A DNA stretch of 57,365 nt, from contig CANFOQ010000013.1 in the NCBI GenBank assembly GCA_947448745.1, positions 1-57,365 of the forward strand. Direction: 5' to 3'. Origin of the DNA: Comamonadaceae bacterium. Its GTDB lineage: Bacteria; Pseudomonadota; Gammaproteobacteria; Burkholderiales; Burkholderiaceae_C. The position numbers were made by a program, and so were the translations under genes. A model generated the notes under the pieces. It made no database searches, was not told the DNA's origin, and saw only the letters and a program-made list of their open reading frames with translations. The number at the start of each line of letters is the position of its first letter. Position 1 is the first letter of the stretch. Positions 1 through 57,365 of the stretch are shown piece by piece.

Positions 1-183
1 ATGAACCGTTTGAAAAACCACCGCTTGGCGCGTGAACTCAAAGTGTTGAAAGCCATGCAAGCCTTGCCCGACGGCAGCATGGACGATTGGTTGGCGCTGG
101 TCTATGACGATGTGCCGCAGGCCATTTGGCCAGTGGCCATGCGCTCACTGGAAGCGCATGTGCAACACATTCGAGGTGCTTGA
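1..183 (+). CDS. MBL-fold metallo-hydrolase, C-terminal fragment
   Basis: Only the last 60 residues lie in the window; the reading frame is open from base 1, so the first ATG is probably internal and the true start is upstream. The segment (NRLKNHR, then MDDWLALVYDDVP) resembles the small helical C-terminal domain that follows the beta-lactamase fold in LACTB2-type hydrolases of Burkholderiales. No metal-binding HxHxDH motif is in view, so the assignment is from the tail alone. It ends just before the 3' end of the RNase P RNA, which is transcribed towards it. Confidence 0.55.
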   Translation: MNRLKNHRLARELKVLKAMQALPDGSMDDWLALVYDDVPQAIWPVAMRSLEAHVQHIRGA

Positions 184-187
184 ATAA

Positions 188-526
188 AGTGTGAAGCCCG
201 CCGATACGCCGGATTTTGTGCATGTTGGTTGCCCAACACGTGACCGTCATTCCTCTGGGCCGAGGGTCGCCCACCCGGCTCGGTGCTACCTACCCGCCAA
301 CTCTGCGGAACCACATCAACGTTGGCCTACTTGGTATTGCTGCGCGTAGAGATTGCCCGTTTCACCCAAGCCCAACGCCGAAGCGTTTGGCTTGACTCGT
401 CTCTGTTGCTCTGATCCTCACCTCGCGGTGGAGAGGTGTTACCTCCTACGCTGTCCTGTGCAGTCCGGACGTTCCTCCAGTGCGACATTTCTGTCCTTGC
501 ACCAGCGACGGCCTGGCGTGCTTCAC
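188..526 (-). ncRNA. rnpB: RNase P RNA (bacterial type A)
   Basis: The minus strand carries the conserved P4/J region (GAGGAACGTCCGGACTGC, 460-477) near the 5' end and the matching 3' block (ACAAAATCCGGCG). The ends pair as helix P1: GTGAAGC at the 5' end with GCTTCAC at 191-197. Length of about 340 nt fits type A. The RNA is the catalytic subunit that removes 5' leaders from pre-tRNA. Exact ends are estimated from P1 pairing and a -10 box upstream; they are good to a few bases. Confidence 0.93.
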
Positions 527-532
527 GCTTTC

Positions 533-538
533 ATTATC
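533..538 (-). promoter_or_regulatory. -10 box of rnpB
   Basis: GATAAT on the minus strand, 6-7 bases before the first base of helix P1 of RNase P RNA. No good -35 hexamer is visible at 17 bp spacing. Confidence 0.5.
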
Positions 539-594
539 GGTTGATAATCACGGCCATCTAGCATCCCTTGTCCGATCGCCACGGACCGCTTGTC

Positions 595-2376
595 ATGATC
601 CGCCTCTCTGAACTCAAACTGCCGTTAGACGCAGCCTTCGATCCCCCCGACGCATCCACCACACCGCCGTTGTTCACACCGGCGCTTGAACCACTGATCG
701 TTCAAACCTTGGGCGTGAAGTTGCAAGACATCGCGCATTGGCAGGTGTTCAAACGCAGCTTTGATGCACGCAAAAAACTGCTGGTGGTCTACATCGTCGA
801 TGTGCACTTGCACAACCCGCAACAAGAAGCCTTGCTGCTGAAGCAACACGCTGGCAACCCACACATCCAAGCCACACCTGATATGCAATGGCAGCCCCCC
901 GTGCAGGCACCTTCAGATTGGGGCCACGACACACCGCGCCCGGTGGTGGTGGGCTTTGGCCCTTGCGGCATGTTTGCGGCATTGGTGTTGGCACAAATGG
1001 GTTTGAAGCCCATCGTCATCGAGCGCGGCCCAGCGGTGCGCCAACGCACCAAAGACACCTGGGGTTTGTGGCGCCAATCCGTGTTGAAGCCCGAGAGCAA
1101 TGTGCAGTTTGGCGAAGGCGGTGCGGGTACTTTCTCCGATGGCAAACTCTACAGCCAAATCAAAGACCCGCGCCATTTGGGACGCAAAGTGATGCAAGAG
1201 TTTGTGCGCTTTGGGGCGCCCGAAGACATTCTGTGGGCGGCACATCCCCACATCGGCACCTTCAAGTTGGTGAAGGTGGTGGAAGGCTTGCGCGAAGACA
1301 TCATCCGCTTGGGTGGCGAGGTGCGGTTTGAACAACGCGTGGTGGACATCGCTTACGACGAGCATCGGCAGTTGCAAGCCTTGCACATCTTGAAACAAGA
1401 CACGGGCGAGCGCTATGCGTTGCCTGCCCAACAGGTGGTGATGGCGCTGGGTCACAGCGCCCGCGACACCTTCACCATGCTGCACCGCCACCAAGTGGCG
1501 ATGCAAGCCAAACCGTTTTCCATCGGCGTGCGCATTGAGCATCCGCAGAGTCTGATTGACCTCGCCCGTTGGGGCCAGCATGCCGGTCACCCAATGTTGG
1601 GGGCGGCTGATTACAAGTTGGTGCACCACGCTGCCAATGGCCGCGCGGTGTACAGCTTTTGCATGTGCCCCGGCGGCACCGTGGTGGCCGCCACCAGCGA
1701 AGCAGGCCGCGTGGTGACCAATGGCATGAGCCAGTATTCGCGCAACGAGCGCAATGCGAATGCTGGCATCGTGGTCGGCATCGCCCCCTCGGACTACCCC
1801 ACAGATGCATCAGCCTTTGAAGACGCTTTGGGTCAAGAGTTGGGCAATGCGGTGCGCCTGGACACCCAAGACACCACGGATGGTTTTCATCCCTTGGCCG
1901 GCATGGTGTTGCAACGACAGCTTGAAAGCCTGGCCTATGTGGCCGGAGGCAGCAACTACCACGCCCCTGCGCAATTGGTGGGTGACTTGTTGGCCGACCG
2001 TGCGTCCACGCAGCTGGGCAGTGTTGTGCCCTCCTACAAACCCGGCGTGCACATGACGCACTTGAACCAGGTGTTGCCAAGCTACGCCGTGTTGGCCATG
2101 CGTGAAGCGCTGCCCGTGTTTGGTCAAAAGATCAAAGGCTTTGATTTGCCAGATGCGGTGCTCACGGGTGTGGAGACCCGCACGTCCTCGCCCCTCAGAA
2201 TCGATCGGAATAAGCTCATGCAAAGTCCGAATATGGGCGGGCTTTATCCTGGTGGTGAAGGTGCGGGTTACGCCGGGGGCATTTTATCTGCGGCGGTGGA
2301 CGGCATCAAATTGGGTGAAGCTGTGGCCCTGCAACTGTTGCAAAATCCAGCCCATTCACAAGGAGTACCGACATGA
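595..2376 (+). CDS. NAD(P)/FAD-dependent oxidoreductase (COG2509 family)
   Basis: 593 residues. A dinucleotide-binding GFGPCG motif lies near residue 117, followed by IERG (end of the second beta strand of the Rossmann fold) and a [13 protein letters not shown] segment typical of the COG2509 'FAD-dependent dehydrogenase' group. The N-terminal 100 residues are a separate small domain and the C-terminal [11 protein letters not shown] loop is the second FAD contact. The ATG at 595 (MIRLSEL) matches family starts better than an in-frame TTG at 568. The physiological substrate is unknown. The stop overlaps cysK by four bases (ATGA), so the two are translationally coupled. Confidence 0.85.
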
Positions 2377-3290
2377 AAGCCAACAGCATTCTCGACACCA
2401 TTGGTCACACACCGCACATCCGCATCAACCGTTTGTTTGGCAACCAACACCATGTGTGGGTCAAGTCGGAGCGCAGCAACCCCGGCGGCTCGATCAAAGA
2501 CCGCATCGCGCTCAGCATGATTGAAGACGCTGAAAAAAGCGGCGTCTTGAAACCCGGCGGCACCATCATCGAACCCACCTCGGGCAACACCGGTGTGGGC
2601 TTGGCCATGGTGGCGGCTGTCAAAGGCTACAAACTCGTGTTGGTGATGCCCGACAGCATGTCGATTGAGCGTCGCCGTTTGATGCTGGCCTATGGCGCGA
2701 CGTTTGATTTGACGCCGCGCGAAAAAGGCATGAAGGGCGCGATTGCCCGCGCCGAAGAATTGGTGGGCTCCACCCCTGGCGCGTGGATGCCGCAACAGTT
2801 TGAAAACCCTGCCAACATCGCCGTGCATGTGCGCACCACCGCGCAAGAAATCCTGGCCGCATTTCCAGAAGGTTTGGACGCACTCATCACGGGTGTTGGC
2901 ACCGGTGGTCACCTGACAGGTTGCGCACAGGTGTTGAAAGCGAAATGGCCCCAACTGCAAGTGTTTGCTGTCGAGCCCAAAGCCTCCCCCGTCATCTCGG
3001 GCGGTGCGCCATCTCCTCACCCCATTCAAGGCATCGGTGCAGGCTTTGTGCCGAAGAACTTGCACACCGACTTGCTGACTGGCGTGATTCAAGTTGACGC
3101 CGAAGACGCCCGTGAATACGGTCGCCGCGCGGCGCGTGAAGAAGGCATGTTGGTTGGCATCTCGTCAGGTGCCACGCTGGCAGCCATTGCGCAAAAGCTG
3201 CCCGAGTTGGCCGCTGGTGCCAAGGTGCTGGGTTTCAACTACGACACGGGCGAGCGTTATTTGTCGGTTGAAGGCTATTTGCCTGCTTAA
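2373..3290 (+). CDS. cysK: cysteine synthase A (O-acetylserine sulfhydrylase)
   Basis: 305 residues, a PLP enzyme that makes cysteine from O-acetylserine and sulfide. The Schiff-base lysine is K42 in the GGSIKDR motif. The substrate loop PTSGNTG is at 68-74, and a GTGGHLTG phosphate-binding loop lies near 175-182. Length and motifs fit CysK; CysM is the main alternative because both share these motifs. It overlaps the preceding oxidoreductase by ATGA and precedes the radical SAM gene by 9 bases, so the three are probably one transcript. Confidence 0.88.
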
Positions 3291-3299
3291 GCAGTCTGC

Positions 3300-5255
3300 T
3301 TGCATCGACTTGATTTGACCGCCCCCGCACACGCCGCCAACACGCCAGCGCGGCTGCGTGTGCTCAGCGTCATCCCGCCGATGACGCAACTCAACACGCC
3401 CTACCCTTCCACCGCCTACCTCACAGGTTTTTTGCGCAGCCAAGGCGTGGACGCGGTGCAAGCAGATTTGGCGCTGTCCTTGGTGTTGGATTTGTTGACG
3501 CCTGAAAGCTTGCGCCAAGTGCGCGACAAAGCCTTGCAACTTCCGCTTGAAGACCGCAGTGCCTGCGTCAATTTTTTCCTCGACCACTTCAGCCGTTACG
3601 AGCACAGCATTGCGCCCACGATTGCTTTTTTGCAAGGGCAAGACGCCACGCTGTGCCACCGCATCAGCGGTCGCGGCTTCTTGCCTGAAGGCCCACGTTT
3701 TGCCGCACTCGATGTGTTCGAGGACGACAGTGGCGACCCCTTGGGTTGGGCCTTTGGCGCATTGGGGCAACAAGACCGCGCACGGCATTTGGCCACGCTC
3801 TACTTGAACGACATCGCCGACGTGGTGCGGGATGCGGTGGACACACGCTTTGAGTTTGTGCGCTACGGCGAATCCTTGGCCAGCAGCCAAGCCAGCTTCG
3901 ACCCGTTGGCACAAGCCTTGGCGGCCGCACCCACTTTGTTAGACGACTTGCTGAAAGTGCGCACCCTGCAAGCCCTTGAAACACACCATCCCAGCTTGGT
4001 AGTCTTGTCGGTGCCGTTTCCCGGGGCCATGTACGCCGCGCTGCGCATCGCCCAAACCATCAAAGCCCAATCGCCGCATATTTGCATTGCGCTGGGTGGC
4101 GGCTATGCCAACACCGAGTTGCGGCAACTCAGCGAACCCCGCTTGTTTGATTTTGTCGATGTGGTGTCTTTGGATGCCGGTGAACGCCCCCTGTTGGCGC
4201 TCATTGAGCACCTGCAAGGGCAACGCTCGCAACAGCGCTTGGTGCGCAGTTTTGTGCGTGTGGATGGCGCGGTGAAGTACATCAACTGGTCTGAACCCGA
4301 TGTGGCTTTTGAGGATGTGGGCACACCCACTTGGGATGGTTTGCCCCTCCACAAGTATTTGTCTTTGCTCGACATGCTCAACCCGATGCACCGTTTGTGG
4401 AGCGATGGGCGCTGGAACAAACTCACCGTGGCGCATGGTTGCTATTGGAAGAAATGCAGTTTTTGCGATGTGTCCCTGGACTACATTTCGCGCTATGACG
4501 CGGCCAGTGCCAGCACCTTGGTGGACCGCATGCAACGCATCGTGGAAGAAACTGGACAAACCGGTTTTCATTTGGTGGACGAGGCCGCACCGCCCAAGTC
4601 TTTGAAAGCCATGGCCGAAGAAATTGTGCGCCGCCAACTGCAAGTGACGTGGTGGGGCAACATCCGCTTTGAGAAAACCTTCACACCCGAACTCTCTGAG
4701 TTGTTGGCCGAGAGTGGTTGCATTGCCGTGTCGGGTGGTTTGGAAGTCGCTTCCGACCGCTTGTTGAACCTGATGCAAAAAGGCGTGTCGGTGGCGCAGG
4801 TGGCGCGGGTCACCAAAGGTTTTTCAGAAGCCGGTGTGTTGGTGCACGCCTACCTGATGTATGGCTTTCCCACACAAACTTTGCAAGACACGGTGGACGC
4901 ATTGGAATATGTGCGGCAGTTGTTTGAAAACGGTTGCATCCAAAGCGGTTTCTTTCACCGCTTTGCTTGCACCGTGCATTCACCCGTAGGGCAAGACCCG
5001 GCGGCTTATGGTGTGCAACTGCTGCCTTTGGCCTCGGGCGGTTTTGCGCACAACGATGTCGGCTTCATCGACCCGACCGGCACCGACCACGACCTGCTGG
5101 GGCGTGGTTTGAAAAAAGCCATTTACAACTTCATGCACGGCGTGGGCTTGGAAGAGGATGTGCGCAATTGGTTTGATTTGCCCAAGGGCGCATGCCCCAA
5201 GCCACAGGTGAAAAAAAACGCGATTGCCCAAGCCCTCAAAGCAAATTCGATTTAA
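3300..5255 (+). CDS. B12-binding-type radical SAM protein
   Basis: 651 residues from a TTG start; no better start is near. The N-terminal 330 residues look like a divergent cobalamin-binding module (ITAL-like strand, then LGGGYANTEL near 260). The radical SAM core starts at about 375 with GCYWKKCSFCD: cysteines 381, 386 and 389 form a Cx4CxxC cluster motif rather than the commoner Cx3CxxC. SAM-binding SGGLE follows. The substrate is unknown. The location nine bases after cysK suggests co-expression but does not identify the reaction. Confidence 0.75.
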   Translation: MHRLDLTAPAHAANTPARLRVLSVIPPMTQLNTPYPSTAYLTGFLRSQGVDAVQADLALSLVLDLLTPESLRQVRDKALQLPLEDRSACVNFFLDHFSRYEHSIAPTIAFLQGQDATLCHRISGRGFLPEGPRFAALDVFEDDSGDPLGWAFGALGQQDRARHLATLYLNDIADVVRDAVDTRFEFVRYGESLASSQASFDPLAQALAAAPTLLDDLLKVRTLQALETHHPSLVVLSVPFPGAMYAALRIAQTIKAQSPHICIALGGGYANTELRQLSEPRLFDFVDVVSLDAGERPLLALIEHLQGQRSQQRLVRSFVRVDGAVKYINWSEPDVAFEDVGTPTWDGLPLHKYLSLLDMLNPMHRLWSDGRWNKLTVAHGCYWKKCSFCDVSLDYISRYDAASASTLVDRMQRIVEETGQTGFHLVDEAAPPKSLKAMAEEIVRRQLQVTWWGNIRFEKTFTPELSELLAESGCIAVSGGLEVASDRLLNLMQKGVSVAQVARVTKGFSEAGVLVHAYLMYGFPTQTLQDTVDALEYVRQLFENGCIQSGFFHRFACTVHSPVGQDPAAYGVQLLPLASGGFAHNDVGFIDPTGTDHDLLGRGLKKAIYNFMHGVGLEEDVRNWFDLPKGACPKPQVKKNAIAQALKANSI

Positions 5256-5318
5256 ATTTTCCCTGATTTTTAAATATAAAATCCGAAATTATCGGGTTTA
5301 AATTCCGTAATTCACGGT
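5256..5318 (+). promoter_or_regulatory. AT-rich leader with short inverted repeats before the DUF4143 ATPase
   Basis: A 63-bp AT-rich gap. It contains CCG-aaattat-CGG and CCGT-aattc-ACGG dyads directly upstream of the ATG at 5319, which could be an operator or promoter region. No clean -35/-10 pair is evident. Confidence 0.3.
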
Positions 5319-6569
5319 ATGATGCAGCGCATGACGGCTTCCCCTATTTATCCGCGACAACTCCGCAAAAGGGCTGCAGAGTCCATGTTGGACACGCCTG
5401 TGACCTTGCTGGTGGGGCCGCGTCAATCGGGCAAAACAACGTTGGCACGCCAATTGGCCGGCGCAGAGATGCGTTATTTGACCTTGGATGACGAGTTGAC
5501 CTTGCTGTCTGCGAAAGCAGATCCCATGGGATTGATCCGCAGTTTGGATCGAGCCGTCATTGACGAAATTCAACGTGCGCCAGCATTGCTGTTGGCCATC
5601 AAAAAAAGTGTCGATGAAGACAGGCGACCAGGCCGGTTTTTATTGACGGGTTCCGCTGACCTCATGGCTTTACCGACAGTGGCCGACTCGCTTGCAGGCC
5701 GCATGGAAACATTGACCTTGCTGCCTTTGTCGCAAAGCGAAATGGTGGGTAGCGATGCCAACTGGATTGACCACGCATTTTCCGGACGCATTCTCAACTG
5801 CGCACACCCCATCTTGGACGATCAGTTGATCGAGCAAGTTCTGCGCGGTGGTTTTCCTGAAGCACTGACCCGCACATCAGCGAGGCGAAGAAAAGCTTGG
5901 GGTACACAGTACCTTGACGCCCTGATCAAGCGCGATGTGCGTGACATTGCAAGCATTGACAAGTTAGCGCAGTTGCCTCGGTTTTTACGCGCATTGGCAC
6001 AAACTGCAGGTCAAATGTGCAACTACACCAAGCTGGGTGGCGAAGTGGGTTTGGATGGCAAAACCGTGGCACGGTACATCGGAATTTTTGAACAGATGTA
6101 CTTGCTTAAACGACTGGACATGTGGTCACGCAACCATCTCAATCGGATTGTGAAAACGCCCAAGTTGCAATTCTTGGATGCCGGTTTATTGGCAACCGTT
6201 CTCGACATTCAAATCGCAGAGGTTCAAAAAGACAAATCGCGATTTGGACATGTGCTGGAAACCTATGTCTATGGCGAGTTGCTCAAACATGTTCAAACTG
6301 CCGACTCAGACTACCGATTGATGTCCTATCGGGACACCGATCAAGTTGAAGTTGACTTTGTGATTGAAAACACGGCGGGCGAATTGATCTGTATTGAAGT
6401 CAAGGCCTCAGCCACAGTCAGCGAAAGCGACTTGAAAGGCTTGAAAAAATTAGCCAGCTTGGCGGGCGATCAATTCAAAATGGGCGTTGTGCTTTACAAC
6501 GGCGAAGAAACGCTGCCCTTGGGCCAGCATCTCTGGGCTGCACCACTCTCGTCTTTATGGGGCCAATAA
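5319..6569 (+). CDS. AAA_14/DUF4143 family ATP-binding protein
   Basis: 416 residues. Walker A GPRQSGKTT at 33-41 and Walker B-like RAVIDEIQ near 80; a sensor-like LLTGSADL follows. The C-terminal third has the DUF4143 signature, an EVDFVIE...CIEVKAS segment with the spacing of a PD-(D/E)xK nuclease fold. These proteins are widespread, patchily distributed and often accessory; their function is not established. The gene is flanked by housekeeping genes and stands alone between an AT-rich leader and the convergent htpX. ATG at 5319 chosen; ATG at 5331 is possible. Confidence 0.8.
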   Translation: MMQRMTASPIYPRQLRKRAAESMLDTPVTLLVGPRQSGKTTLARQLAGAEMRYLTLDDELTLLSAKADPMGLIRSLDRAVIDEIQRAPALLLAIKKSVDEDRRPGRFLLTGSADLMALPTVADSLAGRMETLTLLPLSQSEMVGSDANWIDHAFSGRILNCAHPILDDQLIEQVLRGGFPEALTRTSARRRKAWGTQYLDALIKRDVRDIASIDKLAQLPRFLRALAQTAGQMCNYTKLGGEVGLDGKTVARYIGIFEQMYLLKRLDMWSRNHLNRIVKTPKLQFLDAGLLATVLDIQIAEVQKDKSRFGHVLETYVYGELLKHVQTADSDYRLMSYRDTDQVEVDFVIENTAGELICIEVKASATVSESDLKGLKKLASLAGDQFKMGVVLYNGEETLPLGQHLWAAPLSSLWGQ

Positions 6570-6577
6570 GACAAGCG

Positions 6578-6596
6578 TGGTGCTGAACAAGCACCA
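6578..6596. terminator. stem-loop between convergent genes
   Basis: Perfect 7-bp stem TGGTGCT-gaaca-AGCACCA in the 32-bp gap between the DUF4143 ATPase and htpX, which converge here. There is no U tract on either side, so it is a weak terminator candidate. Confidence 0.3.
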
Positions 6597-6601
6597 GAAA
6601 T

Positions 6602-7471
6602 TCAAGAAGATTGCAGCGCAGCAATGCGCTCTTCCAGCGGCGGGTGCGACGAGAACATCTTGCCCAAACCACCATTGATGCCCATGGCTTGCAAACTGGG
6701 TGGCAAACCTTCGGACTGCATGTGCTGCAAACGTGAGAGTGCATTGATCATGGGTTGCTTGCGGCCCATGAGTTGTGAGGCACCTGCATCGGCACGGAAC
6801 TCGCGCTGGCGGCTGAACCAAGCCACCACGATGCTGGCGGCAATGCCCAAGACGATGTCCAGCACAAAGCTGGTGATGTAGTAGCCCATGCCGGGGCCGG
6901 TGTTTTCATCGTCGCCTTTGCGCAAGAAGCTGTCCACGGCGTAGCCAATCACACGGCTCAGGAACACCACGAAGGTGTTCAGCACGCCTTGCACCAAGGT
7001 GAGTGTGACCATGTCGCCATTGGCAATGTGCGCCACTTCGTGGGCCAACACGGCCTCCACTTCTTCGCGGGTCATGCCTTGCAACAAGCCGGTGGACACC
7101 GCCACCAAGGCGGAGTTTTTGAACGCACCGGTGGCAAAGGCATTGGGCTCGCCCTCGTAGATGGCCACCTCGGGCATTTGCAAACCGGCACGTTCCGAGA
7201 GTTGGCGCACGGTGTTGACGATCCATGCCTCGTCTTCGTTTTGCGGTTGCGTGATGACTTGCGCACCCGTGCTCCACTTGGCCATGGGTTTGCTGATGAG
7301 CAGCGAAATGAACGCGCCACCAAAACCCATGATCATGGCAAAGCCCAGCAAGGCACCCAGGTTCAAGCCATTGGCCGTCAGATAGCGGTTGACACCCAAC
7401 AAAGAGGCCACCACACCCAGCACCAGCATCACAGCCAGGTTGGTGACGATCAACAGAAATATGCGTTTCAT
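6602..7471 (-). CDS. htpX: membrane zinc metalloprotease HtpX
   Basis: 289 residues, the usual length. Two N-terminal membrane helices (about 4-26 and 36-58) precede the M48 peptidase domain. The zinc motif HEVAH has ligands H144 and H148 and catalytic E145; a further helix pair near 160-215 completes the membrane anchor. HtpX degrades misfolded inner-membrane proteins together with FtsH. It is transcribed away from pyrC/DUF3025 in the same direction, with a 67-bp gap to the DUF3025 stop. Confidence 0.93.
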
Positions 7472-7538
7472 GTGTTCCTTTGAAACCGACCCACCCGTGG
7501 GTCAGATGGCTCGAATGGTAAGGGCGAACGCCAGGATT

Positions 7539-8258
7539 TCAAGCCCTGAAGACGGTTTTGTCCGCGTAGAAATCAGGGTTTTCGTTGGCCGACCACCAAG
7601 CCGGTATCCCCATGACAGGCAAGGGGTTGAAGGGTTTGGTGTGCAACCAGTCTTCATGCAACAACTGACACAACCAGTTGTCAATGTCTGCGTCGCTCAT
7701 GTGTGTGGGCATGGGGGCATGCAACACATGCACCGTGATGCCTTTGTAGGCTTGCATCAGTTTTTCCAAGGACGCATGGCCAAACAACACCAGCTGCGCC
7801 AGCGCCCAATCGGCGCGGTGCGTCACAAACAAGGCCTGCCAATCTTTGGCTTTCAAGGCTTGCCAAATGGCCGGTGTTGCGAAAAGCAAAGCGGCGTTTT
7901 CATCGAACAAGGTGAGGGCGTCGCGCAAGGGTCCACGCTGGGCTTGCACGCCATCACGCGCAATGGCTTGCGCTTGCAATTGGTTCAAGCGGCGTTTGGT
8001 GTGGGGAAAACGCAGCCAGCACAGCCCATTGAAAAAATCGTGGGCGTTGTCTCGGGTGGGCACTTGGGCGGTGTCAAAAATGAAAGCCTCGTAAGCATTG
8101 CCAACAGGCAGTGTGGCTTGCGGCACAAATGACACGACGGCTTGCTGGGCATTCAAGGCGCTGGGCAAATTGCCCAACTGCTTCCAAGCTTGCAGCACCT
8201 TCACACCCTGCTTGGCCCAAGGCGCAAACCACGGGGTGGCCCAATCAAGTTGCAACAC
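7539..8258 (-). CDS. DUF3025 domain protein
   Basis: 239 residues, no signal peptide or membrane segment. It matches the DUF3025 family of beta/gammaproteobacteria: an aromatic-rich N-terminus, RDNAHDFFNGLCWLRFPH in the middle and a C-terminal PVMGIPAWWSANE segment. Function unknown. It starts nine bases after the pyrC stop and is probably co-transcribed with it; this pairing is common in Comamonadaceae, to my knowledge. Confidence 0.8.
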   Translation of the reverse strand: MLQLDWATPWFAPWAKQGVKVLQAWKQLGNLPSALNAQQAVVSFVPQATLPVGNAYEAFIFDTAQVPTRDNAHDFFNGLCWLRFPHTKRRLNQLQAQAIARDGVQAQRGPLRDALTLFDENAALLFATPAIWQALKAKDWQALFVTHRADWALAQLVLFGHASLEKLMQAYKGITVHVLHAPMPTHMSDADIDNWLCQLLHEDWLHTKPFNPLPVMGIPAWWSANENPDFYADKTVFRA

Positions 8259-8267
8259 AGACTTGGC

Positions 8268-9296
8268 TCAAGCCAGTTGCCAATGCAGTTCTTCGCCACC
8301 GCGCAGGGGCTTCAAGCTGGCCTCGCCAAAGGCCACGCTCTCGGGCACGGTCCAGGTTTGGCGCTTCAAAGTGACGGTGCCTTGGTTGCGTGGCAGGGCG
8401 TAAAAGTCAGGGCCGTGGAAACTGGCAAAGCCTTCGAGTTGCCCGAGTGCCCCCACGCTGTCAAACGCCTCGGCATACAACTCCAAGGCAGACAACGCGG
8501 TGTAACAACCGGCACAACCGCTGGCGTGTTCTTTCAGGTGTGCGGGGTGCGGTGCGCTGTCGGTGCCCAAGAAAAACCGATCGCTGCCCGATGTGGCGGC
8601 CTGCAACAAAGCTTGGCGATGCACTTCGCGCTTCAACACTGGCAAGCAGTAGTAATGCGGTCGCACACCGCCCAAGAAGATGGCGTTGCGGTTGTAGAGC
8701 AGGTGGTGCGCGGTGATGGTGGCCGCGGTGAAAGCACCCGCTTGCGCCACGTATTGCGCGGCTTCTTTGGTGGTGATGTGCTCGAAGACGATTTTCAGCT
8801 CGGGGAAATCGCGGCGCAGCGGCTGCAAATGCCGCTCGATGAACACGGCTTCGCGGTCGAACAAATCCACCTCGGTGTCGGTCACTTCACCATGTACCAA
8901 GAGCGGCATGCCCACACGCTGCATGGCGTCCAAAGTGGCGTGGGTGTGGCGGATGTCGGTGACGCCCGCACTGCTGTTGGTGGTGGCCCCAGCGGGGTAG
9001 AGCTTGACCGCCACCACACCAGCGTCGTGGGCGCGGTGGATTTCTTCGGCAGCCATGTCGTCGGTCAGGTACAGCGTCATCAAGGGCTCGAAAGACACAC
9101 CCTCGGGCAGCGCCGCCAAGATGCGTTGCTTGTAGGCCAGCGCCATGGCGGTGGTGGTGACCGGCGGCTTCAGGTTGGGCATGACGATGGCGCGGGCAAA
9201 CTGGGCGGCGGTGTGCGGCACCACGGTGTTCAAAGCGTCGCCGTCACGCAGGTGCACGTGCCAGTCGTCAGGTCGGGTCAGGGTCAGGGTTTGCAT
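8268..9296 (-). CDS. pyrC: dihydroorotase, class II
   Basis: 342 residues. Catalyses reversible cyclisation of carbamoyl aspartate to dihydroorotate in pyrimidine synthesis. Metal ligands H13 and H15 are in [10 protein letters not shown]; the carboxylated lysine is in AVKLYPAG near residue 100. FLGTDSAPH near 245 carries the catalytic aspartate. The ATG at 9294-9296 follows a 5' leader with a strong hairpin (9301-9322) and no clear Shine-Dalgarno, which suggests leader-level control (see findings). Confidence 0.93.
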
Positions 9297-9300
9297 GTCT

Positions 9301-9322
9301 GAGGGCTGTTGTTCAAGCCCTC
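9301..9322 (-). promoter_or_regulatory. hairpin in the pyrC leader
   Basis: GAGGGCT and AGCCCTC pair as a perfect 7-bp stem around an 8-base loop, ending four bases before the pyrC start codon on the minus strand. The only GAGG sequence near the start lies in the upstream arm. In Escherichia coli pyrC is controlled by a leader hairpin; similarity in mechanism here is inference. Confidence 0.4.
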
Positions 9323-9349
9323 ATTGTCGTTTACTGTGCAGCAGGCTGC

Positions 9350-9442
9350 TACACAGTGATCGCCAAATACGCTCTGAGCAAACGCACTGGTGTTTACTTC
9401 CAAAATGCCAGCGCAAGCAACACAGCGGGTTTTTTAATGGGT
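9350..9442 (+). pseudogene. porin 3'-end relic fused to half a terminator
   Basis: The plus strand reads YTVIAKYALSKRTGVYFQNA, nearly the same as the end of the porin at 13737-14567 (YTVMAKYALSKRTGVYYQNA). Homology stops after ASASN and the frame runs straight into CACAGCGGGTTTTTT, the right arm of the terminator found after the porins at 12469 and 16255. A deletion therefore removed the last residues and the left arm. The rest of the gene is absent. It lies in the 161-bp gap between pyrC and the pagL-like gene. Confidence 0.8.
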
Positions 9443-9457
9443 TGAAAGTTATTTGAA

Positions 9458-10093
9458 TCAATTCAAACTGTAAGTGAAACCCACGCCAACGAAATTCATG
9501 CCGTTATTGGGTTTTTTCAAATCTGCGTTGCTGATATGGCGGTAGGTGAAATCCAAACGCATTCTTCTTTTGGCATCTGAAATACCAACGCCCATTTCAT
9601 CGGAAAACTGGTAATGGGTGGATTTGTTTTTCGAGCCAAAGGTGGTGTGTTGAATCAAACTTGGACCAAACCCAAAACTGGCGTCCAAAATCACGGGGCC
9701 GATATTCAAACCAAATTGCCCGACCGGCACCAAGGCCAATTCTTGGTTGCCATGGTTATAAGGGCCGCTGTCGGTTTTCCAGACCGAGCCTAATACAGTG
9801 GGCAATACAGAAAAAGTGATGCCGTAAGGCAAGACATCGGTGGTGTCCATGTCACAGCGCAACCAGCCCACACGGGCGGTTTGGGCATGCATCTCCACAT
9901 CCTTGGTGTCTTGGTAACCAAATTGCCAGACCTGATCACAAGGCTTGAATTGATCGCGGTAGTGAATAGCAAAGGTGTTGGTGATCAATCCGGTCAATAT
10001 CACCGTGTTTTTCAAAGTGGTGTTGTCCACCGCATGGGCGGATGAGATATTCAGGGCCACAGCCAAGGCGGCACATATTTTTAAACACTTCAT
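9458..10093 (-). CDS. PagL-like lipid A 3-O-deacylase (acyloxyacyl hydrolase family)
   Basis: 211 residues with a signal peptide (MKCLKI...SSAHA, cleaved near residue 20) and an outer-membrane barrel ending in FTYSLN. The PagL hallmark lies at the C-terminus: RHISNADLKKPN, with H186 and S188 at the H126/S128 positions of Pseudomonas PagL. The third catalytic residue (Glu, 14 after the His) is Asn200 here, so activity is uncertain. ATG at 10093 is chosen because it gives a clean signal peptide; ATG at 10105 or 10132 is possible. It follows the YejM-like gene closely and belongs to the same envelope-lipid operon. Confidence 0.75.
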   Translation of the reverse strand: MKCLKICAALAVALNISSAHAVDNTTLKNTVILTGLITNTFAIHYRDQFKPCDQVWQFGYQDTKDVEMHAQTARVGWLRCDMDTTDVLPYGITFSVLPTVLGSVWKTDSGPYNHGNQELALVPVGQFGLNIGPVILDASFGFGPSLIQHTTFGSKNKSTHYQFSDEMGVGISDAKRRMRLDFTYRHISNADLKKPNNGMNFVGVGFTYSLN

Positions 10094-10119
10094 GTTGTTA
10101 ATCATTTCATTCAAAAAAA

Positions 10120-11976
10120 CTAGCGTTTGCAAAATTTAGATTCTTCGGCCATCAAATTCAAAATCGCTGCAGCGGGTATTTCAGGCATGCTTTGCTGCAT
10201 ATCTCGCCAGTCGTAGCGCAAATGCGCCAGCAATTTATCTTGCACCGTGCCGTTCACCCAGTAAGCCGTGCTGACATAAGAACCCAACACGGTGGAACGC
10301 TGCGCAGGGAGTTGATCCAACAGCAAACCATTTGAATAATCTCGAATGGCTTGGGCGTCGCAACCCAGCGCATAAGTCATCAAGGTGGGGACCACGTCTT
10401 GGTGGATAGAGGGGCTCTGAACTTGCAGGGGTTTGAAGACACCTGCCGGCTTGACGATCAAGGGAGTTTGGGTCTGCCAGCGAGAGTAGTTGCTCACATG
10501 ACCCCAGTATTTCAATTGGTTTTCATTGAATTCTTCAGCATGGTCACCCACCACCACCACCCAAGTATTTTCCCACCGACCTGCTGCTTTGAGATCTTGT
10601 TCAATTTGTCCGATGAGGGAATCCAAATAATTCAGGCTGTTTCTGTAATGGTTTTTCAACGGTTCTGGATTGATGCTGCGGTTGAGCATGTACTCCGATT
10701 TATTCTCGGACACGGGTTGAAATTTCTTGAAAGAGGCCGGTGAACTGTAAGGAAAGTGCGAAGAATTTAAAAACAAAAAATCAAACCGAGGTGCTGTAGA
10801 TGTTGATTTCAAACTGGCATGCCACGCATTCACCAAATGTTGATCTTCAACCTCGGTTTGTTCATTTCTGAAATATTGAAAATGCTGATCGGCTACTTTG
10901 GAAAAAAACAAAGGCCGCATGGAAAAAGTTTCTAAAGTGCCAGAGGCAAAGACACGGCTTTCATAATGCCGTTGCTGCAAAGTCTCGGTGAACAGCGAGG
11001 GATTTTGCGCTGGCTCTCCGCGAAACGCATCGTAATAAGAGGCATGCAAACCAAACAGCAAACTGAACAAGCCCGGCACCGTGGCGTTGCCGCCCGACAC
11101 ATGCTGCTTGAATTGCCATGCGTTTTGCGCCAGTGCATGGGTTTGGGGCATCACCTCGGGGTTGAGCATGTCGGCCTGCCAACTCTCCAAAACCACCATC
11201 AAAATGTTCGCGCCAGCTTGCTTGGTGCAGGCCACGGGGGACAGCGGGTAATGCACAAAAGCCTTGCCAGTAGGGGCTTGCGGGCTGTCCATGCCTTCTT
11301 CGGGGGGGTAGAGAGACGGCATGTTGGCGCTCAACCAGTGGGCACCCTTGGGGTCTTGGATGGGCGCAAAAATAGGCAAAAACGCGCTGTATTTGGTAAT
11401 TTCACCTCGGTGGTAAACCGCCGCCCAAACATGCACCGACTGGTTGAAAGCAAACACCAGCAAGCCCGCCAGCATGAATTTCCAGCCGGTGTAGCGTCTG
11501 AATAAATGAACATGCGACCAGCGCCGCCAAGCCGCTACCGAGAATATCAACAAGCCCAATACAGATAATCCCGCCAGCACTTGCACCGTCAAAGGCAAAC
11601 CCAAACCTTTGAAATCTTGGAAAAACATTTTGATGAAAAACACGCTGATGTGAAAGCGGTACAACTGAAAAACCATCACATCGGCGAATACATACACCAG
11701 CCACAACGCCCCCAAAATAGGCACCAACCAGGCGCTCCAACGGTTGAACATCAGCAGGCCAAACACCAGATAAACCAAGCTGAATACAAACAAGTAATAA
11801 CTGGGAATCGTCAGCCAATATGCCCAGGCGCGACTGTCTGTTGGCCATGGCGACTGCAACAGGAAATAAACCACCACCAGCAAAGTGACGGCCAACAACA
11901 GGCCCATGAATTCACGCAAATAAGACAAGCGGGCCGTGCCGCGTTGATACCAGGCTTTGATCAGGTTGATATTCAT
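10120..11976 (-). CDS. YejM/LtaS-like inner-membrane sulfatase-fold protein
   Basis: 618 residues. Five N-terminal membrane helices (about 25-43, 57-77, 82-105, 130-150, 168-186) are followed by a periplasmic alkaline-phosphatase/sulfatase-fold domain. E264 (VVLESW), T299 (NATVPG, nucleophile position) and the GDHAEEF motif near 470 occupy the usual metal/active-site places. Relatives include PbgA/YejM, which senses LPS and controls LpxC, and lipid-headgroup transferases that release diacylglycerol. It lies four bases downstream of dgkA and just upstream of a pagL-like gene. This favours an envelope-lipid role; transferase versus regulator cannot be decided here. Confidence 0.75.
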   Translation of the reverse strand: MNINLIKAWYQRGTARLSYLREFMGLLLAVTLLVVVYFLLQSPWPTDSRAWAYWLTIPSYYLFVFSLVYLVFGLLMFNRWSAWLVPILGALWLVYVFADVMVFQLYRFHISVFFIKMFFQDFKGLGLPLTVQVLAGLSVLGLLIFSVAAWRRWSHVHLFRRYTGWKFMLAGLLVFAFNQSVHVWAAVYHRGEITKYSAFLPIFAPIQDPKGAHWLSANMPSLYPPEEGMDSPQAPTGKAFVHYPLSPVACTKQAGANILMVVLESWQADMLNPEVMPQTHALAQNAWQFKQHVSGGNATVPGLFSLLFGLHASYYDAFRGEPAQNPSLFTETLQQRHYESRVFASGTLETFSMRPLFFSKVADQHFQYFRNEQTEVEDQHLVNAWHASLKSTSTAPRFDFLFLNSSHFPYSSPASFKKFQPVSENKSEYMLNRSINPEPLKNHYRNSLNYLDSLIGQIEQDLKAAGRWENTWVVVVGDHAEEFNENQLKYWGHVSNYSRWQTQTPLIVKPAGVFKPLQVQSPSIHQDVVPTLMTYALGCDAQAIRDYSNGLLLDQLPAQRSTVLGSYVSTAYWVNGTVQDKLLAHLRYDWRDMQQSMPEIPAAAILNLMAEESKFCKR

Positions 11977-11980
11977 CGAT

Positions 11981-12352
11981 TTAATTCAGCCATTGCCAAA
12001 GCGCCGTCAACCAGACCCCCGCACACAACAGCAGGCTGATGAAGACCGCCGCGCTGCCCAGGTCTTTGGCACGCTTGGACATTTCATGCCATTCCGGCCC
12101 CACCCGGTCGATTGCCGATTCGATGCCGGTGTTGAGGATTTCCACAATCAACACCAAGGCCAGCGTGGCCAGCAACACCGCAGTTTCCAGCCAGTGGTGG
12201 CCCAACACAAAAGCCCAAGGCAGCATGAACATCGCCGCCCAGGCCTCCATGTGAAAGGCTGGTTCCAGCCACGCCGCACGCAAGCCTGCCAAGGTGTTGT
12301 CAAAAGCGGGTTTCAGCCGCGCCAAGCCGCGCAATTTCGGAGCCGTTGCCAT
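11981..12352 (-). CDS. dgkA: diacylglycerol kinase, DgkA type
   Basis: 123 residues, three membrane helices, as in E. coli (about 121). The signature EILNTGIESAIDRVG with catalytic Glu is at about 70-84, followed by KRAKDLGSAAV. The enzyme phosphorylates diacylglycerol to phosphatidate, recycling the lipid released by headgroup transferases. First gene of the dgkA/YejM-like/pagL-like run. The start ATG is preceded by a run of eight C on the coding strand (12356-12363) where a Shine-Dalgarno sequence would be expected. Confidence 0.93.
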   Translation of the reverse strand: MATAPKLRGLARLKPAFDNTLAGLRAAWLEPAFHMEAWAAMFMLPWAFVLGHHWLETAVLLATLALVLIVEILNTGIESAIDRVGPEWHEMSKRAKDLGSAAVFISLLLCAGVWLTALWQWLN

Positions 12353-12355
12353 TGT

Positions 12356-12363
12356 GGGGGGGG
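12356..12363 (-). repeat. homopolymeric C8 tract before dgkA
   Basis: Eight consecutive C on the coding strand, 3 bases upstream of the dgkA ATG. Such tracts are prone to slippage; here it occupies the ribosome-binding position. Confidence 0.7.
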
Positions 12364-12398
12364 AAGTGGTTGCAAGGGCTTGAATTGTCGCCCAATAA

Positions 12399-12430
12399 AA
12401 AAACCCGCTGTGTTGCCACAGCGGGTTTTT
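12399..12430 (-). terminator. Rho-independent terminator of the 12469 porin
   Basis: Perfect 14-bp stem AAAAACCCGCTGTG / CACAGCGGGTTTTT around TTGC, with seven T following on the minus strand. Almost the same sequence recurs at 16187-16214, and its right arm occurs in the relic at 9421. Confidence 0.9.
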
Positions 12431-12446
12431 AACTTTTAAATCTTGA

Positions 12447-12462
12447 ACTGGCTCACGCCAGT
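12447..12462 (-). other. small conserved hairpin in porin 3' UTR
   Basis: ACTGGC-tcac-GCCAGT lies between the porin stop and its terminator. Equivalent short hairpins occur in the 3' UTRs of the porins at 13737 (CTGAC-tgaa-GTCAG, 13716-13729) and 22387 (CTGGC-tttt-GCCAG). Confidence 0.5.
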
Positions 12463-12468
12463 GTCAGA

Positions 12469-13635
12469 TTAGAAAGTGTGTTTCAAACCAATGGCGTTGA
12501 TTTCAGAACTGAATTCATTGCCAGCAGCTGTGCCACCCACCAAATGCTGCTTGCCCCAAGCATAGTAAGCGGTCGTGCGCTTGCTGAAGTCATAGGTCAC
12601 CAGCACTTTGTCGCCTGCAAGTTTGAACGTGGTCCCAGCTGATCGCGTGTGGCCTGCTTGGGAATGCAGATAGCCAATGTTGACTTCTGAACCCAACGGC
12701 ACCTTGACGCCGACAACATCCATGTCAAGTTTGGCCTTGGTGCCATTGACCTTTTCGGTCACATAGCCGCCCACCAATTTGAAAACGCCAAAGTTGTAAT
12801 AACCGGCCAAACCATCAGATTCGCGGGTATCGCCACCGGCATAGGTGGTGCCGCCGTACAAGATATGGGGTAAGCCGTTGTAGCCGCCCACGGTCAATTG
12901 GGCCAAGGTGGCACCGGTGTTGCCCACTTTGGCGGTGCTGATGCCGTTGGTGCCCGTGGCACTGGCCGCAAAAATAGAGCCGGCAATCATTTTTTCAGTG
13001 TGCTTGGCGTAGGTGGCGAAGAAATTCTGACCATCGGTCAAGATAACGAAAGCACCAGCGTTTTCGCCCTGCGTTGTATCAGCAAAACCCTTTTGCACTT
13101 GCACAAACAAACCTGGCATGAAGCTGGGCAGGTTGTAGGTGATGGTGTTGCTGTTGGGTTCGGGTGCCAAGCCAGACAAACCCGTGCCCGACTTGCCAGC
13201 GCCGGCGAAACCAGGCGTGGCTGACAACTGTGTGGGATCGATGGCCGCCACCGCGGTGAACATCGGACGCCACTGGTGGCCCAGTTTCAATTTGCCAAAA
13301 CCACCTTCCAAGCCTACATGGGACAGGTAGTTGACAGGGGTTACACCCGAGTTAACAGGGCCCACGTTTTTGAATGACAACTCGTAGGTGGCCTTCATGC
13401 CCTCACCGAGGTCCTCATTACCTGCGAATGACAGGGTGTTGTAGTTGGCCAAGGTTGAAGCGACACGATGGACGTCATCGGAGCCCGTCAAAGCGCCTGG
13501 GTTGGTTTTGGTCACAAAGTGCTCGATGGACTGGTCCACCGTGCCACTGACCGTGACATCGGCCATGGCGCTGGACAACACGCCTGATAAACATAACAAA
13601 CCGATGCTGCTTTTCTTGAATTTAATTTGAACCAT
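12469..13635 (-). CDS. outer-membrane porin (Gram-negative Porin_4 family)
   Basis: 388 residues with a signal peptide ending at MAD (SSAMA cleavage near residue 25) and a C-terminal phenylalanine (KHTF), the barrel-insertion signal. NEDLGEGMKATYEL and GGFGKLKLGHQW are the usual loop-3/strand motifs of general trimeric porins of Burkholderiales. GGAG seven bases before the ATG. It is the most divergent of the local porins and sits directly downstream of the porin at 13737, with that gene's terminator 30 bp before its start, so it may have its own promoter in TATATAAAAAATAC (minus strand). Confidence 0.9.
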   Translation of the reverse strand: MVQIKFKKSSIGLLCLSGVLSSAMADVTVSGTVDQSIEHFVTKTNPGALTGSDDVHRVASTLANYNTLSFAGNEDLGEGMKATYELSFKNVGPVNSGVTPVNYLSHVGLEGGFGKLKLGHQWRPMFTAVAAIDPTQLSATPGFAGAGKSGTGLSGLAPEPNSNTITYNLPSFMPGLFVQVQKGFADTTQGENAGAFVILTDGQNFFATYAKHTEKMIAGSIFAASATGTNGISTAKVGNTGATLAQLTVGGYNGLPHILYGGTTYAGGDTRESDGLAGYYNFGVFKLVGGYVTEKVNGTKAKLDMDVVGVKVPLGSEVNIGYLHSQAGHTRSAGTTFKLAGDKVLVTYDFSKRTTAYYAWGKQHLVGGTAAGNEFSSEINAIGLKHTF

Positions 13636-13663
13636 GTCGTGTCTCCGTTGTATTTTTTATATA

Positions 13664-13697
13664 AAAAAACCCACCAAGTTGCCGAGGTGGGTTTTTT
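13664..13697 (-). terminator. Rho-independent terminator of the 13737 porin
   Basis: CCCACC and GGTGGG pair around a 10-base loop and are flanked by A and T runs on both sides, so it can act in either direction. The right arm resembles that of the terminator at 23441. Confidence 0.8.
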
Positions 13698-13736
13698 AGA
13701 CTTTTAAATCATGAACTGACTGAAGTCAGCATCAGA

Positions 13737-14567
13737 TTAGAAAGCGTGGCTGATACCAACGGAGTTGGTGGCTGCTTTGGAAGCGCTTGCATTTTGGTAG
13801 TAAACACCAGTGCGTTTGCTCAGTGCGTATTTGGCCATCACTGTGTAGTTGTCAGCAGTACCTTGTGTGGAGGAGCTGGCAATCAAAGTGGCTGCACCGA
13901 AAGGCACGCTGATACCGTAACCAGTAGCAGTTTTAGCACCAGATTGAGTCAAAGTGCTGACAAACAACTTGGCCATGCCGAAGTCATAGTTAGCACCAAT
14001 ACCGTTGATGGCTTTGGCTGTACCTGTGGTGTTTGAACCATATGAAGCGCTGAATGCACCAATGGCGTAGCTCACGCTGTAACCGGTGGATTGTGATGTT
14101 TCATTGTTGCCTTGCAAGGAAACATTGATACCAGCAATGGTGGGGCTGGTGTATGTCAGAGTGTTAGCGACTTGACCGCCACCATTTGCCAAATTGCCAG
14201 AGTTAGCAGCGCCGCCAGCAGCGTCGTTGGCTGTAGTTGCGAAGAACAAGGGGCTGAATTGTTGACCGATTTTCACGGAACCGAATTCGCCAGACAAACC
14301 AACGAAAGAGTTGTAATTGACGATGGCGGCAGTTGTTCCACCGTTGTTATGGTTTTGCACGAATGCGTAGCTGAAATCAGCTTTCAAACCATTGCCCAGA
14401 TCTTCTGAACCGCCCAAACGGAATTCAGAGCCGCCGTTTGCACCTGTGGTCATGCCTTTTTTGGCGCCGCTCAGGTTATAGGTGGATTCCATCACGCCGG
14501 TGATAGAAACTTGTGCGAAAGCGCCGGTAGCGACGAGGGCTGCAACTGCAACGAGGGTTTTTTTCAT
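13737..14567 (-). CDS. outer-membrane porin
   Basis: 276 residues. The start is the ATG at 14567 (MKKTLVAVAALVATGAFAQ), which gives a standard signal peptide and has GGAG upstream; an upstream in-frame ATG (14582) is unlikely. SEDLGNGLKADFSYAF and the C-terminal SHAF are porin hallmarks. It is shorter than the neighbours. Its 3' end is the closest match to the relic at 9350, and its signal peptide to that of the decapitated porin at 22387. A structured leader and a perfect 7-bp dyad lie upstream (14594-14718). Confidence 0.9.
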   Translation of the reverse strand: MKKTLVAVAALVATGAFAQVSITGVMESTYNLSGAKKGMTTGANGGSEFRLGGSEDLGNGLKADFSYAFVQNHNNGGTTAAIVNYNSFVGLSGEFGSVKIGQQFSPLFFATTANDAAGGAANSGNLANGGGQVANTLTYTSPTIAGINVSLQGNNETSQSTGYSVSYAIGAFSASYGSNTTGTAKAINGIGANYDFGMAKLFVSTLTQSGAKTATGYGISVPFGAATLIASSSTQGTADNYTVMAKYALSKRTGVYYQNASASKAATNSVGISHAF

Positions 14568-14582
14568 TTCAAAATTCTCCAA

Positions 14583-14868
14583 GGGTTAAACAAAGGGCTC
14601 CGGATTTGGAACCCCGGGCCAACCTCCATTTAGGAAGCTGAAGGTATTTGACCAGAGCCCTCAGCATGAAGCCATGCTTTTTGTTCATTTCAGGGTCTTC
14701 TCGTTGTCATGTGACAACAGGCATGGTTTCAAATATTGCGACAGTTGTTTTCTTTGATACTCACCTGATAAAAATTTGAGTACTTAAAATTGTTTTTAAT
14801 AGTTTCGATAGCTTTCATGCGGCCATTTGCAACGGCCAAAACTTGCCACAAAGCTTTGGGCACAAAAA
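14583..14868 (-). other. long gene-free leader region of the 13737 porin
   Basis: About 290 bp with no gene. On the minus strand it holds the dyad AGGGCTC...GAGCCCT (14594-14600 with 14655-14661), enclosing a GGGTTCC-type segment close to the ribosome-binding site. A small hairpin AGCATG-aagc-CATGCT lies at 14663-14678, and an operator-like palindrome at 14703-14718. The 14720-14810 part is AT-rich and probably contains the promoter; I cannot place a clear -35/-10 pair. Confidence 0.4.
14703..14718. promoter_or_regulatory. operator-like palindrome upstream of porin
   Basis: GTTGTCA-TG-TGACAAC, a perfect 7-bp inverted repeat with a 2-bp centre, 136 bp upstream of the porin start. This is the form of a site for a dimeric helix-turn-helix regulator. 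The regulator is not identifiable here. Confidence 0.45.
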
Positions 14869-14894
14869 ACCCCGCTGTCTTTCGATCAGCGGGG
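14864..14894 (-). terminator. Rho-independent terminator of the broken porin
   Basis: CCCCGCTG / CAGCGGGG stem with a 9-base loop and six T on the minus strand, 20 bp after the stop at 14916. Confidence 0.85.
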
Positions 14895-14915
14895 TGGGTG
14901 TGACTGCTACGCTCT

Positions 14916-16055
14916 TTAGTAGTTGTAGCGCAAGCCCACAGCGGTGGTTTTGGTTTCACCGGACACATCGGCAGTGAAGCTGCCGCCATTGGTGGCCCAA
15001 GGTATGTTTTTGCTGACGCTGGTCAACAAATACGCCGAGGTGGCTTTGTCAAAGCTGTAATAGGCACCCAAGGTGGTGTCGTACAAAGCCCCTTCCACGG
15101 TGGCGATGCCGCTGTGTGCGACTGAATTGGTGTACTGGCCCGAGCCTGAACTCAGCGCCAAAGTGATGTTGTCGAAGGGTACGCGCACGCCCAAGGTGTT
15201 GGTGACCACTTGACCCTGGCCTTGGGTGTAAGCCCCTGCAAAGATGTAATTCACCTTGGCCATGCCCATGTCATAGGTGACTGAAGCGAATGCACGTTAC
15301 AGCGGCTTGTTGGCACTGATGGCGATCATGGTGGTCTTGAAGTTGTTGGGGTCTGGCAGTGCTTTCACCACGCCCGCGTTCACTTCCCCTGGCAGGTAGT
15401 AAGCCAAGGGGGTGTTTGTGGTTGCGTCCCAAACCAATTTGGCGTTGAGCGCACCTTGTTGGAAGTTCAGTCCCAAGGACTTGAAGTCGTTGGTCTTTGC
15501 AGTGCCCTGGCCCACATTCACCTCACTGAAACCGCGCATGAACTCCACGTTCACCGGACCAAATTTTGGCGACATGAGTTTGACGGCGTTGTTGGCGCGG
15601 TCTTGCGTGGGTGTGCCTGCCAGATAGCGCCACAACTGCGGTTTGTATTCCACGCGTCCATTCACATCGGTGGCGAATAAAACATAGGCGGGTGTTTCTT
15701 GGGTACCCAAACGCACAGCACCACGGTCTTCGTGTTCCAAGCCCACAAACGCAGTTCGGTTCTTGGCTGGCATGAGGGTGGATTCATCGGGCGTCAACTC
15801 TTGCTCAAACTGGATCACACCTTTGACGCCTTGACTCAAGTCCCTCTCACCCTTGACGCCAAAACGACTGGTGGCAGCAGCGGCAAACAAACCCTTGTTG
15901 CTCAACAAGGGCGTGGCGGCATAGGGGCGTGAAATAGATTGCTGCACATAGGCCTGATCGATCACGCCATAAAGCTTGAAGCCTGCAGCTACATCCACAT
16001 CGGCGTGGGCGCTGGCCGTGGCCAAGATCGACAAAAAGAATATGTTTTTATTCAT
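14916..16055 (-). pseudogene. outer-membrane porin interrupted by one in-frame stop codon
   Basis: From the ATG at 16055 (GGAG upstream, signal peptide MNKNIFFLSILATASAHAD) the frame encodes a porin like the 376-residue paralogue at 16255. A TAA at 15297-15299 breaks it at ...SANKPL; the same frame continues with RAFASVTYDMG to KTTAVGLRYNY at 14916. No base is inserted or lost: 380 codons in total, near the paralogue's length. In the paralogue the region reads SRALTRNIAGASYDMG, so one sense codon after Leu became TAA. Either a recent pseudogene or a sequencing error; its promoter-side features and terminator are intact. Confidence 0.85.
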
Positions 16056-16186
16056 GAACAACTCCGAATGAATACAGAAGAAAAATGAATGTTCGCAATC
16101 AGTCATTGATTATCAATTTATTGACTTTGCTCATGAATGTAAAACGTGCAAACCCTCTGAGCGTCATGGTTGGGACGCGCAAGAAA

Positions 16187-16214
16187 AAACCCGCTGTGTT
16201 GCCACAGCGGGTTT
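16187..16214 (-). terminator. Rho-independent terminator of the 16255 porin
   Basis: AAACCCGCTGTG / CACAGCGGGTTT around TTGC, with a T run on the minus strand; near-duplicate of 12399-12430. A second stem (AAGTTT...AAACTT enclosing CCC/GGG) lies between it and the stop codon. Confidence 0.85.
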
Positions 16215-16254
16215 CAAGTTTCACCCTTGGAGGGGTATCAAACTTCTTTCAAGC

Positions 16255-17385
16255 TTAGAACTTGAATTGAGCGCCGATGGCGGTCGTTTTGGTGTAGCCA
16301 GCTGCGGAGCCTGTTGCGGTGTGGCCAGCGTTACTGTTCAACAAATAAACAGAAGTGGATTTGTCAAAGTTGTAGTAACCGCCGAGTGTGATGTCGGAAA
16401 CTTTGCCAGAAGCAGCGCCTTTGTAATTGCCGTCACCATAGCTTGCGGCCAAGGCAAATTTATCCATGGGAACGCGCACACCAACAGTGTTTGTTGTCAA
16501 TTTACCGATGCTATTACCTGAGTCTGCATAAATCCAAACGAATTGGGCAGAACCCATGTCGTAGCTTGCGCCAGCAATGTTTCTTGTCAAAGCACGGCTG
16601 ACTGCACCTGTTGCGTAAGTGATTTCAGAACCACGTGTGTTCACCACGCCTTCATAAGCATCACCAGGGAAACGGTATTTGCCAGCTGCGGCAGTAGCAC
16701 CAGTAGTGGTGTCTACATATTTATCCCAGACCAAATTGGCCTTGAAAGCACCAGCGTGGTATTTCAAGCCAACTGAATTGAAGCTTCCGGTGACTTTACC
16801 GCCACCCGAGGCGGTATTTTCTTGAGGGGCCGTCATTAAAGATGCTGTGAAGCCAGCGATCTCGGAGCTGGTAAGTTTGATGGCCTGACCAGCGCGGTCT
16901 TGCGTTCCGGAAGAAGCGACATAACGCCAGACTTGAGGTTTGTATTCCACGCGTCCGTTCACGTCCATGGCAAACAGTTCATAGGCAGTGGTTTCTTGGG
17001 TTCCCAACTTGATGGAGCCAATGTCTTTCTTTTCCAGACCGACAAAGGTGCCGCGGTTTTTAACTGGCAATAAACCGGCATTTTTATCTGTACCTACAGA
17101 TTGGTCGCTGTTGTTATGGGGAGCCAATTCAATTTCAATTTGGATCAAACCCTTGATGTCATCACCAAGGTCTCGGGCACCACGCGCGCCCAAACGGCTG
17201 GTTGCGCCCGCTGCAAACAAGCCTGTGTTGTGACTTGAAGTTTGGTTTGTTCCAGATTTGAGCCAGGATTGTGATGTCAGTGCCTGATCCAACACGCCAT
17301 ACAGTTTGATGCCGCCGGAAACATCCACATCGGCGAAGGCGCTGATGGCGGACAATGCGGCCAAGGCAACGAGTGATTTTTTCAT
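16255..17385 (-). CDS. outer-membrane porin
   Basis: 376 residues. Signal peptide MKKSLVALAALSAISAFAD, DVDVSGGIKLYGVLDQ as first strand, RDLGDDIKGLIQIEIEL and a C-terminal QFKF. GVRVPMDKF and YYNFDKSTSVYLL are shared with the interrupted neighbour at 14916-16055, so the two are tandem duplicates. AGGAG stands six bases before the ATG. It diverges from coq7 across a 148-bp gap that must hold both promoters. Confidence 0.92.
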   Translation of the reverse strand: MKKSLVALAALSAISAFADVDVSGGIKLYGVLDQALTSQSWLKSGTNQTSSHNTGLFAAGATSRLGARGARDLGDDIKGLIQIEIELAPHNNSDQSVGTDKNAGLLPVKNRGTFVGLEKKDIGSIKLGTQETTAYELFAMDVNGRVEYKPQVWRYVASSGTQDRAGQAIKLTSSEIAGFTASLMTAPQENTASGGGKVTGSFNSVGLKYHAGAFKANLVWDKYVDTTTGATAAAGKYRFPGDAYEGVVNTRGSEITYATGAVSRALTRNIAGASYDMGSAQFVWIYADSGNSIGKLTTNTVGVRVPMDKFALAASYGDGNYKGAASGKVSDITLGGYYNFDKSTSVYLLNSNAGHTATGSAAGYTKTTAIGAQFKF

Positions 17386-17533
17386 TGAGAACTCCTGAGG
17401 TTAAAAAAATAGTGAGATAGCTTTTTTTGGCTAACCCATGCATCTTCAAATCCTTGTGTGACAGTTCAGTGACGGTGTTGCTTTAAAACCATCAGACCCG
17501 CCATCGCACTCAACGTTTAGCAGTACTTTCCTC

Positions 17534-18154
17534 ATGAACCCCTTCATCAACACGCTCGACCAAGCCTTGCGCACTGTGTTTGCGCCACACCACGCCTCTC
17601 GGCCCAACCCGGCAGCGGGTGTGGCCACGTTGCAAATGACGGACATTGAGCGCAAACAAGCCGGTGCGCTGATGCGGGTGAACCATGTGGGCGAGGTCTG
17701 TGCGCAAGCGCTGTATGCCTCGCAGGCCTTGGCCACCAACAACCCGCAGCTCAAGGCGCATTTTTTGGCGGCCAGCGCTGAAGAAACCGATCACCTGGCT
17801 TGGACCGAAACCCGTTTGAACGACTTGGGCGCACGGCCCAGCCTGTTGAACCCGCTTTGGTATGCGGGTGCTTTTGGTTTGGGTTTCATCGCTGGCAAGC
17901 TGGGCGGCGACGCTGTGAGTCTGGGCTTTGTGGTGGAAACCGAACGCCAAGTGGAGGCGCACTTGCAGTCACATTTGGAGCGCTTGCCGCAGGCTGATTT
18001 GGCTTCCAGAGCGGTGGTCTCGCAAATGAAAGCAGACGAAGCGCAACACGCCGCTGATGCGCAAAAAGCCGGGGCCGCGCCCCTGCCAAAACCCATTCCC
18101 GACGCCATGCGCCTGGCAGCCAAGGTGATGACCACCATCGCGCACCGCATTTGA
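17534..18154 (+). CDS. coq7: demethoxyubiquinone hydroxylase (Coq7)
   Basis: 206 residues, a di-iron monooxygenase that hydroxylates C6 of the quinone ring in ubiquinone synthesis. Iron-ligand motifs are visible: MRVNHVGEVCAQ in the N-terminal helix, EETDHLAW near 83-90, ETERQVEAHL near 138 and DEAQHA near 175. This clade of Betaproteobacteria uses Coq7 instead of the flavoprotein UbiF. Lone gene between divergent porin and convergent OsmC-like gene. Confidence 0.92.
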   Translation: MNPFINTLDQALRTVFAPHHASRPNPAAGVATLQMTDIERKQAGALMRVNHVGEVCAQALYASQALATNNPQLKAHFLAASAEETDHLAWTETRLNDLGARPSLLNPLWYAGAFGLGFIAGKLGGDAVSLGFVVETERQVEAHLQSHLERLPQADLASRAVVSQMKADEAQHAADAQKAGAAPLPKPIPDAMRLAAKVMTTIAHRI

Positions 18155-18169
18155 GTTGGTCTTGTTGCT

Positions 18170-18192
18170 CAAAGCCTTTCCATCAGGCTTTG
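18170..18192. terminator. hairpin between convergent coq7 and OsmC-like gene
   Basis: CAAAGCCT / AGGCTTTG, perfect 8-bp stem with 7-base loop, placed in the 51-bp gap between two convergent stops. No U tract on either strand. Confidence 0.4.
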
Positions 18193-18205
18193 ACACAGAA
18201 AACCT

Positions 18206-18655
18206 TCAAGCTTCAATCACCTCAAAGCTGGTGGTGATTTCAGCCGTTTTGCCCAGCATGATGCTGGCCGAGCAGTATTTGTCGTGGCTCATGGCGATGG
18301 CGCGTTCCACCACAGCGGGCGGAATGCCTTTGCCGCGCACCGTGAAATGCATGTTGATGGTGGTGAACACCTTGGGGTCGGTGGTGGCGCGTTCGCTGCT
18401 GAGCTTCACGGTGCAACCAGAGATTTGGTGCCGGCCTCGCTTCAAAATCAGCACGACGTCAAAAGCGGTGCAGCCGCCCGCGCCGGCCAGCAGCAGCTCC
18501 ATGGGGCGTGCCGCCAGGTTTTGCCCACTTTGATCGGGCTTGGCGGGGTCGGGCGCACCATCCATGGCCACGATGTGACCGCTGCCGGTTTCAGCCACAA
18601 ATCCCATCGCAGAGCGGGCGCCGCTCGCGCCGGTCCAACTGACGGTGCATTCCAT
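18206..18655 (-). CDS. OsmC family protein
   Basis: 149 residues. The OsmC fold is indicated by LLAGAGGCTAFDVVLIL, with the first reactive cysteine near 62, and HDKYCSASIML, with the second near 127. Two such cysteines reduce organic hydroperoxides in OsmC/Ohr proteins. The YhfA-like branch is more likely than Ohr on overall pattern. AGGAG six bases before the ATG. The substrate is not determined. Confidence 0.85.
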   Translation of the reverse strand: MECTVSWTGASGARSAMGFVAETGSGHIVAMDGAPDPAKPDQSGQNLAARPMELLLAGAGGCTAFDVVLILKRGRHQISGCTVKLSSERATTDPKVFTTINMHFTVRGKGIPPAVVERAIAMSHDKYCSASIMLGKTAEITTSFEVIEA

Positions 18656-18704
18656 ATTTTTCTCCTAGGCTGTTGTCTTGGTGACATTGTCGGCGCAACA
18701 AATA

Positions 18705-18733
18705 TTGCACCGCACCAATTTTCAGGCTATCAT
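18705..18733 (+). promoter_or_regulatory. promoter for the candidate small RNA
   Basis: TTGCAC (18705-18710), 17-bp spacer, TATCAT (18728-18733). Predicted start near 18740. Confidence 0.45.
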
Positions 18734-18739
18734 TTTCCC

Positions 18740-18828
18740 AACGCTTTGATTTAAAGCACCTTTTGTCTCCTCCACCCTCTGAAAAGGTGGATTCACAGCC
18801 CGGCAGCGCAAGTTGCCGGGCTTTTTTT
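18740..18828 (+). ncRNA. candidate small RNA (two hairpins, anti-SD-like loop)
   Basis: About 89 nt with no start codon. It has a promoter-like pair upstream, an unpaired CUCCUCC-type stretch (18767-18773), a hairpin TCCACC / GGTGGA (18771-18791) and a strong Rho-independent terminator (18797-18828). Such an architecture is typical of trans-acting sRNAs that pair with Shine-Dalgarno sequences. The alternative is an attenuator leader for ilvA, but no leader peptide is seen. Ends are predicted. Confidence 0.5.
18797..18828 (+). terminator. strong Rho-independent terminator upstream of ilvA
   Basis: AGCCCGGCA / TGCCGGGCT, perfect 9-bp stem, 8-base loop, seven T. The only upstream plus-strand gene is coq7, 640 bp away and behind a hairpin, so it probably ends a short transcript that starts in the gap. 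Confidence 0.85.
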
Positions 18829-18913
18829 GGGGCCGCGTCACATGCGGGACAATGGCGCTGTCTCAGCCTTCAGACCGATGGCTGCCCCCATTTCGCCAGC
18901 CCCCAAGCCCGCC

Positions 18914-20500
<1,587 letters not shown>

Positions 20501-20755
20501 TCAGCTGAGGACCCATTCGCCGTGGGTTTTGATGGCTTGGTACATGGCGTCTGGGGCCAAATCCACGTTGCCGGGCCAGGTGACCGCGCCGCCTTCTATT
20601 TGGACGCGGTTGAAAATTTCCGGATCTAACAAAGCTTTAAAAACACCCGTGAAGTGACTTTTCTGGAATTGCACCTTGCCAGAAGTACCGTCAGCAAACT
20701 CGACCTGCAAGGCCCAGTGCGGCAAGGCTTGGACGTGAATGACATCTGGTTCCAT
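20501..20755 (-). CDS. DUF2442 domain protein
   Basis: 84 residues with the DUF2442 pattern (WALQVEFADGTSGKVQF, then FNRVQIEGGAVTWPG near 50-64, ending DLAPDAMYQ). Function unknown. It begins nine bases after the DUF4160 gene; the two families are commonly found as a pair and have been suggested to be toxin-antitoxin-like, which remains unproven. It is part of the accessory patch downstream of ilvA. Confidence 0.8.
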   Translation of the reverse strand: MEPDVIHVQALPHWALQVEFADGTSGKVQFQKSHFTGVFKALLDPEIFNRVQIEGGAVTWPGNVDLAPDAMYQAIKTHGEWVLS

Positions 20756-20764
20756 GGCAGGCTT

Positions 20765-21025
20765 TCATTTCAATGGCGGAATGGCTTGGGGCGCCAGTTT
20801 GCTTTGGCACCGTTCCCAATTTTGAAGCAAAGCATCGCGGTGCAATTCTGCCCAATCTAACACCAACTCCTCGGCCCTGCGGGGCAATTCGCCGGTGGCG
20901 ACAGTCAAGCTTTGGATGTGCACTGTGGCCTTGAATTCTGCATATTGGACATGGAAATGTGCTGGCTCATGGTCATTGAAATACATCCTGATCAGGATGC
21001 CGTAAAAGCTGCTGATGGTGGGCAT
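20765..21025 (-). CDS. DUF4160 domain protein
   Basis: 86 residues. Typical DUF4160 opening PTISSFYGILIRMYFNDHEPAHFHVQY, written here in parts: PTISSFYGI then HEPAHFHV. ATG at 21025 is chosen since GGAG lies seven bases before it; the TTG at 21031 is less likely. Partner of the DUF2442 gene downstream. Small, no membrane segment, unknown biochemical role. Confidence 0.8.
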   Translation of the reverse strand: MPTISSFYGILIRMYFNDHEPAHFHVQYAEFKATVHIQSLTVATGELPRRAEELVLDWAELHRDALLQNWERCQSKLAPQAIPPLK

Positions 21026-21104
21026 GGTCAATCTCCGTTTGGAGATTGATTGTTGAAATTTGATACCGGTTCAGGGTGTGACCCCTGCACACATTCGGTG
21101 TGCG

Positions 21105-22313
21105 CTATGAACGCCTTTTGCTGTGCAGCAACTGGATGTTCATCTCGGCGGACAAGGTGGAGGCGTAGAACTTCTCGATCATTTCCACCGAGGTGCGGGC
21201 GTTGCGGGCCAGCGTCAGCAGGTCGATGTTGCCGCCGAAGATGAGGCGGAAGGTGATGGCGGTGTGGCGCAGGCTGTAGAAGCTCCGGTCCGCGCCGTGC
21301 GGCCCGGCTTTCAAACCCAGGGAATTCATGATCCAGTTGAATAGCCAGCCGATGGTGTTCAGGGCACGCAAGCGGTTTTTTTCTTCCGGGAAAAACACAT
21401 AGTCCTCGGGGCCGCCAAAGCCTTGGGCGGTGTGGTGCTTCAACACGGTTTTGTAAATGTTCACGGCTTGCGGCAAGCTGACCGTGGGTGCTTTGTGGCG
21501 TTTGATTTCGGGCGGTGTGAGCCGCAGGTAATTGAACTTGCCCGAGATGATTTCGATGTGCTTGTTTTTCAGCTGCCGAATGTCGCCGGGGCGCAAAAAC
21601 GTGTAGACCATGAAGCGAATCAGCCAGTTCATCTCGAGGGGCATGCTGCGGTAAAGCGGCTTGATGTGAAACCGGGTGTCGGGCTTGTTCCACACAAACA
21701 CATGATTGCGAAGCAACTTGGCCTGGCGCAGAACGGCGGCGTATTCGGTGACGGTGAAGGCACCGCGCGGCTTTTGCGTCACCTTCATTTTGGGGAACAA
21801 GGGCATCTGCTGGATGATGTCTTTCTCCACGAGGTGGCGCAGCACTTTGCGCAGCTGCGCGATGTAGCCGACGATGGTGGGGGTGGACAGCTCCTTGTCG
21901 GACAAAAAATCGATGAACTGCTGGATGCTGGCGGTGTTGATGCGGCGCAAATCGGTAAATGCAAAAAATTCGGCAATGTTGGTTTCTAGCCTCACTTTGG
22001 TCATGCGGTAGGTGCCTTCGGTCACCTCGTTGCGCGAAACCTTGTGCTTTTCTTGCGCCAAGATGATGGAAATGACCTCTTGGATGCCGACAAATTCACC
22101 CGGCAGGGTGTTGTCTATATTCGAGTTATTTACGGCTACATGGTCTTTGAATAAAGACTTGTTTAAATTAAATTCTGCGGCCGGAATATGTACTTTGGCG
22201 CTTTTAAATGGCCCAGGCATCCAATTGAATACATCAGCGGCCAGGTTTGGGGTATTTACAGGCACGGCTGCTTGAATATGTTTAATTGAATAGTTCACGG
22301 TATGGGGGTGCAT
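21105..22313 (-). CDS. tyrosine recombinase / integrase
   Basis: 402 residues. An N-terminal core-binding SAM-like domain (about 100-190) precedes the catalytic domain. Catalytic Arg I is in FLRPGDI near 245. The second box is YSLRHTA, with Arg II at 349; the usual HxxR histidine is Tyr. The box-III histidine region reads ARNARTS instead of the common GHSS, and the nucleophile Tyr383 lies in EKFYAS. ATG at 22313 preferred to the TTG at 22337. The first 80 residues are AT-rich and asparagine-rich. It starts 75 bp from the point where the adjacent porin loses its start, so it probably belongs to the element that broke that gene. Confidence 0.85.
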   Translation of the reverse strand: MHPHTVNYSIKHIQAAVPVNTPNLAADVFNWMPGPFKSAKVHIPAAEFNLNKSLFKDHVAVNNSNIDNTLPGEFVGIQEVISIILAQEKHKVSRNEVTEGTYRMTKVRLETNIAEFFAFTDLRRINTASIQQFIDFLSDKELSTPTIVGYIAQLRKVLRHLVEKDIIQQMPLFPKMKVTQKPRGAFTVTEYAAVLRQAKLLRNHVFVWNKPDTRFHIKPLYRSMPLEMNWLIRFMVYTFLRPGDIRQLKNKHIEIISGKFNYLRLTPPEIKRHKAPTVSLPQAVNIYKTVLKHHTAQGFGGPEDYVFFPEEKNRLRALNTIGWLFNWIMNSLGLKAGPHGADRSFYSLRHTAITFRLIFGGNIDLLTLARNARTSVEMIEKFYASTLSAEMNIQLLHSKRRS

Positions 22314-22386
22314 GGTCTTATATCCAAAGGTGGTCAAAGATTTTGAAAGTCAATAAATATTAACATTAATCAATCATAATAATTAA

Positions 22387-23403
22387 ACAACCCTCGTTGC
22401 AGTAGCATCTTTGTTGTCATTTGGCGTCACTTTCGCTGAAGTGACTTTGGGCGGTTCCGTGAACCAGGTCTACACCCAAACCACTGACAATAAATTCATG
22501 ATCGATAGTGACACCAAAAAGAAAACCACTTCCAAAACTACCAAAAACAGCATTGGTAGCGCTGCTGGTGCCACTGGTGACTCTTTCCTGACCTTCTCTG
22601 GCTCTGAAGATCTGGGCGACGGCATGAAGGCCAGCTTCAAGATTGAGCCACGTGTTGGGGTAAATGGAATTGATTCAAAAACCGCCTTGTTTGGAGGCAA
22701 CCGCGAAGCTTGGCTTGGTCTGAGCGGTGCTTTTGGTTCAATCAACATCGGTAACAACTACACACCTTTGGCTTTGTACACCGTGTTCCCATTTGACCCC
22801 AATGGCACATCCAACGCCGGCGGTTACCTTGTGACCAACAACGCCACGTTCAATGCCGGCAACTCCATTGCCTACACCGCACCTACTTTTGTTGAAGGCC
22901 TGTCACTTCAAGCCAATGTCAACAAAGCTGGAAGCGCTACGGATGATGGCGATTCCACTGGTTGGGGCTTGCACTACCACGCAGGCGCTATTTCAGCTGG
23001 TTTGGCTGGAGAAACCACCCAAAACTCTCAGGTCTCACCTATTGGTTTGTTGCCATTTGGTAGCAAAACCAAGGACGTGGAAAAACTGGGCTACGCTTTG
23101 GGTTATGACTTTGGCATGGCCAAAATCACATTGAACAGCATAAACACCAAACAAGACAGTTACAAATTTGACACCGTGGGCTACGGCATTTCAGTACCAG
23201 TTGGCGCCATCACCTTGAAGGCCAGCATGAGCAATGCAACCAAAAAAGACACCACAACGACCAAATACGATGGCTACCAACTGGGTGCCAACTATGCTTT
23301 GAGCAAACGCACCAGTGCTTATTTCTTGTTGGGTAATTTGAAAGACAAGTCTGACAGCTCTACATACAACCAAACTTCTTTGGGCTTTGTCCACAACTTC
23401 TAA
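22387..23403 (+). pseudogene. outer-membrane porin lacking its start codon
   Basis: The frame reads TTLVAVASLLSFGVTFAEV, i.e. most of a porin signal peptide, then a complete barrel (GSEDLGDGMKASFKI, ALSKRTSAYFLL, final VHNF). But codons for Met-Lys-Lys are missing: TAA lies in frame at 22384-22386 and no Shine-Dalgarno is present. The first possible starts are TTG at 22411/22414, which would leave about nine residues of signal peptide. Intact paralogues read MKKTLVAVAAL. The break abuts the integrase gene. Everything downstream, including terminator, is intact, suggesting recent loss. Confidence 0.8.
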
Positions 23404-23440
23404 TCTCAACGCTGGCTTTTGCCAGTCAGAGGTTTGAAAC

Positions 23441-23473
23441 AAAAGCCCACCTCGGCAACGAGGTGGGCTTTTT
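23441..23473 (+). terminator. Rho-independent terminator of the 22387 porin
   Basis: AAAAGCCCACCTCG / CGAGGTGGGCTTTT, perfect 14-bp stem with GCAA loop and T run. Confidence 0.92.
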
Positions 23474-23499
23474 AAACAGATAAGTCATAGCTTAGAGGC

Positions 23500-23505
23500 T
23501 ATAAT
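23500..23505 (+). promoter_or_regulatory. -10 box of the antitoxin locus
   Basis: Perfect TATAAT immediately before the toxin remnant. The matching -35 region (CAGATA near 23477) is poor. Confidence 0.4.
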
Positions 23506-23676
23506 TTGCAATACAAACTTTTCTTCTTTAATCAAAAAGTTCAGAAAACCATTGAGGCCTGGCCCAAAGGCATTTATGCCAGTTTTTTGAGGATCACCGA
23601 GCAAATGCAAATTTCTGGCCCTGATCTTGGCTTGCCATACACACGAGCCATGGGACGAGGATTGTTTGAAGACTGA
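23506..23676 (+). pseudogene. truncated RelE/HigB-like (Gp49-type) toxin
   Basis: 56 codons from a TTG. The sequence contains AWPKGIYASFLRI and GPDLGLPYTRAMGRGLFE, the N-terminal half of phage Gp49-like/HigB toxins, whose usual length is about 100-120. It stops directly after the conserved GLFE, where intact toxins continue with LR and the catalytic half. A TATAAT box at 23500 is too close for normal translation from this TTG, so the 5' end may be damaged too. The antitoxin gene follows 12 bases later. Confidence 0.7.
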
Positions 23677-23688
23677 AAGCAGTGCAAG

Positions 23689-24012
23689 ATGAAAACTTCT
23701 AAAGACAGCACATTCAAGCCGATTCCCTTCAGCCCTCAGAAATCAGCCGCCAAGAAGTCCGCGAAGGATCCTGAGTTCAAACAAACCTACGCTGATCTTG
23801 CGGAAGAGTTTGATCAACTCAAGGCGTTATTGGCTGCCAGAAAAGAGGCTGGATTGACGCAAGCAGATGTCGCTTTGCGCATGGGCGTGAGCCAACCCGT
23901 GTTGGCTCGCATTGAATCGAGTTTGATCAAAGAGGACTATTCGCCTTCCTTGAAAACACTGCGCCGTTACGCCCAAGCCTGCGGGAAAAAACTACAAATC
24001 AAGTTGGTATAA
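23689..24012 (+). CDS. XRE/HigA-type antitoxin, orphan
   Basis: 107 residues. A helix-turn-helix of the XRE type lies at about 50-100 (GLTQADVALRMGVSQPVLARIE in two pieces: GLTQADVALRMG, SQPVLARIE). The N-terminal 25 residues are lysine- and serine-rich. It would bind the toxin and repress its own promoter, but the toxin upstream is truncated, so it is an orphan. It may still act as a repressor or protect against a related toxin. Confidence 0.85.
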   Translation: MKTSKDSTFKPIPFSPQKSAAKKSAKDPEFKQTYADLAEEFDQLKALLAARKEAGLTQADVALRMGVSQPVLARIESSLIKEDYSPSLKTLRRYAQACGKKLQIKLV

Positions 24013-24029
24013 CAACTCTGTATAGCAAA

Positions 24030-24575
24030 CTAAGGCTTGTCAATAACCCCCCTAGCAGGCTCGGCCCGCTTGGGCATGTCCAACTGGATTTGCGCTGCGC
24101 TGCTGATGCTGGCGCCCAAGCTGGCTTGTTGCAGGCTCACGTTTTGCAACACCAAGCCGGGCAGCACTTCAGCGCCTTTGGCAAACGGCTTGGCGGCTTG
24201 GCCGTCCACGGCGATGAGTGCCGAAAATGTATTGCCGCTTTTAGCAATGCCCAGCAAGGCCAAGCGACTGACCACGCTGGGGGCAGCAGGTTCTGCCGCA
24301 ACGATGGTGCTGGCTCCCAAGACCTTCCCCAAGTCGGCTGTGGGCGCATCTGTTTGTGAGGACGACGAACCCAAGTTGGATGTGTGCGCACCAGCTCGGT
24401 TGCTGGCGGTATCCATGGACACACTGTTGGCCAAAGGTTGGCCATCGCCCGGCCAAAACGCCAAACCCCAGGCCACCAAGGAAGCGGTGGCGGCGGCCCA
24501 GACCAACAAACTGGCCGTGGGCGCGGCCAGAGAAGACGAAGCGGACGTGCGGTTGAAGACGGTGGTTTGACGCAT
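24030..24575 (-). CDS. gspC: type II secretion protein C (short form)
   Basis: 181 residues from ATG 24575 (MRQTTVFNRT). One membrane helix near 24-42 is followed by a low-complexity Ser/Ala/Pro linker and a GspC homology region (SRLALLGIAKSGNTFSALI, then GLVLQNVSLQQASLG). The PDZ or coiled-coil end of longer GspCs is missing, as is common in Burkholderiales. GspC links the inner-membrane platform to the GspD secretin. It diverges from gspG with a 44-bp gap, so shared control is likely. Confidence 0.75.
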   Translation of the reverse strand: MRQTTVFNRTSASSSLAAPTASLLVWAAATASLVAWGLAFWPGDGQPLANSVSMDTASNRAGAHTSNLGSSSSQTDAPTADLGKVLGASTIVAAEPAAPSVVSRLALLGIAKSGNTFSALIAVDGQAAKPFAKGAEVLPGLVLQNVSLQQASLGASISSAAQIQLDMPKRAEPARGVIDKP

Positions 24576-24619
24576 CGGCGCATTATCATGCAGGCTGTCT
24601 CCCACACGCGAAAAACACC

Positions 24620-25072
24620 ATGACCCACGCTGCTCAAGCCACTTCCAACCCTCGCTTCATGACGCTTCAGCGCGGCTTCACGCTGATCGAGTTGATGGTG
24701 GTGCTGGTCATCATCGGCGTGTTGGCTGCGCTGGTGGTGCCCAATGTCTTGAACCGCGCAGACGATGCCCGGGCCACCGCCGCCCGCACCGATGTGAACA
24801 ACCTGATGCAAGCCTTGAAGCTGTACCGCTTGGACAACCAGCAGTACCCCAGCGCCGAGCAAGGCTTGTCGGCATTGGTTGCCAAGCCTACGGTGGGCGC
24901 GGTTCCCGGCAACTGGAAGCCCTATGTGGACAAATTGCCCAACGACCCCTGGGGCCGCCCCTACCAGTACATGAACCCGGGCCTCAAAGGCGAGGTGGAT
25001 GTGCTGTCCTTTGGTGCGGATGGTCAAGCCGGTGGCGAAGGCAAAAACGCCGACATCGGCAGCTGGGAATAA
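24620..25072 (+). CDS. gspG: major pseudopilin GspG
   Basis: 150 residues. The prepilin cleavage site is RG|FTLIELMVV at residue 19/20 with Glu+5, followed by a hydrophobic helix. The C-terminal globular part has YPSAEQGL, a typical PNDPWGRPYQY motif and SFGADGQAGG, the calcium-binding loop of GspG. It forms the shaft of the pseudopilus that pushes exoproteins through the secretin. First gene of the main operon, divergent from gspC. Confidence 0.95.
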   Translation: MTHAAQATSNPRFMTLQRGFTLIELMVVLVIIGVLAALVVPNVLNRADDARATAARTDVNNLMQALKLYRLDNQQYPSAEQGLSALVAKPTVGAVPGNWKPYVDKLPNDPWGRPYQYMNPGLKGEVDVLSFGADGQAGGEGKNADIGSWE

Positions 25073-25106
25073 GTTGGCCTTCAAGGGCGATGTGCTGACT
25101 CACCCT

Positions 25107-25613
25107 ATGCGCTGCCCTCAGGGTTTGAAAAGCAGCGCGTTGCCAAACTTGCTTCAACGTGGCTCACAGCGCTTCAACGTTGATGTGTTTCCCCCCAAAA
25201 CTTGGCAACAGCTTGGCTTCACGCTGATCGAGTTGCTGGTGGTCATGGCCTTGGTGGCCATCGGCAGCAGCTTGGTGGTGCTGAGCTTGCGCGATGCGCC
25301 GCAACAAAAACTCAACCAAGAAGCCGACCGCTTGGTGGCGGTGTTGGAGAACGCCAAAGCCCAAGCCCGCAGCCGCAGCACGCCCATGGTGTGGCGCAGT
25401 GATGCGCAAGGCTTCACGCTGCGCAGCCTGCCGCTGCAAGGCCCGCCCTTGCAAACCATGACCTGGCTGCACCACGGCACCCAGGTGCAGCCCGCCGAAT
25501 GGGTGATCAGCGCCGAGCCGGTGCAAGCAGCCATGCAGTTTCAGCTGATGCTCAATGGCGGCAGTTTGCAGCTCAAAAGCGATGGCGTCCAAGCCTTCAA
25601 GGTGCAGCCATGA
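25107..25613 (+). CDS. gspH: minor pseudopilin GspH
   Basis: 168 residues from ATG 25107, giving a long leader (about 36 residues) before the cleavage site LG|FTLIELLVV. A GTG at 25185 would give an 11-residue leader and is a fair alternative. The rest is a short beta-rich domain. GspH sits at the pseudopilus tip region. Its stop overlaps the gspI start (ATGA). Confidence 0.85.
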   Translation: MRCPQGLKSSALPNLLQRGSQRFNVDVFPPKTWQQLGFTLIELLVVMALVAIGSSLVVLSLRDAPQQKLNQEADRLVAVLENAKAQARSRSTPMVWRSDAQGFTLRSLPLQGPPLQTMTWLHHGTQVQPAEWVISAEPVQAAMQFQLMLNGGSLQLKSDGVQAFKVQP

Positions 25614-25963
25614 ACAACAAAGGCTTCACGCTGATCGAGGTGTTGGTGGCGCTGGCCATTTTGTCCATCAGCCTGATGGCGGGTTTGCGGGCCGCTTCCA
25701 GCATGACGGGCAACGCCGAGCGCCAATGGCAGGTGTTGTTGGCGCAGGTGTGTGCCGACAACGCCTTGCACCAATTGCGCCTATCGCCACAGTTTGCCAA
25801 CGTGGGTGAGCAAAGCCTGGACTGCCCGCAAGCGCATTTCAACTTCAAGGTGGTGCTCACGGTGGCGACCACGCCCAACCCTTCATTCAGACGTGTGGAT
25901 GCACAAGTGATTGACGCGCAAACCCCGGTGCTGCGCATCACCACCGTGCTGGGGCGTTACTGA
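25610..25963 (+). CDS. gspI: minor pseudopilin GspI
   Basis: 117 residues with a very short leader (MNNKG) and cleavage before FTLIEVLVALAILSI. The C-terminal RRVDAQVIDAQ segment is typical. GspI nucleates the tip complex with GspJ and GspK. Overlaps gspH by ATGA; gspJ starts one base after its stop. Confidence 0.9.
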   Translation: MNNKGFTLIEVLVALAILSISLMAGLRAASSMTGNAERQWQVLLAQVCADNALHQLRLSPQFANVGEQSLDCPQAHFNFKVVLTVATTPNPSFRRVDAQVIDAQTPVLRITTVLGRY

Positions 25964-25964
25964 C

Positions 25965-26732
25965 ATGCACAAGCCCCCTTCAAACCCACAGCACCCAGCT
26001 TGCGCCAACAAGCCAGCCGCATGGGAATGGGCGGCAAAGCCCAGCAACGCTGCTTTCAAACAATACGGCTTCACTTTGGTCGAACTCTTGGTCGGCTTGG
26101 CCTTGATGGCGGTGCTGGCGGTGCTGAGTTGGCGCGGCCTGGACGCCATGATGCGCACCCGCGACAGCACCCAGGCTCGCATCGACAGCGTGGCCGCGGC
26201 GCAAATGGGTTTGTCGCAATGGCGGGCCGACCTGCTCGCGATGCACCCATTGCCCGGCGTGTTGAATGGCAGCTCGCTGGCCTGGGACGGCCGCGTGATG
26301 CGACTGCTTCGCCGCAGCAGCACACCTTTGGCCCAAGGCCAAGACGCGGGTGTGTGGGTGACGGCTTGGACCGTGCGGGATGGCCAATGGCGACGCTGGC
26401 AATCAGCCGATTTGCGCAACCGCGCACAAATCGATCAAGCCTGGAGCGAGGCCGCGCAATGGGGCCAAAACCCCAGCAGCCAAGCCTTGCAACAAGAAGC
26501 CAAGCTGATGCCCGCAGGCAGTTGGCAGTTGTTTTATTTGCGGGACAACGCTTGGGCCAACCCGCTCAGCAGCGATGGCCAACAAACCCAAGCGCTGCTG
26601 AAAACCCCCGACGCGATTCGCATGGTCTTGCAACTCGACAACGGCAACAACCGCATGGATCAAGGGGCCATCACCCTTGATTGGGTGCGGCCCGACTTCA
26701 ATCCCAATCGGGGTGGGGCCACAGCGCCATGA
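25965..26732 (+). CDS. gspJ: minor pseudopilin GspJ
   Basis: 255 residues. The leader is long (about 35 residues) before YG|FTLVELLVGLALMAVLAVLSWRG (cited in part: FTLVELLVGLAL). The globular domain shows WQLFYLRDNAW and ends DWVRPDF. Start chosen at ATG 25965 because it follows the gspI stop directly. The stop overlaps gspK (ATGA). Part of the I-J-K tip complex. Confidence 0.88.
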   Translation: MHKPPSNPQHPACANKPAAWEWAAKPSNAAFKQYGFTLVELLVGLALMAVLAVLSWRGLDAMMRTRDSTQARIDSVAAAQMGLSQWRADLLAMHPLPGVLNGSSLAWDGRVMRLLRRSSTPLAQGQDAGVWVTAWTVRDGQWRRWQSADLRNRAQIDQAWSEAAQWGQNPSSQALQQEAKLMPAGSWQLFYLRDNAWANPLSSDGQQTQALLKTPDAIRMVLQLDNGNNRMDQGAITLDWVRPDFNPNRGGATAP

Positions 26733-27763
26733 GCCTTAAGCAATGCTTTGCCCGCCATCACCTGTCCAAGGGCAGGTGCACCAAGGCTTGCAGCGAACAA
26801 CAGCAAACCGGTGCCGCCTTGTTGATGGCCTTGTTGACGGTGGCCTTGATTGCCGTGCTGGCCTCGTCTGCGCTGTGGCAACAGTGGCGCACGCTGTCGG
26901 TGGAAACCGCCGAACGCGATGCGCAACAAGCGCATTGGTTGCTGATGGGTGCGCAAGACTGGGCGCGGGTGGTGTTGCGTGAAGACGGCCGATCCGGCAA
27001 CACCGATCATTTGGCCGAGCCGTGGGCCACGCCTTTGCGTGAAGCGCGTTTGTCGAGTTTCTTGGCCGCGTCACCAGGCGGCACGCTCACGCTGCGCGAT
27101 GGCTTGGCCGAGCAGGTGTTTTTGTCGGGCCGCATCAGCGACATGCAAGCGCGGTTGAATGTGGCCAATTTGGTCACGGGCGGCAGTTTGAACACGGCCG
27201 AGTTGCGCAGCTTTGTGCGGCTGTACCAACTCTTGAACCTGCCCGAGGCCGAGTTGCTGGCCTGGAGCAAGGCCTTGGAAGCCGCGCTGCAAACCACACC
27301 CAAACTGCAAGCGGCGTTGCCACCTCAGCGTTTGGAACAACTCGGCTGGCTGGGCATGAGCCCGCGCAGCTTGGCGCGTTTGTCGCCCTACATCACGGTC
27401 TTGCCGACCGCCACGCCGGTGAACATCAACACCGCCAGCGCCGAGGTGCTTTATGCCAGCGTGCCGGGTTTGAGCCTGGCCGCCGCGCAAAACTGGGTGC
27501 GCGAGCGCAACAAACAACCCTTTGACAATTTAGACAACGCACGCAGCCGCATGGGCGCTGAAACCCTGGGTTTAAGCGACAGCCGACACAGTGTCAATAC
27601 CCGCTATTTCGAGGTGGTGGGCCAGTTGCGGCAACACGAGGTGAGCGTGTTGCAACGCGCCTTGGTGGTGCGTGATGGCGTGGACACCAAGACGGTTTGG
27701 CGTGAAGTGCGGCCGTTGCTGGGCGAACCAGGGTGTCTCTCTACAATCGAGCCGCCATGTTGA
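26729..27763 (+). CDS. gspK: minor pseudopilin GspK
   Basis: 344 residues. Leader of 26 residues, then TG|AALLMALLTVALIAVLAS; Glu+5 is absent, as expected for GspK, which caps the pseudopilus. The large alpha domain is present, including the helix-hairpin-helix-like VNINTASAEVLYASVPGL (in parts) near 230-250. Start by ATGA overlap with gspJ. Its last seven bases overlap gspL. Confidence 0.9.
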   Translation: MSLKQCFARHHLSKGRCTKACSEQQQTGAALLMALLTVALIAVLASSALWQQWRTLSVETAERDAQQAHWLLMGAQDWARVVLREDGRSGNTDHLAEPWATPLREARLSSFLAASPGGTLTLRDGLAEQVFLSGRISDMQARLNVANLVTGGSLNTAELRSFVRLYQLLNLPEAELLAWSKALEAALQTTPKLQAALPPQRLEQLGWLGMSPRSLARLSPYITVLPTATPVNINTASAEVLYASVPGLSLAAAQNWVRERNKQPFDNLDNARSRMGAETLGLSDSRHSVNTRYFEVVGQLRQHEVSVLQRALVVRDGVDTKTVWREVRPLLGEPGCLSTIEPPC

Positions 27764-28935
27764 TCATCCACTTGCCCCCTCACCACAGCACCACTTTCGA
27801 GTTTGTGGTGAGCGCCGATGGCCTGAGTATGTCGGGCAGTGGTCAAGCCTCGGCCGCGCAATTGCCCCAGAGCGGCGAGGTGGTGGCCGTTGTGCCTTGG
27901 CAAGTGTTGTCTTGGCACACCGTGCATTTGCCGCCCGGTGTCGGACAACGCAGCAACACGGTGTTGGAAAGCCTGTTGGAAGAACAGTTGCTGCAAGACC
28001 CCCAAGACATGCATTTGGTGCTGTCACCTGTTTCGGGCAAAGCGTTGCGCAACGGTGGCACGGTGTTGGTCTTGGCCTGCGCCAAAGCATGGTTGCGCCA
28101 AGCGCTGGCGGCCTTGCATGTCGCTGGTGTGCGGGTGCAACGCTTGGTCCCTGAATTACAAACCAGCGATGCGCCTGCATTGCATTTGCTGAACGACAAC
28201 GGCCAATTGCAAGCCCTGCTTTCTCAGGCCGACACGGTGTGGCGTTTGCCACCCCAAGCCGCTGCTGCTGCCAGCGTGGCCTCTGTTGCCAACGCGGCCG
28301 TGTGGGCCGAGCCCTCGGTGGCCGAACACGCCAGCCGCTGGAGCGAACAGCCTGCCCAGCTTCAAAGCGCGCAGCAACGCTGGTTGCAAGCCGCGCAGTC
28401 CGACTGGAACATGGCACAAGGCGAGTGGGCACAAAACAGCCGCTTGCGCGGCCAACGCTGGTTGCAACAGGCTTGGCGCAGCCTGTGGCACGGTCCCGAA
28501 TGGCAAAGCGTCCGGCGTGGTTTGTTGGGGCTGGTGTTGGTGCAACTCGTCGGTCTGAATGCTTGGGCCTGGCGCGAACAAACCGCGCTTCAACAACAGC
28601 AAGCAGCCCTGACGCAAGTCTTCAAAGACAGTTTTCCCAAAGTGACGGTGGTGGTGGATGCGCCAGTGCAAATGCAACGCGAAGTGCAAGCACTGCAACA
28701 AGGCGCTGGCTTGCCGCAAGCCGCCGACCTGGATGCCATGCTGCAAACCTTGTCGGCGCACTGGCCGGACCACACGCCGCCCGCCAAGATCGACTACCGA
28801 TTGGGTGAGTTGCGCCTGACCGATGTGCCGGCCAACACCTTGCAAGCACTCTCGCAAGTGCCCTGGACCGAGTTAGGCTATCAATTCAAACAAGACGGTG
28901 CCCAAGCCGTGTTGCGCACCGAGGCCAAGCCATGA
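27757..28935 (+). CDS. gspL: type II secretion protein GspL
   Basis: 392 residues. The N-terminal actin-like cytoplasmic domain binds the ATPase GspE; a single membrane helix (LGLVLVQLVGLNAWAW, about 250-268) leads to a periplasmic ferredoxin-like domain that pairs with GspM. ATG 27757 is used; a GTG at 27733 in the same frame is less likely. Alanine/glutamine-rich central linker. Overlaps gspK by seven bases and gspM by ATGA. Confidence 0.87.
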   Translation: MLIIHLPPHHSTTFEFVVSADGLSMSGSGQASAAQLPQSGEVVAVVPWQVLSWHTVHLPPGVGQRSNTVLESLLEEQLLQDPQDMHLVLSPVSGKALRNGGTVLVLACAKAWLRQALAALHVAGVRVQRLVPELQTSDAPALHLLNDNGQLQALLSQADTVWRLPPQAAAAASVASVANAAVWAEPSVAEHASRWSEQPAQLQSAQQRWLQAAQSDWNMAQGEWAQNSRLRGQRWLQQAWRSLWHGPEWQSVRRGLLGLVLVQLVGLNAWAWREQTALQQQQAALTQVFKDSFPKVTVVVDAPVQMQREVQALQQGAGLPQAADLDAMLQTLSAHWPDHTPPAKIDYRLGELRLTDVPANTLQALSQVPWTELGYQFKQDGAQAVLRTEAKP

Positions 28936-29402
28936 ACGCTTGGCACACTTGGCTGTCACAGCGCAGCCCACGCGAACAAATCGGCATCCAATGGGCGCTG
29001 GGTTTGGTGGTGGTGTTGGTTGCATGGCAATGGGCGGTGTCGCCTGCACTGCAGGTGCTGCGCACAAGTGACGCACAACGCGCTCGCTTGGCGCAACAAA
29101 CCGCGCAGATGCAAGCCTTGCAACAACAAGCCCAGCAATTGCGCCAGCAAAGCCGCATCAGCCCCGAGCAAGCTGCGCAAAGTCTTCAACAAATGGCCCA
29201 AGCCTTGGGCGGCCAAGTCAAGTTCAACCGCCAAGGTGAACGCGTCACGCTGGACGTCAAAGCCCTCAGCCCACAAGCATTGGCTGAACTGCTGACGCAA
29301 GCACGCAGCCAAGCCCATGCCAAAGTGCAAGAGGCGCACACGCAATACAAACCGACAGGCTGGGAGGGGCAGTTGGTGTTCGCACTGCCCATCAAACCAT
29401 GA
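28932..29402 (+). CDS. gspM: type II secretion protein GspM
   Basis: 156 residues: short cytoplasmic start containing SPREQIGIQ, one membrane helix (about 17-37), a glutamine-rich coiled coil (SDAQRARLAQQTAQMQAL region) and a small ferredoxin-like periplasmic domain. It stabilises GspL in the inner-membrane platform. ATGA overlaps both sides. Confidence 0.87.
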   Translation: MNAWHTWLSQRSPREQIGIQWALGLVVVLVAWQWAVSPALQVLRTSDAQRARLAQQTAQMQALQQQAQQLRQQSRISPEQAAQSLQQMAQALGGQVKFNRQGERVTLDVKALSPQALAELLTQARSQAHAKVQEAHTQYKPTGWEGQLVFALPIKP

Positions 29403-30169
29403 AGACCGCCCGCTTTTCAACCTGGGGCATGGCGCTGGGCTTGCTGCTGGCCGTGGTGCTGCATGCGCCCGCGCAATGGCTGGCCAGCGGTGTGAATGCC
29501 GCCAGCCGTGGCCATGTGCAGTTGCGTGACGCGCAAGGCACGGTCTGGCAAGGCGATGCGCAATGGGTGCTGACCAGCGGCCCCGGTGGCCAAGACGCTT
29601 TGGCCTTGCCCCAGCGTTTGCATTGGCAACTGCGCCCACAGTGGAACGGCTTGCAACTCACGCTGAACGCGGCTTGCTGCACTCCGCAGCCGGTGTTGTT
29701 GCAGTTGCAACCGCAGTGGCTGGGCCTGCAGGTCACGCTGTCGTCGCCGCGCAGTCTCTGGCCTGCACAATGGCTGTCGGGTTTGGGAGCCCCTTGGAAC
29801 ACCTTGGCCTTGGACGGTGTGTTGCAGTTGCAAAGCCAAGAACTGCGTTGGACCTGGCGCAGTCAAGAGCCGCAAGCGCTGCTGGATGGCAGCGCCCAAT
29901 TGCAACTGCAAGGGCTGTCCTCGGGCTTGTCCACGGTCAAGCCCTTGGGCAGTTACAGCCTGCGTTTGCAAGGCGGTCCGCAGCCCAGCGTGGTGTTGGC
30001 CACCACCGAGGGCCAGTTGTTGATGCAAGGTCGCGGCGCTTTTGGCGCACGCGGTTTTTCTTTCGAAGGCGAAGCGCGAGCCAATACCGGCCATGAAACC
30101 GCGCTGGCCAATTTGCTGGGCGTGCTGGGTCAGCGCGTGGGCAACCGCACTGTTTTGAGATGGGGATGA
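29399..30169 (+). CDS. gspN: type II secretion protein GspN
   Basis: 256 residues with an N-terminal membrane anchor (about 9-26), then a beta-rich region including GTVWQGDA, the usual GspN motif, and repeated LQLQ strands. GspN is an accessory part of the system found in a subset of bacteria. It overlaps gspM by ATGA and shares bases with the start of gspD. Confidence 0.85.
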   Translation: MKTARFSTWGMALGLLLAVVLHAPAQWLASGVNAASRGHVQLRDAQGTVWQGDAQWVLTSGPGGQDALALPQRLHWQLRPQWNGLQLTLNAACCTPQPVLLQLQPQWLGLQVTLSSPRSLWPAQWLSGLGAPWNTLALDGVLQLQSQELRWTWRSQEPQALLDGSAQLQLQGLSSGLSTVKPLGSYSLRLQGGPQPSVVLATTEGQLLMQGRGAFGARGFSFEGEARANTGHETALANLLGVLGQRVGNRTVLRWG

Positions 30170-32193
30170 GCATGTTGAACCGACACACCACGATGGCCTG
30201 TTTGCTGATTGCCAGCATGGGTTTGAGCGCCCCCGTTTGGGCGCAAACCAAAGCCACGACAGCGGCGCCCATCACCTTGAATTTTGTGAACGCCGAGATT
30301 GAAGCCGTGGCCCGCACCTTGGCCGGCTTGACCAAGCGCAGCTTGGTGGTGGACCCGCGTGTCAAAGGCACCATCACCCTCAGCACCGACAAGCCCGTGT
30401 CGGCGCAAGTGGCCTGGAACCAATTTTTAGCGGTGCTGCGTTTGCAAGGCTTTGCGGTGATTGAAACGCAAGGCTTGTACAAAGTGGTGCCCGAGGCCGA
30501 AGCGAAATTGCAAGGCGGCCAAGACGCGGTGGTGGTGACCGGCACACCGAACAACGCGCAGGTGATGACGCAAATCTTCAAGCTCAACCACGAAAACGCC
30601 AACAACTTGGTCACGGTGTTGCGCCCGCTCATCAGCCCGAACAACACCATCAATGTGACGCCCGGCTCGAACGCGCTGGTCATCACCGATTACGCCGACA
30701 ACCTGCAACGCTTGGGCAAAATCATCGCGGCGCTGGACGTGGCCAACGCCACCGATGTGGACGTCATTCCCCTCAAGCACGCCATCGCCAGCGACATGGC
30801 CGCGCTGCTGACGCGTTTGGTGGAGAGTGGTGGCGCAGCCGCTGCACAAGGCCAAACCGACACCGGCTACAAAACCAGCATCTTGGCCGAGACCCGCAGC
30901 AACGCCATCATCGTGCGCTCGGCCAATCCGGCCAAGCAAGCGCAAGTGCGGGCTTTGGTCGATAAGTTGGACCGCCCCGGCAGTGACTTGGCCAACGGCA
31001 ACATCCATGTGGTGTATTTGAAAAATGCCGACGCCACCAAACTGGCCAACACCTTGCGGGCCGCCATGAGCGCCAACACCGGCAGCAGCAGCCTCACACC
31101 CACACCCACAGCAGCCCCCGCAGGCAACGCCAGCGGCAGCGCCAGCACGAGCAGCTTGTCCAACCTGCCCAGCACCGGCGGGCAAATCCAAGCCGATGCC
31201 GCCACCAACTCGCTCATCATTTCTGCGCCCGAGCCGCAATACCGCCAACTGCGTGCCGTTATCGATTCACTCGATCAACGCCGCGCCCAAGTGCTGGTGG
31301 AGAGCTTGATCGTGGAAGTGGACTCGGCGAAAGAATCGCAATTTGGCATCCAGTGGCAAAACCTGATGGGCAGCACCAGCGCAGCCAACGTCGGTGTGTT
31401 GGGCACCAATTTCGCCACCAACAACCTGCTGGCCTTCAGCACCAGCCCCAGCGCCTCGGCCGTGTCGCAAGGCATGAACATCGGCACGGCCCGCAAAATT
31501 GACGGCAAGTACATCATGACCTCGCTGGCGAATTTCTTGCAAACCAATGGCGGCAGCAACATCTTGTCGCGGCCCTCGTTGCTGACCTTGGACAACGAAG
31601 AAGCCAAGATTGTTGTCGGTCAAAACGTGCCCTTCGTCACGGGTCAATACACCAGCAACAACAGCAACAACGGCTCGGTCAATCCGTTTCAAACCGTGGA
31701 GCGCAAAGACGTGGGTTTGACCTTGAAGGTGAAGCCGCAAATCAGTGACACCGGCACCGTCAAGCTGACCATTTACCAAGAGGTGTCCAGCGTCGACACC
31801 TCGAAAAAACTCACCGACGGTTTGATCACCAACAAACGTTCCATCGAATCCAACATCTTGGTCGCCGATGGCGCGGTGGTGGTGCTGGGCGGTTTGTTGT
31901 CCGACACCTATGAAGACAACCGCCAGCAAGTGCCTGGTTTGGGTGACTTGCCCTTCTTTGGCAACTTGTTTCGCAATGAAAGCCGCAGCCGCAACAAAAC
32001 CAACCTGATGATCTTCTTGCGCCCAGTGGTGGTGCGTGACGACAACAGCGCAGAAGTCCTGAGTAGCGGCCGCTACGAGCAAATGCAAGGCCTGCAAAAA
32101 GACGCTGACAAGCCTGAAACACCGGTGCTGCCGGTGCCCAACGATCAGGTGCTGCCGCCCTTCCCGCGCAAAGACAGCGCACCGGCCAACTGA
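30166..32193 (+). CDS. gspD: secretin GspD
   Basis: 675 residues with a signal peptide ending APVWAQ. N0 domain ITLNFVNAEIEAVARTL, N1-N3 repeats (NANNLVTVLRPLISP; VIPLKHAIASDMAALL; VHVVYLKNADATKLANTL, cited in part), a serine/threonine-rich linker near 305-335, then the secretin core with VPFVTGQYT and VGLTLKVKPQIS near 520. It forms the outer-membrane channel. ATG 30166 is chosen from its ATGA overlap with gspN; ATG 30160 and 30172 are alternatives. Confidence 0.93.
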   Translation: MSMLNRHTTMACLLIASMGLSAPVWAQTKATTAAPITLNFVNAEIEAVARTLAGLTKRSLVVDPRVKGTITLSTDKPVSAQVAWNQFLAVLRLQGFAVIETQGLYKVVPEAEAKLQGGQDAVVVTGTPNNAQVMTQIFKLNHENANNLVTVLRPLISPNNTINVTPGSNALVITDYADNLQRLGKIIAALDVANATDVDVIPLKHAIASDMAALLTRLVESGGAAAAQGQTDTGYKTSILAETRSNAIIVRSANPAKQAQVRALVDKLDRPGSDLANGNIHVVYLKNADATKLANTLRAAMSANTGSSSLTPTPTAAPAGNASGSASTSSLSNLPSTGGQIQADAATNSLIISAPEPQYRQLRAVIDSLDQRRAQVLVESLIVEVDSAKESQFGIQWQNLMGSTSAANVGVLGTNFATNNLLAFSTSPSASAVSQGMNIGTARKIDGKYIMTSLANFLQTNGGSNILSRPSLLTLDNEEAKIVVGQNVPFVTGQYTSNNSNNGSVNPFQTVERKDVGLTLKVKPQISDTGTVKLTIYQEVSSVDTSKKLTDGLITNKRSIESNILVADGAVVVLGGLLSDTYEDNRQQVPGLGDLPFFGNLFRNESRSRNKTNLMIFLRPVVVRDDNSAEVLSSGRYEQMQGLQKDADKPETPVLPVPNDQVLPPFPRKDSAPAN

Positions 32194-32195
32194 CC

Positions 32196-33584
32196 ATGCG
32201 CCACCCGCTGCCCTATGCCTTCGCCCGCGCCCACCAGCTGTTGCTGGAGGACGATGGTCGGCACCTGACGCTGTGGCATGCGGATGCACCGCATGCAGGT
32301 GCGTGGAGCGAGGTGCTGCGCTGCCACCCGGTGGACCGCTTCGCCCATGTGGACGCGGCCACGCTGCTGCAGCGCATTGGGGCCAGTTATGCAGGCGCGG
32401 AATCGAGCGCGGCCTTGGTGATGAGCGAGGTGGAAGGCGAAGCCGACCTGAGCCGCATGATGCAAGAGCTGCCCGCCGTGGAAGACTTGCTGGAAGCCTC
32501 GGCAGACGCGCCCATCATCCGCATGCTCAACGCCTTGCTGATGCAAGCCGCGCGTGACGGCGCCAGCGACATCCACATCGAACCCTACGAGCGCCACAGC
32601 AGTGTGCGTTTTCGCATCGATGGCACGCTGCGCGAAGTGGTCAGCCCGAACCGCGCGTTGCACGCTGCGCTCATCTCGCGTTTGAAAATCATGGCTGATC
32701 TGGACATCGCCGAAAAACGCTTGCCGCAAGACGGCCGCATTTCTTTGCGCTTGGGGCAACGCGCCATTGATGTGCGGGTCTCCACCTTGCCCAGCGCCCA
32801 CGGTGAACGCGCGGTGCTGCGCTTGCTGGACAAAAGCGAAAGCCGCCTCACCTTGGAAGCGGTGGGCATGCAAGGCCACACGCTGCAAGGCTTCACGCAG
32901 TTGCTGTCGCAACCGCACGGCATTGTGTTGGTCACTGGCCCCACCGGTTCGGGCAAAACCACCACGCTCTACGCCGCGCTGCAACAGCTCGACGCCGCCC
33001 GCTTCAACATCATGACGGTGGAAGACCCCATCGAGTACGAGTTGTCGGGCATTGGCCAAACCCAGGTGAACCCCAAGATTGACCTGGACTTCGCCAAAGC
33101 TTTGCGGGCCATCCTGCGGCAAGACCCGGACATCATCATGATTGGCGAGATTCGCGACCACGAGACCGCGCAAATCGCCATCCAAGCGTCGCTGACCGGG
33201 CATTTGGTGTTGGCCACCTTGCACACCAACGACGCCGTGAGCGCGGTCACCCGACTCACCGACATGGGCATCGAACCCTTCTTGCTCAGTTCGTCCTTGC
33301 TGGGTGTGTTGGCGCAGCGCTTGGTGCGCAAGCGGTGTGGGCACTGCCAAGGAAAAGGCTGCAGCCACTGCGGCCAAACCGGCTACCAAGGCCGTACCGG
33401 TATTTTTGAATTGCTCAGCACGAATGACAGCCTGCGCAGTCTGATTCATGACAAGGCCAGCGAATCTGCACTGCGCGACGCGGCGCAAGGCAACGGCATG
33501 CGCAGCTTGCGTGACGATGGCCAGCGCTTGGTGGATGCGGGCATCACCTCGGCTGAAGAGTTGTTGCGCGTGACGCGCGATTAA
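32196..33584 (+). CDS. gspE: type II secretion ATPase GspE
   Basis: 462 residues. Walker A GPTGSGKTT at 248-256, Asp box EDPIEYEL, Walker B IIMIGEIRD and His box LATLHTNDA, then a zinc tetracysteine loop CGHC...CSHC near 385-395. The N-terminal GspL-binding domain is short. It drives pseudopilus assembly. Starts two bases after the gspD stop. Confidence 0.95.
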   Translation: MRHPLPYAFARAHQLLLEDDGRHLTLWHADAPHAGAWSEVLRCHPVDRFAHVDAATLLQRIGASYAGAESSAALVMSEVEGEADLSRMMQELPAVEDLLEASADAPIIRMLNALLMQAARDGASDIHIEPYERHSSVRFRIDGTLREVVSPNRALHAALISRLKIMADLDIAEKRLPQDGRISLRLGQRAIDVRVSTLPSAHGERAVLRLLDKSESRLTLEAVGMQGHTLQGFTQLLSQPHGIVLVTGPTGSGKTTTLYAALQQLDAARFNIMTVEDPIEYELSGIGQTQVNPKIDLDFAKALRAILRQDPDIIMIGEIRDHETAQIAIQASLTGHLVLATLHTNDAVSAVTRLTDMGIEPFLLSSSLLGVLAQRLVRKRCGHCQGKGCSHCGQTGYQGRTGIFELLSTNDSLRSLIHDKASESALRDAAQGNGMRSLRDDGQRLVDAGITSAEELLRVTRD

Positions 33585-33589
33585 GCCCC

Positions 33590-34807
33590 ATGCCCGCCTA
33601 CAGCTATGCCGCCCTCAATGCCCAAGGCCGCACCGAGCAAGGTGTGGTGGAAGCCGACTCGGAACGTGCGGCACGCAGCCAGTTGCGCAGCCAAGCCTTG
33701 GTGCCCATCAAGGTGTTGCCGGTGGCGGCACCCCAGGCTCGCCCGGGCGACATCGTGCTGTGGACCGCCCGTGTGTTCAGCCGCACCGATGTGGTGGTCT
33801 GGACACGCCAACTGGCCAGTTTGGTGGCCGCTGGTTTGCCGCTGGAACGCGCCCTCACTGCGCTCAGCGAAGAAGCCGCCACACCGGCCCAACGCGATTT
33901 GGTGGCGCAGCTGCGGGCCGAGGTGAACGCGGGTGCACCACTCGCCCAAGCACTGGCCATGCACCCACGCGAATTCGACACGCTCTATGTGGCGGTGATT
34001 GCCTCGGGTGAACAAAGCGGCCGCTTGAGCCAGGTGTTGGCGCAATTGGCCAACGAGATGGAAGCCGCGCACACCATGCGCAGCAAGTTGTTGGCGGCCT
34101 CGCTGTACCCGGCCATCGTGAGCAGCGTGGCCTTGCTCATCGTGCTGTTTTTGCTGGCCTATGTGGTGCCGCAAGTCGCGCAAGTGTTCACCAGCACGCA
34201 ACGCAGCCTGCCGTGGCTGACGGTGGCCATGCTGGCCCTCAGCCAATGGGTGCAAGCGCTGTGGCTGTGGTGCTTGCTGTTCACGCTGCTGGGTGCGGTG
34301 TTGTTGCGATTGGCCTTGCGCCAGCCCGCGTTTCGCCAACAGTTTGACAACGCTTGGTTGCGCTTGCCGCTGGTGGGTCGCTTGAGCTTGGGCTACAACG
34401 CGGCCCGCTTTGCCAGCACCTTGGCGCTCTTGGTGGGCGCGGGTGTGCCCATGCTCAAAGCCTTGCAAACCGCCGCGCAAACGCTCTCGAACAGGGCGCT
34501 GCGCGATGACGCGATGCAGGCCATTGAACTCGTGCGCGAAGGCGCACCTTTGGCCTCGGCCTTGGCGCAAAACAAACGCTTGCCCAGCTTGCTGGCCATG
34601 TTCGCCCGCTTGGGCGAGCAAACCGGCCAACTGCCGCAGATGCTGCAACACGCTGCTGAACACCTGGGCAACGAGGTGCAACGCCGCGCCATGCAATTGG
34701 CCACGGTGCTCGAACCTTTGCTCATCGTCGTGATGGGCTTGGTGGTCATGCTGATCGTCTTGGCGGTCATGCTGCCCATCATTCAACTCAACCAGTTCGT
34801 TCGCTGA
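33590..34807 (+). CDS. gspF: type II secretion platform protein GspF
   Basis: 405 residues, two homologous T2SSF domains (about 70-195 and 275-398), each with WTRQLASLVAAGLPLERAL- or FASTLALLVGAGVPMLKAL-type motifs. Three membrane helices are at about 170-192, 215-240 and 376-398. It lies five bases after gspE. Inner-membrane hub of the machine. No prepilin peptidase gene is in this cluster; PilD elsewhere presumably serves both systems. Confidence 0.95.
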   Translation: MPAYSYAALNAQGRTEQGVVEADSERAARSQLRSQALVPIKVLPVAAPQARPGDIVLWTARVFSRTDVVVWTRQLASLVAAGLPLERALTALSEEAATPAQRDLVAQLRAEVNAGAPLAQALAMHPREFDTLYVAVIASGEQSGRLSQVLAQLANEMEAAHTMRSKLLAASLYPAIVSSVALLIVLFLLAYVVPQVAQVFTSTQRSLPWLTVAMLALSQWVQALWLWCLLFTLLGAVLLRLALRQPAFRQQFDNAWLRLPLVGRLSLGYNAARFASTLALLVGAGVPMLKALQTAAQTLSNRALRDDAMQAIELVREGAPLASALAQNKRLPSLLAMFARLGEQTGQLPQMLQHAAEHLGNEVQRRAMQLATVLEPLLIVVMGLVVMLIVLAVMLPIIQLNQFVR

Positions 34808-34815
34808 AAGCAGCT

Positions 34816-35730
34816 ATGGCAAGCACCTTGGACGGCAAATTGGTGGTGGCGATTTCTTCGCGGGCCTTGTTCGACTTCGAGGAAGAAAACCAGGTCTTCG
34901 AGCAAAACGACGACCGCGCCTACATGGACTTGCAGCTTGGTCGCTTGGAAGAGCCGGCCAAACCGGGTGTGGCGTTTTCATTGGTGAAAAAACTCTTGGC
35001 CTTCAACCAGCCAGGTGCGGAGCGGGTCGAGGTGGTCATCCTGTCGCGCAACGACCCGGTAAGTGGTCTGCGCGTCATGAAATCAGCGGCGCATTACAAC
35101 CTGCCCATCATCCGCTGCACCTTCACGCGCGGCGAATCACCCTGGCGTTATTTGCAGCCCCTCAAGGCCAATTTGTTTTTAAGCACCCACCTGCGCGATG
35201 TGCGGGCCGCGCTGGACGCGGGTGTGCCGGCCGCGCAGGTGTATCCGCATTCGGCCCATGCTTCACAAGCGCATCCGCATGAAGTGCGCATCGCGTTTGA
35301 CGGCGACGCCGTGTTGTTCTCGGACGAGGCCGAGCGGGTGTATCAATCGCAAGGGCTTGACGCCTTTCAACAGCACGAAAAAGACAAGGCGCGACAGCCG
35401 CTGTCGGCCGGTCCGTTCAAGCCGCTGCTGGTGGCCTTGCACCGCTTGCAAGCCGAGGGCACACCCGCCATCCGCATCCGCACCGCCTTGGTGACGGCCC
35501 GCAGTGCGCCAGCCCATGAACGCGCCATCCGCACCCTGATGCAATGGAACATCCAGGTGGACGAAGCCATGTTCTTGGGCGGCTTGGCCAAGGGCGAGTT
35601 TTTGCGCGAGTTCGAGCCCGATTTTTTCTTCGACGACCAAACCGGTCACATCGAATCGGCGGCCCGTCACGTGCCCGCCGGCCATGTGGCCAGCGGGGTG
35701 CAAAATACCCCTCCAACCGATATTTCTTAA
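34816..35730 (+). CDS. 5'-nucleotidase (PF06189 family)
   Basis: 304 residues. Matches the cytosolic 5'-nucleotidase family related to NT5C1: LVVAISSRALFDFEEEN near the start with the nucleophile region, VILSRNDPVSGLRVM near 75-89, FDGDAVLFSDEAE near 160 and FLGGLAKGEFL near 250. It hydrolyses nucleoside monophosphates. It begins nine bases after gspF and could be the tail of that transcript, although a functional link is not evident. Confidence 0.85.
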   Translation: MASTLDGKLVVAISSRALFDFEEENQVFEQNDDRAYMDLQLGRLEEPAKPGVAFSLVKKLLAFNQPGAERVEVVILSRNDPVSGLRVMKSAAHYNLPIIRCTFTRGESPWRYLQPLKANLFLSTHLRDVRAALDAGVPAAQVYPHSAHASQAHPHEVRIAFDGDAVLFSDEAERVYQSQGLDAFQQHEKDKARQPLSAGPFKPLLVALHRLQAEGTPAIRIRTALVTARSAPAHERAIRTLMQWNIQVDEAMFLGGLAKGEFLREFEPDFFFDDQTGHIESAARHVPAGHVASGVQNTPPTDIS

Positions 35731-35736
35731 GTCTTC

Positions 35737-37569
35737 ATGCGATTGTTCAATCCCATTCGCGCCATGTGGCGCAAAACCCGCGTTCATTTGCGCAATGTTT
35801 GGTTTTTGTCCCTGCCGTATTTCCGCTCGGAAGAACGTTGGTCGGCGCGTGCTTTGTTGCTGGCCTGCATTGGCCTGAACCTGGGCATGGTCTATGTGCT
35901 GGTTTTGCTCAACGACTGGAACCGGGTTTTCTACGACGCTTTGCAAAACCGGGATGCGGTGGTGTTTTGGGAACAGCTGAAAATGTTTGCCATGCTGGCC
36001 GCAGGCTTCATCGTGGTCGCGGTTTATCGTTTTTACCTGACGCAGTTGTTGGAAATCCGTTGGCGTGCTTGGATGACCAAGGACTTCTTGCAACGCTGGA
36101 CCACGCACCATATTTTTTACCAAATAGAGTTGCGCCAATCGCTGCAAAACCACGACAGCATGAACGGCTCGGACAACCCCGATCAACGGATTCAAGAAGA
36201 CATTCAACAGTTCACCTCGGACACCGTGGGCCTGAGCTTGGGGTTGTTGGATGCGCTGGTCACCTTGGGCAGCTTTGTTGGCATCTTGTGGCTGTTGTCG
36301 GGTGGCTTCAGCTTCCGCGCCGAAGGCTATGTGTTTGAAATCCCCGGCTTCATGGTCTGGATGGCGGTGCTGTATGCCTTGTTAGGCAGCGTCATCGGGC
36401 ACTTCATTGGCCGCAGCATGGCGCCTTTGAATTTCGCCCAGCAACGTTTGGAAGCGCATTTCCGGCACCACCTGATGCGGGTGCGCGAGTACAGCGAAGC
36501 CATCGCCATGGACCGTGGCGCCGAGTTTGAAAACCAGTCCTTGCAACACCGCTTCAAACAAGTGGTGGGCAACTTCATGAACCTGTTGAAAGTGCAAAAG
36601 CGCTACACATGGTTCAGCTCGGCGTATGGCCAGGCCGCGGTGGTGTTTCCCATCTTGGTGGCCGCGCCGCGCTACTTTGCCGGCACGATTCAATTGGGCG
36701 AGCTGATGCAAATTTCCTCGGCCTTTGGCCAGGTGCAAGAGTCCCTCAGTTGGATCGTCAGCAATTACAGCCGCTTGGCCACCTGGTCGGCCACCACCCA
36801 TCGTTTGAGCGTGTTCTTCACGCAGATGGAAACCTTGCGAGCCATCTCGTTCGCCGTGGTGCAGCCGCCCAGCGCCGACAGCCCGACACCCACCGACCTG
36901 AAAACCGCAGCGCTGACCATCACCCTGCCCGACCGCACCGTCTTGCTTGATGACGTGGTGTTGCAAGTGCGTGCCGGCGACTCGGTGTTGATTCGCGGGC
37001 CGTCTGGCAGTGGCAAATCCACGCTGCTGCGGGTGCTGGCCGGCATCTGGCCCTATGTGCGCGGCTGGGATGCGCAACACCAGCCCTTGGCCATCTCGGA
37101 GGCGATTGCCCTGCCCGCCAACGCCGTGTTCATTCCCCAGCGCCCCTACTTCCCCGAAGGCAGCTTGCGCAACGCGCTGAGCTACCCGAACGCGGTGGGC
37201 AGTTACACCGACGAGCAAATGAAGGACGCCTTGGTGCAGGCCTTGTTGCCCAACTTGGCCCATCAACTTGACCAAGTGGGCCAGTGGAGCCAGCAGCTGT
37301 CCGGCGGCGAAGCGCAGCGCTTGGCCATGGCGCGGGTGTTTTTGAAGCAACCCAGCTGGGTGTTTGCCGACGAGGCCACCAGCGCCTTGGACGAGGTGAC
37401 CGAGAAGGTGATTTACGAACGCCTGCTGCTGATGGTGATGCGCCAAGGCGGCGCCTTGGTGTCGGTGGCGCACCGACCCAGCGTGGCGGTCTACCACCAG
37501 CGCTTGTGGCAACTGGTGAACGTGTCCGAGGGCAGCATCAAGAGCCATGTGCTGCAAGTGAGCCATTAG
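35737..37569 (+). CDS. SbmA/BacA-like ABC transporter, fused permease-ATPase
   Basis: 610 residues. The N-terminal half (1-375) has six membrane helices of the ABC_membrane_2 (SbmA/BacA/YddA) type with the motif LNDWNRVFYDALQNRD. The C-terminal half is an ABC ATPase: Walker A GPSGSGKST near 421-429, signature LSGGEAQR, Walker B WVFADEATSALD and H-loop SVAHRPS. Likely exports or imports peptides or long-chain fatty acyl compounds; substrate unknown. It starts six bases after the nucleotidase. Its 3' end is duplicated just after the stop. Confidence 0.88.
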   Translation: MRLFNPIRAMWRKTRVHLRNVWFLSLPYFRSEERWSARALLLACIGLNLGMVYVLVLLNDWNRVFYDALQNRDAVVFWEQLKMFAMLAAGFIVVAVYRFYLTQLLEIRWRAWMTKDFLQRWTTHHIFYQIELRQSLQNHDSMNGSDNPDQRIQEDIQQFTSDTVGLSLGLLDALVTLGSFVGILWLLSGGFSFRAEGYVFEIPGFMVWMAVLYALLGSVIGHFIGRSMAPLNFAQQRLEAHFRHHLMRVREYSEAIAMDRGAEFENQSLQHRFKQVVGNFMNLLKVQKRYTWFSSAYGQAAVVFPILVAAPRYFAGTIQLGELMQISSAFGQVQESLSWIVSNYSRLATWSATTHRLSVFFTQMETLRAISFAVVQPPSADSPTPTDLKTAALTITLPDRTVLLDDVVLQVRAGDSVLIRGPSGSGKSTLLRVLAGIWPYVRGWDAQHQPLAISEAIALPANAVFIPQRPYFPEGSLRNALSYPNAVGSYTDEQMKDALVQALLPNLAHQLDQVGQWSQQLSGGEAQRLAMARVFLKQPSWVFADEATSALDEVTEKVIYERLLLMVMRQGGALVSVAHRPSVAVYHQRLWQLVNVSEGSIKSHVLQVSH

Positions 37570-37630
37570 GCATGCTGTGAACGTGTCGCAGGGCAGCATC
37601 AAGAGCCATGTGCTGCAAGTGAGCCACTAG
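37516..37630. repeat. 61-bp tandem duplication of the transporter 3' end
   Basis: The last 54 bases of the ABC transporter gene, from GTGAACGTG to the TAG stop, recur at 37577-37630 with a few differences (TCCGAG to TCGCAG, CATTAG to CACTAG). The period is 61 bp. The copy lies after the stop and is not part of the protein. Confidence 0.92.
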
Positions 37631-37633
37631 TTT

Positions 37634-37759
37634 TCAGTGCGTGTGCTGCACGTCGCTGCTGCACCGCTCTTGAGCGAACGATTCAAGAAACGGCAGCTGC
37701 GCCCGATACTCTTTGGGCGAGGGAAAGCAAGTTGCCAGTTTCAGACCGTCCTCGCTCAT
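37634..37759 (-). CDS. small hypothetical ORF
   Basis: 41 codons from ATG 37759 (MSEDGLKLATCF...). No match recognised. It follows the cyclopropane synthase gene in the same direction after 56 bp and no clear Shine-Dalgarno is seen. It may be noncoding; listed because nothing else explains this 185-bp gap except a short GC-rich hairpin and a T7 run near 37802-37811. Confidence 0.25.
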   Translation of the reverse strand: MSEDGLKLATCFPSPKEYRAQLPFLESFAQERCSSDVQHTH

Positions 37760-37815
37760 AGCCCTGGTTTTAAGGGCGCGCCTTGTGCGCCGGGGACGGT
37801 CGCCTTTTTTTCCCC

Positions 37816-38979
37816 TCAGCGATAAGCCCCAGGCAAGCCCTTGGGCGACATCAGCATTTGCCAAATTTGCGTGCTGCGGGCGCGGAAGCTGCCCGCGCTG
37901 GCCAACAGGTGGTAGCGCCACAGTCGGTAAAAACGCTCGTCATAGGCCAAGCGCAATTGCGGCCAGGCCAATTCAAAACGCTGGTGCCAAAGCAGCAAGC
38001 TGCGGTCGTGGTCGGCCCCCAAGTTGTGCACGTCTTCGACGACGAAATGCTGTTGCGCGTGGTCGGTGACATCGCTCAAGCTGGGCAACTGGGCCTGGCC
38101 CAAGATGTGTTTTTCCATCCACGGCTCGAGCAGCTGGCCACGCTGGTCGTTGCCCATGGTTTCCAGCAGCAACATGCCGTCTTTTTTCAGGCTGCGCCGC
38201 GCTGCCGCAAAAAACGCCGGGTCGTTGGCTTGCACGGTTTGGCTGAGCATCCCCAAAGACACCACCACGTCAAATTGGCTGCGGCCATCGGCGTTGAACT
38301 GGCGGTAATCGGCCAGCTCGATTTGCACCGGCAGGTTGGTGCTGCGGCTTTGGCCCAACTGCATCTGCGCTGGGGTGTGCGTGAGGCCAACGGCCTGCAC
38401 GCCGTGGTGCTTGGCGGCATAGCGCAGGAAACTGCCCCAGCCGCAGCCCATGTCGAGCAAGCGCATGCCGGGTTGCAGCTTCAGTTTGCGGCAAATTTGC
38501 GCCATCTTGGCTTCTTGGGCTTGGCTGAGCGTGCTGGCACCCTCGTCCCAGCAGGCGCTGCCGTGGTTCATGTCGGCGTCCAGCATGGCGGCGAACAAGG
38601 GGTTGGAGAAGGTGTATTGGGCGCGGCCGACGATGCGCGATGGGCCCACCGGCAGGCGCTTGGACCACTGCGCCAACCAGCTGTGCAGGTGTGCGCGTGG
38701 CGTGCCCAGGTGCTCGTGCAAGCGGGCACGCACCATGCGGGTCATCATCTGGTCGATGGCTGGGCATTCCCACCAGCCGTCCATGTAGCTCTCGCCCAGG
38801 CCCAGGCTGCCCTCGCGCATGATGCGGCTGAGGGTTTGGGGGTGTTTGATTTGAAGGTCCCAAGGGCGGCTGCCATTGAGGTGGATATCGGCTGAGGCCA
38901 GCAACTGCGCAAACCAAGGACCGCTGGTTTGACCGGCGCTTGGCTTGGCGCGCGGTAGCGTGCTGATGACGGTGGACAT
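37816..38979 (-). CDS. cfa: cyclopropane-fatty-acyl-phospholipid synthase
   Basis: 387 residues, near the 382 of E. coli Cfa. It transfers a methylene group from SAM to double bonds of membrane phospholipid acyl chains. The SAM motif LLDMGCGWGSF is at 174-184; DMNHGSACW holds Cys143 at the active-site place; MEKHILGQAQLPS is the conserved substrate segment, and RLWRYHLLASAGSFRAR near the end is family-typical. AGGGAG lies upstream of the ATG. AT-rich sequence upstream holds the promoter. Its neighbour upstream is the REP/toxin patch. Confidence 0.9.
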   Translation of the reverse strand: MSTVISTLPRAKPSAGQTSGPWFAQLLASADIHLNGSRPWDLQIKHPQTLSRIMREGSLGLGESYMDGWWECPAIDQMMTRMVRARLHEHLGTPRAHLHSWLAQWSKRLPVGPSRIVGRAQYTFSNPLFAAMLDADMNHGSACWDEGASTLSQAQEAKMAQICRKLKLQPGMRLLDMGCGWGSFLRYAAKHHGVQAVGLTHTPAQMQLGQSRSTNLPVQIELADYRQFNADGRSQFDVVVSLGMLSQTVQANDPAFFAAARRSLKKDGMLLLETMGNDQRGQLLEPWMEKHILGQAQLPSLSDVTDHAQQHFVVEDVHNLGADHDRSLLLWHQRFELAWPQLRLAYDERFYRLWRYHLLASAGSFRARSTQIWQMLMSPKGLPGAYR

Positions 38980-39086
38980 GGTCCGGACTCCCTGTGAGAA
39001 ATGGAGTCGGATATTACCAATTAATTATTCATTTGTTTGATTTAAATATGCAATTAAGGTTTATTTTTTGGCGGCAAGGTGGAGTA

Positions 39087-39107
39087 ATTGGGGTCAGATT
39101 CCAATTG
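39087..39107 (+). repeat. REP-like palindrome, copy 1
   Basis: AATTGG-N9-CCAATT with internal GGTCAGATT. It lies between cfa and mazF. A degenerate extra piece (GGGGGTCAG) at 39118-39126 supplies the mazF stop codon region. Confidence 0.9.
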
Positions 39108-39123
39108 TTTTGGTTGATGGGGG

Positions 39124-39474
39124 TCAGCGGATTGGGAGCAACACTTTCAATTTGGCCAGCACTTCAGCCACCACTTCATCCGCCGCCCGCCCCGCCAATT
39201 TGGCTTGGCGAATTTGCCAATCCATGCTGCGCAGTTGATCGGCCAGCACCACGCCTTTCAACCCTTTGGAGCCCACCAACTCAACCTCAAACGGATAGCC
39301 TTTGACCTGCGTCGTCACCGGGCAGCACAACATCAAGCCGGTCGCCGCGTTGTAGGCTTTCGGCGAAAGCACCAGCGCCGGTCTGTGCCCAGCTTGCTCA
39401 TGGCCCGCTTGAGGGTCGTGCTCAAGCCACACCACATCCCCGGCGTCTGGCGCAGCGGCTTTGCGTGTCACCAT
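39124..39474 (-). CDS. mazF: MazF/PemK-type toxin (endoribonuclease)
   Basis: 116 residues. MazF fold signatures are DAGDVVWLEHDPQAGHEQAGHRPALVLSP in parts (GDVVWL, GHRPALVLSP), LMLCCPVTTQVKGYPFEV (in part) and VLADQLRSMDW near 75-88, including the catalytic region. MazF toxins cut mRNA at short motifs. It overlaps the antitoxin gene by seven bases. The stop codon TGA lies in CTGACCCCC, a REP-like sequence. Confidence 0.9.
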   Translation of the reverse strand: MVTRKAAAPDAGDVVWLEHDPQAGHEQAGHRPALVLSPKAYNAATGLMLCCPVTTQVKGYPFEVELVGSKGLKGVVLADQLRSMDWQIRQAKLAGRAADEVVAEVLAKLKVLLPIR

Positions 39475-39707
39475 GTTTCGCGGCCGACCGGCGCACCAAA
39501 ATCAACCAGTTCATGCTGATTTTGTGCATTGATTTGATCAACCATGTCTTTCAAGTTGTAGGCTTTGGCAGCGGGCTTGAGCACGATATGGCCGTCCACT
39601 GTTTCCAACTCCAGACGATCGCCAAGGGCGATTTGCAGGTCTTTCATGGCTGCTGCAGGCAGGCGCACTGCGCTGCTGTTGCCCCATTTCACGACTTCTA
39701 ATTGCAT
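39468..39707 (-). CDS. mazE: MazE-type antitoxin (AbrB fold)
   Basis: 79 residues. The swapped-hairpin AbrB domain is shown by KWGNSSAVRLPAAAM at residues 6-20 and GDRLELE; the acidic C-terminal tail (HELVDFGAPVGRE) would wrap MazF. ATG 39707 is taken; GTG 39710 is adjacent. Gene order antitoxin-toxin with overlap is standard. A TACATTGTA dyad upstream is a likely operator. Confidence 0.9.
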   Translation of the reverse strand: MQLEVVKWGNSSAVRLPAAAMKDLQIALGDRLELETVDGHIVLKPAAKAYNLKDMVDQINAQNQHELVDFGAPVGRETW

Positions 39708-39729
39708 CACTCCACCCCTTGTAAAGTAG

Positions 39730-39740
39730 ATACATTGTAT
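39730..39740. promoter_or_regulatory. operator-like dyad before mazE
   Basis: ATACA-T-TGTAT, perfect 5-bp dyad about 25 bp upstream of mazE, overlapping a TACAAT -10 candidate on the minus strand. Suits autorepression by MazE/MazEF. Confidence 0.45.
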
Positions 39741-39776
39741 ATCCTCTTGCCAAGATGTTCGGCGTCAGATTCCGGT

Positions 39777-39797
39777 AATTGGGGTCAGATTCCAATT
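39777..39797 (+). repeat. REP-like palindrome, copy 2
   Basis: Same 21-bp palindrome as copy 1, between mazE and the second toxin gene. A degenerate half (GGCGTCAGATTCCG) lies directly before it at 39761-39774. Confidence 0.9.
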
Positions 39798-39808
39798 GTT
39801 TTCATGTG

Positions 39809-39837
39809 AAGACAAAAGGCACACGCCCGCCTAGAAT
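39809..39837 (+). promoter_or_regulatory. promoter of the second toxin-antitoxin pair
   Basis: AAGACA (39809-39814), 17 bp, TAGAAT (39832-39837), placed between REP copy 2 and the toxin start. Confidence 0.45.
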
Positions 39838-39845
39838 CTCCCCCC

Positions 39846-40139
39846 ATGAAGCCATTTCGCTGGCACCCCGCTAAAAACGAGACGCTGTTGAAAGATCGAC
39901 AAGTGTGTTTTGAAGCCATGGTGGTCGCCATCGAAGCCCATGGTTTGTTGGATGTGCTGGCGCATCCCAACCCGTCCAAATACCCCCATCAAAAAATGCT
40001 GGTCGTGGCCCATGATGGCTACGTTTTTTTGGTGCCGATGGTGGAAGAGGCAGACTATTTCTTCCTCAAAACCATCATCCCCAGCCGCAAAGCCACACGC
40101 GACTACTTGAACCCAGGAACGACCGATGAAAAAACTTGA
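39846..40139 (+). CDS. BrnT-like toxin of a type II toxin-antitoxin pair
   Basis: 97 residues. It opens FRWHPAKNETLLKDRQVCFE, the layout of BrnT-like RelE-fold toxins (FEWD-x-K-N...L...R-x-VSFE), and has HDGYVFLVPMVE and FLKTIIPSRKATRDYL in the C-terminal half, the latter like the T-x-Y-P-S-R-K/R-x-x-x-x-Y end of this group. Overlaps the CopG-like antitoxin by 14 bases. Order toxin-antitoxin matches BrnT-BrnA. Assignment is by pattern only. Confidence 0.7.
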   Translation: MKPFRWHPAKNETLLKDRQVCFEAMVVAIEAHGLLDVLAHPNPSKYPHQKMLVVAHDGYVFLVPMVEEADYFFLKTIIPSRKATRDYLNPGTTDEKT

Positions 40140-40398
40140 TGTCGAAGAACAAAGCATCCTCAGCGCCTACGAGGCTGGGGCGCTCACATCCGTGGCCAGC
40201 AAAGCAGAATTGGCCAAGTTCAAAGCGGCGGCCCGCAGCACGGCCGTCAAAGACAAGCGGGTCAATATCCGCCTGTCTTCAGGTGACCTGAGCGACATCC
40301 AGATCAGGGCCTTGCAAGAGGGTGTGCCCTATCAAACCTTGATTGCCAGCGTGCTGCACAAATACGTCACGGGTCGCTTGTCCGACACCAACTCTTGA
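40126..40398 (+). CDS. CopG-like (BrnA/CopG_antitoxin) antitoxin
   Basis: 90 residues. The second half, VNIRLSSGDLSDIQIRALQEGVPYQTLIAS in parts (VNIRLSSGDL, QEGVPYQTLI), is a ribbon-helix-helix with the G-x-P-Y-Q-T-L-I motif of CopG_antitoxin proteins. The basic N-terminal half would bind the toxin. Overlapping gene order supports translational coupling with the preceding toxin. Confidence 0.82.
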   Translation: MKKLDVEEQSILSAYEAGALTSVASKAELAKFKAAARSTAVKDKRVNIRLSSGDLSDIQIRALQEGVPYQTLIASVLHKYVTGRLSDTNS

Positions 40399-40431
40399 GT
40401 TGGCAACCCTGAGGGGATGGTTCTGTTTGGT

Positions 40432-40452
40432 AATTGGGGTCAGATTCCAATT
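40432..40452 (+). repeat. REP-like palindrome, copy 3
   Basis: Same 21-bp palindrome, 33 bp after the antitoxin stop. Confidence 0.9.
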
Positions 40453-40753
40453 GTTCATTTTTCTGGTCTTTCGCTCCAAAAATGGTCCCCAGGCCGTGCG
40501 GCTCTAGGTGGTTTTTGGAGGTGCCCAAAATGCCTTGTTTTGAGGGGGTGGTCAGCAGGGACGGGGCTTACGGGCGTTTTTATGATACATAAATTCAAAG
40601 TTTTGCCGTTTCTTTGTATCACGTGGCGCGGAATAATCACTTCAGCTTGGCGAACATGGTGGGTCGGGCGCGTAGCGAACGTCGCAGCTCCGCTGCGGTG
40701 AGCGGCGGACGAGCCCACCGTGGTCGGCAAGCCGCGTGACTTCCAAACCAAAC
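40453..40753. other. gene-free structured spacer between inverted REP copies
   Basis: 301 bp without a supportable gene. Positions 40645-40732 form a long imperfect inverted repeat: GCTTGGCGAACATGGTGGG pairs with the complement of CCCACCGTGGTCGGCAAGC, with the hairpin CGCAGC-tcc-GCTGCG at its apex. REP copies 3 and 4 face each other on either side, so the unit resembles a non-autonomous, MITE- or BIME-like element. Confidence 0.55.
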
Positions 40754-40774
40754 AATTGGAATCTGACCCCAATT
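40754..40774 (-). repeat. REP-like palindrome, copy 4 (inverted)
   Basis: Same 21-bp palindrome in opposite orientation to copies 1-3. Confidence 0.9.
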
Positions 40775-40788
40775 ACCCCAAACCAAAC

Positions 40789-40809
40789 AATTGGAATCTG
40801 ACCCCAATT
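40789..40809 (-). repeat. REP-like palindrome, copy 5 (inverted)
   Basis: Second inverted copy, 14 bp after copy 4 with the same AACCAAAC flank, so a 35-bp unit is duplicated. Confidence 0.9.
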
Positions 40810-40831
40810 ACCCCAATTACCCCAATTACCG
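40802..40831. repeat. 9-bp tandem repeat at the hisD 3' end
   Basis: CCCCAATTA repeated three times after copy 5, running into the hisD stop codon; on the minus strand TAATTGGGG, the first TAA being the stop itself. Confidence 0.85.
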
Positions 40832-42172
40832 GGGTTTGAGCCGCATTTCCGCCGCCCGGGCATGGGCCTGCAAACCCTCGCCGTGCGCCAGCACCGAGGC
40901 GGTCAGGCCCAGCACTTGCGCACCCGCCTCGGACACCTCGATCAAGCTGCTGCGCTTTTGGAAGTCGTACACGCCCAGTGGCGATGAAAACCGCGCCGTG
41001 CCCGAGGTGGGCAGCACGTGGTTGGGGCCAGCGCAGTAGTCGCCCAAACTCTCGCTGGTGAAGGCGCCCAAAAAGATCGCGCCTGCATGGCGCAGCAGCG
41101 GCTCCCAGCGGTGCGGCTCGTTGCTCGACACCTCCAGGTGCTCGGGCGCAATCCGGTTGCTGATGGCGCAAGCCTCTTCCATGCTGCGGGTGTGGATGAG
41201 CGCACCGCGCCCGTTCAAGGACGCGCGGATGATGTCTTGGCGCGGCATCTCGGGCAGCAGCCGGTCGATGGCGGCTTGCACCGCGTCGATGTAGGCGGCG
41301 TCCGGGCACAACAAAATGCTTTGCGCCAGCTCGTCGTGCTCGGCCTGGCTGAACAAGTCCATCGCCACCCAGTCGGCGGGCGTCGTGCCATCGGCCAACA
41401 CCAAAATTTCAGACGGCCCGGCGATCATGTCGATGCCCACCGTGCCAAACACACGGCGCTTGGCCGCGGCCACATAGGCGTTGCCGGGGCCGGTGATTTT
41501 GTCGACCGCGGGCACGGTGGCGGTGCCATAGGCCAGCGCGGCCACGGCCTGTGCGCCGCCGATGGTGAAGGCGCGGCTGACGCCGGCCACATAGGCGGCG
41601 GCCAACACCAAGGGGTTTTTCTCGCCATGTGACGCGCCCGCTGCGCTGCGGTCTTTGGCGGGCGTGGGCACGACCATGATGATTTCGCCGACACCGGCCA
41701 CGTGGGCGGGAATCGCGTTCATCAAAACGCTGGAAGGGTAGGCGGCTTTGCCGCCGGGCACATAGATGCCCACGCGGTCGAGCGGCGTGACTTTTTGGCC
41801 CAGCAAAGAACCATCGGCGTCGCGGTATTGCCAGCTCTCGCCCGATGCTTTTTTCTGCGCCTCGTGGTAGCTGCGCACCCGGGCGGCGGCGTCTTGCAAC
41901 GCGGTTTTTTGCGCGGCCGGCAAGCTCTCGAACGCGGCTTTCAACTCGGCTTGCGTCAGCTCCAGCGCCGCCATGTTGTCGGCTTGCAAACCATCGAAAC
42001 GCGCGGTGTACTCGAGCACCGCGGCGTCACCGCGTTGTTTCACAGCGGCCAAGATGTCAGCCACGCGCTGCTCGATGGCGGCGTCGGTGTCGGCCGACCA
42101 ATGCAAGCGCTGTTGAAACAGGGTTTCAAAATCGGCTTGGGCGGTGGACAAACGAAGTGGGCGGGCGGTCAT
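40826..42172 (-). CDS. hisD: histidinol dehydrogenase
   Basis: 448 residues from ATG 42172 ([10 protein letters not shown]). Catalyses the last two steps of histidine synthesis with zinc and NAD. Motifs include [19 protein letters not shown] near 125, [12 protein letters not shown] near 220, [11 protein letters not shown] near 245 and EHLEV near 345. The frame is open upstream to a TTG at 42235 because the first 45 bases are duplicated there. The stop codon TAA belongs to the REP-associated repeat. Last gene of the 14-gene run. Confidence 0.93.
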
Positions 42173-42235
42173 GAAAGTGAGGGGGTTGAAGGAATCAAAA
42201 TCTTGGGTGGACAAACGACGTGGACGGGCGCTCAA
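42126..42235 (-). repeat. imperfect duplication of the hisD start region
   Basis: The segment from the hisD ATG ([16 protein letters not shown], 42126-42172) has an imperfect upstream copy ([14 protein letters not shown], 42195-42235) in the same frame, 63 bases apart. The upstream copy begins with TTG overlapping the hisG stop. Confidence 0.8.
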
Positions 42236-42879
42236 GCCGCTTTGGACGTGGCGCGGTCAAAGGTCTCGATCAAATGCCGAATGGTGGCGGTTTTGAGTTT
42301 CATCGAGGCTTGGTTCACCACCAAGCGCGAACTGATGTCCATGATGCGTTCCACCTCAATCAAGTGGTTCGCTTTCAAGGTGCTGCCGGTGGACACCAAG
42401 TCAACGATGGCGTCGGCCATGCCGGTGAGGGGTGCCAGTTCCATGCTGCCATACAGCTTCACCAAATCCACGTGCACGCCTTTGGCGGCAAAGAAGTCGC
42501 GGGCAATGGCCACGTACTTGGTGGCCACGCGCAAACGCGCACCTTGCTTGACCGCAGCCGCGTAGTCAAACCCTTGTGGCACCGCCACGCTCATGCGGCA
42601 ACGCGCAATCTTCAAATCCAGCGGCTGATAAAGCCCAGCACTGCCGTGCTCGATGAGCGTGTCCAAACCGGCCACACCCATGTCCGCGCCGCCGTACTCC
42701 ACATAGGTGGGCACATCCGAGGCCCGCACCAAGACCACACGCAAGCTGTCTTGGTTGGTGGGCAGAATGAGTTTGCGCGACTTCTCGGGGTCTTCCAACA
42801 CCTCGATGCCCGCGGCACGCAGCAGCGGCAAGGTCTCGTCAAAAATGCGTCCTTTGGACAAAGCCAGGGTGATGCTCAT
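42232..42879 (-). CDS. hisG: ATP phosphoribosyltransferase, short form
   Basis: 215 residues, the catalytic-only HisG-S form that needs HisZ for histidine feedback. First step of histidine synthesis. Typical motifs: [16 protein letters not shown] at the start, [18 protein letters not shown] near 55-72 (in parts) and [14 protein letters not shown] near 170. It overlaps murA by ATGA. The order murA-hisG-hisD is common in Betaproteobacteria. Confidence 0.93.
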
Positions 42880-44153
42880 CGGATTCTTTCGATGTCTGCG
42901 CCCAGGGCGCGGAGTTTGTCTTCCATGCGGTCGTAGCCGCGGTCCAGATGGTAAATCCGGTCCACCAAGGTTTCACCACTGGCCACCAAACCGGCAATCA
43001 CCAGCGAGGCCGAAGCGCGCAAATCGGTGGCCATGACGGTCGCGCCCGAGAGCTTGGCGACGCCTTCGACCATCGCCACCTTGCCGTCAATTTGAATGTG
43101 GGCGCCCAGGCGCAGCAACTCGTTCACATGCATGAAGCGGTTTTCAAAAATGGTTTCGGTGACTTTGGCGCTGCCTTGCGACACGGCATTGAGCACCATG
43201 AACTGGGCTTGCATGTCGGTGGGGAAACCAGGGTATTCGGTGGTGCGAAAACTTTGCGCTTTCAGGTGCGCAAACGCGGGGCCATCGGCACGCACCCGCA
43301 AGCCACCGGGCACGGCTTCAATCTGGGCACCTGCGTCCATCAGCTTGTCGATGACGGCTTCCAAATGGTCGCCACGCGCATGCTGCAACACCACGTCGCC
43401 ACCGGTGGCCGCCACAGCACACAAGAAGGTACCCGCTTCAATGCGGTCGGCCACCACGCTGTGCTGTGCGCCATGCAAAGACGCAACGCCTTGAATGTGG
43501 ATGCGGCTGGTGCCGTGGCCTTCGATCTTCGCGCCCATGGCGATCAGCAACTCGGCCAAATCGGGAATCTCGGGCTCTTGCGCGGCGTTTTCCAACACGG
43601 TTTCGCCCTCGGCCAAGGCCGCGGCCATGAGGAAATTTTCAGTGCCAGTGACGGTCACCATGTCGGTGGCGATGCGCGCCCCTTTCAAACGGCTGCGGCC
43701 GTCTTTCAATCGCGCCACCATGTAGCCTTGCTCCACATCAATGACGGCACCCATGGCTTGCAAGCCCTTGATGTGCTGGTCCACGGGGCGCGTGCCAATG
43801 GCGCAACCACCGGGCAAAGACACCTTGGCATGGCCGAAGCGGGCCAACAACGGGCCCAGCGCCAGCACCGAGGCCCGCATGGTTTTCACCAACTCGTAGG
43901 GCGCTTCGGGGGTGTGCAAACTGCCTGCGTTCATCACCATGTCACCGGCGTCGTTGCGCTCGGCGCTCACACCCATGTGGCGAATCAACTTGACCATGGT
44001 GGACACGTCTTGCAATCGCGGCACGTTCGACAGGGTGAGTGTGTCGGCCGTCAAAAGCGCGGCGCACAACTCGGGCAGCGCGGCATTTTTAGCGCCTGCA
44101 ATGGCGACAGTGCCGTTCAAGGAACGACCGCCGCGAATCAGCAATTTGTCCAT
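42876..44153 (-). CDS. murA: UDP-N-acetylglucosamine 1-carboxyvinyltransferase
   Basis: 425 residues. First committed step of peptidoglycan synthesis, transferring enolpyruvate from PEP to UDP-GlcNAc. K22 and N23 (AKNAALP) and the catalytic Cys117 in [10 protein letters not shown], the fosfomycin target, are all present. It begins 14 bases after the bolA-like gene. Confidence 0.96.
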
Positions 44154-44167
44154 AGCGTGTCAGGCCC

Positions 44168-44407
44168 TCAGGCCTGGGTCTTCCATTCTGCGGGAGTGAA
44201 GGTTTTCATCGACAAAGCGTGCACCTCGTCGTTGGCCATTTTGTCGCCCAAGGTGGCATAAACCTTTTGGTGCCGTTGAATCGGACGCAAGCCCTCGAAG
44301 GCGGTGGTGACCACGGTGGCATACCAATGGCGGCCATCGCCTTCGACATGCACGTGGTCGCAGGGCAAGCCATTGGCGATCATGGTTTCAATCTGGTCTG
44401 CGGTCAT
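44168..44407 (-). CDS. BolA/IbaG family protein
   Basis: 79 residues. BolA fold with HVHVEGDGRHWYATVV and the RHQKVYATLG helix region, ending DEVHALSMKTF. The IbaG (YrbA) branch is likely because of its position between the Mla/ABC genes and murA, as in E. coli where ibaG lies between mlaB and murA. Implicated in iron-sulfur handling with monothiol glutaredoxins. Confidence 0.88.
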   Translation of the reverse strand: MTADQIETMIANGLPCDHVHVEGDGRHWYATVVTTAFEGLRPIQRHQKVYATLGDKMANDEVHALSMKTFTPAEWKTQA

Positions 44408-44410
44408 GGT

Positions 44411-45166
44411 TCAACCTCGAATTTTGTAGCCGCTGCGCAGCAGTTGAAGGGCCAATGCGGCCACCAGCACATAAGCACCACCCACCAGCCCCAGGCTGAG
44501 CCAGGGCGACACATCGCTCACGCCAAAGAAGCCGTAGCGAAAGCCGTCGATCATGTAGAAAAACGGGTTGAGGTGACTGATTTGTTGCCAAAACGGCGGC
44601 AGCGAATGGATGGAATAGAACACGCCGCTCAGGAACGTCATGGGCGTGATCAGGAAGTTTTGAAAGGACGACATTTGGTCGAACTTGTCGGCCCACAAAC
44701 CGGCAATGAGGCCCAATGTGCCGAGCATGGCCGCGCCCAACAAGGCGAATACCAAGATCCACAAGGGCGCGACAAAACTGAGTGGCGCAAACCACATGGT
44801 GACCAGCAACACGCCCAAGCCCACCACCAAACCGCGCACCACCGCCGCCAACACATAGGCGGCAAACCAACTGATTGGGCCCAAGGGCGTGAGCAAAATA
44901 AAAACCAAATTGCCCATCATCTTGCTTTGCACCATCGAGGAAGAACTGTTGGCAAACGCGTTTTGCAACAAGCTCATCATCACCAAACCAGGCACCAAAA
45001 ACGCGGTGTAGCTCACGCTGTCATAGACCGTGACACGGCCTTCGAGCAAATGCCCAAAAATCAGCATGTACAAGAGCGCGGTGAGCACCGGTGCAGCAAT
45101 GGTTTGCGCACTGACTTTCCAAAAGCGCAGCACTTCTTTGTAGAACAGGGCTTGCCATCCCATCAT
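44411..45166 (-). CDS. ABC-2 type transporter permease
   Basis: 251 residues with six predicted membrane helices (YTAFLVPGLVMMSLL near 50 and MTFLSGVFYSIHSLP near 170 are the ABC-2 hallmarks). Related to YadH. Together with the ATPase that overlaps it by four bases it forms an exporter of unknown substrate. Its steady position after the mla genes in Betaproteobacteria suggests an envelope role, which is inference. Confidence 0.88.
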   Translation of the reverse strand: MMGWQALFYKEVLRFWKVSAQTIAAPVLTALLYMLIFGHLLEGRVTVYDSVSYTAFLVPGLVMMSLLQNAFANSSSSMVQSKMMGNLVFILLTPLGPISWFAAYVLAAVVRGLVVGLGVLLVTMWFAPLSFVAPLWILVFALLGAAMLGTLGLIAGLWADKFDQMSSFQNFLITPMTFLSGVFYSIHSLPPFWQQISHLNPFFYMIDGFRYGFFGVSDVSPWLSLGLVGGAYVLVAALALQLLRSGYKIRG

Positions 45167-46068
45167 GGTGCGGCTCCCATCACATCGAGAAACACATCTT
45201 CCAAATCGGCTTTGCGAATTTCCACGTCTTGCGCTTGCAAGCCTGCGCTGCGCACGGCCGCCAAGTAGTGTTCAATTTGGGCCGCGTCATTGGCTGGGAA
45301 CTGGACGATGCGCCCGGTGACGCGGGCTTGCGCGGCCAACTCGGGCGGCAGTTGCTCGTCAAGCTTGAAACGCAGCACATTGCTGGAGGCGTTTTTAAGC
45401 AAGGTGCTGGTGTTGTCCAAGGCGACTACCTTGCCTTGTTTCAACATGGCGATGCGCGAGCACAAAGCCTCGGCCTCTTCCAAATAATGCGTGGTCAGCA
45501 ACACGGTGTGGCCTTCGCGGTTCAACCGCGCGATGAACTGCCACAGGGTTTGGCGCAACTCCACATCGACACCGGCGGTGGGTTCATCAAGCACGATGAC
45601 CGGCGGTTTGTGCACCAGGGCTTGTGCCACCAAGACGCGGCGCTTCATGCCGCCTGAGAGTTGGCGCATGTTGTGGTTGGCCTTGTCGGCCAGCCCCAGG
45701 CATTCCAAGAGTTCATCCAACCATGCACCGTTGTCGGTGATGCCGAAATAGCCCGATTGAAAACGCAGGGCTTCGCGCACTGTGAAGAACGGATCGAACA
45801 CCAACTCTTGCGGCACCACGCCCAACAACTTGCGCACTTGCAAAGCCTGTGACTTCACGTCCAAGCCATGCACTTGAATGCGACCACTGCTGGCTTGTTG
45901 CAAGCCAGCCAAGATGCTGATCAGGGTGGTTTTGCCGGCGCCGTTGGGGCCGAGCAAGCCGAAAAATTCACCGGCTTGGATGTCGAATGAAACCCCATCC
46001 AATGCGGTGAACGTGCCACGGGCATTGGTGAAGGATTTGCTGACGGATTGGAAAGAAATGGCGGTCAT
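45163..46068 (-). CDS. ABC transporter ATP-binding protein
   Basis: 301 residues. Walker A GPNGAGKTT near 40, Q-loop VVPQELVFD, signature LSGGMKRR, Walker B VIVLDEPTAG and H-loop LTTHYLEEAE. YadG-like class with a C-terminal extension of about 70 residues. Pairs with the ABC-2 permease (ATGA overlap). Confidence 0.9.
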   Translation of the reverse strand: MTAISFQSVSKSFTNARGTFTALDGVSFDIQAGEFFGLLGPNGAGKTTLISILAGLQQASSGRIQVHGLDVKSQALQVRKLLGVVPQELVFDPFFTVREALRFQSGYFGITDNGAWLDELLECLGLADKANHNMRQLSGGMKRRVLVAQALVHKPPVIVLDEPTAGVDVELRQTLWQFIARLNREGHTVLLTTHYLEEAEALCSRIAMLKQGKVVALDNTSTLLKNASSNVLRFKLDEQLPPELAAQARVTGRIVQFPANDAAQIEHYLAAVRSAGLQAQDVEIRKADLEDVFLDVMGAAP

Positions 46069-46120
46069 AGGAAGCCTTGCATTCTACGACCTGGGGTGTT
46101 TGCACCCCTGAAGAAGGGCT

Positions 46121-46402
46121 TCAGGCGGGCACGGGGGGCAATTGCAGCACCTCGGACAGGCCATACACCTGCGCCAAGCTGCGGGCTCGATCGGGCAGGC
46201 CTTGCACTTGCAGCTGGCCACCACGCTGTGTGGCTTCACGCATGCCGGCCAACAACACAGCCAAGGCCGAGGAGTCGAACTGCTGCAAGGCCGAGGCGTC
46301 GATGGTCAAGGAGGTCTGGGCTTGCACCGCGGCCACCAAGGCTTGCGCCGTGGCCGAGGCTTGGGCATGGGTCAGCACAGCAGGCAAACTGAAACTGGTC
46401 AT
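46121..46402 (-). CDS. mlaB: STAS-domain protein MlaB
   Basis: 93 residues, a single STAS domain with DASALQQFDSSALAVLLAG, the conserved D-S-S-A-L-A-V loop. In the Mla complex MlaB binds the ATPase MlaF and is needed for its stability. It overlaps mlaC by four bases. Confidence 0.87.
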   Translation of the reverse strand: MTSFSLPAVLTHAQASATAQALVAAVQAQTSLTIDASALQQFDSSALAVLLAGMREATQRGGQLQVQGLPDRARSLAQVYGLSEVLQLPPVPA

Positions 46403-47055
46403 TTGCGGTTGTTGGCTTTGTTGCGCTCGGCCAAGGTGGCAATCAGGCCGTCAATGCCCTTGGCATTGATTTCTTGCGAGAACTGGCTGCGGTAGTTGTC
46501 GACCAACCAAACGCCCAGCAAATTGAAGTTGTAAATGCGCCAGCCGGAGGCGGTGTCGGGGGTTTTTTCCAAGCGGTAGTCGATGGCCACGGGCTCATTG
46601 CCACCGCGCAACTCGGAACGCACCACCAACTCGGTGTCGGTAGGCGCGGCACGCACGGGTTTGACGACGATGCTGTAGTTGTCTTTCACCTGGGCCAAAG
46701 CACCCGAGTAAGAGCGCATCAACAGCACTTTGAATTCTTCAATCAGGCGTTTTTGCTGCTCGGGGGTGGCTTGCCGCCAAGCCGGGCCGACCGCAGAAGC
46801 GGTCATGCGCTTGAAGTTGATGTGCTCGACCAAACGGGTGTCGACCAAGGCCGCGATTTTTTGCAAGTCACCGGCTTTGAGCGCGGGGTCTTTGCGCACC
46901 GTGTCCAACATGTCGCTGGACAAACGCTGCATGAACACATCAGGGGCTTCTTCGGCCAACACCGGCGATTGCAGTGTCAAGAGCAGGCCCAGGCCGCACA
47001 AGACCTTCAACAGTTGTTGAAAAGAAAAGAGAACGGAGGTGGTGAGGGTTCGCAT
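46399..47055 (-). CDS. mlaC: periplasmic phospholipid carrier MlaC
   Basis: 218 residues with a signal peptide (cleaved near SPVLAEE). MlaC/Ttg2D features: RMTASAVGPAWRQATPEQQKRLIEEFK (in parts: GPAWRQATPEQ, LIEEFK), LLMRSYSGAL and a late DGLIATL. It ferries phospholipid between the outer-membrane MlaA and the MlaFEDB complex. A TATACT sequence 20 bp upstream could be an internal promoter. Confidence 0.93.
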   Translation of the reverse strand: MRTLTTSVLFSFQQLLKVLCGLGLLLTLQSPVLAEEAPDVFMQRLSSDMLDTVRKDPALKAGDLQKIAALVDTRLVEHINFKRMTASAVGPAWRQATPEQQKRLIEEFKVLLMRSYSGALAQVKDNYSIVVKPVRAAPTDTELVVRSELRGGNEPVAIDYRLEKTPDTASGWRIYNFNLLGVWLVDNYRSQFSQEINAKGIDGLIATLAERNKANNRK

Positions 47056-47088
47056 GGTGGAGCGAGTTTAGTATAAAAGTGGCACTGT

Positions 47089-47841
47089 CTACTGGTCGTA
47101 GCGTTCCTCTTTGCCGCTTTCTCCGGGCCCGTTGCCCTCCTCCTTGTCGGCCGCGCCACGCCGGGTCTGCGCCTTGCGCCGCTGCAAGTAGGCGTCGCGG
47201 ATGAAGGCGTATTTGTCCAGCGCCACCTGGTCGAGCTGCTTGTCCATCCCTAAAAACTCGACACGCTTGTCGATCACCCGCACCGCCGTGCCGCTGTAGC
47301 GGGTGGCCGTGGGGTTGACGTTGGACCACAGGTTTTCTTGGATGTCGACCACCACCCCAACGGTGTCCCGCACACTGGACGGGCCCAACACCGGCAGCAC
47401 CACATACGGCCCCGCAGGCACACCCCAGTAGCCCAGGGTTTGGCCAAAGTCGGCGTTGTAGCGTTGCAGCCCCAAGCGGGTGCCCCAATCAATCACGCCG
47501 TAAATGCCAAACACCGAATTGACAGCGACACGCAATCCGGTTTCAGCGGTTTCCATGGGTTTGAGTTGCAGCGCATTGTTGGCGGTGGACCAGATGTCGG
47601 TGAGGTTGCCAAAGAAGTTGTGCACGCCGTCTTGCAAGAGCTCGGGCACGGCTTTTTTGTACTGCGTGGCCACCGGTTTGAGCAGGCTGCGGTCTATGCT
47701 GTCGTTGAAATCACTGACGCGGCGGTTGGTGGTTTCAAACGGGTCTTGCGGGTTCAAGCCTTGGCCCGGCACACTGGCACAGCCCACGCTGAGCAGACTC
47801 AGACAGAGCAACAGCGTGTGCAGCAAGCGAGAAGACATCAT
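47089..47841 (-). CDS. mlaA: outer-membrane lipoprotein MlaA (VacJ)
   Basis: 250 residues. Lipoprotein signal ends SVGC (Cys near 21). NPQDPFETTNRRVSDFND is the family's opening, then NNFFGN-like HNFFGNLTDIWSTANN, DFGQTLGYWGVPAGPYVVLP (in part) and GPSSVRDT. It removes phospholipid from the outer leaflet of the outer membrane. The charged C-terminal 30 residues are extra. Inserted between mlaD and mlaC, which is the betaproteobacterial order. Confidence 0.93.
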   Translation of the reverse strand: MMSSRLLHTLLLCLSLLSVGCASVPGQGLNPQDPFETTNRRVSDFNDSIDRSLLKPVATQYKKAVPELLQDGVHNFFGNLTDIWSTANNALQLKPMETAETGLRVAVNSVFGIYGVIDWGTRLGLQRYNADFGQTLGYWGVPAGPYVVLPVLGPSSVRDTVGVVVDIQENLWSNVNPTATRYSGTAVRVIDKRVEFLGMDKQLDQVALDKYAFIRDAYLQRRKAQTRRGAADKEEGNGPGESGKEERYDQ

Positions 47842-47844
47842 GGG

Positions 47845-48324
47845 TCAATGGCCACCGGGTTGGTCGGCGGGAGCCGCAGCTTTGTCGTACAAGAAGCGGC
47901 TGATCAGGTTCTCCAACACCACCGCCGATTGGGTGGATTGCAAGCGATCGCCGTCTTTCAAATTGGCGGTGTCGGCACCGGCCTCGATGCCGATGTACTG
48001 CTCACCCAGCAAACCGCTGGTGAGGATTTTCAACGAGCTGTCTTTGGGAAATTGGTATTGCACATCCATGGCCAGAATGACCTTGGCTTGAAAGCTCTTA
48101 TCGTCAAACCGAATCTCTTTGACACGGCCCACCACCACGCCCGCGCTTTTCACCGGCGCTTGTTTTTTCAAACCGCCGATGTTGTCAAACAAGGCATTGA
48201 CGGTATAGGTTTTTTGCCAATTCAGACTGAGCAAATTGGCCGATTGCAGCGCCAAAAACAGCAGGGCTGCGGCACCCAACAGCACCAAGAAACCCACCCA
48301 CACATCGGTTGTCGAGCGTTGCAT
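47845..48324 (-). CDS. mlaD: MCE-domain protein MlaD
   Basis: 159 residues. One N-terminal membrane helix (about 8-26) and one MCE domain (TVNALFDNIGGLKKQAPVKSAGVVVGRV, in parts), then GLLGEQYIGIEAG near 105-117. It forms the hexameric periplasmic ring of the complex. AGGAAG is nine bases before the ATG. Confidence 0.93.
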   Translation of the reverse strand: MQRSTTDVWVGFLVLLGAAALLFLALQSANLLSLNWQKTYTVNALFDNIGGLKKQAPVKSAGVVVGRVKEIRFDDKSFQAKVILAMDVQYQFPKDSSLKILTSGLLGEQYIGIEAGADTANLKDGDRLQSTQSAVVLENLISRFLYDKAAAPADQPGGH

Positions 48325-48340
48325 TGCTAGTCTTCCTTTT

Positions 48341-49120
48341 TCACAGCTTGAACATCAGCGCGGTCAATACAAAATCCAGCGCCAGCACAGTCAACGAGGC
48401 CATCACCACGGTGCGCGTGGTGGCCCGCGCCACCCCATCGGGTGTGGGCTGGGCTTCATAGCCTTGGCGCAGCGCGATGAAACTGACCGTCAAACCAAAC
48501 ACCAGGGTTTTGATGACGCCATTGCCAACATCGGCCCAGACATCCACGCCATCGCGCATTTGACCCCAAAACGAACCGGGGTCCACGCCGATCATGACCA
48601 CGCCCACCAGCCAACCGCCGATGATGCCGACCGCGCTGAAGATCGCGCCCAAAATGGGCATGACCAAGACCCCTGCCCAAAAGCGCGGTGCCAAGATGCG
48701 TTGCACCGGGTCGATGGCCATCATTTCCATGGCACTGAGTTGCTCACCGGCTTTCATCAAACCAATTTCAGCAGTGAGGGATGTGCCCGCGCGGCCTGTG
48801 AACAACAAGGCCGAGATGACAGGACCGAGTTCGCGCACCAGGCTGAGCGCCACCAACATGCCCAGGGCCGACGCCGAACCAAAACGCTGCAAGGTGTTGT
48901 AGCCCTGCAAGGCCAACACAAAGCCGACAAACAAACCCGACACCGAGATGATGGCCAAGGAGTAGTTGCCCAAGAAATGCATGTGATCGCGCACCAAACC
49001 AAAACGGCGCAAACACGCCGGGGCCAACAAGATGAGCCGCACAAACAATGCGGTGGCGTGTCCCACATCGGCCAACCAAGCGCGGGTGGCAGCACCGACA
49101 CGCGCGACGAAATTCATCAT
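48341..49120 (-). CDS. mlaE: phospholipid transport permease MlaE
   Basis: 259 residues, MlaE/permease fold with five or six helices and the motif LVRELGPVISALLFTGRAGTS (in part), followed by ELGLMKAGEQL-like EIGLMKAGEQLSAMEMMAIDP. It overlaps mlaF by ATGA. Confidence 0.95.
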   Translation of the reverse strand: MMNFVARVGAATRAWLADVGHATALFVRLILLAPACLRRFGLVRDHMHFLGNYSLAIISVSGLFVGFVLALQGYNTLQRFGSASALGMLVALSLVRELGPVISALLFTGRAGTSLTAEIGLMKAGEQLSAMEMMAIDPVQRILAPRFWAGVLVMPILGAIFSAVGIIGGWLVGVVMIGVDPGSFWGQMRDGVDVWADVGNGVIKTLVFGLTVSFIALRQGYEAQPTPDGVARATTRTVVMASLTVLALDFVLTALMFKL

Positions 49121-49935
49121 GCGTGCTCCTCCTTGGCCACGCCATAGTCTTGCGCTGCAGGCTTGGCGGGGTAATGAAACCGCACCGGGCCTTCGGGCGC
49201 GGCGCTGACAAATTGATGCACCAGTGGGTCGGTGCTGTGGCGCACTTCTTCAGGCGTGCCTTGCGCGGCGATGCGGCCATTGGCCAAGATCACCACCTTG
49301 TCGGCGATGCGAAACGTTTCTTCCAAATCGTGCGACACCACGATGCTGGTCAAGCCGAGCGCGTCATTGAGTTGGCGAATCAAACGCGCCGCCGTGCCCA
49401 AAGAAATCGGGTCGAGACCCGCAAAGGGCTCGTCGTACATCATGAGTTCGGGGTCGAGTGCCATGGCGCGGGCCAAGGCCACGCGACGTGCCATGCCGCC
49501 TGAAATTTCACTCGGGAACAAGTCCCGTGCGCCACGCAAACCCACGGCTTCGAGTTTCATCAGTACGATGTCGCGCACCATGGCTTCAGACAAGTTTGCG
49601 TGTTCGCGCAAAGGAAAGGCCACGTTGTCAAACACGCTCATGTCGGTGAACAAAGCCCCAAACTGGAACAACATGCCCATGCGACGCCGCGCTTGGTAAA
49701 GCGCTTCTTTGTTCAAGCAGCCAATGTCTTGCTGTTCAAACAGCACCGCGCCCGATTGCGCTTGGTGCTGGCCACCAATCAGGCGCAGCACGGTGGTTTT
49801 GCCACCACCCGAGGCACCCATGAGCGCGGTGACCTTGCCACGCGGCACCTGCAAGCTGACACCCTCCAACACCGGTCTGTCGCCATAGCCAAAGTGGATA
49901 TCGCGCAGTTCAACGAGGTTGGCAGACGTGGTCAT
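49117..49935 (-). CDS. mlaF: phospholipid transport ATPase MlaF
   Basis: 272 residues. Walker [10 protein letters not shown] (Ser/Gly-rich variant usual for MlaF), signature [10 protein letters not shown], Walker [14 protein letters not shown] and H-loop VVSHDLEET. Energises the MlaE permease. It overlaps gltD by ATGA, so the mla genes are apparently expressed with glutamate synthase in this genome. Confidence 0.95.
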
Positions 49936-51413
49936 CGTGGCAGTGTACTGTCCCCCATCAAGAATTGGTCAATGGTGCGGGCCGCTTGACGGCCTTCGCG
50001 GATGGCCCAAACCACCAAGGACTGGCCACGCCGAATGTCACCGGCGGCAAACACCTTGGGCACATTGGTGATGTAGCCACTGCCCTCTTCGGTGTGCGCT
50101 TTGGCGTTGCCACGTGCGTCTTTGTCCACGCCAAAGGCTTCCAGCACCGAGGCCACCGGGTTGGTGAAGCCCATGGCCAACAACACCATGTCGGCTTTGT
50201 GGATTTCTTCGGTGCCGGGCACTTCGGTGAGCTTGCCGTCTTTCATTTCAACCCGCACGGTTTTCAAGCCAGTGAGTTGGCCTTTTTCGCCGATGAATTC
50301 TTTGGTGGAAATGGCGAACTCGCGTTTGAGCACGCCTTTCTCGGCGCTTTCATCGTGGCTGGAACTGGTGCGCATTTTCAGCGGCCAATACGGCCACACC
50401 AAGGGCTTGTTTTCTTGCTCGGGGGGCATGGGCATGACTTCGAATTGCTCGACGCTGACTGCACCGTGACGCGTGCTGGTGCCCACGCAATCGGAGCCGG
50501 TGTCGCCGCCACCGATGACGATCACGTGTTTGCCATCAGCACGCAATTGGTCTTTGATTTTGTCGCCTGCGTTCACTTTGTTTTGCTGCGGCAAAAACTC
50601 CATGGCGAAATGCACGCCTGCCAGCTCGCGGCCGGGCACGGGCAAATCACGCGAAACTTCTGAGCCACCGGTGAGCAGCACCGCATCGAATTCTTTTTTC
50701 AATTGATCGGCGCTGATGTTTTCTTTGGACCAGTTGGTGACCTTGCTGTCTTTGGGCCAGTGGCCCACCAACACGCCGGTTTTGAACACCACGCCTTCGG
50801 CTTGCATTTGCTCAACGCGGCGGTCGATGTGGCTTTTTTCCATTTTGAAGTCGGGGATGCCATAGCGCAACAAACCACCAACACGGTCATTTTTCTCAAA
50901 CACCGTGACCGCATGACCAACACGTGCCAACTGCTGTGCTGCGGCCAAGCCAGCAGGGCCAGCACCAATGACCGCGACTTTCTTGCCGGTTTTGTGCGCG
51001 GCGGGTTGGGGCTTGACCCAGCCCTCGGCCCAGCCCTTGTCAATGATGGCGTGCTCGATCGACTTGATGCCCACCGCGTCATCGTTCACATTCAAGGTGC
51101 AAGCCGCTTCGCAAGGTGCGGGGCAGATGCGACCGGTGAACTCGGGGAAGTTGTTGGTGCTGTGCAAAACCGTGAGCGCGTTTTGCCATTGGTTGTTGAA
51201 CACCAGGTCGTTGAAGTCGGGGATGATGTTGTTGACCGGACAGCCGTTGTTGCAAAACGGTGTGCCGCAGTCCATGCAGCGTGCGCTTTGGGTTTTGGCC
51301 TGCTCGGGCGACAAGGCCACGACAAACTCTTTGTAGTGTTTCAAACGCTCGGGCACGGGCTTGTAGCCCTCTTCGACCCGTTCGAATTCCATGAAACCGG
51401 TGATTTTTCCCAT
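49932..51413 (-). CDS. gltD: glutamate synthase small subunit
   Basis: 493 residues. N-terminal cysteines 46, 49, 54 and 58 ([13 protein letters not shown]) bind an iron-sulfur cluster; [17 protein letters not shown] near 146 binds FAD and [17 protein letters not shown] near 295 binds NADPH. It feeds electrons to GltB. Begins 18 bases after the gltB stop. Confidence 0.96.
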
Positions 51414-51431
51414 GATGGATCCTGTGACTGC

Positions 51432-54400
51432 TTAAGACTTGACGGTGGCTTTTTTGGCCTTGGCGGGTTTTTCGGCGGCGGCTGCCAGCTCGCCGAGCGC
51501 GCGTTTGTATTCATTGGGGAAGACTTTGACGAACTTGCCCCGTGCCTCGGCCCAGTTGTCCAACAAAGCGCGGGCGCGTTTCGAACCCGTCCAACGGTGG
51601 TGGTCCTCCAGCAATTTTTTCAACTGCATTTCGTCGCTTTGACCTCGGTGCCACAACGCAGCAGGCACGGCAGCGGCTTGTTCTTTTTCACCCAGCACCG
51701 GCTCCATGCTGACCATGGCGGTGTTGCAGCGTTTGTCAAACAAACCGTCTTCGTTGTAAACGTAAGCAATGCCACCACTCATGCCGGCGGCGAAGTTGCG
51801 ACCGGTGTTGCCCAACACAGCGACGGTGCCGCCGGTCATGTACTCGCAACCATGGTCGCCCGTGCCTTCGACCACCGCGGTGGCACCTGACAAACGCACG
51901 GCAAAACGCTCACCGGCGACGCCGCTGAAAAAGGCTTCGCCGCTGGTCGCGCCATACAGCACCGTGTTGCCCACAATCGTGTTCGACACCGCGTCGCCAC
52001 GGAAGTCGATGCTGGGGCGCACGATGACACGACCACCCGACAAGCCTTTGCCGGTGTAGTCGTTGGCGTCGCCAATCAAGTACAGCGTGATGCCCTTGGC
52101 CAAGAAGGCGCCAAAGGATTGACCACCTGTCCCTTCAAGTTGAATGCGCAACGTGTCATCAGGCAAACCTTCGGGGCGCACTTGCGTGAGCGCACCCGAC
52201 AACATGGCACCCACGGAACGATTGACGTTGCGTGCGACTTCCATGAACTGCACCTTCTCGCCCTTGTCGATGGCGGCGCGGCTTTTCTCGATGAGGCGTT
52301 TGTCCAAGGCTTTGTCCAAGCCGTGGTCTTGGGTTTGCGTGTGGAACAGCGCGGTGCCTTGCGGCACGGCGGGCATGGCCAGCAATCGGCTGAAGTCCAA
52401 GCCTTTGGCTTTCCAATGTTCAACGCCTTTTTTCATGTCGAGCAAATCGGCACGGCCAATCAAGTCATCGAACTTGGCGATGCCCAATTGCGCCATGATG
52501 TGACGCACTTCTTCGGCGATGAAGAAGAAATAGTTGACGACATGTTCGGGCTTGCCTGAGAACTTCTGACGCAGCACCGGGTCTTGCGTGGCCACACCGA
52601 CTGGGCAGGTGTTCAAGTGGCACTTGCGCATCATGATGCAGCCCTCCACCACCAGCGGTGCTGTGGCGAAACCAAATTCATCAGCACCCAGCAATGCGCC
52701 AATGGCGACATCGCGACCGGTTTTCATTTGGCCGTCGGTTTGAACCCGAATGCGGCTGCGCAAACCATTGAGCACCAAGGTTTGCTGGGTTTCGGCCAAG
52801 CCGATTTCCCAAGGGCTGCCGCAATGCTTGATGGACGACCAAGGCGATGCGCCGGTGCCGCCGTCATGACCCGCGATCACCACGTGGTCGGCCTTGCACT
52901 TGGCCACACCGGCAGCGATGGTGCCCACACCCACCTCGGACACCAGTTTGACGCTGATGTCGGCGTGCGGTGCCACGTTTTTCAAGTCGTGGATGAGTTG
53001 CGCCAAGTCTTCAATGGAATAAATATCGTGGTGCGGTGGTGGCGAGATGAGGCCGACACCGGGCACCGAGTAACGCAAGAAACCGATGTACTCGGACACC
53101 TTGCTGCCGGGCAACTGACCGCCCTCACCGGGCTTGGCCCCTTGCGCCATCTTGATCTGGATTTGATCGGATGACGACAGGTATTCAGCGGTGACACCAA
53201 AGCGGCCCGAAGCCACTTGCTTGATTTTGGAGCGCAATGAGTCGCCCGCCAGCAAAGGCATGTCAACTTCAACTTGCTTGTCGCCAATCACGCTCTTCAA
53301 GGACTCGCCCGCTTTGATGGGGATGCCTTTGAGTTCATTGCGGTAACGCGCAGGGTCTTCGCCGCCCTCACCCGTGTTGCTCTTGCCGCCAATGCGGTTC
53401 ATGGCGACAGCCAAGGTGGCATGGGCTTCGGTGGAAATCGAACCCAGCGACATGGCCCCTGTTGCAAAGCGTTTGACGATTTCAGTAGCAGGTTCGACTT
53501 GGTCGAGGGGAATGGCTTTGCTCGGATCGATTTTGAATTCGAACAAACCACGCAAGGTCATGTGGCGACGGCTTTGGTCGTTGATGATTTGCGCGTACTC
53601 TTTGTAGGTGCTGAAATTGTTGGCACGGGTGCTGTGCTGCAACTTGGCAATCGCGTCGGGCGTCCACATGTGGTCTTCGCCACGTGCACGCCAAGCGTAT
53701 TCACCACCGGCGTCGAGCATGGTGGCCAGCACCGGGTCATCGCTGAAGGCGCTGGTGTGCATTCGAATCGCTTCTTCGGCGATGTCAAAAATACCAATGC
53801 CTTCGACACGGCTGGGGGTGCCGGTGAAGTACTTGGCGATGGTTTCGCTGTTCAAGCCAATCGCTTCAAACAACTGCGCACCGCAGTACGACATGTAGGT
53901 GGACACGCCCATCTTGGACATGATTTTCGACAGGCCCTTGCCAATCGCTTTGACGTAGTTGTAGATGGCTTTGTCAGCGGACAAATCACCGGGCAACTCG
54001 GCGTGCATGGCGGCCAAAGACTCCATCGCCAAATACGGATGCACGGCCTCTGCGCCATAACCGGCCAACACCGCGAAGTGGTGCACTTCGCGTGCGCTGC
54101 CGGTTTCCACCACCAAACCAGCCGTGGTGCGCAAGCCTTCTTTCACCAGGTGTTGGTGGATGGCCGACAAGGCCAGCAAGGCAGGGATGGCGACTTGGGT
54201 CGCGGTGATAGCGCGGTCGCTGATGATCAAGATGTTGTGGCCGCTCTTGATGTGGTCCACAGCTTCAGCGCACAGTGAGGCCAACTTGGCTTCAACGCCT
54301 TCATGGCCCCAAGACAAGGGGTAGGTGATGTCCAAGGTGGCGCTCTTGAACTTGCCGTTGGTCATGCTTTCGATGTGGCGAAGCTTGGCCATGTCTTGGA

Positions 54401-56120
54401 AGTCCAGCACCGGCTGACTCACTTCCAAGCGCATCGGCGGGTTCACTTGGTTGATGTCAAGCAAGTTGGGTTTGGGGCCCACGAACGACACCAAGGACAT
54501 GACGATGGCTTCGCGGATTGGGTCGATCGGCGGGTTGGTCACTTGCGCGAACAACTGCTTGAAGTAGTTGTAGAGCGGTTTGTTTTTGTCACTCAACACG
54601 GCCAAGGGGCTGTCGTTGCCCATCGAGCCCAAGGCCTCTTCGCCATTGGCCGCCATCGGGGCCATCAAGAATTTGAAGTCTTCTTGGGTGTAGCCAAACG
54701 CTTGTTGGCGGTCCAGCAAAGCCAGGCCGCTTTGCTCGGGTGCGCCCACAGGGTGCTCGGCCACATCGTCCAAACGGATGCGCAGGTTTTCAATCCATTG
54801 CTTGTAGGGCTTGCTGTTGGCCAGACCGGACTTCAATTCTTCGTCGTCGATCATGCGGCCTTGTTCGAGGTCGATCAGGAACATCTTGCCGGGCTGCAAG
54901 CGCCATTTGCGCACGATCTTGCTCTCGGGCACGGGCAACACACCCGACTCAGACCCCATGATCACCATGTCGTCATCGGTGATGCAGTAGCGTGAAGGAC
55001 GCAGGCCGTTGCGGTCGAGGGTGGCGCCAATTTGGCGGCCATCGGTGAACACGATGGACGCGGGGCCGTCCCAAGGTTCGAGCATGGCGGCGTGGTATTC
55101 ATAGAACGCACGACGACGTGTGTCCATGGTGTTGTGGTTTTCCCAAGGCTCGGGAATCATCATCATCACCGCTTGGCTCAAGGGGTAACCGGCCATCGTC
55201 AACAGTTCCAAACAGTTGTCGAAGGTGGCGGTGTCGGATTGATCGGCGAAGCTGATCGGGTAGAGCTTTTGCAAGTCTGCACCCAACACAGCAGAAGACA
55301 TCACGCCTTCACGCGCTTTCATCCAGTTGTAGTTGCCCTTGACCGTGTTGATCTCACCGTTGTGCGCCACATAGCGATAGGGGTGGGCCAGCGGCCACTC
55401 GGGGAAGGTGTTGGTGGAGAAACGCTGGTGCACCAAACCCAGAGCGGATACGCAACGCGTGTCTTGCAGGTCTTTGAAATAGGTGCCCACCTGGTCGGCC
55501 AACAACAGGCCTTTGTAGATGACGGTGCGGCTGGACATGCTGGGCACGTAATACTCTTTGCCGTGCTTCAAGTTCAGGTGTTGGATGGCGGCGCTGGCGG
55601 TTTTGCGAATCACATACAGCTTGCGCTCTAAAGCATCTTGCACGATGACATCGTTGCCGCGGCCGATGAACACTTGGCGCATCAAAGGTTCTTTGGCACG
55701 CACCGTGGGTGACATCGGCATCTCTTTGTTGACCGGCACATCGCGCCAGCCCAACAGCACCTGGCCTTCGGCTTTGATGGCGCGCTCGAGTTCTTGCTCA
55801 CAAGCCAAACGCGAGGCGTGTTCTTTCGGCAAGAACACCATGCCCACGCCGTATTCGCCAAAGGCCGGCAGGTTCACGCCTTGCTTGGCCATGTCTTCGC
55901 GGTACAAAGCATCGGGCAATTGAATCAAGATGCCTGCGCCATCACCCATCAAGGCATCGGCACCGACCGCGCCACGGTGGTCGAGGTTTTCCAAAATCTT
56001 CAGCGCTTGGCTGACGATTTCGTGGGTTTTGTTGCCTTTGATATGAGCGACAAAACCAACGCCACAAGCGTCGTGCTCTTGGTTGGACTGGTACAAACCC
56101 TCGGTAAATGCCTGTTGCAT
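51432..56120 (-). CDS. gltB: glutamate synthase large subunit
   Basis: 1562 residues. N-terminal class-II glutamine amidotransferase with nucleophile Cys19 (EHDACGVGF, exposed after processing), central domain, FMN-binding TIM barrel ([20 protein letters not shown] in part; [11 protein letters not shown]), a 3Fe-4S cluster in [13 protein letters not shown] and the C-terminal GxGxG beta-helix ([25 protein letters not shown]). ATG 56120 is chosen since GAAGGA lies about nine bases before it; 56129 is too close. Sigma-70-like promoter at 56157-56185. Confidence 0.96.
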
Positions 56121-56156
56121 GGCGCGCATCCTTCGTTTTTTCGATCAAGGGCGCCA

Positions 56157-56185
56157 AGCATAGTGCACCGCAGCACGCTTTTCAA
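56157..56185 (-). promoter_or_regulatory. gltB promoter
   Basis: Minus strand TTGAAA (56180-56185), 17-bp spacer, TATGCT (56157-56162). REP copy 6 begins eight bases upstream of the -35. Confidence 0.55.
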
Positions 56186-56192
56186 AGAAATT

Positions 56193-56213
56193 AATTGGGG
56201 TCAGATTCCAATT
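56193..56213 (+). repeat. REP-like palindrome, copy 6
   Basis: Same 21-bp palindrome, between the gltB promoter and the RAYT gene. A partial copy (TAATTGGGGACAGATGAG) at 56241-56258 encodes the last codons of the RAYT gene. Confidence 0.9.
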
Positions 56214-56239
56214 AATTCCCGAATTTTTTACTTGGTTAT

Positions 56240-56935
56240 TTAATTGGGGACAGATGAGAACGGCCGACCGGCTGCGGCTTTGCTGACTCGCCGAGGCGTG
56301 AGCTGCTGCAAACCCGAGACAAAACTCTCTTCCCCCAAGGCCCAGCCGCTCAGGGTGGCAGATGTGAGCGCGTGCTGTTGTGATTGCTCAATACCAGCTT
56401 GCACCAACTGGGCATAGGCCAGTTCTCGGGCAAACGGCGTGTTGCCCAAAGACCAGTACAAAGGATGGGGCGTGAGCCAGGCATCTTGCCGGGTGCCGGT
56501 GTAATGCGCATGGCTGGACCAGGGGAAATCGGCGGCCTGGGTCACCATGCCCGCACGCACCGGGTTCAGATCGATATAGACCATGCAGGCCAAAAAATAG
56601 CGCTCGGTTTGAATCAGCGTCGAGCGGTAACGCCCTTCCCACAGCGTGCCGGTGCGGCCATGGCGTTGGTTGAACTGCCGCACATAACTGCGTCCCACGT
56701 CTTGCATCATGAGCGGCAGGCCCTTGTCTTGTCGGGGCGTGACCAGCAAATGCAGGTGGTTGCTCATCAACACATAGGCATGCACCTCGACCTGGTGCGC
56801 CAAGGCCTGGGTTTCCAGCAGACCAAGCATGCGTTGGCGGTCGGCGGCGTCGCGAAAAATATCTTGGCGGTTGTTGCCGCGCAGGATGACGTGGTGCGGG
56901 TGGTCGGTGAGGGTGAGGCGGGGCAGGCGGGCCAT
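56240..56935 (-). CDS. REP-associated tyrosine transposase (RAYT, Y1_Tnp family)
   Basis: 231 residues. The HUH motif is NHLHLLVTP near 59-67. YVRQFNQRHGRTGTLWEGRY (in parts) near 84-103 and IDLNPVRAGMV near 120 are RAYT hallmarks. RAYTs are single-copy relatives of IS200/IS605 transposases that act on flanking REP palindromes. Here the same palindrome is found on both sides (56193 and 57017) and in five more copies near 39-41 kb. The stop codon comes from a partial palindrome copy. Confidence 0.9.
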   Translation of the reverse strand: MARLPRLTLTDHPHHVILRGNNRQDIFRDAADRQRMLGLLETQALAHQVEVHAYVLMSNHLHLLVTPRQDKGLPLMMQDVGRSYVRQFNQRHGRTGTLWEGRYRSTLIQTERYFLACMVYIDLNPVRAGMVTQAADFPWSSHAHYTGTRQDAWLTPHPLYWSLGNTPFARELAYAQLVQAGIEQSQQHALTSATLSGWALGEESFVSGLQQLTPRRVSKAAAGRPFSSVPN

Positions 56936-57016
56936 GGCGGCATGTTATCGCCCTTGGTTTGCCCGCAGTTGAGTGCGGCTTACTTTTTGGTGCAAGCGTG
57001 ACTTCAACGCCAAAAC

Positions 57017-57037
57017 AATTGGAATCCGACCCCCATT
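57017..57037 (-). repeat. REP-like palindrome, copy 7 (diverged)
   Basis: Inverted copy with internal changes (ATCCGACCCCC for ATCTGACCCC), upstream of the RAYT gene and 27 bp before the thioredoxin-like gene. Confidence 0.75.
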
Positions 57038-57063
57038 TTTTTGTGGCTTAACATCAGAACGAC

Positions 57064-57365
57064 ATGAACAACGCCACCGCAACAACCACCCCACCCAGCC
57101 TCTGGGTGCTGTGTCTGTGCGCCGAATGGTGCGGCACCTGCCGCGAATACCAGCCGTTGTTCAACCAACTGGCGTTGGACATGCCACAGGCCAGGTTTGT
57201 TTGGGTGGACGTGGAGGCGCACGACGACCTGCTGCAAGACCTGGACATCGAAAACTTCCCCACTTTGTTGATTGCCGACGCGCAACAACAAGCTCGTTTT
57301 GCCGGCACGGTGTTGCCGCACTTTGAAACCTTGCAGCGCATGTGCAAAGCCGCTCTGGCTGGCGA
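57064..57365 (+). CDS. thioredoxin-fold protein, 5' part
   Basis: The first 100 residues are in the window; the gene runs off the end. WVLCLCAEWCGTCREYQP carries the redox motif CGTC near 24-27 and NFPTLLI provides the cis-proline. No signal peptide, so cytoplasmic. The exact redox partner is unknown. Confidence 0.85.
   Translation, partial: MNNATATTTPPSLWVLCLCAEWCGTCREYQPLFNQLALDMPQARFVWVDVEAHDDLLQDLDIENFPTLLIADAQQQARFAGTVLPHFETLQRMCKAALAG

Follow-up and report, generated by a model that had tools for sequence, protein, structure and literature searches.

Toxin-antitoxin pairs and palindromes between cfa and hisD

The window, to which all coordinates refer, is the whole stretch of 57,365 nt analysed on contig CANFOQ010000013.1 of a Comamonadaceae bacterium (GCA_947448745.1), forward strand. 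As shown in Table 1, exact matching located five copies of the 21-mer palindrome AATTGGGGTCAGATTCCAATT (REP) at 39086-40809, between cfa and hisD. The sequence-only reading of this DNA had given the number, order, and strands of these copies correctly and misplaced only the start, by one base. Its description of a mazF/mazE pair and a BrnT-like/CopG-like pair, each bracketed by two exact copies, and of copies 4 and 5 as inverted and followed by hisD, was confirmed; the REPs enclosing both toxin-antitoxin (TA) pairs were direct, not inverted. The GGTAATTGG repeats preceding REP copy 5 contained the stop codon of hisD, and cfa went undetected near hisD in all 80 relative loci.

Table 1. Features of the window
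Feature	Position	Strand	Basis and remarks
cfa, cyclopropane fatty acyl phospholipid synthase (flank)	37816..38979	-	NF008686, 425.4 bits
REP copy 1	39086..39106	+	exact match; 5' side of cfa
mazF-like toxin gene, 116 aa	39124..39474	-	PF02452, E 3.9e-26; NF007386, 149.3 bits (cut-off 120)
mazE-like antitoxin gene, 80 aa	39468..39710	-	PF04014, E 1.2e-11, over cut-off
REP copy 2	39777..39797	+	exact match; separates the two TA pairs
BrnT-like toxin gene, 97 aa	39846..40139	+	PF04365, 20.7 bits, under cut-off (34.5)
CopG-like antitoxin gene, 90 aa	40126..40398	+	PF12441, 27.4 bits, just below cut-off (28)
REP copy 3	40432..40452	+	exact match
Dispersed repeat module A	40453..40508	+	repeat comparison
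Dispersed repeat module B	40509..40626	+	repeat comparison
Dispersed repeat module C	40637..40746	+	repeat comparison
REP copy 4	40754..40774	-	exact match
REP copy 5	40789..40809	-	exact match; at 3' end of hisD
hisD	40826..42235	-	TIGR00069, 506.7 bits
REP copy, one side of RAYT gene	56193..56213	+	exact match; sixth exact copy in window
REP-associated tyrosine transposase (RAYT) gene, 231 aa	56240..56935	-	NF047646, 82.9 bits (cut-off 80); PF01797
REP copy, other side of RAYT gene	57017..57037	-	2 mismatches to full 21-mer

The adjacent mazF-like and mazE-like genes matched the MazF and MazE families, as in type II MazEF systems. Both family matches of the second pair stayed under their cut-offs, short of an assignment to BrnT/BrnA. 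The BrnT-like protein was modelled by AlphaFold2 with a pLDDT of 93.4, and the best Foldseek match of the model was YafQ (E 0.025, probability 0.98), none being obtained at E ≤0.001; these weak scores suggested that the predicted fold is nearest to RelE/YafQ/ParE-type toxins and may be RelE-superfamily-like. The promoter-like sequence attributed earlier to each pair was not borne out, a single such site being found against a shuffle mean of 1.1, not above chance. The DNA just upstream of brnT was conserved in relatives.

The stretch between REP copies 3 and 4, previously taken for a structured spacer, proved instead to be made up of three consecutive dispersed repeats (modules A, B, and C), and a known structured RNA was rejected on the basis that Rfam gave no match at E up to 1 in 38900-40900. 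These modules occurred almost only in REP clusters, among which their order and orientation were shuffled.

A palindrome family of the GGGGWSAS kind with a RAYT gene

In the whole genome, 67 exact copies (33 forward and 34 reverse) and 105 near copies (≤3 mismatches; 55 and 50) of the 21-mer were counted, and the reversed-pattern control gave 0 at both settings. Random scatter was ruled out by this control together with the gathering of 101 of the 105 near copies into 36 clusters, so that the random occurrence in all gaps of the genome, named at the outset as a refuting outcome, was not borne out. The portion GGGGTCAG of the 21-mer, found 67 times, satisfies GGGGWSAS, the published motif of TIR repeats (Di Nocera 2013, PMC3733652). 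A GTAG/GTGG tetranucleotide beside the palindrome was not conserved: the four preceding bases varied over the 67 exact copies, the commonest being GGGT (7/67), and the adjoining base was T in 44/67.

The proposed link of the REP-type family to a RAYT was sustained, the RAYT gene at 56 kb lying between inverted copies. Inverted REPs bracketed the RAYT gene also in relatives (genomes G002 and G003; loci L179 and L193), and the gene was syntenic in G356 (G000 denotes the own genome and other G numbers relatives; G006 and G356, whose rows were identical, probably represent a single genome). With the Y1 transposase type, the inverted flanking repeats, and the GGGGWSAS motif of RAYT/TIRYT-associated systems all present, the palindrome family is a new member of this known (TIR/RAYT) kind, whose copies the RAYT presumably made.

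Like the TIRtrons/TIRYT and RAYT-REP systems as described in PMC3733652, PMC2817692, and PMC6006769, the family has a Y1 transposase gene with a copy of a dispersed palindrome on either side, in inverted orientation, a GGGGTCAG portion fitting the motif, and copies that are paired or clustered, often against gene ends. It differs from those descriptions in having no conserved GTAG/GTGG head, in its partner repeats A, B, and C, and in its gene-sized REP intervals, often with TA modules. Inverted REP pairs are shared with the REPINs and REPIN clusters presented in PMC3116915, but in this family many of the spacers are long or mosaic or include genes. A REPIN has two inverted REPs around a hairpin-forming spacer of set length; inverted pairs of 27-28 bp occurred in L031, L036 (twice), L039, and L051, but only 7 of 27 REP-REP gaps under 50 bp were of the +- kind.

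Contents of REP intervals

Twelve REP-REP intervals of at least 400 bp were found in the whole genome, ten of them gene-bearing; one of the ten carried the RAYT gene, and TA modules were observed in 5 of the 9 others. The earlier notion of a cassette array was upheld insofar as the same arrangement recurred at three further intervals beyond the window (mazF-like, vapBC, and Gp49/HTH). REP intervals also bracketed genes other than TA: in this genome tatD and the genes of an acyl-CoA ligase, a TPR lipoprotein-like protein, and a DUF2442 protein, and in relatives ureE, the gene of a Usp protein, and, next to the RAYT, that of a thioredoxin.

The content of 5/9 corresponded to P 3e-5 at a TA rate of 5% among such short units and to P 9e-4 at 10%, both rates being assumed. 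This richness exceeds what passive crowding easily gives, and counts against a reading in which REPs and TA modules simply share tolerant sites. In a census of the own genome, 31 toxins were recorded (PemK 4, PIN 21, Gp49 2, ParE 3, and BrnT-like 1; a third Gp49 row below cut-off was dropped), of which 5 lay between REPs, and 3 further PIN pairs adjoined a REP. Since four of the five census families had been picked for an earlier sighting in REP intervals, the area-based enrichment P of 1.5e-6 is biased; ParE, the family picked blind, gave 0/3 between REPs. The interval count, with its assumed base rates, is therefore the fairer figure.

TA modules apart from REPs

At BrnT/CopG loci elsewhere, a REP copy within 5 mismatches was absent from the fetched flanks in 28/29 and present in 1/29, and in 21/29 the similarity to our locus started at 39803-39812, 6-15 bp past REP copy 2. 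All of the mazF loci on viral contigs (20/20) were without a REP within 3 mismatches. A search of viral contigs with the REP pattern gave 0 matches. A plasmid search returned 48 records, none spanning 80% of the query; in the 20 of these that were listed, the similarity covered the mazF/mazE part only.

These loci bear on the idea that REPs serve TA modules as terminators or insulators and keep each pair its own unit. REPs do stand near gene ends and could form stems, as predicted from sequence; however, terminator-like sites in the region (3 against a shuffle mean of 2.7) were not in excess, 28 of the 29 BrnT loci lack REPs, and the HTH antitoxin gene of L058 was truncated at its REP, making this role highly improbable.

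The slot between argH and ppc (flanks assigned by Pfam, the gene beside ppc being called argH because Pfam shows argininosuccinate lyase) held in G000 a PIN/Phd pair, REP+C+A, vapBC, and again REP+C+A. The same vapBC (76% nt) stood without REP in G015; in G016 both TAs were found, separated by a GNAT gene, and the part compared, which stops 83 bp beyond vapBC, had no REP. In G356 the slot contained a HipA gene with a HipB-like neighbour and lacked REPs, and in G024 it was a 45-bp gap. Given the 28/29 BrnT loci, this slot, and the bracketed non-TA genes, TA-specific REP borders were rejected. The other outcome named at the outset as refuting, both TA pairs occurring elsewhere without flanking palindromes, was largely borne out, and the cassette reading was not supported where it made REPs integral TA borders (28/29 BrnT loci, 20/20 viral-contig mazF loci, and argH-ppc).

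REP sites with differing contents

Seven of eight own loci with both flanks found had a shared REP site, a rate that is not unbiased because loci L179-L198 and L199-L228 had been fetched for carrying REPs. Between lolD (a name given by eye to an ABC ATPase) and tatD, the 812-bp slot of G000 comprised a forward REP, the Gp49/HTH pair, module B, and a reverse REP, and the slots of G014 (204 bp) and G013 (163 bp) a forward REP, module A, and a reverse REP. The DNA immediately outside the right REP was similar in all three, and it looks as though they share one REP pair, with a TA between the two copies in G000 and a short repeat in the two relatives.

Such seemingly common REP ends with a differing interior fit REP-guided exchange, in which recombination between the short homologies of two REPs swaps the contents of a site and keeps its ends, with TA modules as frequent passengers. 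The shuffling of A, B, and C among clusters is in keeping with this process. Nevertheless, it was seen at only one TA slot, the shared stretch measures 21-30 bp, the junctions differ in which bases were lost or kept, and G016, although a close match at tatD (85%), shows there a gap of 12 bp without REP; we regard the process as improbable.

At hisD, relative locus L066 had one REP-like copy (2 mismatches) in the same place and orientation as REP copy 5, next to sbmA and with neither TA nor cfa. This counts in favour of the earlier reading. This single REP, the inverted REPs around the RAYT gene, and the Gp49/HTH segment, which starts and finishes in inverted REPs, would suit a RAYT-driven composite element, that is, a REP-ended TA segment excised and inserted as a unit via single-stranded DNA. 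REP-bounded units may move because REPIN excision in sequencing reads was reported in PMC3116915. Even so, among the loci examined REP borders were not seen more than once for any TA, both window pairs stand between direct REPs, and TAs occur without REPs (BrnT loci and argH-ppc); PMC8266576 reports in vitro cleavage of REPs, and according to PMC6006769 (section 30) evidence for mobility of these transposase genes is lacking. This element is even less probable than the recombination.

More broadly, REP pairs might serve as fixed docking frames. Exchange of their contents, whether through the RAYT or through REP-REP recombination, would then let TA modules circulate as passengers bounded by REPs, and arrays would grow outward from a single ancestral REP, as at hisD. 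We consider this unlikely. A related case is the E. coli REPtron locus, where a TA operon replaces other content at a REP-linked site (PMC6006769, section 30); there the RAYT locus itself is concerned, and here several other REP sites. At the level of titles and abstract openings, the literature searched showed no report of TA modules with REPs or of REP cargo genes.

Tolerant sites as the proposed shared factor

Since the TA pairs can do without the palindromes, their co-location seems better described as crowding in tolerant sites than as a true cassette system. At a probability of roughly 0.64, we propose that REP clusters and TA modules accumulate in the same tolerant intergenic slots. The palindrome would be the repeat of a RAYT/TIR system that multiplied in this lineage, its clusters with partner repeats A, B, and C settling at limited, mostly intergenic sites, often against gene 3' ends, and the TA modules would be independent residents of the same kind of site. 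Bracketing could then arise in two orders: REPs may arrive beside a pre-existing TA (argH-ppc), or a TA may enter a site that already carries REPs, within or next to them (lolD-tatD and possibly hisD). We infer that the common cause is tolerance of the site and not a mechanism specific to REPs; TA movement guided by REPs or driven by the RAYT is a less probable alternative.

If the co-location reflects shared tolerance only, it is a warning against calling palindrome-bounded TA pairs cassettes. If REP frames do exchange their contents, a domesticated single-strand transposase family would gain a gene-moving role. The differing contents of lolD-tatD and argH-ppc in related genomes make both readings directly testable.

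Distribution and identity of the palindrome

Exact matching and gene assignments bore out the sequence-only reading in that five copies of the 21-bp palindrome AATTGGGGTCAGATTCCAATT (REP) surround two toxin-antitoxin (TA) pairs and a spacer, numbered from the cfa side to the hisD side. The organism's own genome, an assembly of 67 contigs totalling 2.45 Mb, contains 67 perfect copies and 105 with up to 3 mismatches (near copies), and a reversed-pattern control gave 0 matches, exact or near. The exact REP occurred in 13 of 61 searched genomes of the same genus, own genome counted, with at most 6 copies in each other one. The closest named hisD genes were from Comamonadaceae, namely MAGs called Comamonadaceae bacterium and Rhodoferax, plus Limnohabitans. 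Tandem repeats of the REP start (GGTAATTGG) lie between copy 5 and hisD (40802-40830). Elsewhere, REPs at gene ends are translated, giving the tail LGSDSN on a LolD-like ABC ATPase (REP locus L058, 2051-2737) and an acyl-CoA ligase (REP locus L037, 2276-3823).

Inverted REP copies flank the REP-associated tyrosine transposase (RAYT) gene in the window and in two relatives (G002, G003). The part GGGGTCAG of the palindrome matches GGGGWSAS, the published motif of the terminal inverted repeats (TIRs) of such transposases (PMC3733652; repeated in PMC6006769), whereas the conserved GTAG head of GTAG-headed REPs is absent. On these three grounds, the palindrome is a new member of the RAYT/TIR repeat kind rather than a strict GTAG REP.

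Features of the window and of REP-bounded intervals of the same genome
Feature	Location	Position	Strand	Content or basis
Exact REP copies	window	39086, 39777, 40432	+	exact pattern match
Exact REP copies	window	40754, 40789	-	exact pattern match
Exact REP copy	window	56193	+	exact pattern match
REP copy, 2 mismatches	window	57017	-	near match
RAYT gene	window	56240-56935		above its NCBIfam cut-off
Interval, copy 1 to copy 2	window			mazF and mazE
Interval, copy 2 to copy 3	window			BrnT-like and CopG-like genes
RAYT interval	window			1 of 10 gene-bearing REP-REP intervals
Interval	L035			second mazF-like gene and small partner without family assignment
Interval	L049			vapBC
Interval	L058			Gp49/HTH pair
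Four non-TA, non-RAYT intervals				tatD; acyl-CoA ligase; TPR lipoprotein-like gene; DUF2442 gene

REP clusters and the genes between REPs

The 34 fetched stretches around listed copies and the window together comprised 36 clusters containing 101 of the 105 near copies, and neighbouring REPs spaced 50-400 bp apart were arranged + - in 16 of 26 pairs. The 301-bp spacer between copies 3 and 4 is made up of dispersed repeats of three families, A, B and C (~50, 100 and 100 bp; 40453-40746), a region without an Rfam match; these families are nearly confined to REP clusters, 63 of their 67 genomic pieces having a REP no more than 300 bp away, in an order and orientation that differ among clusters. 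Since REPs come to within a few hundred bases of the ends of contigs C16, C35, C41, C49 and C59, the arrays may be incomplete or misjoined.

Among 12 REP-REP intervals of at least 400 bp, two held repeats only and ten held genes: TA modules in five, the RAYT in one and other genes in four. The Gp49/HTH module of L058 is probably broken, its antitoxin gene (2739-2936, beside the Gp49-type toxin gene) looking cut short, because its product aligns with a 55-position Pfam profile at positions 3-22 alone, below the cut-off, and the gene stops 3 bp from a REP. The DUF2442 gene (L037, 4382-4813) stands between REP clusters with no recognised partner gene. The 2.45-Mb genome, with 21 PIN-domain matches over the cut-off, looks rich in TA modules.

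The BrnT-like protein scored under its Pfam cut-off, and its sequence profile matched only one solved chain, a "toxin" (E 0.097). Its AlphaFold2 model was confident (pLDDT 93.4) and weakly closest to YafQ, ParE and RelE-type toxins (best Foldseek E 0.025, probability 0.98, TM 0.44), with no Foldseek match at E 0.001 or better; the protein is a plausible candidate toxin.

Independence of TA modules from REPs

The proposal that the palindromes serve as needed borders of TA modules was contradicted by loci elsewhere. BrnT-like genes occur in 34 of 299 family genomes, own genome counted, and at 28 of 29 compared loci (flanks up to 1.5 kb, from 38 matches outside the own genome) no REP was found within 5 mismatches, the exception lying ~750 bp off; likewise, none of 20 mazF loci on viral contigs had a REP within 3 mismatches. 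TA modules do not need REPs. Nucleotide similarity to the BrnT loci starts 6-15 bp past copy 2 in 21 of 29, so the BrnT/CopG-like module and its upstream DNA are whole, with the REP just outside.

The search for two further slots covered 31 genome entries, two of them probably one genome, and stretches were fetched from part of these. Contents of both vary, without REPs in most genomes compared. At argH-ppc, vapBC lacks REPs in two relatives (G015, G016); the simplest order of events at this slot is TA module first, REPs later. In G356 this slot holds a HipA gene and a HipB-like neighbour, labelled from position and sequence (no Pfam match), and in G024 the gap is only 45 bp. Across related genomes (own-genome locus L049, 1407-3697, and stretches L292, L295, L297, L299), the slot contains vapBC alone, two PIN pairs and a GNAT gene, the HipA/HipB-like pair, or nothing. 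At lolD-tatD (lolD labelled by eye), REP-free gaps measure 12 bp (G016), 74 (G015), 156 (G356), 41 (G023) and 70 (G042); G024 has 1864 bp with a CsgG-like gene, and a LysR-type gene follows lolD in G011, G048 and G053. The junction reads REP-A-REP in G013 and G014 and REP-Gp49/HTH-B-REP in the own genome; here, a REP frame most likely preceded the TA module.

At cfa-hisD, where an empty site with one copy had been sought, 80 hisD loci, some truncated by contig ends, were negative for cfa, mazEF and BrnT/CopG genes (E up to 1e-5), and a REP within 3 mismatches was present in one, L066 (the same genome as G356). Its order is hisD, a REP-like copy (2 mismatches; place and orientation as in the window), 11 bp, a 72-bp piece and sbmA. 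This hisD end, with one REP and no TA module, is the empty site that had been sought, except that cfa is absent too; the whole ~3 kb block therefore differs and may have been either gained or lost. The 72-bp piece, with inverted ends, lies between sbmA and cfa in the window (37739-37808) and is 96% alike in L066, beside the REP behind hisD.

Proposed mechanism

With the RAYT interval left out, five of nine gene-bearing intervals hold TA modules, more than crowding would be expected to give if base rates of 5-10% are assumed, and REP-guided exchange thus retains a real share of the probability. Most likely, the RAYT would have spread the palindrome through the genome and REP clusters would have grown at tolerant sites, while TA modules, coming and going for their own reasons, would have settled at these same sites.
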